Shown here: positions 1 through 37,474 of the stretch, in pieces | How the letters are laid out: each line of letters opens with the position of its first letter | Position numbering within the stretch: position 1 is the stretch's first letter | Origin: a virus | Strand: one strand, 5' to 3' | IMG/VR virus record: IMGVR_UViG_3300042567_002954 | Span: 1 to 37,474 of that record | Length of the DNA stretch: 37,474 nucleotides | Notes under the pieces: generated by a model | What the model saw: the letters and a program-made list of their open reading frames with translations, nothing else | The model's database searches: none | Told to the model about the DNA's origin: nothing | Made by a program: the position numbers and the translations under genes

Positions 1-2580
1 GTCGCTCAAGCCGTCGCCATCGGTATCGGAGGCGAGGGGATCGAGGCCGACGCGCTCGAAGAGGTAGCCCGCGGCAACGAAGTCCGCGACAGCATCCGCC
101 CACTGCGTGGTATTTTCCATCAGCACTGCGTGGTTCTCGGCCGTGCCGCCGTCCGGTTGGCCGTTGAGCCAGCGGGTGTAGGCCGGGGCGTTGCCGTCGC
201 TCCAGAGCCACGTGCCCTCGGTCGCGGCGTCCGACAGGCCAAGCCACAGGTAGCCCTGGGTCGTCTTCCGCGCCCGTCCGGCCGCACGGGTGAAGTCGTT
301 GGCATTCGGGAAGCTGGCGAGGCGGCCGCGGCGGGTGGCGGCATCGGCGGTGGCTTGGGCGTGGGTGAAGGAACCCTCGACCAGGGTGAAGTAGCTACCC
401 GGGTAGCTGAGTTCCGCCCGGTTGGAAAGCCCGTCTCCGTCCTGATCCGCATCGGAGTCATTGATCCCATCGCCATCAGAATCGGCCAGAAGTGGGTTGG
501 TTCGCGTCAGGACAAGTTCATCGTAGGCAGTAAGTCCATCCGCATCGGCATCAGAGAGATCTTTCTCGAAAGTGGCCCCGACGGTCTTGTTACTGTCCAT
601 GGTAATTGTTAGCGGGTTGTCAGAGCCTGAGGCATCGCCGGTCCATCCGGCAAAACGGAAGCCGGGATTGGGAACGGCAGTGAGGGTGGCGGGGGTCGAG
701 AAAACGTAATTCCCCGCGCCTACAACTACCCCATTAGCCTCGGCCATAGTAGAAAGTATCCAGTATCTGGCGTTCACAACTGCATTAGTCGTTTGCACAG
801 GCACAGGAATTCCCGCAGATCCACGAGCCAGCCTAAACCCCAGGTGTACTCCCAAACTGCCTGCGGTGTGTGTCCTACGATGTGCGGAACGGGATTGAGA
901 GCTATCTGAAACCGAAGATCCGCCGCGGAATACTCGCAGCACGTTTAGATTGGGATCCAATGCAGGACCCCTTGGATCCATCACTCCTTCCATAGCTACA
1001 TAGGTAGAAGCCATATATCGGTCCCAGCACCACTCGGCCGAGTTTCCAGCCATATCATGCAATCCGTAGCCGTTTGCTGCGAAGCTCCCGACTGGCGAAG
1101 TGCGCTTGATTCCGTCATCGTAGTTTGGGTGGTAGCTATTTGTCGAACCACTCAAATCATAACTAAATGAACTTGATGATTTGTAGTTCGCTTGGCTGTG
1201 GCTTATGGTGTCTGAACCCCAGGGGAACCGCTTTCCGCGCACCCCGCCCCGCGCGGCCTTCTCCCACTCCGCCTCCGTAGGCAACCGGTAGCCATTCGCA
1301 GACCAGTCGCAATTGACATAGTCAATCTTCCCGATTCGGTAGATCGAACCTCTTGCAGTAGAAACGGGCGCTCTAAATACGGATAATCGCACTTCATCCA
1401 TTTGGGCGGTGCCTCCGCCTATACTCTCAAATAGAATTCCGAGTGTATGCCCAACCGAAGCGGATGTCGCAGCGATTGAGCTTGTAGTCGAATAGGGAGA
1501 CCATGAAGTGCCAAGCGATGGAGATAGATAAGTTCCAATAATATTGGATGGATTGTCGTAGAAGAGAGTCACTTTCCATCTTCCCGCTGCACCGGTCCAA
1601 TTCCACCACATGGCGAAGAAACTGATATTAAATTGGTCCCCCTCTTGAATTTGGTGGCTGCTCAAGTTGTAAGCTCCGTCACCAGTTGACATAAACGCGG
1701 CGTATTGGTCATACGGGCCCCACCAAGCCCCTGGCCCTTCGACTCCTGAATCAATTACCGACCCCGGATGAAGATCCGTCCAACCGGGAACATTTGTCGG
1801 ACTGTCAAAGCCCTTCGGGCCGTTCGAAACACCAAGATCAAAGTCTGCATTGTTCATATTTATAGTTTCCCAGATTACACCCGTTCCCGTGTAGGTGTAG
1901 CAAGGCGTAAGCCCTTCCTTCTCGCTGCGCGCATTGCACCATTTGACCGCTTCATGCCAAGGGATGTAACCCACCGGGTGATCAGCCGATGTGTCAAACC
2001 CTACTGTTAGATCATCATAACCATTGGCCCAGCCCCAGTTCCTAACCTCGTCCCATAGCCCCTTCGTAGTTTCATACTTTGCCATGTAAAAGGAGCTCGT
2101 CGTCACGCTTACCGATGGCGCATCGCTATCCGTATCTCCGCTGGTCACTCCCATCTGGAAGGCTCCGGCTTCGATCAGCGAAAATTGCTCAGAATCCGGC
2201 GCCACAAACCCACCGTTAGCTGTGATTTCAAATCTCATCGTATTACTGTAATTTCCCAGCCAGTCGGCTCCCGCGTTCCAGGTGATCACCTTGCCCGTGC
2301 CGACCGGCACATTCGGCCCAACCGCCCCGCTAAGGGTGGTGGCCGGGACATCGAAGGTTGCACCGCCGTCGCTGGAAATCCGTAGTATCACCGCTACCGT
2401 CGGCGTGTCGGCCGTGACGTCGTATGTGATGTCCACTAGAGCTGTTCCAGCGCGTTGGACGGCCGTGACGTTCATAACGGCCGGATGCGCCGCCAGAAGC
2501 GTGCCAGTTAGGAAAAGAAGCGAGGCAAAGACCTTGAGGGCTGTCAGGGCTGCCGAGTCGCGTGTTAACTTTCGGTTCAT
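1..2580 (-). CDS. Secreted SUMF1/formylglycine-generating-enzyme-type protein with C-type lectin domain (3' end outside window)
   Basis: The frame is open for all 860 codons from the ATG at 2580 to the window edge, so the C-terminus is missing. A signal peptide (about 1-29, ending LLAA) and a beta-rich N-terminal domain come first. A SUMF1/FGE-sulfatase fold follows, with YRLPTEAEWEKAARGG near 431, a GLHDMAGNSAEWCWDRY-type motif near 505, RVFRGGS near 549 and LGFRLARG near 580. This fold is split by a segment of about 175 residues (235-410) that looks like a jelly-roll carbohydrate-binding domain. An InlB-B-type repeat (about 605-672), thrombospondin-3 calcium repeats (673-720) and a C-type lectin domain (about 725-845) follow, then another DTDGDG repeat. 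The protein is probably cell-surface or secreted; catalysis is uncertain, because many such domains only bind. It reads as a host gene, not a virion gene. The 96 bases upstream show no clear promoter. Confidence 0.9.
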   Translation of the reverse strand, partial: MNRKLTRDSAALTALKVFASLLFLTGTLLAAHPAVMNVTAVQRAGTALVDITYDVTADTPTVAVILRISSDGGATFDVPATTLSGAVGPNVPVGTGKVITWNAGADWLGNYSNTMRFEITANGGFVAPDSEQFSLIEAGAFQMGVTSGDTDSDAPSVSVTTSSFYMAKYETTKGLWDEVRNWGWANGYDDLTVGFDTSADHPVGYIPWHEAVKWCNARSEKEGLTPCYTYTGTGVIWETINMNNADFDLGVSNGPKGFDSPTNVPGWTDLHPGSVIDSGVEGPGAWWGPYDQYAAFMSTGDGAYNLSSHQIQEGDQFNISFFAMWWNWTGAAGRWKVTLFYDNPSNIIGTYLSPSLGTSWSPYSTTSSIAATSASVGHTLGILFESIGGGTAQMDEVRLSVFRAPVSTARGSIYRIGKIDYVNCDWSANGYRLPTEAEWEKAARGGVRGKRFPWGSDTISHSQANYKSSSSFSYDLSGSTNSYHPNYDDGIKRTSPVGSFAANGYGLHDMAGNSAEWCWDRYMASTYVAMEGVMDPRGPALDPNLNVLRVFRGGSSVSDSSQSRSAHRRTHTAGSLGVHLGFRLARGSAGIPVPVQTTNAVVNARYWILSTMAEANGVVVGAGNYVFSTPATLTAVPNPGFRFAGWTGDASGSDNPLTITMDSNKTVGATFEKDLSDADADGLTAYDELVLTRTNPLLADSDGDGINDSDADQDGDGLSNRAELSYPGSYFTLVEGSFTHAQATADAATRRGRLASFPNANDFTRAAGRARKTTQGYLWLGLSDAATEGTWLWSDGNAPAYTRWLNGQPDGGTAENHAVLMENTTQWADAVADFVAAGYLFERVGLDPLASDTDGDGLSD

Positions 2581-2676
2581 CTGATTCTTTTTCCAATCGT
2601 CCGGTCCTCTGTCAAGGCTCAAACACGCGCTTGCTCGGGAGATCGGGCACTAACTCCGTCTAGCCCGCTTGAAGCT

Positions 2677-3192
2677 TCAGGAATACTCGCCGGCCACCAG
2701 GTTGATGCGGCAGGCGGCGGTGCCGTCCAACTCGATGAGGGCAGGTCCCTCGTTGACCGCGAACACCGTTGGGGCGTTGACCTCCTTGGTCGTGTTGCCG
2801 ACCGGAACCTGGCCGCGAGAGGTCATCAGCGAGACCGTATCACCCGGTGCCATCGCGAGGTTGAGGTTGGCGTTGAGGGTAATGGTGCCCGCGTTGGCAT
2901 CCACCGAGGCAACCACTCCACGCACGCCGGTTCCGGTGGCGTTAGAGAACAGGACCACCACGTCGTTGGCGGTGGCACCGGGATAGGGCGGTGCGTTGAT
3001 CACCGTCTGGTTGGCCGCGCTGGTGGCAGTCACAGTGGTGGCCCTCGACTGTGCTCGGAAGAGCAACAGCGAGCCCGCCTTGTCGGAGGTGGCGCTTGCG
3101 TATTGGAGCCGGACACGGTCGCGCCCGCCTGCGGGGATCACGACATGGCTGAGGGTGGTTCCGGCATTGCCGGTGAAGCTGAATGGAGTCAT
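2677..3192 (-). CDS. Small virion-like protein downstream of the coat gene
   Basis: This 171-residue protein has no motif I can name with certainty. It is rich in beta-forming and small residues (Val, Ala, Thr, Gly) and has no signal peptide or membrane segment. It starts 27 bases after the coat protein gene in the same direction, the slot where lambda-like phages carry head decoration, stabilisation or completion proteins. A head-associated structural role is therefore inferred from position only. It is the last phage-type gene of the head operon, and the next gene on this strand is a secreted host-like protein. Confidence 0.75.
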   Translation of the reverse strand: MTPFSFTGNAGTTLSHVVIPAGGRDRVRLQYASATSDKAGSLLLFRAQSRATTVTATSAANQTVINAPPYPGATANDVVVLFSNATGTGVRGVVASVDANAGTITLNANLNLAMAPGDTVSLMTSRGQVPVGNTTKEVNAPTVFAVNEGPALIELDGTAACRINLVAGEYS

Positions 3193-3219
3193 GGCGATGT
3201 TCTGCTAGGGGTGGATGGC

Positions 3220-4113
3220 TCAGGGTTTGACGATGCGCTTGAGGGCGTCGTTCTTGCCCAGCGTGAAGCCGTAGAGGCACTCGATGGTGACGAAGACCTT
3301 GTTGGCACGGGTGTCGGTGAAGCGCAGGTAGCCGAAGGTCATGCCAGTCTGCGGGTCGGTGACGGCACCGGCTTGCTGGTAGTCGGCGACCGGCTGGAGA
3401 TAGCGCATGGCCACCGCGATGGCACTCGGATGGACGGCGAAGCCAACGAGCTTTTCCGCGTGGTCGGCCGGGATCACCACCGTTTCGTGGAGGTCGAATC
3501 CGGCGAGCCGTTTGATGAGACCTTCGGTGACGCCGGGGGCACTCAGGTTCATGTTGAAGCTCTTTGCGACCACGTCGTCGGCGAGCAGGTTGGTGTAGTG
3601 GCCGGCGTCTAGCACCAGCGACCGCGGCGAGGCGGGCATCTTCACCTTGCCGCACTCCTCGCGGATGTTGAGGACCTTCTTGTAATCGAAGTTGGTGGCG
3701 GCAACGGCGGGAAGCGGAGCGCCGAAGTTCGCCAGCGTGATGACCGACATGATGTCGAGCAGGACGTCCTGGGCGAGCTGCTGGGCGGCGGTTTCCACCA
3801 GGGTGTCGAGCACGTCCATAGCTGTCTCCGACGCCTCGCGGGCGGTGACGTGGACAGTCTTGAACTTGTGGCGGTTGAGCGTCACCGGGATTGTCGTGAC
3901 CGTCGAATCGGCGTTGGCGGTGTAGTCACCGGCGAAGTCGCTCGATCCGGACGGGGCACCGACCAGCGGGACGCGCACGGTATCGCCCTTGTCGGCCTGT
4001 TGGGGGCCGAAGTTGGTCGAGAACGAGGACACGGGCATCAGGTTCGCGGTGAAGGGCATGAGCGCCCGTTGCGCGACCTTGATGTCTTTGATGTTGGTGA
4101 GGGTATTGGACAT
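3220..4113 (-). CDS. Phage major capsid (coat) protein, P22 gp5-like
   Basis: This 297-residue protein should form the icosahedral head shell. The sequence resembles the P22-type coat family: a short N-terminal helix region (MSNTLTNIKDIKVAQRAL), a 'DTVRVPL' strand, a 'VTLNRHKFKTVHVTAREAS' segment and a C-terminal 'GMTFGYLRFTDTRANKVFVTIECLYGF' beta region. The length suits a compact HK97-fold coat protein. It follows the S49 protease-scaffold gene by 9 bases, the usual protease-scaffold-coat order. The family is assigned from sequence impression plus gene order; the coat role is more certain than the P22 subtype. Confidence 0.88.
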   Translation of the reverse strand: MSNTLTNIKDIKVAQRALMPFTANLMPVSSFSTNFGPQQADKGDTVRVPLVGAPSGSSDFAGDYTANADSTVTTIPVTLNRHKFKTVHVTAREASETAMDVLDTLVETAAQQLAQDVLLDIMSVITLANFGAPLPAVAATNFDYKKVLNIREECGKVKMPASPRSLVLDAGHYTNLLADDVVAKSFNMNLSAPGVTEGLIKRLAGFDLHETVVIPADHAEKLVGFAVHPSAIAVAMRYLQPVADYQQAGAVTDPQTGMTFGYLRFTDTRANKVFVTIECLYGFTLGKNDALKRIVKP

Positions 4114-4122
4114 GGCGTTCTA

Positions 4123-5394
4123 TCAGGCTTGGTGTTTGAGAATGAGGGCTTGCTGCTGCGGGGTGAGGTTCCGCCAGAAGGCGGTCTGCTCGGCCGGGTT
4201 CTTGATCGCGGCGAACTGCGCGTGGAGGTCGGCGGCCTGAGTGGCATCACCGGCTGGGGTGACGCGGGCTGGCAGCGTGGTGCCGGTGGAGGCGACGACT
4301 CGGGCGACCTCGATCTGGACTCGCTTGTCGAAGTCGGCCTGCGATGCCTGGAGATCGGCGATGCGGGATTGCAGGGTGGTGGATTCACCCTTGGCGGCAT
4401 CGCGCTCGGCTTTGAGCGTGTCGATTTCGGCGGTCAGCAATGCGACTTCGCCGCGCAGCGAATCCTGAGTGGCGGAGGCTTCGGCCAAGAGATCGGCTTG
4501 CGCTTTGTGATCCCGTGCGAGGTCATCGGCCTGGGTGCGGGCTTCCAGTAGTTGGTCTTCAAGTGCGGTGGTCATCGCCCGTGATCCCGTGTCAACCGAC
4601 GCGTGATAGACACGCAGGCGACGCATGGCTTCGGCACGATCCGGGACCATGCCCGCGAGGTTGTAGCGTTGGGCCTGCTTGCCGCTGAAAGTCTGGCCTT
4701 CCATCGCCTCGGCCGGGATCGAACGCCCCTTGGCCAGCACCGCCGCATGGAACTCCCCGGCGATTTCCGCGAGGTTGGAGTTGATGAGTTCCCTCTGATC
4801 GTCTGTTAGCGGGGTGCCTGGTGCGCCCATCGCCTTGTATTTGCCGACTGAAAAGACCTCGACCTTGATGCCGGCCTTATCAAGGGCCGTGCTGTTGTCG
4901 ATCACGGCTTGCACTACGCCGATGGATCCGACCTGTGCGGACGGAGTGGCATAGATGGCGGTGGCCTGTGATGCGACCCAGTAGGCGGCTGATGCCATCA
5001 GGCCGGAAGAGAACGCATAGACGGGCTTTTGCTTGTTGAGTGAAGCGACTGCCGTCGCCAGTTCTGGAGTTCCGGCCACCGTTCCACCAGGCGAGTCGAT
5101 GTTGAGAAACACCGCCTTGATGTCGGGGCGTCCCGCAGCTTCACGAAGTGCCTCGCCGATTTCCTCGGAACTGGTCGCACCGAAGAAGATTCTGGCGAAG
5201 AGGTCTGGCTTGCGAAGGATCGGGCCTTCAATGGCGACCACGCCAATGCCATCCTCGACGGAAAGCAGGGAGCTGGCCGGTTGGTGTTGGGGAAGCGATC
5301 CACCGCGATCCACGAGGCCACGCAGAGAAGCGGCCATGGAACGCAGGGCATCGGGTTGGATCAACCATTCACGGGTTTGCAGGAGCGGATTCAC
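4123..5394 (-). CDS. S49-family prohead protease with C-terminal scaffold-like coiled coil
   Basis: This is a SppA/ClpP-fold serine protease that matures the prohead. The NIDSPGGTVAG motif lies at about 98-108, the catalytic serine in LMASAAYW is S135, and the likely general-base lysine in GKYKAMGAP is K187. After about residue 280 the sequence becomes a long charged coiled coil (about 285-375), followed by a tail ending in QALILKHQA. This resembles the lambda gpC/Nu3 arrangement, in which the protease frame also carries the scaffold. The start is GTG, 26 bases inside the portal gene. An internal start near 4575, before TTALEDQLLEARTQADD, could yield a scaffold-only product, but no Shine-Dalgarno sequence proves it. 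Confidence 0.93.
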   Translation of the reverse strand: MNPLLQTREWLIQPDALRSMAASLRGLVDRGGSLPQHQPASSLLSVEDGIGVVAIEGPILRKPDLFARIFFGATSSEEIGEALREAAGRPDIKAVFLNIDSPGGTVAGTPELATAVASLNKQKPVYAFSSGLMASAAYWVASQATAIYATPSAQVGSIGVVQAVIDNSTALDKAGIKVEVFSVGKYKAMGAPGTPLTDDQRELINSNLAEIAGEFHAAVLAKGRSIPAEAMEGQTFSGKQAQRYNLAGMVPDRAEAMRRLRVYHASVDTGSRAMTTALEDQLLEARTQADDLARDHKAQADLLAEASATQDSLRGEVALLTAEIDTLKAERDAAKGESTTLQSRIADLQASQADFDKRVQIEVARVVASTGTTLPARVTPAGDATQAADLHAQFAAIKNPAEQTAFWRNLTPQQQALILKHQA

Positions 5395-6811
5395 GCCCGG
5401 TTGCAGGTGTCAACGCGGGGCCACTTGGCTTCCACAGCATCTCGACCGGCACGCCATACTTGTTGGCCGTCTCCAGAATCAGTTTCGCATCGCTGGCACG
5501 GCGTTCGATTTCCTCGCCGAAGTCGGCACCGAGTTCCTGGAAGTGGTCAGATAGAGTCTTGAGTCCCATCTCCACGTCGGCGCGGTTCTGTTGGGCCTCG
5601 CGTCCGGCGTCCACAGTCACACGCTTCGGCGGCACAGAGGAAATTTTCCACCATCCTTCCACGGGCGGCAGAATTCCGCGGTTGATCGCGTCGCCAATCA
5701 CGTAGGTCCACACCGGCTTGATGAGGCGGCGTTCAAGGATCATCTGGCGGAATGAGAATCGACGATCCGCCTTGGCGACGATCAAGCGCACACCCGCACC
5801 GCCGATCTTGCTGGAATCCGCCGCGAACTCGAACGGGATCATGCCAAGGGCGGAATCTCGCCGCAGGTGTTCCAGGAAGCCGGTGAAGGTTGGCGACGGG
5901 CGGTTCGACTGGAAGCTGTCGAGTGACTCGTCAGGTTTGAGAGCGATCAATTTGCCGCCGACAATGCGTTGGAGGGAAACCGGATCGCTGGATTCCACTC
6001 CGCCAGCCGCCCCGCCGACTACGAAATCACCGTTGTCGTCCAGTTCGCCGCGTGCCGTTTTGAGGATTCGTGAAACGTCGGCGTTGTCCTTCACCGCATG
6101 TTTTTCAAGTGCGAGAAGTTCCATTTCATCGAGAACGTGGTTGATCGAATGCTGGATCGTCGGATGAGAACGAACACCGCCCGCCCATTCCGGTTCGTGG
6201 ATGTGGAGAATCGCCGGGGCCGGCAGATCGCGCCCCTTGCCGTTGTCCTCCAGGACTCGATAGAAGATCGGTGCGCCCCAGCCATCGAGGGCCACGCCGT
6301 CGATGGTGTCCTTCGATCCGAACTCGTCGCCGATGCGATGGGACTCAATCAACTGGATGCGTGGCTCGCCGTCGCCATCGCGGGTTTTGTGAATGAAGTA
6401 TTCGCCGTCAATGTCCATGCCCCGGCAGACGAGCGCCTGGCATTCCTCAAACGAAAACCGGCGCGTCACCTCGCAGCGGGCTGACCACAGGGCGAAGTAG
6501 GCTTCGGCGGCGCGGTTCCATTCCGGCTTGGGTGATTGGGCCTGGACGCGGATGCCGTCGCCGGTCGAGTAGATCGCCATGTTGGCGACGAGTTCCCTCA
6601 TGAACCCGCTGTTTTTGTGGAGGTAGCGCGACTTGCGGACCAGTTCGGTGCGGACACCGGGGGTGAGTTCGTTGCGGGCATCGGTGGGTGAGGCTCCCGG
6701 CACGGTGCCACGGCGGGGCGACCAGTTTGCAGCCTCGAACGGAGATCCCCACGCCTTCGGGACGAAGATGGGCGGCAGCCAACGCATGGCGATGTTTTTG
6801 AGACTGGTCAT
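5369..6811 (-). CDS. Phage portal protein, lambda gpB family
   Basis: This 480-residue protein forms the dodecameric portal through which DNA enters the head. It matches the lambda-family portal pattern: an N-terminal 'ELTPGVRTELVRKSRYLHKNSGFMRELV' region, then 'ALVCRGMDIDGEYFIH', 'IQLIESHRIGDEF', a central 'SINHVLDEMELLALEKHAVKDNADVSRI' helix and a 'FEFAADSSKIGGAGVRLIVAKADRRF' segment. I chose the ATG at 6811 because it overlaps the upstream stop as ATGA. The frame stays open up to 6901, but the added residues are Arg/His-rich and look like read-through of the neighbour's opposite frame. It sits between the gpW-like gene and the prohead protease, as in lambda. Confidence 0.93.
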   Translation of the reverse strand: MTSLKNIAMRWLPPIFVPKAWGSPFEAANWSPRRGTVPGASPTDARNELTPGVRTELVRKSRYLHKNSGFMRELVANMAIYSTGDGIRVQAQSPKPEWNRAAEAYFALWSARCEVTRRFSFEECQALVCRGMDIDGEYFIHKTRDGDGEPRIQLIESHRIGDEFGSKDTIDGVALDGWGAPIFYRVLEDNGKGRDLPAPAILHIHEPEWAGGVRSHPTIQHSINHVLDEMELLALEKHAVKDNADVSRILKTARGELDDNGDFVVGGAAGGVESSDPVSLQRIVGGKLIALKPDESLDSFQSNRPSPTFTGFLEHLRRDSALGMIPFEFAADSSKIGGAGVRLIVAKADRRFSFRQMILERRLIKPVWTYVIGDAINRGILPPVEGWWKISSVPPKRVTVDAGREAQQNRADVEMGLKTLSDHFQELGADFGEEIERRASDAKLILETANKYGVPVEMLWKPSGPALTPATGRESAPANP

Positions 6812-7068
6812 TTCGGGAGGTAGCCAGAGATGAAGGAGACGGCGGCGATGCGGGGTTTGCCGTAGGTGGCTGGATCGAGCACACGGAGCGCGTGTCCGCA
6901 TTCCTCAAGCACCTGATCGACTGGCATGGTGAACTGCTTGGCGGTGGATGTGTCCGCGTCGTTCCAGTTCATGATTGTCTTGCCTTCGAGAATGAGTTCC
7001 TTCGCCCGCCGCTGAATGGCGAGCACCTCTGAAACTGTGAATCCGGTAATGAATAGTCCGCGAGCCAT
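6808..7068 (-). CDS. gpW-like head-tail joining protein
   Basis: This 86-residue, mostly helical protein begins MARGLFITGFTVSEVLAIQRRAKELILEGK and continues with a short beta-prone section. Its size and its position directly before the portal gene match lambda gpW, which plugs the filled head and accepts gpFII. The helix-plus-hairpin pattern is compatible, but sequence identity to gpW is not obvious, so the assignment rests mainly on gene order. Its stop overlaps the portal start as ATGA, and it begins 15 bases after the endolysin stop. Confidence 0.7.
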   Translation of the reverse strand: MARGLFITGFTVSEVLAIQRRAKELILEGKTIMNWNDADTSTAKQFTMPVDQVLEECGHALRVLDPATYGKPRIAAVSFISGYLPK

Positions 7069-7083
7069 GCACGGCGGCGGGTG

Positions 7084-7518
7084 TCAACGACCACGCCATG
7101 TGGCGTTGTTGCCCCGCGTGTCGATGTGGACAAAACCGGACGACGGATAGAGTCCGAGACCTCCGGTGAACTTGCCGGCCCTCCGCCATTCGATCAAACG
7201 ATCATAGACCCGCTGCGGGCTGATACCGTCGATGGTGATGTCGAGGGCCGTGAATTCCTTGTGCTGGCTGAGAGGTGCGCCGCCGACTGTCTTGTTGTAG
7301 TCTGGCGAGCGATACGAACTCAGAATGCGGCATGGCTTGCCGAATGACTCGCGCAGTTCGTCCACTATGCGGAGCGTGTGCACGATGTTTTTCCAGAGCC
7401 TCTTCGGCGGTTGGCTGTTCTTCACTCCTTTTCGCTGCGCGGCGAAGTAGGATTCGAACTCGCTCGCGCCGAAGTGCCGGAATTTCTGGGATTCGAACCA
7501 GTCGCTGAACGTGCTCAT
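7084..7518 (-). CDS. Peptidase M15-family endolysin (D-Ala-D-Ala-type carboxypeptidase)
   Basis: This 144-residue zinc peptidase probably cleaves peptidoglycan cross-links at lysis. The metal ligands are visible: H86 in SQHKEFTALD, D93 at the end of that motif, and H131 in GFVHIDTRG, preceded by SSYRSPDYN near 67-75, the usual M15_3 layout. There is no signal peptide, so export would depend on a holin or another route. The gene lies inside the head operon between the large terminase and the gpW-like/portal pair. It follows a small lipoprotein gene by 3 bases, which makes a small lysis cassette in an unusual place. Confidence 0.88.
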   Translation of the reverse strand: MSTFSDWFESQKFRHFGASEFESYFAAQRKGVKNSQPPKRLWKNIVHTLRIVDELRESFGKPCRILSSYRSPDYNKTVGGAPLSQHKEFTALDITIDGISPQRVYDRLIEWRRAGKFTGGLGLYPSSGFVHIDTRGNNATWRGR

Positions 7519-7521
7519 GGC

Positions 7522-7677
7522 TTACTTGGAGGTGCGGGGTTCGACGATGATTTCAAAACGACCGTCTGGATGCACCTTGATCTGACCGTCGCCCGTGGTG
7601 AGGTTGCCGGTAATCGGAGGTGTCATGCAGGACGGGAGCAGGAGCGACAGGGCGGCGAGTAGGATTTCGGTTCTCAT
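7522..7677 (-). CDS. Small lipoprotein next to the endolysin, possible spanin-like subunit
   Basis: This 51-residue gene overlaps the large terminase stop as ATGA and ends 3 bases before the endolysin start. The product has a hydrophobic N-terminus (MRTEILLAALSLLLPSC) with a lipobox-like LLPSC at 13-17. A short polar tail of about 34 residues follows, containing HPDGRFEIIVEP. An Rz1-like outer-membrane spanin lipoprotein would look like this, and the adjacent endolysin supports a lysis role, but no partner inner-membrane spanin is seen. It could also be an unrelated phage lipoprotein. The tight overlaps on both sides argue that it is a real gene. Confidence 0.7.
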   Translation of the reverse strand: MRTEILLAALSLLLPSCMTPPITGNLTTGDGQIKVHPDGRFEIIVEPRTSK

Positions 7678-9497
7678 GGCTCCTCGTCCGAGGTGTCAAC
7701 TGGCGCGGATGCCACCGCTTCACGTCCCACGATCTTGAGCATGGTGGCGGCGGCGACCTGTTCCGCCTCACAGTCGTAGTAATGGTTCGGTCGGGAACCG
7801 ATCCTCTCATACAACCACTTGCCGTTCTTCTTGATGCGGTGCTCGCTTTCCATCTGGGCGAGATAGTCGTCGTCGATGTCGTCGGGCACTTCCCATACCG
7901 GGCCGTCGTCCGGGTTTTGATTCCGGCGCAAGCGGGCGAGCGTGTCCTTGATGTTGAGGTTCGACCAATAGAACACGGAGCACGATTGGCCCCGGCCGAG
8001 AACAACTTTCCTGCGCGGCGAATAGAACCGCTCCACCGACTTCCGACCTTTGACCTTGTGGGTGAACGTCGCCCGCTTGTCGCCCATGAGGGCCGTCCAT
8101 CCGTGAGCCGCGCATTCGCGATAGACGTCATAGGTGGCGTGGCCGGCATCGACGAAGACGAGGTTTGGATGAATGCCGAAACGCTCCTGAACGGATTCAA
8201 CGTCGGTGAAGGTCAGGATCCGCTCGTTCCAAATCAGTCGGCTGGATCCGTCCTCCGCCCATGCGCGGACAACAAGGAACAAGTGATCCATCTGGCAATC
8301 GACCGTGAGGATGCGGAGTGGACATGCGCACGGTTCGCCAGCCGGGACCAATCGGCCATGGGCATCCACGCCCGCCTCGCCGTCCCAGGTTTCGCCTTTC
8401 AGGTAGCCGCCCGGGACGATGTCGAGTTTGTAGTCTTCCAGATACTCGCGCCATGCGAGGGCGAGACGCTTTTGATAGAACTGCTGGATCAAACTCACGT
8501 CACCCTTGCGTGCGGCGGCCTTGGCGCGGAGATAGAGTTCGGCGAGACGGCCCCAGCTCATCGCACACATGGCGTTCCAGTGGAATCCGGCGTTCTCCTT
8601 CGGCGCGTTCGGATTCATGACGACATACTTGCCGCTGAGATTGAGTTCGCGGCGGGTGCGGTCGCTGTCCTCGAAGTAGTGATTGCACGACGCACAGCGC
8701 ATCGAGGTGGTGTCGCGGACTTTCTGGAAATCCCACTCGCCGGATTCGTCGCGGGCGTCCTTGCTCCACTCGACTTGCTCCCACTTGAACGGCTGGCGCT
8801 GGTGGCAGTGCGGACACTCAAACGTCCACTCGCGCATGTCGGTGCTTTCGTATTTGCGGTGGGTGTCGTCGTCGTCCTCTCCACCTTGTGACATGAACAG
8901 GCACTTGCCGAGCCAACCGAACGCGGTGACACGGGCTTCGGCTTCTGCCATATGGCCGGTGGGCCACCGCCACGTCTCGTCACCGATGAGCCAGCGAATC
9001 GAACGTCGCTGGAGGTTGGTTTTGTTGTGCGCCCCCAGCACCCACAGCGTCATGCCATTGTTGAAGTGGACCGTGGCGAGGCGCTTCTTGTGACGGTTGG
9101 CCGGATAGAGGGCGCTGACTGGATTGCATTCGTCGAAGAGTTTCTGGAGCCGACTTTCGCTTTGGTCCTTCGCGTCATCGTCGGTCTGGTCGAGCCACAG
9201 CGTCGGGCCTGGATGGTTGGCGATGATGTGTGCGAGTCCGAGTTCACCGACGCTGGTTTTACCGCTTTGGATCGCGGCGATGATGCTCACGATGCGGATC
9301 TTCGGATCGACCAAGGCTTCCATCGGCTCGCGCATCCATGGCGAGTTGGCCGAGCGAAACCGGCCGGGAATGGGTGAGTATGGGATCGAGGTGATGTGTT
9401 CCTCGCACCATGCCCACGGGGGACGACGATCGGGCGGACGCCAGGCATTGCGCCAGATGCGTTCAAGTTTTCTGCGGGCTGGCTCGACTGTCTTCAT
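7674..9497 (-). CDS. Phage terminase large subunit, GpA family
   Basis: This 607-residue protein is the ATP-driven packaging motor and DNA-cleaving nuclease. Walker A is the variant AAIQSGKT at 74-81, and the putative Walker B lies in IRWLIGDETWRW. A CPHC...CASC zinc-binding pair sits between ATPase and nuclease, as in lambda gpA relatives. The nuclease part begins with ILTVDCQMDHLFLVVRAW and continues with LVFVDAGHATYDVY and a late HYYDCEAEQVAAA motif. I chose the ATG at 9497 because it overlaps the small terminase stop as ATGA; an upstream extension to 9650 reads as Arg/Pro-rich nonsense. Length fits the family. Confidence 0.95.
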   Translation of the reverse strand: MKTVEPARRKLERIWRNAWRPPDRRPPWAWCEEHITSIPYSPIPGRFRSANSPWMREPMEALVDPKIRIVSIIAAIQSGKTSVGELGLAHIIANHPGPTLWLDQTDDDAKDQSESRLQKLFDECNPVSALYPANRHKKRLATVHFNNGMTLWVLGAHNKTNLQRRSIRWLIGDETWRWPTGHMAEAEARVTAFGWLGKCLFMSQGGEDDDDTHRKYESTDMREWTFECPHCHQRQPFKWEQVEWSKDARDESGEWDFQKVRDTTSMRCASCNHYFEDSDRTRRELNLSGKYVVMNPNAPKENAGFHWNAMCAMSWGRLAELYLRAKAAARKGDVSLIQQFYQKRLALAWREYLEDYKLDIVPGGYLKGETWDGEAGVDAHGRLVPAGEPCACPLRILTVDCQMDHLFLVVRAWAEDGSSRLIWNERILTFTDVESVQERFGIHPNLVFVDAGHATYDVYRECAAHGWTALMGDKRATFTHKVKGRKSVERFYSPRRKVVLGRGQSCSVFYWSNLNIKDTLARLRRNQNPDDGPVWEVPDDIDDDYLAQMESEHRIKKNGKWLYERIGSRPNHYYDCEAEQVAAATMLKIVGREAVASAPVDTSDEEP

Positions 9498-10093
9498 TCG
9501 CCCTGATGGAGGATCGTCAACACCTCGTCGATGGCGCGGCGGGCTTCCTCCTGAATGCCGGTGGCATCGAGGCCCGATAGAATCGGCGGCAATTCCTGCT
9601 CGAACTTTTTGCGGAGCATCGACGTTGCCTGCGCCACGAACTCGGTCCACGCCTGGCGGACTTCCTCGACGGCCACGTAGTCGCCGCGCCGGATGCCGAG
9701 CCGCAATTCCCGTTCTTCCACTTCTGCGAGTAACTTGCGGGCCTTGAGCGACGATTCGATGTCACCGGGCTGCTCAATCTCACCACCCTTCAGATCGTTT
9801 CGGCGCATGAACTCCCGCCACGCGGCCACGTCGTGCATGCCGTTGGCGGCAGGCTTTGGCGCGTCCTTGCGCTTCTTCCAGTTGTTGAGCGACTGGCGGG
9901 TGACTCCCAGGATGGCGGCCAATTCGACGTAGGATGCGGCGGTTGCCGGTGCCGCCCCGCTCCCGGTGGCCATTGTTTGCAGCATGGCGCGTTCGGCACG
10001 AGTCAGCTTGCCGCCCTTCTGGACACGACCGACCAGGTTCGCGAAGTCGCGGGAAAGCAGTTTTTTGGCGATGTCGGGTGATAGGGCTTCCAT
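9494..10093 (-). CDS. Phage terminase small subunit, Nu1-like
   Basis: This 199-residue protein should recognise the packaging site and recruit the large subunit. A winged-helix-type DNA-binding region is visible at about 55-98 (YVELAAILGVTRQSLNNWKKRKDAPK... DVAAWREFMRR), followed by a long helical part with EVEERELRLGIRRGDYV and EVRQAWTEFVAQATSMLRKKFEQELP, typical of Nu1-type subunits. It directly precedes the large terminase with an ATGA overlap. A 15-bp palindrome, TCCGCAGATTGCGGA, abuts its start codon (10093-10107), so a repressor bound there could block its expression. Confidence 0.87.
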   Translation of the reverse strand: MEALSPDIAKKLLSRDFANLVGRVQKGGKLTRAERAMLQTMATGSGAAPATAASYVELAAILGVTRQSLNNWKKRKDAPKPAANGMHDVAAWREFMRRNDLKGGEIEQPGDIESSLKARKLLAEVEERELRLGIRRGDYVAVEEVRQAWTEFVAQATSMLRKKFEQELPPILSGLDATGIQEEARRAIDEVLTILHQGE

Positions 10094-10107
10094 CCGCAGA
10101 TTGCGGA
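10093..10107. promoter_or_regulatory. Palindromic operator-like site 1
   Basis: TCCGCAGATTGCGGA is a palindrome with 6-bp arms and a 3-bp centre. It touches the start codon of the small terminase gene and lies in the 29-base gap after the XRE gene stop. Three other sites in the window share the pattern T[AC]CGCAG-N-N-T-R-CGGA. The best guess is a binding site of the adjacent XRE protein; this is inferred from symmetry and position. Confidence 0.45.
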
Positions 10108-10122
10108 GGCGTCAACCGGCCA

Positions 10123-10317
10123 TCATTTTCGTTTCCGCTTGGGCTGGATGATTTCCAGCATTGCTTGAAGTCCGAAACCCTGCGGCATCGCCCGTTCCTG
10201 CTCCCAGTTCTCCAGGCTGCGTTTTGAAACCTTCAACACCACGGCGGCGTCGCGCTGGCTGTAACCGTTGCGTTCCCTCCATTTGCGGAGCAGTTGGGCG
10301 AAGGTTGCGTGATCCAT
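10123..10317 (-). CDS. XRE-family helix-turn-helix regulator
   Basis: This 64-residue protein is essentially one lambda-repressor-like HTH domain: FAQLLRKWRERNGYSQRDAAVVLKVSKRSLENWEQERAMP, with the recognition helix around KVSKRSLENWE, followed by a basic tail PKRKRK. It heads the minus-strand head operon and is divergent from the ParB-like gene that starts 65 bases away. A palindrome-like site lies 8 bases upstream of its start, and another follows its stop. That layout suggests an autoregulated switch between the two operons. A single-domain Cro-like repressor or an activator are both possible. Confidence 0.87.
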   Translation of the reverse strand: MDHATFAQLLRKWRERNGYSQRDAAVVLKVSKRSLENWEQERAMPQGFGLQAMLEIIQPKRKRK

Positions 10318-10324
10318 AATGGTG

Positions 10325-10339
10325 TCCGCAGACTACGGA
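10325..10339. promoter_or_regulatory. Palindromic operator-like site 2 in the divergent XRE/ParB promoter region
   Basis: TCCGCAGACTACGGA is a near-palindrome with one mismatched pair. It lies between the XRE gene (start 10317, minus) and the ParB-like gene (start 10383, plus), so a bound protein could control both directions. The extended context CGCAGACTRCGGATARATGG is shared with the site at 32072. No -35/-10 pair could be identified with confidence. Confidence 0.5.
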
Positions 10340-10382
10340 TAAATGGTTGGGCGGTGTCAAGGTTGACGATGGGGCAGGGGAT

Positions 10383-11162
10383 ATGAGCATCCCCGTGCAT
10401 TGCGCCCACACCGCCCTCGTTGATCCGAACATGCTGAAACCGAATCCGGTCAACCCAAACCGGCACAGCGCCCACCAGATCCAGCTTCTTGCCTCGATCA
10501 TCCAGGAACAGGGTTGGCGCAATCCCGTTACCGTCTCGAAACGCTCAGGTCTGATCGTGCGCGGTCATGGACGATTGGAGGCGGCGTTGCTCATTGGTTG
10601 CGAAACGATCCCAGTGGACGAGCAGGACTATGCGAGCGAAGCGGAAGAACTGGCCGACCTGCTGGCCGACAACCGGCTTTCAGAACTCGCCGAACTCGAT
10701 GAAGACGATCTGCGGCGGGTGCTCAAATCCATCGCTGACGCAGATCCCGACTTCGACATCGAGCTGACCGGCTTCATGGAGGACGAGATCCGCAAGCTGA
10801 TGGACGACGCGGGGAATCCCGAGGATGAACTTGAAACGATCCCCCGGATGGAATGCCAGGCATTTGAGACTCACGACTATCTCGTGTTCATGTTCCACGA
10901 CCTGCGGGATTGGATGCAGGTGCTTCAACTCATGGGGGTGTCCGAAGTTGACTACTCGATCACCCGCAGAACCAAAAAAATCGGCATTGGCCGTGTGCTC
11001 CATGGAAAACGACTCATTGAACTCTGCCGCCGCGCCAGCATGGCCGGAATTCCGCCCGTTGAAACTTCGCTTGGTGATTCTGTCCCGGAGCCGAAGCCGC
11101 TCGATCACCAGCCACAAGCTATTCCCGACGGCGACGCTGCTCGTTCCCGTAAGCGAGGCTGA
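10383..11162 (+). CDS. ParB-like (ParB/Srx-fold) phage protein
   Basis: The N-terminal half (about 1-120) is a ParB/sulfiredoxin-fold domain: NRHSAHQIQLLASIIQEQGWRNPVTV, then the IVRGHGRLEAA box near 56-67, then IPVDEQDYASEAEELADLLADNRLSELAE. Phage proteins of this type are DNA-binding or nuclease-like and often sit beside DNA-modifying enzymes. The C-terminal half (HDYLVFMFHDLRDWMQVLQLMGVSEVDYSITRRTKKIGIGRVLHGKRLIEL) is not recognised. I start at the ATG at 10383, which has a purine-rich GGGGCAGGGG just upstream. No ParA partner is present, so plasmid-type partition is unlikely. The 3' end overlaps the glycosyltransferase gene. Confidence 0.85.
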   Translation: MSIPVHCAHTALVDPNMLKPNPVNPNRHSAHQIQLLASIIQEQGWRNPVTVSKRSGLIVRGHGRLEAALLIGCETIPVDEQDYASEAEELADLLADNRLSELAELDEDDLRRVLKSIADADPDFDIELTGFMEDEIRKLMDDAGNPEDELETIPRMECQAFETHDYLVFMFHDLRDWMQVLQLMGVSEVDYSITRRTKKIGIGRVLHGKRLIELCRRASMAGIPPVETSLGDSVPEPKPLDHQPQAIPDGDAARSRKRG

Positions 11163-11793
11163 GCATTACCGGCACACCGGGCTGGAAATCGAAACCATCC
11201 CTGACGAGATCGCCGGCATCAGTGCCGTGCGGAATTGGGTGCTGCGGCATTTCAAGGACGACGCCATCGTCATGCTCGACGACGATATTTCCGCGTGCGT
11301 TTGCATGGTGTCCCTTCGGTGCCGGAAACTGTCCATCGCCGAAACCATCGCCATGCTTGAAAACTCTGCGTGGTGTGCGCGTGGTGCCGGGGCACGGTTG
11401 TTTGGCTGGCATCAGCGGAGTGATCCACGGCTTCTGCAACGCAACGATCCATTCGGAGTGAACCACTGGGTCGGCGGGGCTGTCGGTGTGGTGCGCGACG
11501 AAAAGGGCGGCGTGCCGAAGTGGGACGAGCTTCTCAAATGCAAGTGCGACATCGACGCCACGTTGCAAGAGTTGATGGACAATCGGCTTGTTTGGAATGA
11601 AGCGCGGTTCTGCTTTGTCCAGGAACGCGACAAGAACCTCGGCGGCAACAGCCTGTTCCGAAGCGAGGAACGCATTGCCACAGAGAAGCGATACCTCAAG
11701 CGCAAGTGGAAGGCTCACATCCGTCTTGAAACCTACAAGAGCCAGGACCGCGTGTCGATGGACGCGCCACGTCGGCAATCGGTGAAGCTGTGA
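11002..11793 (+). CDS. GT-A-fold glycosyltransferase-like protein
   Basis: The protein opens with a first strand LRLVILSRSRSRSITSHKLF, then LLVPVSEAEHY and a helix GISAVRNWVLRHF, ending in DAIVMLDDDIS, a DXD-type metal site (D93-D95). This is a GT-A nucleotide-sugar transferase layout. From memory it resembles the TET/JBP-associated glycosyltransferases predicted to act on modified DNA bases in phages, but that is not verified. Further on lie NDPFGVNHWVGGAVGVV and a C-terminal basic region. The start is uncertain: the ATG at 11002 gives a 161-base overlap with the ParB-like gene, while TTG 11071 or GTG 11074 begin right at the first strand. Sugar donor and acceptor are unknown. Confidence 0.7.
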   Translation: MENDSLNSAAAPAWPEFRPLKLRLVILSRSRSRSITSHKLFPTATLLVPVSEAEHYRHTGLEIETIPDEIAGISAVRNWVLRHFKDDAIVMLDDDISACVCMVSLRCRKLSIAETIAMLENSAWCARGAGARLFGWHQRSDPRLLQRNDPFGVNHWVGGAVGVVRDEKGGVPKWDELLKCKCDIDATLQELMDNRLVWNEARFCFVQERDKNLGGNSLFRSEERIATEKRYLKRKWKAHIRLETYKSQDRVSMDAPRRQSVKL

Positions 11794-11850
11794 TAAATGG
11801 CGTCCAATACTGCTTTCACCTCGTGTGCCAAACTGACATTCTAGCAGACG

Positions 11851-12408
11851 ATGAGTTATCACTTACACACCAAGCGCGGATACTCCTTCCCTGGAGTTTC
11901 GAGCGCGATGCAGAAGGCGATCCGGCGCGGTGACGCAAAGCTGGCCGGATATTGGGCACTCGAACTTTGGGCGAGCGGATTCGGCCAGTATGTCTGGCGG
12001 CGTCTGCTCACCGTGAGCGCGGAGGACTGCTGGGGCATCCTCACGGCGGAGGTCAAGGCGCTGCACGACAGCTACACCGAAATCAATCGCAACACGCCAT
12101 CGAAGACGCCGAAAGGCCGCATCTTCATTTCCAAGGCGGTGATCCTGCTGAGCCTCGCCAAGAAGAGCCGTGATCCCGATCACCTGCAAAACTTCGTCTA
12201 TGACCAGCAGGCTGGCTTGGACCCTGAAACCCTCACCGATGAACTCGAACAGGCGGGCGAATACGTGGCCATCCCTGACTACGCCTATGACTGCCACACG
12301 CCGCAGGGGCGCAAGATGGGCAAGACCAAGGCCGAGTTCTTCAAAGCCGAGCATGAAGCGCTCAATCCATTCATTCCCGGCCTGTTCGACAACCTGATTG
12401 ATTCCTGA
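11851..12408 (+). CDS. Orphan RarA/MgsA C-terminal-domain-like protein
   Basis: This 185-residue protein lacks an ATPase domain but resembles the C-terminal oligomerisation region of RarA/MgsA/WRNIP1 ATPases. The segment VSSAMQKAIRRGDAKLAGYWALELWASGFGQYVWRRLLTVSAEDCWG parallels the RarA 'alternating helices then ASED' region, GRIFISKAVILLSLAKKS parallels 'AIVYLACAPKS', and IPDYAYDCHTPQGRKMG closes the domain. A replication or repair accessory role is inferred. A separate AAA+ ATPase gene lies at 17081, so a split RarA-like pair is possible. It starts 57 bases after the glycosyltransferase gene. Confidence 0.65.
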   Translation: MSYHLHTKRGYSFPGVSSAMQKAIRRGDAKLAGYWALELWASGFGQYVWRRLLTVSAEDCWGILTAEVKALHDSYTEINRNTPSKTPKGRIFISKAVILLSLAKKSRDPDHLQNFVYDQQAGLDPETLTDELEQAGEYVAIPDYAYDCHTPQGRKMGKTKAEFFKAEHEALNPFIPGLFDNLIDS

Positions 12409-12432
12409 TAAACCACCAACCACTGAGATCCC

Positions 12433-12711
12433 ATGGGCATACACCTGATGCAACCCCGCTTCCCGCTTGGGAAAATATACGCTACCCCCGGCGCACTTGC
12501 GCTGGACGTGGACCTGACCAAATACCTCCGCCGTCACCACTGTGGCGATTGGGGTGATGAACTCTGCGCCGAAGACAAAGAGGCGAACGAGCACTCGCTC
12601 AAGGACGGCACCCGTCTTCTCAGCCGCTTTGCCACGCCGGGCGGGTCGATCTACATCATCACCGAGCACGACAGGTCGATGACGACAATCTTGCTGCCGT
12701 CAGAATACTGA
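12433..12711 (+). CDS. Conserved phage/plasmid protein of unknown function
   Basis: This 92-residue protein has the pattern FPLGKIYATPGAL...LRRHHCGDWGDELCAEDKEANEHSLKDGTRLLSRF...GGSIYIITEHDRSMTTILLPSEY. It is a widespread small family on plasmids and phages, often mislabelled as a type I restriction subunit M, and its function is unknown. The conserved HxxGDWGD and IITExDRSxTxILLPxEY boxes are complete, so it looks intact. It follows the RarA-like gene by 24 bases. The noncoding region carrying leader-repeat copies C and A starts right after its stop. Confidence 0.85.
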   Translation: MGIHLMQPRFPLGKIYATPGALALDVDLTKYLRRHHCGDWGDELCAEDKEANEHSLKDGTRLLSRFATPGGSIYIITEHDRSMTTILLPSEY

Positions 12712-12719
12712 CGCGGCGG

Positions 12720-12790
12720 CTGTTCAATCCGCATGCCAACGGTGCTTTTCCGCGCCTAACGGCAGACTAACAAACGCGGATGGTGGATGA
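12720..12790 (+). repeat. Leader repeat copy C (partial)
   Basis: The first 23 bases (12720-12742) are identical to bases 13945-13967 of copy B. After that, only short blocks match: CGCCTAACGGCA near 12752 and CGCGGATGGTG near 12775. The ATCCGC/GCGGAT pair could still form a 6-bp stem. The shared 25-base 3' block with AAGGAGG is absent. It lies just after the 92-residue gene. Confidence 0.55.
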
Positions 12791-12905
12791 GAGGGCCGAC
12801 CATATTGCCATCCCTTGTGCGGGGGTCGTGAGCCTCTACGGCTGATTACGCGGCATTCCAGAGGTTGCCGGATTCACGGTCATTTCATGGCTGAATTGTG
12901 GTCTA

Positions 12906-13029
12906 TTCAATTCGTATGCCAACGGCACCAACCGATGTGAAATGGTTGCAAATTATGGTGCGAACCGGTGTGCGGATGGCACGCGACAAACGACGAAATT
13001 GACTGGCAGGAAGGAGGATGTCGGAACGC
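12906..13029 (+). repeat. Leader repeat copy A, upstream of the DNA ligase
   Basis: These 124 bases align without gaps to copy B (13948-14071); I count 99 identical positions. The last 24 bases are identical and include AAGGAGG directly followed by ATGTCGGAACGC. An 11-bp stem can form between bases 5-15 and 62-72 of the element. The changes relative to copy B inside the stem (positions 7, 10 and 64) are all C-to-T and keep pairing as G-U in RNA. This suggests a structured RNA leader rather than only a DNA site. Confidence 0.7.
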
Positions 13030-13053
13030 TCAACCCTCCGACCCACAGATACC

Positions 13054-13935
13054 ATGAATGCCATTACCAAGCCGATGCTCGCCTCCAAATGCGAGAACCC
13101 ACACCTCCTGCCATTCCCCGTGCTCGCCACGCCGAAACTCGACGGCATCCGCTGTCTCAAGATCGGCGGCAAGGCGCTCACGCGATCATACAAGCCGATC
13201 TCCAACCGGTTCGCCCGCGAGTGGATCGAAGCCAACCTCCCCGACGGTGTGGACGGCGAACTCATGCTGCGCGACGGCACCTTCAATCAAACCACCAGTG
13301 CGATCGGTGCCCGTGACGGCCAGCCGGACTTCGTCTTCCATGTCTTCGACTACGTCACCGATTCCATTACCACGCCGTATGTGGAACGCATGAACCAGCT
13401 CACCGCTCTGCCTGATTCGGTGCGCATCGTCAAAGTGCTGCCGCAGATGATCTGCAACCTTGGTGAACTGATCCTCTTCGAGGAAGAGTGCATCGCCGCT
13501 GGATACGAGGGCGTGATGGTCCGCACTCCACATTCACCCTACAAGTGCGGACGTTCGACCGAGCGCGAAGCGTGGTTGCTCAAGATCAAACGATTCGAGG
13601 ATGCGGAAGCCGTGGTGCTTGAACCTTACGAGGGCATGACCAATCAGAACGCCGCCGAACAGGACGCCTTCGGACGCACGAAACGCAGTCTCGCCCAGGC
13701 TGGCATGATTGGCCGGGGAGAACTTGGCGGGTTCATTGTCCGCCATCTCTCAACCGGCGTGGAATTCCGCCTCGGCTACAACCATGTCGTCGGCGGCATC
13801 GACCGGGTGACCCTCTGGATGAAACGCGAGGTGTTGGTGGGGAAGGTGGTGAAGTTCAGCCACCAGCCAAGCGGTGCGAAAGAAGCACCCCGGTTTCCGA
13901 AGTTCATCGGTTTCCGCGAGTCATGGGACATGTGA
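13054..13935 (+). CDS. ATP-dependent DNA ligase, T7-like
   Basis: This single-domain-plus-OB-fold ligase seals nicks during phage DNA replication or repair. Motif I is SPKLDGIR-like (TPKLDGIR), with the AMP-accepting lysine close to the N-terminus. The phage-type order continues with DGELMLRDGTF, FVFHVFDY (motif III), GYEGVMVR (motif IV) and LLKIKRF (motif V). The C-terminal part, VVKFSHQPSGAKEAPRFPKFIGFR, matches the OB-fold end. I prefer the start MNAITKPMLASK. An upstream in-frame ATG at 13018 (MSER...) lies inside leader copy A and would add 12 residues. About 293 residues, intact. Confidence 0.93.
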   Translation: MNAITKPMLASKCENPHLLPFPVLATPKLDGIRCLKIGGKALTRSYKPISNRFAREWIEANLPDGVDGELMLRDGTFNQTTSAIGARDGQPDFVFHVFDYVTDSITTPYVERMNQLTALPDSVRIVKVLPQMICNLGELILFEEECIAAGYEGVMVRTPHSPYKCGRSTEREAWLLKIKRFEDAEAVVLEPYEGMTNQNAAEQDAFGRTKRSLAQAGMIGRGELGGFIVRHLSTGVEFRLGYNHVVGGIDRVTLWMKREVLVGKVVKFSHQPSGAKEAPRFPKFIGFRESWDM

Positions 13936-13947
13936 TTTGCGGCCCTG

Positions 13948-14071
13948 TTCAATCCGCATGCCAACGGCACCTAACGGCAATAAATGGCCGATAAAAATGG
14001 TGCGAATTGGCGTGCGGATGGTGCGCGACAAACGACGCGGGTGGCTGGCAGGAAGGAGGATGTCGGAACGC
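13948..14071 (+). repeat. Leader repeat copy B, upstream of the amidoligase
   Basis: This is the best structured copy. Bases 5-17 and 60-72 of the element can form an uninterrupted 13-bp stem (13952-13964 with 14007-14019) around a loop of about 42 bases. The 3' end carries GGCAGGAAGGAGGATGTCGGAACGC, identical to copy A. The AAGGAGG directly abuts an ATG that is in frame with the downstream gene, as it does in copy A. Spacing zero is poor for initiation, so the purpose of this block is unclear. Confidence 0.7.
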
Positions 14072-14116
14072 GCCACTCATTGGCTCACCGGCCTCAGATT
14101 CCAACCAGATCCACAA

Positions 14117-15061
14117 ATGAAACCGCAAGATCCCAAAGCCGAATCCATCACCTTCGGAGTTGAACTCGAAACCACCATTCCCGCCATGTCCGGCATCGTT
14201 GTCGGCGGCTACCACTTCGGCTCTGCCGTGACTGTGGGAGCCGCCAACGGAACCACCCAGCACCTCACCGCGCCCACCTTCAACGGCAATCACTGGAAGG
14301 CCGAACGTGACGGTTCCATCCGCACCATCCCGGGCCGCATGGCATGTGAGTTTGTTTCACCCATCCTCCAAGGCGGCGAGGGTGTCGAACACCTACTTCA
14401 ATTCGTCGAGTGGGCCAACGCCATCGGGGCGAACGTGAACGGCTCATGCGGCGTCCATATCACCGTGGGTGTCGCTTCCATCATCGGCACGGACGATCCG
14501 CAAGCCATGAGCGAATACGGTCGCAAGCTCGCCCACATCGCACGGTGGCACGCCATGAGCCTCTACGGCCAAACTGGAACCGGACGCCATCTGAACCGAT
14601 ACAGCCACACGCTCGGCGAGGACGTTGGAACTCTGGTCCGCCAGATGGAACGCAACAGTAATCCTGCCAGGAAAGCCGACGCCGCCAGCCGGTGTGGACG
14701 CGGGATGATCAATTTCAAAAAGCTCTTCACCCACGGCGTGATCGAATTCCGGGTCTTCGCCGGCACGCTCAATCGCCACAAGCTCATGCACCACCTTGCC
14801 ACGGTGTTGGGCCTTTGCCGCCGCGCCGCCGAAGTCGAATGCCTCGGTGCCTTCTCGAAGAACAAGTCGCAGGCGAAACGCACGGCCACCGCGAAGGACG
14901 CTCTCCGCTTCCTCTGGGATTACCTCGGATGGACCGGGTCAAAGCGCCCCGTCGCCTTGGGTCTGGTCGGCCCCCTGCACTCGGAATTCAAGCACTACCG
15001 GAAGATCGCTGACCGGATGTGCCGCCGCTTCGATTCCCGCTTCCCCTACGCCAACCTCTAA
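14117..15061 (+). CDS. Amidoligase (Amidoligase_2 family)
   Basis: This 314-residue enzyme belongs to the glutamine-synthetase-fold amidoligases, which use ATP to join a carboxylate to an amine. Visible signatures are FGVELETTIP near the N-terminus (metal-binding glutamates), KAERDGSIR followed by ACEFVSPILQGG, SCGVHITVG, and a late FTHGVIEFRVFAGTLNRHK segment. The next gene is a class II glutamine amidotransferase-like protein. Comparative genomics has noted such pairs in phages and proposed cell-wall, peptide or other small-molecule modification; the substrate here is unknown. I start at the ATG at 14117. The ATG at 14060 (MSER) lies in leader copy B and would add 19 residues. Confidence 0.85.
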   Translation: MKPQDPKAESITFGVELETTIPAMSGIVVGGYHFGSAVTVGAANGTTQHLTAPTFNGNHWKAERDGSIRTIPGRMACEFVSPILQGGEGVEHLLQFVEWANAIGANVNGSCGVHITVGVASIIGTDDPQAMSEYGRKLAHIARWHAMSLYGQTGTGRHLNRYSHTLGEDVGTLVRQMERNSNPARKADAASRCGRGMINFKKLFTHGVIEFRVFAGTLNRHKLMHHLATVLGLCRRAAEVECLGAFSKNKSQAKRTATAKDALRFLWDYLGWTGSKRPVALGLVGPLHSEFKHYRKIADRMCRRFDSRFPYANL

Positions 15062-15074
15062 CCAAACGAAAACC

Positions 15075-15719
15075 ATGTGTGTAATCCTCGTATGCCCCGC
15101 CGATGTACGTCCTGATAGAAAAACCCTCGCTGCCTGCCACGAAGCGAACCCCCACGGTGCCGGTGTGGCATGGCGGGAAGACGGAGTGGTGCGCTGGTTC
15201 AAGGGACTCGAACCCGATGATCTTGAAATCCTGCTCCCAGAATTGTCCGGCGAGATCGTGATCCACTTCCGGTGGGCGAGCGTTGGGGAGGTGACACCCA
15301 AGCTGTGCCACCCGTTCCCGGTGTCCGCGAAAGCAACGACCCGGTTGTCCGGCCATGCCCGCGCCGTGCTCTTCCACAATGGAACGTGGTGCCAGTGGCG
15401 CGAGACCATGCGGCGGATGCCCAAGCATCGAATGCCCGACGGCCTGTTGTCCGATACCCGCGTCGCCGCGTCCTTGGTCGATCTCTGCGGCATGGACACG
15501 CTCGACCGGCTCCCCGGCAGGTGGGTGTTCTTCGACCGCGACTTCACCGAACTCTACGGCGACTGGCGTGAGTGGGGCGGCATGAAGGCGAGCAACCTCG
15601 GATTCACCTATGGCCTGAGCAAGCCGTCACTTTTTGCGCCCAAAGATACGCAGTCTGCGGATAGCCACCACCAGCCCTATCTCGATTTCTCGGACACCTG
15701 CGGCAACTCGGATACCTGA
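15075..15719 (+). CDS. Class II glutamine amidotransferase-like (Ntn hydrolase) protein
   Basis: The protein begins MCVILVC, so removal of Met exposes Cys as the N-terminal nucleophile of an Ntn hydrolase. Supporting blocks are NPHGAGVAWREDG, IVIHFRWASVGEVTPKLCHPFP and AVLFHNGTW, the usual order in class II GATases. It would release ammonia from glutamine or hydrolyse a gamma-glutamyl amide. It starts 13 bases after the amidoligase, suggesting that the two act on the same product. 214 residues. The first in-frame upstream start would overlap the amidoligase and mask the Cys, so this start is firm. A 15-bp operator-like palindrome lies within its 3' end. Confidence 0.87.
   Translation: MCVILVCPADVRPDRKTLAACHEANPHGAGVAWREDGVVRWFKGLEPDDLEILLPELSGEIVIHFRWASVGEVTPKLCHPFPVSAKATTRLSGHARAVLFHNGTWCQWRETMRRMPKHRMPDGLLSDTRVAASLVDLCGMDTLDRLPGRWVFFDRDFTELYGDWREWGGMKASNLGFTYGLSKPSLFAPKDTQSADSHHQPYLDFSDTCGNSDT
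15647..15661. promoter_or_regulatory. Palindromic operator-like site 3
   Basis: TACGCAGTCTGCGGA has a perfect CGCAG-T-CTGCG core. It lies inside the 3' end of the amidotransferase gene, about 90 bases before the next start at 15751. It shares the 15-bp pattern of the two sites flanking the XRE gene. Because it is coding (KDTQSAD), chance cannot be excluded. Confidence 0.35.
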
Positions 15720-15750
15720 GCTGACCGGATGTGCCCTCTACAACGAAACC

Positions 15751-16191
15751 ATGAACCAAAAAACAGACACCATGAAGACCATGACCAAACCAGTCGTGCA
15801 GATCGGAGACCCCGTGAACCGCACGTTCCAACCTGCCTTTGAAATCGACGCCCATGCCTTGCTGTGGGCGAGCGCCAAGGGACGGGATTTCATCCCAGCC
15901 ATCGCGACGATTGGCCGCAAGAGTTATCAAAACGGACCCTTGCGCCAGGAACCGCTGCCGGACGCCCGCAAGTATCCCGTGTTGATCGAACGCATCGGCT
16001 ATTGGGAAACCGCGCTGGAACTCGACGATCCACAAATTCTGCTAGAAGCCGCCGTGACTTCGGCGCTCAACAGCTTCCATGATCTGATGGGAGAGAACCC
16101 GCTGGCGGCAGACCCACAGAAGTTCGTCGCCACCATCACCCACGCCGCCCGCGAATGGGCGGAAGAATGCTTCAACACCGAACAGCCATGA
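15751..16191 (+). CDS. Hypothetical phage protein
   Basis: This 146-residue protein is not recognised. It has no signal peptide or membrane segment. After a polar start (MNQKTDTMKTMTKPV) it contains EIDAHALLWASAKGRDFIPAIATIGRKSY and a helical end, QKFVATITHAAREWAEECF. Its stop overlaps the start of the excisionase-like gene as ATGA, which places it in the same translationally coupled series. The start follows the amidotransferase gene by 31 bases. A nearby second ATG gives a few residues less. Confidence 0.7.
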   Translation: MNQKTDTMKTMTKPVVQIGDPVNRTFQPAFEIDAHALLWASAKGRDFIPAIATIGRKSYQNGPLRQEPLPDARKYPVLIERIGYWETALELDDPQILLEAAVTSALNSFHDLMGENPLAADPQKFVATITHAAREWAEECFNTEQP

Positions 16192-16427
16192 AAGCCACCA
16201 TCCAATTCTCACCGATGCTGGTCGGCTCTCCACGCGAGGATCACCAGCACCTCTACACCGAGCAGGAACTGGCCGATTACCTGCGGATCTGCCGCCGTCA
16301 GCTCTACTCGTGGCGAATGAGCGGACTCATTCCCTACATCAAACTCGGCAAAGCCGTGAGATTCCGCCTCGCCGATGTCGAAGCCGTTCTCGCAACCCTC
16401 ACTATTCAACACGAAGCAAAACCATGA
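16188..16427 (+). CDS. Excisionase-type (HTH_17/MerR-like) DNA-binding protein
   Basis: This 79-residue protein contains a winged helix of the kind found in excisionases and small phage regulators: LYTEQELADYLRICRRQLYSWRMSGLIPYIKLGKAVRFRLADVEAVLATL. The Y-T-x-x-E-L-A-x-x-L and R-F-R-L-x-D-V-x-x boxes are typical. It overlaps both neighbours by ATGA, so translation should be coupled. With no integrase in the window, a transcriptional role is at least as likely as excision. Confidence 0.85.
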   Translation: MKATIQFSPMLVGSPREDHQHLYTEQELADYLRICRRQLYSWRMSGLIPYIKLGKAVRFRLADVEAVLATLTIQHEAKP

Positions 16428-16924
16428 AACGCACCTACAAACTGATAGCAAGCCGCGGCACCGAGATCGTCTTTGATGATCGTCTCCAAGCCGACAGCCC
16501 CCGCGATGCACGCCGGGAAATGAAGAAGCTGCTGGGCCTCGAAAGCCTGAGCGGCATCGTGTATTCCATCACCGAGATTCCGGTGGACCTGATCCGCGAG
16601 ATCGTGGACGCCAGGATTGCCGAACTGGCCGGTGGAGCGCCGATTCAAACTCCGGTGCCCGCCGACGTTGAGGCGCTTGTGATGGATCGCCTGAAACCAA
16701 TCCTCCGCCGACTGGCTGCATTGGAGCAGAGGCCGAATGAACCTGAGCGTCCCACCCGCTTCGACCCGCTCGCCATTCTGCCGGACACGCCACCCGAGCC
16801 GGACTGGAACCTCGTGAAACGCCACTTCCGCCGCTACGGGGATCCGCGCAAGACGGCAGAGAAATACGGTCTCAACGTCCGCGACTTGAACACACGCGCC
16901 AGAAGGGAGGGGTGGTCCGCATGA
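16424..16924 (+). CDS. Hypothetical phage protein with C-terminal HTH-like segment
   Basis: This 166-residue protein starts MKRTYKLIASRGTEIVFDDRLQADSPRDARREMKKLLG, a small alpha/beta part. A helical coiled section (EALVMDRLKPILRRLAALEQRP) and a C-terminal WNLVKRHFRRYGDPRKTAEKYGLNVRDLNTRARREGW follow; the last looks like a helix-turn-helix of the terminase or sigma-factor sort. No family is named with confidence. It is tied to its neighbours by ATGA overlaps on both sides. Confidence 0.75.
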   Translation: MKRTYKLIASRGTEIVFDDRLQADSPRDARREMKKLLGLESLSGIVYSITEIPVDLIREIVDARIAELAGGAPIQTPVPADVEALVMDRLKPILRRLAALEQRPNEPERPTRFDPLAILPDTPPEPDWNLVKRHFRRYGDPRKTAEKYGLNVRDLNTRARREGWSA

Positions 16925-17091
16925 TCGAGGTCAAACCCTACCTCAAGTCGGACGGCTACCGCACCCGCCATTGGGCCGTGTATGTTGATGGCGAGTTGCT
17001 GGCTGTGGTGCTCTACCGCAAGGGTGCTCAGGCCATCGCCGATCTGATCCTCAACACCCGTGCTGGAAAGGCGGCGAGTGATGCCGCGTAA
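16921..17091 (+). CDS. Small hypothetical protein
   Basis: This 56-residue gene fills the space between two coupled genes. Its ATG overlaps the upstream stop as ATGA, and its TAA lies 11 bases inside the AAA+ gene. The protein (MIEVKPYLKSDGYRTRHWAVYVDGELLAVVLYRKGAQAIADLI...) has a short beta-hairpin-like part, HWAVYVDGELLAVVLYRKGA, and a helix. It resembles the small phage proteins of unknown function that carry a W-x-V-Y-x-x-G-x-L-x-x-V-x-Y-x-K-G-A pattern. No function can be given. Confidence 0.72.
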   Translation: MIEVKPYLKSDGYRTRHWAVYVDGELLAVVLYRKGAQAIADLILNTRAGKAASDAA

Positions 17092-17704
17092 GTCACCAGT
17101 TGCGCCGACCTGCTTCGTCCCGTCCTGTCCTGCGGATTTCGTGGGGCAGGCGGGCAAGGTGGCGGACGTGTTGATGCGAAAGGCCGATCGCCTGCGGACG
17201 AACCCCAACCAACCAATCAAGCTGTTAGTGTCCGGTGCTCCCGGCATCGGCAAGACAAGTTTGGTGAACATGATCGCCCGCACGCTCGCCAGCCACCCCG
17301 TCGCCATCGATGATGTGAACGGCAAGGAAGTTGGACTTGAACTCGCCCGTGACTGGACACGCTCACTCGCCTACGGATCGCTCTTTGGATCGTGGTCGGT
17401 CAAAGTCGTGAATGAGTTGGACCGATGCTCCAAGGATGCGCAGGACATGCTGCTCACCTATCTCGACCGGATGAAGCCAGGCCATGCGTTCCTCGGCACC
17501 ACGAACCTCGATCTTGGAAGTCTGACCGAACGGTTCCAAACCCGGTTTCAATCGGTCCGCCTCCAGCCACCGGAAAACGAGGTTCTCGCGGCATTCCTCG
17601 CGAGGCGGTGGTCCGTCCCTATTGCCACCACCCGCATGATCGCGGCAGGAGCAGCAGGGAACGTCAGGGCGGCGATGGCGGATTTGGAGATGTGGTTGGG
17701 GTAA
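17081..17704 (+). CDS. AAA+ ATPase, clamp-loader/RarA-like
   Basis: This 207-residue protein is a single AAA+ module: FVGQAGKVADVL at the N-terminus, Walker A GAPGIGKT at 52-59, and a Walker-B-like VKVVNELDRCSKDAQDMLLTYLD. There Asn replaces the usual first acidic residue, although the ELDR that follows keeps acids nearby. Sensor 1 is AFLGTTN and an arginine-finger-like region is ERFQTRFQSVRL. It lacks the C-terminal oligomerisation domain found in RarA, and an orphan domain of that kind sits at 11851 in the same transcription direction. A replication or repair role is inferred. It is the last gene of the plus-strand block. Confidence 0.82.
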   Translation: MPRKSPVAPTCFVPSCPADFVGQAGKVADVLMRKADRLRTNPNQPIKLLVSGAPGIGKTSLVNMIARTLASHPVAIDDVNGKEVGLELARDWTRSLAYGSLFGSWSVKVVNELDRCSKDAQDMLLTYLDRMKPGHAFLGTTNLDLGSLTERFQTRFQSVRLQPPENEVLAAFLARRWSVPIATTRMIAAGAAGNVRAAMADLEMWLG

Positions 17705-17773
17705 TGAGTCCTGATCATTGATTCCCAAAATAGCTCTGTCGAGATCGATCATAGTATGATTGTCAGTTTCCAA

Positions 17774-20700
17774 TCATTTCGCTTCCACCCGGAAGAAGGC
17801 CGCGTTGTCAGGTGAACTGAATAGAAACTCCAGTTTGCCATCGCCGTTGATCGTGGTTTGCGGCGCGGTCATGGGAAATGGCGTGAAATGGCTTAAATCG
17901 GCGGCTTTTTGCAAACCGAGGGTCAGCTTGAATAAACCGGTCGCCGGGTCTTTGGAAAGCAATGGAGTCCCCACCTGCATAGCCTGAATCTGATCAGCTG
18001 TGTAAAGACCGCCGGTCCCGGCGTTCGCAAAGTAGGTGGCCACCATTTCCGGTTGGCTCGTCTGCCAGTTGAACCCCAGCACCTCCATTTGGAATTCCGC
18101 TGCGTCATTCAGGCCGTCGCCGTCAGTATCCTGGGTTGATGAAAGCCCCGTACCCGTAAGGGTGATGTTGAATGGGTTCTCGTCGTTGTCATTGTTGGCG
18201 ATGTGAAGTTCGGCGGTTTTGGGACCGCTGGTTGCGGGCGAAAACCTCACTGTCATGGTGGTGCTTCCCGTCGGGCCAGCTACCGGACTGGTTGGAGCGG
18301 ATGTTACGCTGAAAGATGCCGCATCCGTGCCATCGATGCTGGTCTGCAAGCCGGTCAAATCCGCATTGCCAGTGTTCTTGATGACAAATGTCAGACTTGT
18401 GCTCCGGCCGCCGCTGGCCACACCGAAACTCTTGGCTCCGCCAGCCGGGATGTTGATGCCGGCCTGAGTCACCTCGATTTCTGGCGCTGCGGAGAGACGG
18501 TTGACATTCACCGTATAGCTCTTGGTCGTCACGCCGTCCTGGGCTGTGACCAGCACGGTGATCGTATTGTTTCCAGGCATCAGGAAGACCGGCATGCTTG
18601 GGGCACCTGAAGTGACCGAGGCTACATTAACTTTCACCGTGGAAGTAGGCGTCGCCACGGTCGGCGTGACCGTGATGGTGCTGGTGTTGCTGGAAACCGT
18701 GGCTGTGTAGCCGGTGGTCGTAGATGAGAAAACCGGATCCAGAATCCCTGAGCTCAGGGCAAGGTTCGAGAGATTCGCGTTGTAGCCGGAAGTGGTGAAA
18801 ATCACATTGGCACTGCGGGTGACGCCACCATTGCTGGTGCCGACGATCCGGTAATGATAGGTGGTTCCGGGATTCAAACCGGTGAGCGTTGCGGAGACCG
18901 CCGTGGCACCGCTGCCGGTGATCGCGGCGGGAGTCCCTGCAATGCTGCTGCCGTAGGAACTGGTCAATCCGTAGTCAAACGAAGGAGTCGTGTTGCTGCC
19001 ATTTGCGTTCACGCTGCCGTTCAGCACCGCGCTGGTGGCGGTGATCGAAGTCGCTGCGAGCGTAGTCACCACCGGCGGTGGCGGCGAGGCTACCAGCGCC
19101 AAGCTGTGCAACGACGTGGAGCCACTTTTGACTCCGGCGAATCTTTCGTCCGGATTGAGCGCCGATGAGCTGACCGCTACCGGCACATTGCTGTTGGAAA
19201 GCGATCCATTGCCAAGTTCTCCATCACTATTGAACCCCCACGAGGCCAGCGTCCCATCGGCGCACAGCGCGAGATTGTACACCGCGCCGGATGACAGGCT
19301 GGAAACGGTCTTCCCCGCGATGACTCCACCCGTTTGTACGGCCACCGGCACCAGACTCGCCACATTGCCACCATTGCCACCATTGCCCAACTCGCCATTG
19401 CCGTTGTATCCCCATGTCGCCAGTGTCCCGTCACTGCATAGCGCGGCACCATGGTAATAGCCTGCTGCTGCGGTGAGGATTGTCTTGCCAGAAAGGATTC
19501 CCGAAGTGTCCACCAAGACCGGCACACTGCTGCCTTCCGTGCTGTTGTTTCCCAACTGCCCGTAGCCGTTGTAGCCCCAGCCCGCCAGTGTTCCATCCGA
19601 GCAAAGGGCGAAATTATGGAATGAACCCGCGAAGACCGCGTTGATCATCTTGTTTGCGAGCACGCCGGAGCTGTCCACAGTCACGGGAAGCACGCTGTAT
19701 CCCGTCCCACCATTGCCCAGCTCTCCATTACCGTTGTATCCCCACGCGGCAAGCGTGCCGTCCGAGCAAAGAGCAAAGCTGTGATAGGCTCCAGTCGCTA
19801 CCGCAGTCAGGTTTTTTCCAGAAAGAACGCCGGTCTTGCTCACCGCCACGGGTGTGAGGCTCTGGCTGGTAAGGCCGTTGCCGAGTTGGCCATAAAAATT
19901 GTATCCCCATGCGGCCAGCGTGCCGTCCGAACAGAGCGCGAGGCTGTGAAATTGCCCTGCTGCGATGGCGACGACGGTTTTACCCGAGAGCGTTCCTGCC
20001 GTGCTTACAGTCACCGGAATTAGGCTGTCGGTCGTGCTGCCGTTGCCGAGTTGCCCGTAGCCATTGTAACCCCATGCGGCCAGGGTGCCATCCGAGCAAA
20101 GTGCGAGGCTGTGATTCGCTCCGGTGGCAAGCGCGGTGACGACCTTTCCCGCAAGCACTCCGGTCCGATTGACCTGGGTGGGCAGGGAACTATCGACCAC
20201 CCCGTTGTTGCCCAGTTGACCATTGCTGTTTGAGCCCCAGCCAAGCAGCCGGGTGTTCGCCCATTGAAGAATCAGATCGTTGCCAGTGCCGCCGTAATAG
20301 TTGGCGACGAATTGATAGATCACGCCGCCGTAGGTCAAAGCAATCACTTGTCCCTGGGCCAGGTTCGAAAAAGTTCCAACAATCGGCCCTAGGCCGGTGT
20401 TGTTGACGACGGTGAGGCTGGTCCCTGACGCGGGCGCGAAGTTCAAGCCGAGGCTGGCCGAGTTGCCTGTTACAGTGAGCGCGCTCACTGTAACAGGCAC
20501 ATCTGCGGCCGAATTGTAGGTCGTGACTAGAGGCTGGCGGGTTACTGTCAGCGTGTAGGTTTTCGTGGTGGCGTTCTGTGCCGTGACCACGGTGGTGATG
20601 GTGTTGCTGCCCAAGTTCAGGGCAATCGTTGCACTCTGGCTGCCGGAAATGACGCTCACGGTGTTGACTTTCACAGTAGCCGTCGCATCCGCCACCGTGG

Positions 20701-22915
20701 GTGTGATCCTCAGGCCGGTCACCTCGTAGGGCACCGTCATGGTGTAGCTGATCGTGGCGCTTTCAAACGCCGGAGAAAGCGTGCCCGTAATCGGAACCAG
20801 CGATGCGAGATCCGCGTTAGCGCTCAAGCGCGTGACGGTAACGTTGTAGGTTTTGATCGTAACTCCATCCTGCGCGGTAACTTCCACGCTGATGACATTC
20901 GGACCGACCGCGAGATTGATCGCGCCGCTGTAGGTGCCGGAGTTGACGACGATTCCATTCACCCGCGCCGTGGCTGTGGTATCCGCCAAGGTCGGGCGGA
21001 TGGTCATCGAAGTGGTCGTGTTGGAAACGTTGAAAGCGTATTCGGTAGTGTTCGCATTGAACGATGGTGCAAGCGTCCCGGTCCCAGGCGTAAGCCCGGA
21101 GAGGTTGGCGTTATTGCTGGCGGCGATAAACGTCATGTTCGAGCCATAGGTTATGCCGAGCGCGTTTACCGCCTTCACGCGGTAATTGTAGGTTGTGCCC
21201 GCTACCAAGCCGGTGATGTTGGCGCTCACGGCGGTGTCCGAATTTCCAACCACAGGTGATTGAGTGGCCGACACTGTGCTGCCATAGGAAGTGGTGAGAC
21301 CGTATTCGAAAGAAACCGTAGTGCTGTTGGAGTTGGCATTCACCGTGCCGTTGAGAGCGGCGCTGCTGCTGGTGAGCGAGGTGGCCGTTGCTGTATCAGC
21401 TTTCGGCCAAGGAGGGGACACAACTAGTGCCAGACTGTGCTGGTATGAAATTCCTAATAGAGGAACCGAGAATTGTTCTCCTGCAATTAAAGACGTGGCA
21501 TTCACGGCAACTGGCACCAGACTGCTTGTGATCGCGGTGCCAACGCCAAGCATTCCGTAGTCATTAGATCCCCATGCGGCGAGAGACCCGTCAGAACACA
21601 GTGCCATGCTGTGCCTTGCGCTCGCGGCGATGGCAACCACAGCTTTTCCGGACAAAACCCCCGAGGAACTGACTAGCACTGGAACACTACTATTGCTGAC
21701 TGAACTATCTCCAAGTTGCCCATAATCGTTTCTGCCCCAGGCCGCTAAGGTTCCATCGGAGCAAAGTGCGCTGCTGTGGTAACCTCCTGTTGCAATCGAT
21801 TTGACGTATTTTCCATTGAGGATGCCGCTTGTGAATACAGCAACCGGGGTTGTTGTTCCAGTTGCATTAGCGGTCGAATTGTTACCCAATTGACCGAAGG
21901 AGTTGTAGCCCCATGAAGCGACTGTTCCATCTGAGAATAAGATGTGGCTATGATCTCCACCAGTAGAAATCGACTTTATTAGTTTTCCGGCAAACGAACC
22001 CGAGTAGCTTATCGCAACAGGAATGAGCGTATTTGTGCCGCCGATCGATCCCCAGGCGGCTAGTGTTCCGTCTGAACACAGGGCGAGACTTCGTTCTTCA
22101 CCTGCGGCAATAGCTACCACTGTCTTTCCTAAGAGAACTCCGAACGAATTGATTCCGATTGGAACTCCGCTACTATTTTTAGTATTGTTGCCTAGTGCGA
22201 AGCTGCCATTGTATCCCCATGCGGCGAGTGTTCCATCAGAACAGAGCGCAAGGTTGTGACTTCTTCCAACTGCAATGGCGACGACAGTTTTTCCTGAGAG
22301 GACTCCGAAAGAATTGATGTTAATCGGAATTTTGCTAGCGACGGTGCTGTTGTTTCCAAGCTGGCCATCCGAGTTGGCACCCCAGGCAAAGACCGTGCCG
22401 TCAGAACAAAGAATCATACTGTGGACATCCCCTGTTGCGCCAGAGATTACCGTCTTTCCAGTAAGTGAGTTGATCGAAAATACTGGTGTAGGAATTGTCC
22501 GATTGGTGTTGGTATTGTCGCCAAGTTGTCCTGAATAGTTGCGACCCCATGCAAAAACCCGATTATTCGCCCAGTGCAGCACCAGATCGTTGCCGTCTCC
22601 GCCATAGTAATTCGCCACGAAATCGTAGCCGATTCCGCCATAGGTTATGGTGACTTTCTGTCCCTGAGCGAGGTTGCTGAAGCTCCCTTGGATAAACGGT
22701 AGTCCGGTGTTGTCCACGATCTTCAAGTTCGTGCCGACTCCCGGCGCGAAGTTGAGCGTCAGGTTCACCGTATTGCCGGTGGCCGTGTAGCTTGCGGCGG
22801 TGACGGGAATATCGGCGGCCGAATTGAAAGTCGCGTTCACCACCGCCGCGTGGACGGAAGAGACCAGCAAGGGCAGCGCGAAAGCCAGATAGCAGAGGGA
22901 CTTCAGGAGATTCAT
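17774..22915 (-). CDS. Giant secreted RCC1-repeat/cadherin-like protein
   Basis: This 1713-residue protein begins with a clear signal peptide (MNLLKSLCYLAFALPLLVSSVHAA), so I start at 22915. A beta module ending VANYYGGDGNDLVLHWAN is followed by seven RCC1 repeats (AAWGYNxxGQLGN type, about 118-490), a fibronectin-like domain and two cadherin-like beta-sandwich domains. A second copy of the same beta module (about 790-885), seven more RCC1 repeats, another fibronectin-like and a cadherin-like domain come next. An ASH/choice-of-anchor-D domain (EIEVTQAGINIPAGG..., about 1433-1540) and a DTDGDGLND repeat precede the C-terminal region. It is probably a surface or exported adhesion-type protein of the host. 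It converges on the phage AAA+ gene, with 69 bases between the stops and no obvious terminator. Confidence 0.93.
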   Translation of the reverse strand: MNLLKSLCYLAFALPLLVSSVHAAVVNATFNSAADIPVTAASYTATGNTVNLTLNFAPGVGTNLKIVDNTGLPFIQGSFSNLAQGQKVTITYGGIGYDFVANYYGGDGNDLVLHWANNRVFAWGRNYSGQLGDNTNTNRTIPTPVFSINSLTGKTVISGATGDVHSMILCSDGTVFAWGANSDGQLGNNSTVASKIPININSFGVLSGKTVVAIAVGRSHNLALCSDGTLAAWGYNGSFALGNNTKNSSGVPIGINSFGVLLGKTVVAIAAGEERSLALCSDGTLAAWGSIGGTNTLIPVAISYSGSFAGKLIKSISTGGDHSHILFSDGTVASWGYNSFGQLGNNSTANATGTTTPVAVFTSGILNGKYVKSIATGGYHSSALCSDGTLAAWGRNDYGQLGDSSVSNSSVPVLVSSSGVLSGKAVVAIAASARHSMALCSDGSLAAWGSNDYGMLGVGTAITSSLVPVAVNATSLIAGEQFSVPLLGISYQHSLALVVSPPWPKADTATATSLTSSSAALNGTVNANSNSTTVSFEYGLTTSYGSTVSATQSPVVGNSDTAVSANITGLVAGTTYNYRVKAVNALGITYGSNMTFIAASNNANLSGLTPGTGTLAPSFNANTTEYAFNVSNTTTSMTIRPTLADTTATARVNGIVVNSGTYSGAINLAVGPNVISVEVTAQDGVTIKTYNVTVTRLSANADLASLVPITGTLSPAFESATISYTMTVPYEVTGLRITPTVADATATVKVNTVSVISGSQSATIALNLGSNTITTVVTAQNATTKTYTLTVTRQPLVTTYNSAADVPVTVSALTVTGNSASLGLNFAPASGTSLTVVNNTGLGPIVGTFSNLAQGQVIALTYGGVIYQFVANYYGGTGNDLILQWANTRLLGWGSNSNGQLGNNGVVDSSLPTQVNRTGVLAGKVVTALATGANHSLALCSDGTLAAWGYNGYGQLGNGSTTDSLIPVTVSTAGTLSGKTVVAIAAGQFHSLALCSDGTLAAWGYNFYGQLGNGLTSQSLTPVAVSKTGVLSGKNLTAVATGAYHSFALCSDGTLAAWGYNGNGELGNGGTGYSVLPVTVDSSGVLANKMINAVFAGSFHNFALCSDGTLAGWGYNGYGQLGNNSTEGSSVPVLVDTSGILSGKTILTAAAGYYHGAALCSDGTLATWGYNGNGELGNGGNGGNVASLVPVAVQTGGVIAGKTVSSLSSGAVYNLALCADGTLASWGFNSDGELGNGSLSNSNVPVAVSSSALNPDERFAGVKSGSTSLHSLALVASPPPPVVTTLAATSITATSAVLNGSVNANGSNTTPSFDYGLTSSYGSSIAGTPAAITGSGATAVSATLTGLNPGTTYHYRIVGTSNGGVTRSANVIFTTSGYNANLSNLALSSGILDPVFSSTTTGYTATVSSNTSTITVTPTVATPTSTVKVNVASVTSGAPSMPVFLMPGNNTITVLVTAQDGVTTKSYTVNVNRLSAAPEIEVTQAGINIPAGGAKSFGVASGGRSTSLTFVIKNTGNADLTGLQTSIDGTDAASFSVTSAPTSPVAGPTGSTTMTVRFSPATSGPKTAELHIANNDNDENPFNITLTGTGLSSTQDTDGDGLNDAAEFQMEVLGFNWQTSQPEMVATYFANAGTGGLYTADQIQAMQVGTPLLSKDPATGLFKLTLGLQKAADLSHFTPFPMTAPQTTINGDGKLEFLFSSPDNAAFFRVEAK

Positions 22916-23189
22916 GGTTGGAGCTCGCAGTGGAACGATCAGAGTTGGCAAGGGAGATAGCAGTTGAGGTGATTGACGCCATTGCAAAAATTGTGGAACG
23001 TCGGATTTCCAGTCGCTTGCTTTTATGCTGTTCTTGTGCCACTAGATTTCTATCAGAAATTACGACAAGCAAACGCTTGAGTCAGTCGTAACCCATTGAC
23101 TGTGAGGAGGAAATCTATTTACGAGAGCGTCCCAGTCCTCGGGTCTCCCCACCCCCATCCAAATCCTATGAAAGGTGCCATTTTCAGCT
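22916..23189. other. Gap between epimerase and RCC1 gene
   Basis: This 274-base stretch lies downstream of the epimerase gene and upstream of the RCC1 gene. It should hold the promoter of the latter, but I could not identify convincing -35/-10 boxes, a terminator hairpin or an RNA gene. It is slightly richer in A and T than its surroundings. Confidence 0.4.
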
Positions 23190-24122
23190 TTACACTTTTT
23201 TTGCGTCGGAATCGGGCGTTTTTGGGAAGAAAATACGGGGTTGCCAACCGAGTTCTTTTCCTACTGCCGTAAGGGATGCAAGCGTTTCCGGCACGTCCGC
23301 TGGATGCCCTTCCTGGTAGGTCACGGCAGGTGTAAAAACAGTAAAGCTGGACCCCGAAATCTGTAAAGCGGCGGCGGTTTTCGTGGCGGCTTCCAGCATG
23401 TCCATGACGGAGTGGTTTTTGCCGGTGCCAACGTTCAGGACGGCCGAACCGGGACCGGGCCAGTGGAGCGCCAATTCGATCGCCCGGGCCACATCCTCGA
23501 CGTGGGTGAGGTCGCGGCGTTGGCTGCCGTCGCCGTTGATGACGACCGGCTGGCCCGCCTCGATCTTGCGGCGGAAGTTTTCCAGGGCAAGGTCGGGGCG
23601 CTGACCGGGACCCCAGACGGAGAAGAACCGCAGGGCGAGGAAGCGCAGGCCATGGAGCCGGGAGTAGAGTCGGCCCCATTGTTCACCGTGAAGTTTGGTC
23701 AGCGCGTATGGGCTGCACGGGTCGGGGGTGGTTGTTTCCTCGGCTGGCAACGTCGTGTCCGGTCCATAGACACTGGACGATGAGGCGAAAACGAAATGCG
23801 GGATGCCGTGGATTCGGCAATGCTCCAGAAGTCGCATGGTGCCCGTCACGTTGGTTGAATCATAGTCGAACGGGCGGTCCATCGAGGGGCGCACCCCCGC
23901 AAGAGCGGCGAGATGAACCACGGCGTCGATACCTTCGTGGGGCAGGCGGGCGGTTCTGATGTCGCCGCAAAGGTAGATGCTGCCGTCGGGAAACCGATCC
24001 TCGGGCGGGATCAGGTCGAAGCCGATGATCCTGTGGCCTGCTGCGGCGAGGTGGCGGACGACGTGGGTGCCGATGAAACCGGACGAGCCGGTGACGAGGA
24101 CGCGGAGCGGTTTGAAATCCAT
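23190..24122 (-). CDS. NAD-dependent epimerase/dehydratase (extended SDR, sugar-nucleotide type)
   Basis: This 310-residue cytoplasmic enzyme has the extended-SDR layout: dinucleotide motif TGSSGFIG at 11-18, DAVVHLAALAGV near 67-77, SSSSVYG with the catalytic Ser near 115, and Y139-x-x-x-K143 (YALTK). A substrate-binding end follows, LRFFSVWGPGQRPDLALENF and HVEDVARAIELAL. It probably converts a UDP- or GDP-linked sugar for surface polysaccharide; the exact substrate cannot be told. It follows the phage endonuclease gene by 15 bases in the same direction, so it may be transcribed from the phage operon, yet it looks like a host gene. Confidence 0.92.
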   Translation of the reverse strand: MDFKPLRVLVTGSSGFIGTHVVRHLAAAGHRIIGFDLIPPEDRFPDGSIYLCGDIRTARLPHEGIDAVVHLAALAGVRPSMDRPFDYDSTNVTGTMRLLEHCRIHGIPHFVFASSSSVYGPDTTLPAEETTTPDPCSPYALTKLHGEQWGRLYSRLHGLRFLALRFFSVWGPGQRPDLALENFRRKIEAGQPVVINGDGSQRRDLTHVEDVARAIELALHWPGPGSAVLNVGTGKNHSVMDMLEAATKTAAALQISGSSFTVFTPAVTYQEGHPADVPETLASLTAVGKELGWQPRIFFPKTPDSDAKKV

Positions 24123-24137
24123 GCCTCGCGCCGGGAG

Positions 24138-24470
24138 TCAACTCGCACGCACCAGGGAAACGAGGCGTTCGATGTGAGCCGTCGTCAGTTCGTTTGGTCC
24201 GAGGCGGACGACATGCCATCCGGCCAAGGTGGCTTCGAGGTATTTCTCCAGATCGGCGGCGAACCCCGCCCCGCGGTTGTGGCGACCGTTCACGTAGATG
24301 CCGCCTTCGATCTCAATCAGGGTTTTCGATTCCTGGTGAGCGAAGTCCGCTCGCCATTTCCGCACGGGATGAAATCGGAATTCCTTTTCCAACTCAGGTC
24401 CACCCAGCGCCCGCCACAGCATTTCAAAGCGCTTCTCCAGCCTGCTTGGCGGCTTGGTACCCCGGAACAC
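24138..24470 (-). CDS. DUF559/Vsr-like endonuclease (PD-(D/E)XK superfamily)
   Basis: The conserved part reads [14 protein letters not shown], then [20 protein letters not shown] (acidic D and E-x-E catalytic core) and [26 protein letters not shown], the usual Vsr/DUF559 order. It probably nicks or cuts DNA during phage replication or repair. The start is uncertain. The ATG at 24569 would overlap the upstream gene by 79 bases and add a basic stretch; GTG 24533 is intermediate. I chose GTG 24470, just after the upstream stop and before the conserved region. It is the last phage-type gene of the early operon. Confidence 0.72.
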
Positions 24471-24490
24471 TTTGCGGGCGCGGGTCGCCC

Positions 24491-24736
24491 TCAGAGGGGC
24501 AATTTCGGCTGATTTGGATCGTCGATGGAGCACTCGATTTCGTCGGTCGTGACCTTGGACACGCGGCACGTCACCTTGAGTTTGGTGGGTGAGTGCGAGC
24601 GGTCGAATGTCACTCGGAAACCGAGGCTGAACTTGCCGTCTTCGTCGGCGCTGTCCTCGGCCTCATCAAAATGAACATCGAGGAGTTCCTTCACCGCGTC
24701 GATGGCGGCCTGGCATTCGGCTGGTTTTTGGCTCAC
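24491..24736 (-). CDS. Hypothetical phage protein
   Basis: This 81-residue acidic protein starts with GTG, which overlaps the upstream stop as GTGA. It begins with a helix, [27 protein letters not shown], followed by beta strands [33 protein letters not shown]. It has no recognised domain, signal or membrane segment. The position suggests an early phage accessory protein. Confidence 0.75.
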
Positions 24737-24930
24737 GGCAGGTTGTTTTTGGGGTTTTCGCGGAGGGCGATTTCAATGCGGTCGAGTGCGGCCATCACGG
24801 AGGCATTGTGGTGGGCTAGGGTGCGTTTGCGTTCCTCGCTGGCCTTGAGCCATTTCGAGATCGTGCCGGCCGCGCCGAAGGTGATGGCGATGAAGCCGAC
24901 GAAGGTGAGGATGTCAGTGAGTAGGTTCAT
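24733..24930 (-). CDS. Small one-TM membrane protein (second of a pair)
   Basis: This 65-residue protein has one N-terminal membrane segment (LLTDILTFVGFIAITFGAAGTI) followed by a charged amphipathic helix (KWLKASEERKRTLAHHNASVMAALDRIEIAL). I start at the ATG at 24930, which overlaps the upstream small gene's stop as ATGA. Two adjacent one-TM phage proteins can be holin-type, but nothing proves lysis, and the endolysin lies in the other phage block. A membrane anchor for a replication complex is also possible. Confidence 0.75.
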   Translation of the reverse strand: MNLLTDILTFVGFIAITFGAAGTISKWLKASEERKRTLAHHNASVMAALDRIEIALRENPKNNLP

Positions 24931-25091
24931 GGCTTGAGGTTGTTGAGGCGTTCTTCGGGTTTGGTGAGCGACTTGGTCACTGATTCGCGGAACTCTTTGA
25001 AGAACCACACGGCTTCGATGGCTTTGATGACTGCGATTCCGATTGCGATGACGCATGACACGAATCCGATTGATAGTAGGAATGCTTCCAT
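24927..25091 (-). CDS. Small one-TM membrane protein (first of a pair)
   Basis: This 54-residue protein has a membrane segment (FLLSIGFVSCVIAIGIAVIKAI) followed by a charged tail, EAVWFFKEFRESVTKSLTKPEERLNNLKP. It begins 15 bases after the stop of the preceding gene and overlaps the next small membrane protein gene by ATGA. The layout mirrors its neighbour (TM first, amphipathic charged helix second), so the two may act together. Function unknown; holin/antiholin is one guess. Confidence 0.7.
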   Translation of the reverse strand: MEAFLLSIGFVSCVIAIGIAVIKAIEAVWFFKEFRESVTKSLTKPEERLNNLKP

Positions 25092-25106
25092 GATTTTGGT
25101 ATTTGG

Positions 25107-25748
25107 TTAGAGTTGGTTGTAGATGGTGACGATCGGTTCGAGGTCTCGTTTGAGAGCCTCCCGCTGTTCGTCGGTGGCGGTGTCCAGAAATCGGTTTGCC
25201 TTCATGCGCTTCCACCAGACGGAGAGGCGGTTCACGAATGGGATGTGGTTGTCGATGCCCTTGTCGGAGTCGTCGGGTTCGAGATCCTTGTCGGTGGCGA
25301 TGCGGCCAAGGTTGAGCGACTTGCGCAGGCGGCGGGTGGACATCCGGCGTCCGGCATCCTCTTCGGCGACGCAGGCTTCGATCCAATCCTGCATGTCACC
25401 GTCGGGCAGCTTGGCCATCAGGCGGTGGTGTTCCCACGACAGACGTTCGGTGCGCAGCGAATACGGGACGTTGCGTGAAACGTAGGCGTAGTTTTGGAGG
25501 GTGGAGAGGTCGAGACCGGTGGCTTTGAGCGCGAGCTGATAGGACGGATGATCGACCTTGCGGTCTGGGTGGGCGAAGAGGTCTTGGCCATAGACGAGCC
25601 AATCGCCGACGATAAAGGCAATCGAGCTGGCGGCTTCGCCGATACTAGTGGCTAATTCCTGCCATTCTTCGGTGCTGAGATTACCTGAGATTTGCAGTCC
25701 GATGCGGCTGACGGTGACTTTCGGGTTAGGGAGCCTAAGGGTGTTCAT
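25107..25748 (-). CDS. Phage/plasmid protein with LmbU-like putative DNA-binding region
   Basis: This 213-residue protein contains a segment typical of a family on phages and actinobacterial plasmids: LSTEEWQELATSIGEAASSIAFIVGDWLVYGQDLF..., then TLQNYAYVSRNVPYSLRTERLSWEHHRLMAKLPD and RMSTRRLRKSL. The W-x-x-GDWL-x-YG and LSWxHH boxes are characteristic. Members are probably DNA-binding regulators, but this is weakly established. It overlaps the upstream HTH gene by 14 bases. No transmembrane or signal sequence. Confidence 0.77.
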   Translation of the reverse strand: MNTLRLPNPKVTVSRIGLQISGNLSTEEWQELATSIGEAASSIAFIVGDWLVYGQDLFAHPDRKVDHPSYQLALKATGLDLSTLQNYAYVSRNVPYSLRTERLSWEHHRLMAKLPDGDMQDWIEACVAEEDAGRRMSTRRLRKSLNLGRIATDKDLEPDDSDKGIDNHIPFVNRLSVWWKRMKANRFLDTATDEQREALKRDLEPIVTIYNQL

Positions 25749-26286
25749 GGGATTGAGTGGATCGGATGCGGGCGGCGCGATACCGCTTGCGGGCTGTCAA
25801 CGAGCGCATGGCGCGGGAGGGTTTGAGGTCGAGAAGTTCGGTTAGTTCGACACAGCGTTTGCTGACCGCCGCTCGGGTGATGCCGTGGCGTTCGGCGATT
25901 TCAGTCATCGAGGAGCCGGTGTAAGAGAGTCCGCTGACCAGGGCGATGCACTCGGCGGTGAGGCGGGCGTTGTCGTGGCAGAGGATTTCACCCAGCACTC
26001 GCCGCAGGGACGCCCACACGGATTCGGTGTCGCATGTCTCGTCATCGGATTCCGGCTCAGGCTCGGGTAACACGGCGGGATCATCCCCTTCGCGCATGAG
26101 CGGACTGTCGGCGGCATCTCCCATGGCGGAGCCGTTGCCGTGGTGGGCGAGGCATGGCGCGGCAAGACCTTGGGCTTCAAGTTTGCGGCGTTCGTCCGCA
26201 GGCAGCGACTCAATCCACGCCCGGTATTCGCGCTGATACTCAGCATCGCGGGCTGACTGTTTTTTCGAGTAATCGTCGGAGTTCAT
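25735..26286 (-). CDS. HTH-containing phage regulator-like protein
   Basis: This 183-residue protein has an acidic middle (EPEPESDDETCDTES) and a C-terminal helix-turn-helix of sigma-region-4 type, MTEIAERHGITRAAVSKRCVELTELL, followed by basic residues. The ATG at 26286 overlaps the polymerase gene stop as ATGA; upstream in-frame codons are Arg/His-rich and probably not translated. It may regulate phage transcription or act at the origin. It lies directly downstream of the replication fusion gene. Confidence 0.78.
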   Translation of the reverse strand: MNSDDYSKKQSARDAEYQREYRAWIESLPADERRKLEAQGLAAPCLAHHGNGSAMGDAADSPLMREGDDPAVLPEPEPESDDETCDTESVWASLRRVLGEILCHDNARLTAECIALVSGLSYTGSSMTEIAERHGITRAAVSKRCVELTELLDLKPSRAMRSLTARKRYRAARIRSTQSHEHP

Positions 26287-29200
26287 TTCTCGGCCCAGGT
26301 GGTGCAGATGTTGGCTTCGACTTCGACCGGCACCTCGGGGAAGAGGGCGGACATGGCTTCGACCATCGCGGTCGTAATGATTTCCCGGCACTCGTCGGCG
26401 GATTCCTCGCGGCACTCGACGACGACTTCATCGTGGACCGTGGAAACGATGCGGGCAGTTTTCGGAAGGCGTTCGTGGATCAGGATGAGGGCGTGTTTCA
26501 TGCCGTCGGCGGTGCCGCCCTGGACTGGAGTGTTCACGAGCGCGGTGAAGCGTTCCCACTCGCTGGCTTTTTCAGGGACGAGTCGGCGACGGCCGGTGCG
26601 GGTGCGAACTTCGGTGACGCCCGACTCTGCCTGGTTGTGGCTGGTGCCGTGCCATTGGCGGAGCCGTGAGTAGGTGCGGAAGAATGCCTGGCGGATGTCG
26701 GTTGCCTGATCTTCGTCGAGGGTGACGCCATAGGAACTGGCGGCGTATTTCACCAGACCAGGGGCGGACTGGCCGTAGAGCAGGCCGAAGTTCACCGCCT
26801 TCGCCAACTGCCGGTCGGACTTCGTCACCTGATCCTCGGATTTGCCGAGCACGGTGGCGGCGGTGAGTTTGTGGAGGTCCGCGCCCGACTTGTAGGCGTC
26901 GATCATCTTGGTTTCGCCCGCGATGGCTGCCGCCGCACGCAATTCGATCTGCGAGTAGTCGGCGACGATGAGGCGTTTGCCATTCGGCGCGGTGAAGGCT
27001 TCCCGCATCTCACCCCGCCCGATGTTCTGGAGATTCGGTTCCTTGGATGAGAAGCGACCGGTGGCGGTGCCGAGTGGTTCGAAGCGCCCGTGGATCCGTC
27101 CGTCCTTCTGGATGTGTCCGACCAATGATTCGGCCTGTTGGGCGCGTTTGCTCGCTTCGCGATGGGCCAGCACCAGGGGAACCAGGTGGCCGTCGTCAGC
27201 CGCTTTGAGGACTTCTTCGGCGGTGGATTCCAGTTTGAGACCCTTGGCGCGGAGGGCCGCGAGAATTTGGCTCGGGCTGGCCGGGTTGAGCGATGGGTTG
27301 CCGAGTGCCGTGCGGAGATCATCCGCCGCTTTCTGGGCGAGTCGGTCAGCTTCGGCCGCGATGGATTCGAGTTTGGATTTGTCGGTGTGAATCCCGGTGG
27401 CTTCCATCCCCACCACGCACGGCAGCAGGTTACTTTCGAGCGACCACACCAGATCCAGACCGGATACCTCCAACTCGCTTTCCATGGTGCCGAGCAGGTC
27501 GTGGAGGTGGGCCACGTCGCGGGCGGCGTAGGCGAGCTGGTCATCAGTGAGCAGCATCGACGCCCAATCGGAACGGCTGTGGTCGGCGGCAGGAGCAATG
27601 CCGAGGTATCGTTCCAGGCATTTATCGAGGTCGTTGCCGGGTTTGGTGCCGGCCACAAGCAGACGGGCGGCGGTGAGCGTGCAGTGGACGCGTTTGGCGA
27701 ACAGTCCGCACTTCACCCGCAGCCAGAGCAGATCGAACTTGGCGTTGTGGGCGATGATGCCGGTTTCCTCCAAGATCGGCTTGAGCGGTCCGAGATCGTA
27801 TCCAACGGCGCGGAGGTCGATGGTCCAGATTGGGCCACCGTGGCGGCAGACGGTGAGCAGGCGGATGTCACCCTTCCACGGGTCGAGGCCATCGCCTTTG
27901 CGCTCACCGTAGGTTTCGATGTCCAGAGCGATGCGGGATGCTCCGGTCAGGTCGAGGGCAACGCGGTCGAGGTCGGCGCGGAGGGAGCAGAAAACCTGTT
28001 TGTGGGACGTGGGGACATTGAGGGAGTTTTCCCTATCTCCCGTATAGAGACCTTTTAATTCATCATGATTTTTATTTTTCTCATCGTCATTTTTTTCTCC
28101 CATATAAGGCGTATGAGAATGTCCCACAATGTCCCCACGTCCCACAGGTTTGGTGGCAGGTTGGGGCGTTGAGAGGCAAATTGGCAGATCTCCCTCGCCA
28201 TCACGGAAAAACCGATAGGTGGCATAGTTCTTCGATGTCTGCTTGAGACGGAAGGTGATGCCCCCGAGTTCACGCTTGTCGAACTTCGCGACGATCTTGC
28301 CGAAGCTGGTCAATCCTCGCCGCGCAGCGAAGTCGAGCCAGTCAAACAGCTCGTGAACACCTTCGTCCTGCTGCACGAATGCCTGGAATTCTTTCTTGAG
28401 AACCTCCCGGTCGCCGAAGTGATCGAAGGCCAGAATGAAGAAATCCCGCATCGCCTTGGTCGCTTGGTCGCCGGACGATTGGCTGTCTTCATGCGGGCGG
28501 CACGGGTCCGGCAAACCGGCACAGTGGAGGATGCCACCGACTGTCTGCCCCCATTCCGGGAATGAAGTGAATGGCGATGGACCGGGCGGGCATCCTTGGC
28601 GCACCCACTCGGAAACCAGTGCTGAGACCGCCGAGAGCAATTCCGACCGGTGGCGGCGAACCCAACCTTTGATGTCGATGTGACGGTAGCGGTGGCCGTT
28701 GATGTCGTCGGGTGAGAAGCGCAGGCGGATGCGGCGGCAGCGGCGTTCGATGTCGGGTTCCCAGGTCGCGTTGTTGGCGGAGAATGAAAACTCGGTTTCG
28801 TTGGGGAGCGTCATGGTTTCACTCACACCAAGGCGGCGGTCCTCCCACACACCCGAGTTGTCGGTGGCGGCTTCGAGCGAGGCATAGCGGACGTGCCCCT
28901 TCATATTCGCCAAGTGGAAGAAGCGGCTGCCGGCCATGAGCGCTGAGGTGATGCGTTTGCGCATCTCGTCGTCGCATTCCTTGGAGAGTGGGGCGCAGAT
29001 GATCGAACGGCCGGTGTAGGCAATATGCGTGAGGTCGGCGCAGGTGTCCTTGCCGCAGCCCTCGCGATTGCCGTCGAAAATCCAGAGCGGGGTGCGCATC
29101 CATCCCATCAGGCCCCGACAGAACGGGGTGATGAAACGTGCCAGCGCGTGGATGCGGGATTGTTCGTCGTGCCACCAGAAACCGCCGTGCTCGGGTAGGC

Positions 29201-30692
29201 CGAAGAGATCCTGGAGTAGCCAGCGCAACGCCTCGCTGTGGCCCATCGTCTTGAGCTGCGGAGCGTGCGGATTGAGCCAGGTGCCGAAGCGTTCGTCGTA
29301 TCCTGGTTTCGGATAGACCAGCTTGCCATCGTCGGACAAGTGCGGCACCGGCACGTCGAGGACGCGGTGGATGCGCGGCAGGCATGAGCTGAAAAATCCG
29401 CTGACCAGCGTGATGCGGGCGTCCTGCTCGCTCATGCTCTTAGGGATAAAAACCTCGTCGCCAGCATCGTCTTCCCTGGTGACGCCGGTTTCGACGGTGC
29501 GCTCGATGGCGGTGACCAGTTCCGCGGCCTTGATGGTCGAGAGCATGTGGCCGGGAATCGACCCCGCCTTGTCGGCGGCTGGAACGGTGGTGATTTCCAC
29601 CACGTTGTTTGAGAAGCGGAAGAGATCGAGAGCCGGGGCGAGGTATTGGCCTAGTTCCTTGCCGAACTCACCTTGGGCGCGACCCAGCGCTGGGAGAATG
29701 ATGCGCGGCCTGCCCGAGGCGTTGGTGTTGCCCGGAGCCCAGACCCGGAGATTCGAGCAACGGGCGGCGATGATTCCTGGTTTCTGCGCCTCCGCCCATT
29801 CGACCAGATCCCGGATGCCGCGTGATTCGCAATGCGAGTGCAGGCACTTGAATCCCGGCATGGTTTCCGGCTGGTTGAAAATGATCGTGTCCGATCCTGG
29901 AGCGTCTGCCACGCCTCCGGTGTGATCCGCTTCCCACGGGCAACGCACCGACCACTTGTTGTGATCAGGGTCGAGGCAGGCACCCAAACGGCCAAGGTCT
30001 TCCATCACCCCGGCGAGATCGAGCGTGCGGAGGTCTTCGTTCCACCGCGCCCACCATGGTTTTTCCTTCGACGGACGACCGCGCTTCTTGGCTTCCGGTG
30101 CCGAGAATCCAAACCAGTGACAGAGGTTGGTCCAACTCACTTCCGGGATGTCGCCGGTCACTTCCCAGGAATACGTGTGGCCGCTTTTGTGGACCGATGG
30201 AGAGAGAACGAGATTGAGGCCATCCAGATAGAGTTCGGCGGTGACAGCATCATTGATCTGGCAGGTTGGTGCCTTCTTCGCCTTCATCACCTCCTCGGGG
30301 ATGTCGCGGCAGATGAATGCCAAGTGTGCCCCGCCGCCGGTGCGTTCACGGGGAACGGCTGATAGATCCGGTTGAGTGGCGAGCCATGCCATCACCGAGG
30401 CACCGGCATCCGGCTTGCTGTCGAGATCGACATGGACGAACGGCGCACGCACGACGCAGCCGATGTTGTGGGTGGATCCGTTGGCGAAATACTTGGTCAG
30501 GAAATCAGGACTGATCTCCGAGGCCGTGTGGTTGCGCCAGCCTTTGAGAATCGGTTTCTTGCCGCGCTCATGGTGGTCGCCACGGTCGGGCGGCAGCAGG
30601 GGATGGATCGCCCAGCCAAGAGTGCCGGCATAGAATTGCGCGGCGGCGAGTCGGTCGAGGGAGTTGATGTCGGGTGAAATTGAGGGCTTCAT
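26283..30692 (-). CDS. Primase-helicase-exonuclease-family A DNA polymerase fusion
   Basis: One frame of 1469 codons joins several replication functions. Residues 20-200 are an archaeo-eukaryotic-type primase-polymerase: metal residues VHVDLD at 87-92, GGGAHLAF at 119-126, and YLDGLN near 155. A zinc-binding region follows (C251...H257, then C283-x-x-H-x-H-x-x-E). Residues about 480-660 form a helicase-like ATPase with GNREGCGKDT at 541-550 and FSFSANNATWEPDIERRCRRIRL. An Asn/Lys/Asp-rich linker (860-895) leads to a 3'-5' exonuclease (DIE at 924-926, HNAKFDLL with D987, YAARDVAHLHD with D1059) and a family A polymerase: motif A DYSQIELR (D1245), motif B around RQLAKAVNFGLLYG (1294-1307), motif C VHDEV (1420-1423). 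It overlaps both neighbours by ATGA. Confidence 0.93.
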   Translation of the reverse strand: MKPSISPDINSLDRLAAAQFYAGTLGWAIHPLLPPDRGDHHERGKKPILKGWRNHTASEISPDFLTKYFANGSTHNIGCVVRAPFVHVDLDSKPDAGASVMAWLATQPDLSAVPRERTGGGAHLAFICRDIPEEVMKAKKAPTCQINDAVTAELYLDGLNLVLSPSVHKSGHTYSWEVTGDIPEVSWTNLCHWFGFSAPEAKKRGRPSKEKPWWARWNEDLRTLDLAGVMEDLGRLGACLDPDHNKWSVRCPWEADHTGGVADAPGSDTIIFNQPETMPGFKCLHSHCESRGIRDLVEWAEAQKPGIIAARCSNLRVWAPGNTNASGRPRIILPALGRAQGEFGKELGQYLAPALDLFRFSNNVVEITTVPAADKAGSIPGHMLSTIKAAELVTAIERTVETGVTREDDAGDEVFIPKSMSEQDARITLVSGFFSSCLPRIHRVLDVPVPHLSDDGKLVYPKPGYDERFGTWLNPHAPQLKTMGHSEALRWLLQDLFGLPEHGGFWWHDEQSRIHALARFITPFCRGLMGWMRTPLWIFDGNREGCGKDTCADLTHIAYTGRSIICAPLSKECDDEMRKRITSALMAGSRFFHLANMKGHVRYASLEAATDNSGVWEDRRLGVSETMTLPNETEFSFSANNATWEPDIERRCRRIRLRFSPDDINGHRYRHIDIKGWVRRHRSELLSAVSALVSEWVRQGCPPGPSPFTSFPEWGQTVGGILHCAGLPDPCRPHEDSQSSGDQATKAMRDFFILAFDHFGDREVLKKEFQAFVQQDEGVHELFDWLDFAARRGLTSFGKIVAKFDKRELGGITFRLKQTSKNYATYRFFRDGEGDLPICLSTPQPATKPVGRGDIVGHSHTPYMGEKNDDEKNKNHDELKGLYTGDRENSLNVPTSHKQVFCSLRADLDRVALDLTGASRIALDIETYGERKGDGLDPWKGDIRLLTVCRHGGPIWTIDLRAVGYDLGPLKPILEETGIIAHNAKFDLLWLRVKCGLFAKRVHCTLTAARLLVAGTKPGNDLDKCLERYLGIAPAADHSRSDWASMLLTDDQLAYAARDVAHLHDLLGTMESELEVSGLDLVWSLESNLLPCVVGMEATGIHTDKSKLESIAAEADRLAQKAADDLRTALGNPSLNPASPSQILAALRAKGLKLESTAEEVLKAADDGHLVPLVLAHREASKRAQQAESLVGHIQKDGRIHGRFEPLGTATGRFSSKEPNLQNIGRGEMREAFTAPNGKRLIVADYSQIELRAAAAIAGETKMIDAYKSGADLHKLTAATVLGKSEDQVTKSDRQLAKAVNFGLLYGQSAPGLVKYAASSYGVTLDEDQATDIRQAFFRTYSRLRQWHGTSHNQAESGVTEVRTRTGRRRLVPEKASEWERFTALVNTPVQGGTADGMKHALILIHERLPKTARIVSTVHDEVVVECREESADECREIITTAMVEAMSALFPEVPVEVEANICTTWAEK
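28089..28095 (-). promoter_or_regulatory. Possible dnaX-like -1 frameshift site at the primase-helicase/polymerase junction
   Basis: On the coding strand the frame reads GAA AAA AAT GAC, so A-AAA-AAT is a canonical X-XXY-YYZ slippery heptamer within an A7 run. After a -1 slip the next codon is TGA at once, giving a product of 868 residues that holds the primase and helicase parts but no polymerase. This parallels E. coli dnaX. A +1 shift would stop at 28055. Whether slippage happens is untested, and no downstream hairpin was confirmed. Confidence 0.4.
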
Positions 30693-31942
30693 CGGTGTGA
30701 GTGGGGAAAGTGGAAATCGAGTGCTCGCTGGGAGACAAAGACACCACGCGGCCAGTCTTTGAGGTGGAGTCCGGCGAGTGTGCGGACACGGGAGAGGGCG
30801 ACGTATGCCTGGCCGGGTTCTCTGGCGGCACGGATGTCAATGAAGGCTGAATCGAGCGTGAGACCTTGGGCTTTGTGGATGGTCAGGGCGTTTGCCAACC
30901 GCAGCGGTAGTTGCTCGAACCAGGCGGTGCCCGGGTCGTTGGAGTCGTAGCGCCAGCGGTAAGGGGACACCTCAAGTTCGCGGCCTTCGGTGCAGACGAC
31001 GACGGAGGTGATACCGATGGAAACCACCTCGCCGGTCTGGCCGTTGACGAAACCGTCGTCGGGGCGATTGACGGTGAACATCACCTTGGCACCCGGCTTG
31101 AGCCGCAGGACTTTGGGTGTGAGCAGGTTCTTTTCGAGGAAGTCGATCTGGTGCTGTGGCCCCCAGGTTTCCGCCTCGCGGACGGATTCAGGGCCGGGGA
31201 GTTCGCCGAGGCAGAAGTCGTTCCAGCGATCCACCATCAAGTTGTGTGTGAAGAGCCGCGTGATGTCCCTCGCGGGGAAGGTGGTGATGCGCGGACGCAG
31301 CAGCCGTTCGGTTTCGCCGTCGATTTCACCGCGACGGAATTTTGCCAACGCTGCCACGAAATCCGGTTCGTCCTGCCGCATGATTCGCCGCAATTCGACG
31401 GTCTGGAATTTCGCCGCCGACCACGCCGCTGAATCGAAGGCCCAGTCATAGGAATGCGTCGGGTTGATTCTAACGGGCGGCAGTTGCAGGAAGTCGCCGG
31501 TGCCAATCACCTGGATGCCGCCAAAGGGTCGTTTGTCCTCCCGGATTTTTTGGCAGTGGAAATTGAGGTAGTCGAACGCGCTGCCTGAGAGCATCGAGAT
31601 TTCATCAATCACGAGCCGCTTGCAGCGACGCACCCGGTTGAAGGCCGCCCGAACACTCGGTTTCTGATCGCAGGCCAGTTGAGCAAAGAACCGCTCGAAT
31701 TCCTGCCCCTTGACCGGTCCGAGCAACATTCCGCTCCATCGGTGGACGGTCATGCCGCCGACGTTGAGGGCCGCCACTCCGGTCGATGCCACGACCTGCG
31801 TGTCCGGCTGACGCTTCAAGTAGTCCCGGACGTTGTGACTTTTCCCGGACCCTGCCGGGCCAGTGAGAAACGTGTTCTCACCAGCCGTGGCAAGGTCGAG
31901 GAACCGGTCGGCTGGACTCCGTGCAACCAGACTTCCGCTCAT
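30689..31942 (-). CDS. Pif1-family (SF1B) DNA helicase
   Basis: This 417-residue helicase shows the full set of Pif1/RecD-like motifs. They are Walker A GPAGSGKS (28-35), STGVAALNVGG (motif Ia), VIDEISML (motif II), GTGDFLQLPPV (motif III), LTIHKAQGLTLDSAFIDI (motif V) and QAYVALSRVRTLAGL (motif VI). It should unwind DNA 5'-3' with ATP during phage replication or recombination. I start at 31942, since its ATG overlaps the stop of the upstream small gene; a further extension to 32173 is Arg/Pro-rich and lacks similarity. Its stop overlaps the polymerase fusion start. Confidence 0.93.
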   Translation of the reverse strand: MSGSLVARSPADRFLDLATAGENTFLTGPAGSGKSHNVRDYLKRQPDTQVVASTGVAALNVGGMTVHRWSGMLLGPVKGQEFERFFAQLACDQKPSVRAAFNRVRRCKRLVIDEISMLSGSAFDYLNFHCQKIREDKRPFGGIQVIGTGDFLQLPPVRINPTHSYDWAFDSAAWSAAKFQTVELRRIMRQDEPDFVAALAKFRRGEIDGETERLLRPRITTFPARDITRLFTHNLMVDRWNDFCLGELPGPESVREAETWGPQHQIDFLEKNLLTPKVLRLKPGAKVMFTVNRPDDGFVNGQTGEVVSIGITSVVVCTEGRELEVSPYRWRYDSNDPGTAWFEQLPLRLANALTIHKAQGLTLDSAFIDIRAAREPGQAYVALSRVRTLAGLHLKDWPRGVFVSQRALDFHFPHSHR

Positions 31943-32103
31943 GGCAGCCACGCGCCTCCGCCGCGAAGGACCCAACCCGCAAGCAGGCCGAGTAGGAATG
32001 ACAAGACGATCATCGGCCAGCGACGACGGCGGTTTTGACGCACGACAAATCCCTGGATGGGGAAGCGACGATACGCAGACTGCGGATAGATGGGAGTGGT
32101 CAT
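31939..32103 (-). CDS. Small one-TM protein between nuclease and Pif1 genes
   Basis: This 54-residue protein (MTTPIYPQSAYRRFPIQGFVVRQNRRRRWPMIVLSFLLGLLAGWVLRGGGAWLP) has a basic patch followed by one membrane segment, so the N-terminus is probably cytoplasmic. Its TGA overlaps the ATG of the helicase gene, and it starts 26 bases after the nuclease stop, so it fits the coupled operon. Its early codons contain an operator-like palindrome (32072-32086). Function unknown. Confidence 0.68.
   Translation of the reverse strand: MTTPIYPQSAYRRFPIQGFVVRQNRRRRWPMIVLSFLLGLLAGWVLRGGGAWLP
32072..32086. promoter_or_regulatory. Palindromic operator-like site 4
   Basis: TACGCAGACTGCGGA shares a CGCAG-A-CTGCG core with the other three sites. 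Together with the following bases (ATAGATGG) it matches the XRE upstream site and its flank (ATAAATGG) closely. It falls in the first codons of the small one-TM gene, between the nuclease and helicase genes, where a bound repressor could stop transcription. Confidence 0.4.
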
Positions 32104-32129
32104 GGTTGTGGATCGGAGTTTTGATTTTG

Positions 32130-32996
32130 TTAGGCCGGGACCAACGCGGTCGGCGGTGTTTCATCGCCTGCATCCGGCGAGTCCTTCACCGGGCAGTAGT
32201 TTTTCTGCCAGACCCACAAGTCGCGGGCGGCGAGGAAGGCTCGGAAGAAGCCGGGTTTGTCGGCATCGTCCCAAACCTGTGTCACGACCGGCACCGGTTC
32301 GGTGGAACCGATGACAACCGAGGCGATGGCGGCGTCCTGCAATCCCTTGTCGCGGGAGGCCAGCGCCATCCGGTAGGCTTCGAGTTGCAGCGGCCAAGTG
32401 TCGTGGAGGATCGGCTTGAACGATCCATTCTTGTCGCGCCGGGTTTTCTGCGTCTTGAAGTCGATGACGGTCGGACGCCCGGTGGATTTGAGTGTCGCCA
32501 CCAGGTCCACTCGTCCGGCGTATCCCCATTCGAGGTGCGCTGTGGCGATTTCAACCGAGTGGACCTGCGTGACCTCTGCATCGAACCACTGGCGAGCCGG
32601 TTCAAAGAGGCGGGCAACCTCCTTGTCCTCGGGCAACCAGCGACCTTGTGCGTAGCCTTCGATGGCGGCGTGAACCGCACTGCCGGTGTCGGCGGCTTTG
32701 CCAACTTCACTGTGCATGTCGGTGATGACACGTTTAGCGAAGTCGTCGAGGGATTCGCCTTCGGTGCGCGGCAGGGTGAGTGCCGCAAGGATGGCCTGTT
32801 CCTGTTTCCATGCGTCCAACCCCGGCTTGGCGAGGATGGACAACACGTTGGTCACGGATGGGAACAGACCGAGTTTTCGGGCATCGCGCAGGCTGGTAGG
32901 GCGGCTGCCCTTCCCGTCGGCACGCGGCACCTCGTGAAGGGGCGTGCCGTCCGGGAAATACCAGTGTGACGCTGACTCTCGTGGAACGATAAGCAT
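32130..32996 (-). CDS. RecB/Cas4-like PD-(D/E)XK nuclease
   Basis: This 288-residue protein carries the RecB-type nuclease pattern: TGSAVHAAIEGY with H109, E149 in SVEIATAHLEWGYAGRVDLVA with D164, then TVIDFKTQK (D179-x-K181) and LQLEAYRMAL (Q/Y motif). Phage proteins of this kind act as exonucleases in replication or homologous recombination. It follows the SSB-like gene by 14 bases and leads into the helicase genes. It lacks the four-cysteine cluster of true Cas4, so a Cas4 label would be too specific. Confidence 0.88.
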   Translation of the reverse strand: MLIVPRESASHWYFPDGTPLHEVPRADGKGSRPTSLRDARKLGLFPSVTNVLSILAKPGLDAWKQEQAILAALTLPRTEGESLDDFAKRVITDMHSEVGKAADTGSAVHAAIEGYAQGRWLPEDKEVARLFEPARQWFDAEVTQVHSVEIATAHLEWGYAGRVDLVATLKSTGRPTVIDFKTQKTRRDKNGSFKPILHDTWPLQLEAYRMALASRDKGLQDAAIASVVIGSTEPVPVVTQVWDDADKPGFFRAFLAARDLWVWQKNYCPVKDSPDAGDETPPTALVPA

Positions 32997-33010
32997 GGTC
33001 GTGACGGATG

Positions 33011-33724
33011 TTAGAACGGGATGTTGTCCTCTTCATCGTCCTGAGACGAGAGAGCCTGTTTCGCCTGCTGGAGAGCGGCGATGAGTTCGCGGTCGGCCTT
33101 GAGCGGCTTCTCCATTTCGAGTGCCGTGGGCAGCCACTTGGTTGCCAGCGCCTCCACCGACTCGCGGTCGAGTTCGCCGAGATCGATGCCGCTGTGCTTG
33201 CCGACGTGAACCTTGACCCGCCGCCAGTCGGACGAAGCCTCGCCGCTGTTGGATGCCGGCCGGAACTTCTCGTCGTTGTTCTGGCGATCCTTCTGGCGGA
33301 CATACTTGCCGGACGGCTTCAACGGGTCGCCGGACTTGTCCGGACGGATGAGGCCGATGTTGGCGTAGGTCTGACCGTTGTAATCGTTGTGGACCACGGA
33401 GACGCGGGCCGGCCGGCCAATCAGGGCTTCGGTGTCGAACTCGTTCTGCTCGGCCGTGGTCAGGTCGCGGCCGAACCACTGTTTCAGGAACGCGCGGAGG
33501 GCGGCCTTCTCGTGGAGCGACGGCGTGAAGCTGCGGCTGAAGAGCAGGTAGGGGCTGCCGTTCTGGCGGAGTTCGCGGGTTTCGAAGACGATGCGGAAGG
33601 TCTCGCGCTCGCCATAGGTCGACTGGGTCTTCTTGAGCGGCGTGACGTCCACGCAGACGGCCTGGCCGTCATACTCAGGGTGGGCTTCAAACGGGGTGGT
33701 GGATCCGGTTGCGGACAGTTTCAT
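33011..33724 (-). CDS. Phage SSB-like single-stranded-DNA-binding protein with acidic tail
   Basis: This 237-residue protein ends DDEEDNIPF, the acidic tail plus Ile-Pro-Phe with which bacterial SSBs recruit partners. The body (VCVDVTPLKKTQSTYGERETFRIVFETREL..., ARVSVVHNDYNGQTYANIGLI) is beta-rich and OB-compatible, of the phage family that replaces classical SSB. It lies immediately upstream of the nuclease and helicase genes. I start at ATG 33724 (MKLSATGS). An upstream in-frame start at 33787 would add a short non-conserved segment. Confidence 0.8.
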   Translation of the reverse strand: MKLSATGSTTPFEAHPEYDGQAVCVDVTPLKKTQSTYGERETFRIVFETRELRQNGSPYLLFSRSFTPSLHEKAALRAFLKQWFGRDLTTAEQNEFDTEALIGRPARVSVVHNDYNGQTYANIGLIRPDKSGDPLKPSGKYVRQKDRQNNDEKFRPASNSGEASSDWRRVKVHVGKHSGIDLGELDRESVEALATKWLPTALEMEKPLKADRELIAALQQAKQALSSQDDEEDNIPF

Positions 33725-33811
33725 AGCAATGATGTGGTTTGGTTCTGGTTCTCGAATGGGCCGCTTCGAGTGCTCCACCGCCGGCACGGCCCGACCGACG
33801 GCGGAAGTCGG

Positions 33812-34120
33812 TCAGGGCAGGGAAGGGAACTCGCGGGCGAGGTCAGCGGCGGCGCACTCGGCGGCGTCGTCGCCGGAGACCGCGATGTCCGCGAGCTGGC
33901 GTGCGCGCTCGTCGGCAGCGCCGTGCGAATCCTGGAGGCCCAGCCAGGACTTCACCTGGTCGGGAACGAAGCGCACAAGGCCGCCAATCCGGATCGAGGG
34001 AAGGCCTTCTTCACGCAAGCGCGGGATCTGGCGCTTGGAGCAGCGGAGAAAGCGGGCGACGTCACCGGTCGTCCAGAGGGGATCGACCGAGTCGTGGTCA
34101 GGAATTGCGCGGGTGGTCAT
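33812..34120 (-). CDS. Excisionase-type HTH protein heading the early operon
   Basis: This 102-residue protein has a HTH_17/MerR-like domain: LWTTGDVARFLRCSKRQIPRLREEGLPSIRIGGLVRFVPDQVKSWLG. A helical tail rich in Ala and Asp follows. I start at ATG 34120, because a perfect 12-bp inverted repeat ends two bases upstream and includes the purine-rich stretch where ribosomes would bind; ATG or alternative starts at 34147 would lie in the repeat. It is the first gene of the minus-strand early block and probably regulates it, or aids excision if an integrase exists outside the window. Confidence 0.82.
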   Translation of the reverse strand: MTTRAIPDHDSVDPLWTTGDVARFLRCSKRQIPRLREEGLPSIRIGGLVRFVPDQVKSWLGLQDSHGAADERARQLADIAVSGDDAAECAAADLAREFPSLP

Positions 34121-34121
34121 A

Positions 34122-34149
34122 CCTTGGCTTTTGGTGTCAAAAGCCAAGG
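34122..34149. promoter_or_regulatory. Perfect 12-bp inverted repeat at the early-operon start
   Basis: CCTTGGCTTTTG and CAAAAGCCAAGG form a perfect palindrome with a 4-base loop, ending two bases before the HTH gene start codon. In RNA the stem would bury the purine-rich AAGG next to the ATG. It may be an operator for the HTH protein or a translation-control hairpin. There is no U-tract, so it is not a typical terminator. Confidence 0.55.
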
Positions 34150-34161
34150 CGGGAGGCTCAG

Positions 34162-34189
34162 GCTCCCATTTGGGAGCTTGCAGGCTCCC
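34162..34189. repeat. Nested GGGAGC/GCTCCC inverted repeats
   Basis: GCTCCC (34162-34167), GGGAGC (34172-34177) and GCTCCC (34184-34189) can form two mutually exclusive 6-bp hairpins, with loops ATTT and TTGCAG. They lie 6 bases downstream of the stop of the unknown minus-strand gene and upstream of the early operon, so they could act in termination or attenuation. No poly-U tract follows. Confidence 0.5.
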
Positions 34190-34194
34190 AGGTC

Positions 34195-35469
34195 CTAAAG
34201 TCCCCAGTCCGGGGGAGGCGTGAACATCACGTCATAGCCCTTGCTGATCGAGAGATCGAGTTCTTGAGCCCGCTCCTTGTTCTGTTTGGCGACGCGGGCA
34301 ATGACTGTCTTGAGACCATTGCGCACCGAATCCCGGGCCTTTTCCCGACCTGAATGCTTGATCGGACGGACGCGGATTTTCGGGCCGTTGCCTGCGCCGA
34401 GGTAATCCTCAAGCCGGGAGATCTCCTGCTCAAGGTCCCGGATCTTCCGGTCGGACTGCGGCTGCTCGGCATGCAGCTGGCTGAGCTGTTCCCGCTTTCT
34501 GGCGAGATCCTCCCTCACGCTTCTCAGCGCCTTTGCGTCGGCTTTGTCGTCTTCCCAACCTGGCTGAAGCTCTGGCCTTTCGTCCGTTTGCCGGATCCCC
34601 GTGACGACCGCCTCCTGATCCAATTCACCTTCTTCTCCATCGAAGTCGTCTGCCATGAGCATGGAGCGAGCGCCATCGTTGAGCCCGGGATTGGCCGCGA
34701 GGAACAGCTTCCAGGCCGCAATCGGCTCCCTCGGATGGTCGATCAGAAACTCCAAATACTTTAGACCCACCAGCGGATTTCCCAGATGTTCAAGCATCGG
34801 GAACTCCTCGCCGCAGATGACCAGCCTCTGGGGGCTCGACTCCAGATCGACGTATGTCGCGGCGGCTGGAGCGCCCACCGATGCGGCGAGATCCTCGAAG
34901 ATGTTGCTGTGGAAGCTGCCGGCGCGAACCTCCACGATACCCGTCACGAGCTTGATTCCGCTCGGCACCTCCGCATGGGGCATGGCCCCTACTCCCAGCA
35001 GGCAAACGACCTTGAACGACTCGCGAATCAAGGCGCGTTCAAGGTGTTCTTCGCAGAACCCCGGCTCCACCAGGTAGACACAGGTCCGCCCCAGACCCGC
35101 CATGGTGCGCCGGCCAATCCGCCAAATCCCGCGGGCGACCTCGACCGGATCCGCATCGATGGCCAAGTCGCCTGCCAGCACCCGGTAGAATTCAACCCGG
35201 TTGAGGTGGCAAAGCCGAAGCTCGTCGGCACTCAACCCCTTCAGCGTCCGGGGATTGGCATCGCGCTCTTCCCGGCAGAGGTATCCATTGCCGACCTTGA
35301 ACACCGAAAACGCCACCGCCTCTCCCTCGTACACCAGCACCAGCGAATCCCCGCTGTCCGGCGGGAATCCTGGCTGGACCACACGCTGATCCGCAAGGGT
35401 ATCGACAGTATCGGCCCCGAGTTCTCTCGCCGGCACCACCACCGGAACCCCCGCCCGCAGCCTACGCAA
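34195..35469 (-). CDS. Unrecognised protein with C-terminal coiled coil
   Basis: I do not recognise the main part of this protein of about 424 residues. Its N-terminal half is alpha/beta with strands such as SLVLVYEGEAVAFSVFKVGNG and RTCVYLVEPGFCEEHLE. Near the end is a coiled coil (RSVREDLARKREQLSQLHAEQPQSDRKIRDLEQEISRLEDYLG). A C-terminal stretch follows, AR-x-x-V-R-x-x-L-x-x-x-I-A-x-I ... LDLSISKGYDVMFTPPPDW, similar to a tail I have seen on assorted bacterial regulatory and AAA-type proteins. The start is uncertain: TTG 35469 gives an 8-base overlap with the upstream gene, GTG 35442 is downstream of it, and an ATG at 35541 would overlap by 80 bases. Confidence 0.75.
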   Translation of the reverse strand: MRRLRAGVPVVVPARELGADTVDTLADQRVVQPGFPPDSGDSLVLVYEGEAVAFSVFKVGNGYLCREERDANPRTLKGLSADELRLCHLNRVEFYRVLAGDLAIDADPVEVARGIWRIGRRTMAGLGRTCVYLVEPGFCEEHLERALIRESFKVVCLLGVGAMPHAEVPSGIKLVTGIVEVRAGSFHSNIFEDLAASVGAPAAATYVDLESSPQRLVICGEEFPMLEHLGNPLVGLKYLEFLIDHPREPIAAWKLFLAANPGLNDGARSMLMADDFDGEEGELDQEAVVTGIRQTDERPELQPGWEDDKADAKALRSVREDLARKREQLSQLHAEQPQSDRKIRDLEQEISRLEDYLGAGNGPKIRVRPIKHSGREKARDSVRNGLKTVIARVAKQNKERAQELDLSISKGYDVMFTPPPDWGL

Positions 35470-36613
35470 CAGACTGATTCTCCAGGGAAGCGGTGTGCAT
35501 GAGCCGCCAATGGCGCAGGTAGTCGTAAACGGTGTCGACATGGCTTGAGCGGTTGAACTTGATCCGGTTGTCGCCCTTCAGTTCGATCGATTTCCGGTCG
35601 AGCCGGCCCGGGCCGAGGATCAGGTCGATCCGGGCTTCCCGGATCGCCGCCTCGCGAAGGAGTTCCTCGCAACCCCGGTCACGGAGGTAGGCAACGACAT
35701 CGGTCCGGTTGCCCGCCAGGTTGAAGGTGATCGGCTTTGGCAGGTGGTGGTCCTTCAGTTGAAGGGCGGTGATCATCGCGTTATGCCCCGGACGGGTCGG
35801 CAGCTCGAAGTTCCGGCGGGCCAGTTCGTGCAGGCGGAGCACCCGGGTCGCCTCTTCCATCGGGAAAAACGAGGCATCTCCCATCACCCCGACCGCGAAG
35901 GCCCGTCGCAGGATCTCACGGTGTTTCGAGTGTCCGGCCTCGATTTCAAGCTCGCCGGTGCTCTGGTCGTAGAAGATGGCGTCCTGGGCGACCGGGCGAC
36001 GGATCGAGGTCGTCAGCTCGCGGTTGGACCGGTCGATCTCCCATTGAACCTCCGCTGTCCGCTCGCAGAAGACCAGAATCACCACGGTGGACCCGTCCAC
36101 GTAGTGGCGGAGCGTGAAGCCTTCCGCGCCGCTCCATTCGTCCTTGTTCTCAGTGAGGGCGTTTCCGAATGCCTCGACCGCACGCGCCGGGTCGGCAATG
36201 GCCACCGCCGAGCGGCCGGGGAAGAGAGCGAGCTGCCCGCCCTGAATCCCGGCGGCGCCGAGCCGGTCCATCGCGTGGTCGAAGGCCTCGTGGCTGCTGT
36301 TCCACAACCACAGCGCGGCTGGGTGATGGGGCACCTCGTGTGGCGGCGGTCCTCCAGGAATCCCGAAGTGGTATGCGGACTCCTCGATGATGGCGCGCCC
36401 TTGGGGCGATGCCAGATCATTGAGCTGGTAAAGCAGGGCGGTGAGGGGATCGTGGGCCGAGCTCCCGTGGATCGCCGCCTCGTTGGCCGCGTCGACGGTC
36501 ATCGGGTCGGGAGCGGTCCGACCGAAGTGGCTGAACAACGGGCAAAGGTCCTCTTCGCGCCCAAGAAAGGCGTCAAAGAACCGGCGGCTGTTGAATTTGC
36601 GCTGTCGGGACAT
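35462..36613 (-). CDS. Unrecognised protein, partner of the downstream coupled gene
   Basis: This 383-residue protein is not recognised. It starts MSRQRKFNSRRFFDAFLGREEDLCPLF and has no signal peptide or membrane segment. Its middle holds VAIADPARAVEAFGNALTEN and an STVVILVFCERTAEVQWEI strand pair; TGELEIEAGHSKHREILRRAFAVGVMGD suggests a compact alpha/beta repeat, and the C-terminus is basic (LDRKSIELKGDNRIKFNRS). It overlaps the next gene by a few bases, so the pair probably works as a unit. A decayed type I methyltransferase gene lies divergently 48 bases away, which hints at a defence-type region, but the function is unknown. Confidence 0.78.
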   Translation of the reverse strand: MSRQRKFNSRRFFDAFLGREEDLCPLFSHFGRTAPDPMTVDAANEAAIHGSSAHDPLTALLYQLNDLASPQGRAIIEESAYHFGIPGGPPPHEVPHHPAALWLWNSSHEAFDHAMDRLGAAGIQGGQLALFPGRSAVAIADPARAVEAFGNALTENKDEWSGAEGFTLRHYVDGSTVVILVFCERTAEVQWEIDRSNRELTTSIRRPVAQDAIFYDQSTGELEIEAGHSKHREILRRAFAVGVMGDASFFPMEEATRVLRLHELARRNFELPTRPGHNAMITALQLKDHHLPKPITFNLAGNRTDVVAYLRDRGCEELLREAAIREARIDLILGPGRLDRKSIELKGDNRIKFNRSSHVDTVYDYLRHWRLMHTASLENQSVA

Positions 36614-36661
36614 GATGGTCCGGAGTCTGCCGAAAGGGTTTTCGCTTGACCAGAGAAAATA

Positions 36662-37474
36662 GTGGCCGGAGAGTTGCGAGCAGCTAGGGTAGCGTCAGGT
36701 CCGTGCGCGGCTCAAAATCGCGACGCTGCCGCTGTTTTCTCTGTCCACGGAACCAGCACGGAGTTCGTCTTGCCTTCAAACCTACAGGTCTCCTTAATTC
36801 CTCCCGTGTTCTCCCGCAACCGCGCCACGAAATCCGTCAACGCTGACTCCACCGCCACTATCAAAAAGATTGTGGGCGACGCCGTGGTCGCCGTCGAGCG
36901 CGACAACCCATGCCTCAAAGGCGTTCTGCCGAATGACTACGCCCGCCCCGGCCTCGAAAAACTCCGCCTCACCGAATTCATGGACGTGATCGCCACCACC
37001 CGCCGCCTCACCATCATGAACCTCGCCATCCGTGGCCTCGAGGCCGACATCGGCAAGAAACACGTCGACACCTTCCGCAACGTCCAGCATCCCAACCTCC
37101 GCGCAGACTGCGTCCTTGCCAGAGCGCTGAGCCTGCCAAGGCAACGTGACATCCGCGGCGCCTGCAGGGAGGCCGCCCCAGAAGACACTGCCCTGCGCGA
37201 CGCCGCATTTTCTCAGATGGGAGTCAATTCGCAGGTCCTGAGCGTAGCGAAGGACAACATGGTCGCCTTTCCCGGCCAGCTCTTCTACAGCACGAAAATA
37301 CCAGTCTGCCTCTGGTTCTTCGCGAAAACCAAAGTCGCCGATGCCAAACGCGGCTTGCGTGTCCGCCGCAAGCAAACCTTCCTCATCAACGCCCGCAAAC
37401 TTAGCACCCTCATCGACCGCAAGCTGACCGACGCTGCCCTGGTGAAAATGACGAACACCTGTCGCCTCTGGTGA
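36662..37474 (+). pseudogene. hsdM: Decayed type I restriction-modification methyltransferase subunit (hsdM) remnant
   Basis: From about 36810, stretches match HsdM: KSVNADSTATIKKIVGDAV (N-terminal region) and KGVLPNDYARPGLEKLRL. TTRRLTIMNLAIRGLEADIG...QHPNLRADCVLA follows, then FPGQLFYSTKIPVCLWFFAKTK and FLINARKLSTLIDRKLTD. The blocks between them are gone: the S-adenosylmethionine-binding DPxxGSG region, which should lie between residues 111 and 112, and the catalytic NPPF motif, which should follow VLA. Its TGA after CRLW is in a place where family members continue, so it is probably premature. The protein would be inactive. No hsdR or hsdS is seen. Confidence 0.83.

Follow-up and report, generated by a model that had tools for sequence, protein, structure and literature searches.

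We analysed a viral DNA stretch of 37,474 nucleotides (IMG/VR record IMGVR_UViG_3300042567_002954, the window) and found in it a fused replicase gene. This gene is probably a self-contained replication module of a tailed Verrucomicrobiota phage (or prophage), with the replication origin trapped within the coding sequence. Because the linker DNA between its two halves looks like a replication origin, almost a whole replication system may lie within one reading frame. The features are the following:

26283..30692, minus strand: fused replicase gene, an open frame of 1469 aa from the ATG at 30692 to the stop at 26283
30147..30641, minus strand: AEP Prim-Pol primase/polymerase domain, aa 18-182 (PF09250 and Foldseek)
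29829..29978, minus strand: putative zinc region, aa 239-288 (alignment)
28473..29372, minus strand: SF3/D5-like AAA+ initiator helicase core, aa 441-740 (hhalign and Foldseek)
28215..28472, minus strand: helicase C-terminal domain, aa 741-826, candidate iteron-binding domain (AF2)
28122..28146, minus strand: first iteron arm (coding strand: TGTGGGACGTGGGGACATTGTGGGA)
28026..28121, no strand: AT-rich spacer of 96 nt, 67% AT
28001..28025, minus strand: second iteron arm, an inverted copy of the first arm (coding strand: TCCCTCAATGTCCCCACGTCCCACA)
27468..27974, minus strand: 3'-5' exonuclease domain, aa 907-1075 (DNA_pol_A_exo1, PF01612, E 1e-17)
26289..27374, minus strand: family A DNA polymerase domain, aa 1107-1468 (DNA_pol_A, PF00476, E 3.9e-79)
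30689..32173, minus strand: Pif1/Dda-like helicase (PF05970, E 8e-27; phrog_325)
32130..32996, minus strand: PD-(D/E)XK exonuclease (PF12705, E 1.7e-9; phrog_298, E 5e-32)
33011..33787, minus strand: SSB-like / NGO0469-family phage replication protein (NF046043, 92 bits against a cut-off of 75; phrog_378)

The original prediction had placed primase, helicase, exonuclease and polymerase in one chain, and the uninterrupted frame together with Pfam, fold and profile matches confirmed it. Translated from the minus strand, the frame has no internal stop, and the order is AEP primase, zinc region, AAA+ helicase, linker, 3'-5' exonuclease and family A polymerase. The Prim-Pol model PF09250 matched above its curated Pfam threshold (E 8.5e-14, 52.7 bits, cut-off 22.8), and the fold of the AEP domain matched pRN1 ORF904 (1rni, E 1.5e-6, Foldseek). 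Its motifs DLD (89-91) and GGxH (120-123) can be read in the translation; D89, D91 and H123 were invariant in an alignment of 17 relatives, as was E153, which is presumably the motif III residue. In the same alignment C251, H257, C283, H285, H287 and C288 of the putative zinc region were also invariant, which suggests that this region binds metal. The exonuclease carries motifs I-III (DIET, HNAKFD and YAARD) and the polymerase motifs A, B and C (DYSQIELR, RQLAKAVNFGLLYG and VHDE). No Pfam model matched aa 350-830, and the Pfam search gave no match to the DUF927 domain in the replicase. The SSB, nuclease and Pif1 genes that had been proposed directly upstream were all three borne out by profile matches, and the Pif1/Dda-like gene overlaps the replicase gene by 4 nt.

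Regarding the helicase half, it aligned over aa 384-823 with plasmid RepA initiators (hhalign, 99.8% probability, E 8e-29). Judging from the profile alignment, in which both share 24% identity, pWTY27 RepA is a distant homologue of the phage helicase. Furthermore, the AF2 model of aa 1-832 matched in Foldseek the folds of the SaPI5 primase-helicase Rep (7ola), PriRep1 (7pds), NrS-1 (6k9e) and the D5/E5 helicases. A Walker-type ATPase had been predicted, and this held in part: there is a Walker A-like GNREGCGKD at aa 541-549 besides the helicase homology, but the Walker residues are noncanonical, with GKD and not GK[S/T], and with (A/S)N and not DN (LAN in the window). ATPase activity is not assured, because the Walker B acid is missing. 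We claim that the helicase is homologous to the SaPI Rep and pWTY27 RepA initiators and works like them, but make no claim to a standard ATPase site. The C-terminal domain (aa 741-826) was modelled with a pLDDT of 90 and the winged-helix-like order H-E-H-H-H-E-E (AF2); a fold search with the isolated domain gave no significant match in the PDB.

The fusion is conserved. There were 18 further complete fusions, giving 19 complete fused frames; the 18 come from independent virus contigs and Verrucomicrobiota genomes, and their primase domains share 46-99% identity with that of the window. The junction at 27900-28200 had been held suspect, but it reads through in frame without a stop, and independent contigs conserve it; these intact relatives rule out an assembly error or frameshift there. 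In the polymerase tree two separate polymerases (L008 and L009) were nested within the fused clade with starred support, and therefore the fusion looks ancestral and twice lost by splitting. The whole protein matched cultured phages in its polymerase half only. A search with the N-half retrieved phiAsp2, Caulobacter and Brevundimonas phages and Streptomyces plasmids, all at low identity, and nothing meaningful among PDB sequences. We found no paper on such a fusion, which is weak evidence, as the literature searched included few subscription journals.

Where the helicase passes into the polymerase, the linker DNA forms a 25-nt inverted repeat made up of short iterons, with AT-rich DNA between the arms. 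The original prediction mentioned neither this origin-like junction element nor the self-loading initiator type of the helicase. The repeat is unique in kind within the window (score 22.5, the next best being 12 and shuffled windows giving at most 12.5) and occurs once in the 37-kb record. No other 90 nt of the window are as AT-rich as 28043-28132 (69% vs 40% overall); GC skew gave no clear origin signal. In the arms the positions between the iterons are also mirrored perfectly, which exceeds the need of simple iteron binding and may point to a hairpin. With the linker region as query, blastn gave weak, short matches in polymerase genes of Arthrobacter phages, located where the exonuclease begins.

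The element recurs in most relatives, with arm sequences that have changed yet are still complementary. The repeat was stronger than all 300 synonymous-codon shuffles in 16 of the 19 relatives; the linkers of L106, L140 and L142 had a weak repeat, matched by 8-11 of 300 shuffles. Among seven close relatives both sides had changed in 14 of 31 pairs, and the covariation score was 0.300 vs 0.136 +/- 0.022 when shuffled and at most 0.127 when slid. Between lineages the arm iterons are wholly unlike (GGGACAT, TTTGCCYAC, GGAAAC, GAGGTG) and the layout is constant, with arms of 18-48 nt and a spacer of 52-103 nt. At the protein level the linker is the least conserved part (13-80% identity). Since iterons diverge fast, the repeat used as a DNA pattern found a single match in IMG/VR, an already known relative. 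An internal ATG start for a free polymerase and a slippery A7 site were rejected as candidates; the ATG in the loop and the A-run are not kept in L003, L005 and L006, and neither kind of site is therefore conserved.

The element is also linked to the helicase. In the unfused relatives L129-L131 it comes immediately behind the helicase gene; its place is likewise 3' of the helicase gene in homologous plasmids of Streptomyces and Saccharopolyspora, and it is absent from the split-polymerase loci. One fused relative, L102, keeps the primase (78% identity) and the exonuclease and polymerase (85 and 83%), its helicase being at 46% and the C-domain at 22%; its iterons differ together with this differing helicase, and the locus is best read as a natural swap of helicase and origin. 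Iteron similarity was correlated with the identity of the helicase C-domain (Mantel r 0.713, 0/2000; partial given the polymerase 0.644, 0/2000), although part of this correlation is possibly plain linkage, because C-domain and linker adjoin in the gene. Among the parts of the replicase it was this C-domain (aa 741-826) whose identity tracked iteron similarity best. In pWTY27, replication requires repAB together with the iterons beside it, and RepA gives a footprint on the ~105-bp inverted repeat of the replication locus (PMC3583192). In SaPI Rep and Cch2, the iterons on which the C-terminal domain acts come immediately 3' of the gene (PMC7581432).

A mechanism can be proposed by likeness to these systems, in which short iterons and AT-rich DNA directly after the helicase sequence form the origin and the C-terminal domain of the helicase recognises it. 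In the phage an initiator module (AEP Prim-Pol and a self-loading SF3/D5-type AAA+ helicase) is joined in one frame to a synthesis module. The protein would bind the inverted arms 28122-28146 and 28001-28025 via aa 741-826, would then open the AT-rich 96 nt between them and would load as a helicase; the AEP domain would prime and, provided that the chain stays uncut, the attached polymerase would extend. Because the frame reads through the element into the exonuclease and polymerase, the linker DNA would be both origin and coding sequence of a flexible linker. The tethering of leading-strand synthesis to the helicase at a fixed ratio, proposed before, is possible. More doubtful, though worth stating, is the idea that initiator, primase, helicase, proofreading polymerase and cis-acting origin make up a whole replicon in one frame and one inheritable unit. 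Helicase and origin would then be swapped as an intragenic cassette (L102), the origin to which the tethered polymerase is brought would itself encode the polymerase's linker, and each protein might prefer its own genome.

The element is transcribed, its arms covary and RNA folding of the linker region yields a highly stable stem (-83 to -111 kcal/mol), and hence the inverted repeat could be an mRNA structure instead of an origin, serving to pause between the domains, to let an RNase split the message in two or to control expression. We consider this unlikely. An RNA helix under selection should show an excess of G-U over A-C mismatches, but across 21 arms there was none (11 G-U against 21 A-C cells), and there was no Rfam match. 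Furthermore, unfused relatives and plasmids also have the element behind the helicase gene, and in pWTY27 it is bound in DNA form (PMC3583192).

It is quite improbable that the fusion is functional and the palindrome passive, that is, a selfish insert like the Rickettsia RPE or arms kept alike by quasipalindrome correction. The low conservation of the linker, which tolerates change, and the mirroring between iterons would agree with it. Nevertheless, RPE-like dispersal would need several copies in the genome and the window has one, and the position is constant in nearly all lineages in spite of unrelated sequences. The cultured-phage fusion phiAsp2 Pas55 has no such linker repeat, nor have the split-polymerase loci an element, and in plasmids it follows the homologous helicases as part of the replication locus (PMC3583192).

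The element might also be a site where the helicase binds for autoregulation of its own gene, as in plasmid-style copy control, the true origin being elsewhere. Iteron initiators often autoregulate too. However, the element is downstream of or inside the gene and not at the promoter, it encloses the most AT-rich DNA of the window, and the matching plasmid element belongs to the minimal replication locus (PMC3583192), so that we give this explanation very little weight. Finally, fused replisome chains as long as this one are rare and three copies of the fused gene are broken (L087, L097 and L101), but a chimera of assembly or a frameshift fusing two adjacent genes is practically negligible given the 18 intact sequences from independent assemblies.

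If the replication module with its origin inside the gene is true, an origin doubling as flexible helicase-polymerase linker would be a new arrangement, and it would explain a variable linker protein sequence versus a retained DNA pairing. The hand-over from initiation to synthesis on one chain would become testable, with the polymerase tree (ancestral fusion, two splits) and the natural helicase-origin swap as ready comparisons. The inverted iteron pattern could aid origin finding in other phages with this helicase class.

There are precedents for fused replicases (PREX, OS3173) and for an origin within a gene (lambda O), and we found none for the combination. The statement that these enzymes are usually separate proteins is true in general, but fused relatives do exist (PREX, OS3173, phiAsp2 Pas55). 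The primase and helicase of PREX are of the TOPRIM and T7 gp4-like classes, whereas the phage replicase has an AEP primase and a D5-like helicase, not TOPRIM and T7 gp4/DnaB-like ones. The phage protein has the content of the PREX type, since the single Plasmodium PREX polypeptide includes a primase, a helicase and a family A polymerase (PMC9631997), and the phage chain holds primase, helicase, exonuclease and family A polymerase. PREX, however, is a nuclear gene with no known origin within it. PREX is cleaved after import into three enzymes (PMC9631997), and by analogy the replicase chain could be subject to cleavage.

The OS3173/TOSV Aquificae virus has a protein of 1606 aa whose N-terminal part is a primase/helicase region and which also contains an exonuclease and a family A polymerase (PMC7689252). 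Some relatives have the fused form and others a split one, and nuclease and helicase genes lie next to it (PMC7689252). The protein differs in its DUF927 helicase, and neither an AEP domain nor an embedded origin is reported. Pas55 of Actinoplanes phage phiAsp2 (AY576796) unites a homologous helicase core (33% identity over aa 450-727) and a family A polymerase in one protein of 1415 aa, but a DUF3854 region replaces the AEP and the linker lacks an inverted repeat. The fusion is unremarked in its annotation. In lambda the ori lies in gene O, with iterons and an AT-rich, strand-asymmetric stretch inside the initiator coding sequence (PMC4488673), but O is neither helicase nor polymerase and its iterons are direct, not an inverted pair of sets.

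SaPI Rep and SCCmec Cch2 share the D5-type AAA+ helicase, the iteron origin directly after it and the recognition of that origin by the C-terminal domain, the last two being putative in the phage; SaPI5 Rep also joins primase and helicase, and in SCCmec an A-family polymerase accompanies the helicase (PMC7581432). In them, however, the polymerase is unfused and the origin intergenic. The pWTY27 RepAB system of Streptomyces likewise has a Prim-Pol primase and a homologous helicase, directly behind which comes a long inverted repeat built of short iterons; its locus replicates bidirectionally and RepA binds the inverted repeat (PMC3583192). It differs from the phage in that primase, helicase and origin are separate, there is no polymerase and the origin is non-coding.

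The replicase gene and the genes upstream of it are arranged as follows (aa positions are those of the replicase).

30692 (ATG) to 26283 (stop), minus strand: fused replicase frame, 1469 aa, 0 internal stops
aa 18-182, minus strand: Prim-Pol (Pfam, above the curated cut-off)
aa 907-1075, minus strand: 3'-5' exonuclease (Pfam, above the curated cut-off)
aa 1107-1468, minus strand: family A polymerase (Pfam, above the curated cut-off)
Directly upstream of the replicase gene, same direction: Pif1/Dda-like helicase
Upstream, with the Pif1/Dda-like helicase, same direction: PD-(D/E)XK nuclease
Upstream, with the nuclease, same direction: SSB / NGO0469-family gene

The middle part of the replicase had no Pfam match. 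Residues 384-823 align with the RepA helicases of Streptomyces plasmids (probability 99.8%, E 8e-29), and in the AF2 model of aa 1-832 (mean pLDDT 76) the primase matches pRN1 prim-pol and the helicase matches the SaPI5 primase-helicase, PriRep1, NrS-1 and poxvirus D5/E5; the helicase C-terminal domain gave no significant fold match. The open frame, the Pfam matches, the RepA alignment and the fold matches therefore bear out the original prediction of primase, helicase-like ATPase, exonuclease and family A polymerase in one uninterrupted frame, and the SSB, nuclease and Pif1 genes that it placed upstream were all found. The usual Walker B acid is absent from the replicase ATPase, so helicase activity is a prediction. 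In the Verrucomicrobiota proteins Walker A reads GKD and Walker B (A/S)N, unlike in the plasmid homologues and in L132, which have GK[S/T] and DN, and this contrast is uniform across the sequences aligned here. Acids are perhaps swapped in the ATPase site, at aa 549 and 595 (window about 29048 and 28910).

The window, an IMG/VR virus contig of 37,474 bases, also carries genes for portal, terminase, head protease and major head proteins. A 1737-aa repetitive protein (17774-22987, minus strand) contains a repeat of ~165 nt in many copies, RCC1-like by eye. At 17060-17704 (plus strand) a small AAA+ protein matches phage clamp-loader families (phrog_5846); no sliding clamp was noticed in the window. 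A 132-nt direct repeat (12903-13034 and 13945-14076, 79% identical) lies either side of the ATP-dependent DNA ligase gene; a 23-nt sequence related to it occurs at 12720.

The fusion is real. We found 18 further complete fused frames, 19 including the window (L090/L095, L100/L107 and L106/L142 are pairs whose two members share one genome; loci in metagenome-assembled genomes were counted whether or not prophage). Five were in IMG/VR (L002, L003, L004, L005, L007). The N-terminal half, searched against 84,980 species genomes, gave 21 loci, nearly all in Verrucomicrobiota (Akkermansiaceae, Prosthecobacter and others; one labelled Planctomycetota), and all 10 complete ones were fused; three were broken copies (L087, L097, L101) and the remaining incomplete ones end at contig ends. 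Three more were added: L142 in the LW23 genome, and L140 and L141 in a scan of 388 genomes belonging to the phylum. Furthermore, in two loci this polymerase (64-65% identity) is encoded by a gene of its own after a different, DnaB-like primase-helicase (L008, 4841-8856, with a 4-nt overlap between the genes; L009, 5552-9644). In a maximum-likelihood tree of the exonuclease-polymerase part both are nested within the fused clade, L009 next to L104 (100/99) and L008 next to L100/L107 (100/100). The simplest reading is that the fusion is ancestral and was then split twice; replacement of the N-terminal half of a fused gene would look the same.

The domains and the fusion of the original prediction thus stand, and what it overlooked is an element at the junction. 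On the coding strand a first arm, TGTGGGACGTGGGGACATTGTGGGA (28146-28122), is followed by an inverted copy (28025-28001), complementary at 24 of 25 positions, after a 96-nt spacer (67% AT). The 90 nt richest in AT anywhere in the window (69% vs a mean of 40%) overlap this spacer. The arms form the sole inverted repeat of its kind in the window (score 22.5; the next best scores 12, and six shuffled windows reach 12.5 at most). The protein sequence does not force it, since the repeat exceeds all 300 synonymous-codon shuffles in 16 of 19 relatives; it is weak in L106, L140 and L142. When seven close relatives are compared, 14 of the 31 pairs formed between the arms have changed on both sides, and the arm covariation score was 0.300 (0.136 +/- 0.022 shuffled, <=0.127 for slid pairings). 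Farther relatives keep the plan in other letters: TTTGCCTAC repeats in L102, GGAAAC in L105, GAGGTG in L100. The unit recurs about every 7-10 nt inside the arms, which are therefore sets of iterons. The positions between iterons are mirrored too, which suggests that the hairpin form may matter. Upstream of the fused gene, L100 and L107 (764-1246) have several inverted copies of TTGATTCCAA(A/T)TTGGAATCAA, spaced about 100-250 nt, possibly regulator sites.

The element goes with the helicase. Three distant helicase relatives without the polymerase (L129, L130, L131) have an element of this kind downstream of the helicase stop codon, and in helicase homologues of Streptomyces and Saccharopolyspora plasmids it begins 14-106 nt past the gene. 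It is absent from the split-polymerase loci L008 and L009 and from the linker of Pas55, a similar fusion in the cultured phage phiAsp2. L102 is a natural swap of helicase and iterons together: it is close to the window in primase (78%), Zn region (74%), exonuclease (85%) and polymerase (83%), and divergent in helicase (46%), helicase C-terminal domain (22%) and iterons. This C-terminal domain is the part whose identity correlates best with iteron similarity over 13 sequences (r 0.713; 0.644 given polymerase identity, 0/2000 permutations), although linkage may explain part of this because domain and linker are adjacent in the gene; primase identity added no signal once the domain was accounted for (0.122, n.s.).

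From the examples of plasmid pWTY27 and phage lambda (below), we infer that the linker element would be a replication origin of the phage. It might instead be a purely regulatory site. Neither a selfish palindrome nor quasipalindrome correction acting passively accounts for the fixed position, the single copy and the helicase link, though such correction might contribute to the likeness of the arms. An RNA helix would tolerate G-U, but the arm mismatches are 11 G-T, 21 A-C and 28 others, and no Rfam family matches the element.

Regarding known systems, the fusion is a variant of a known arrangement, given its precedents: Plasmodium PREX, a primase-helicase-polymerase polyprotein cleaved after import (PMC9631997); the helicase(DUF927)-exonuclease-polymerase polyprotein of Aquificae viruses, whose gene adjoins nuclease and helicase genes and which some of these viruses have fused, others split (PMC7689252); D5-class helicases fused to TV-Pol, a polymerase related to family A (PMC2579912); and Pas55 (L145, 2924-7171), annotated as putative DNA polymerase and nothing more, in which a family A polymerase and what looks like an exonuclease are joined to a DUF3854 region and a homologous AAA+ helicase. 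We found no description of an origin inside the linker in the literature searched. In lambda, an origin of iterons and an AT-rich, strand-asymmetric stretch can sit inside a gene (PMC4488673). For one homologue there is experimental work: plasmid pWTY27 replicates bidirectionally and requires repAB and the adjoining iteron sequence; its RepA binds specifically, with a footprint on a ~105-bp inverted repeat that leaves the loop open, and a hairpin form was proposed (PMC3583192). The putative phage origin agrees with it in its components and in where it lies with respect to the helicase, and the only difference is that the reading frame runs on through the phage element.
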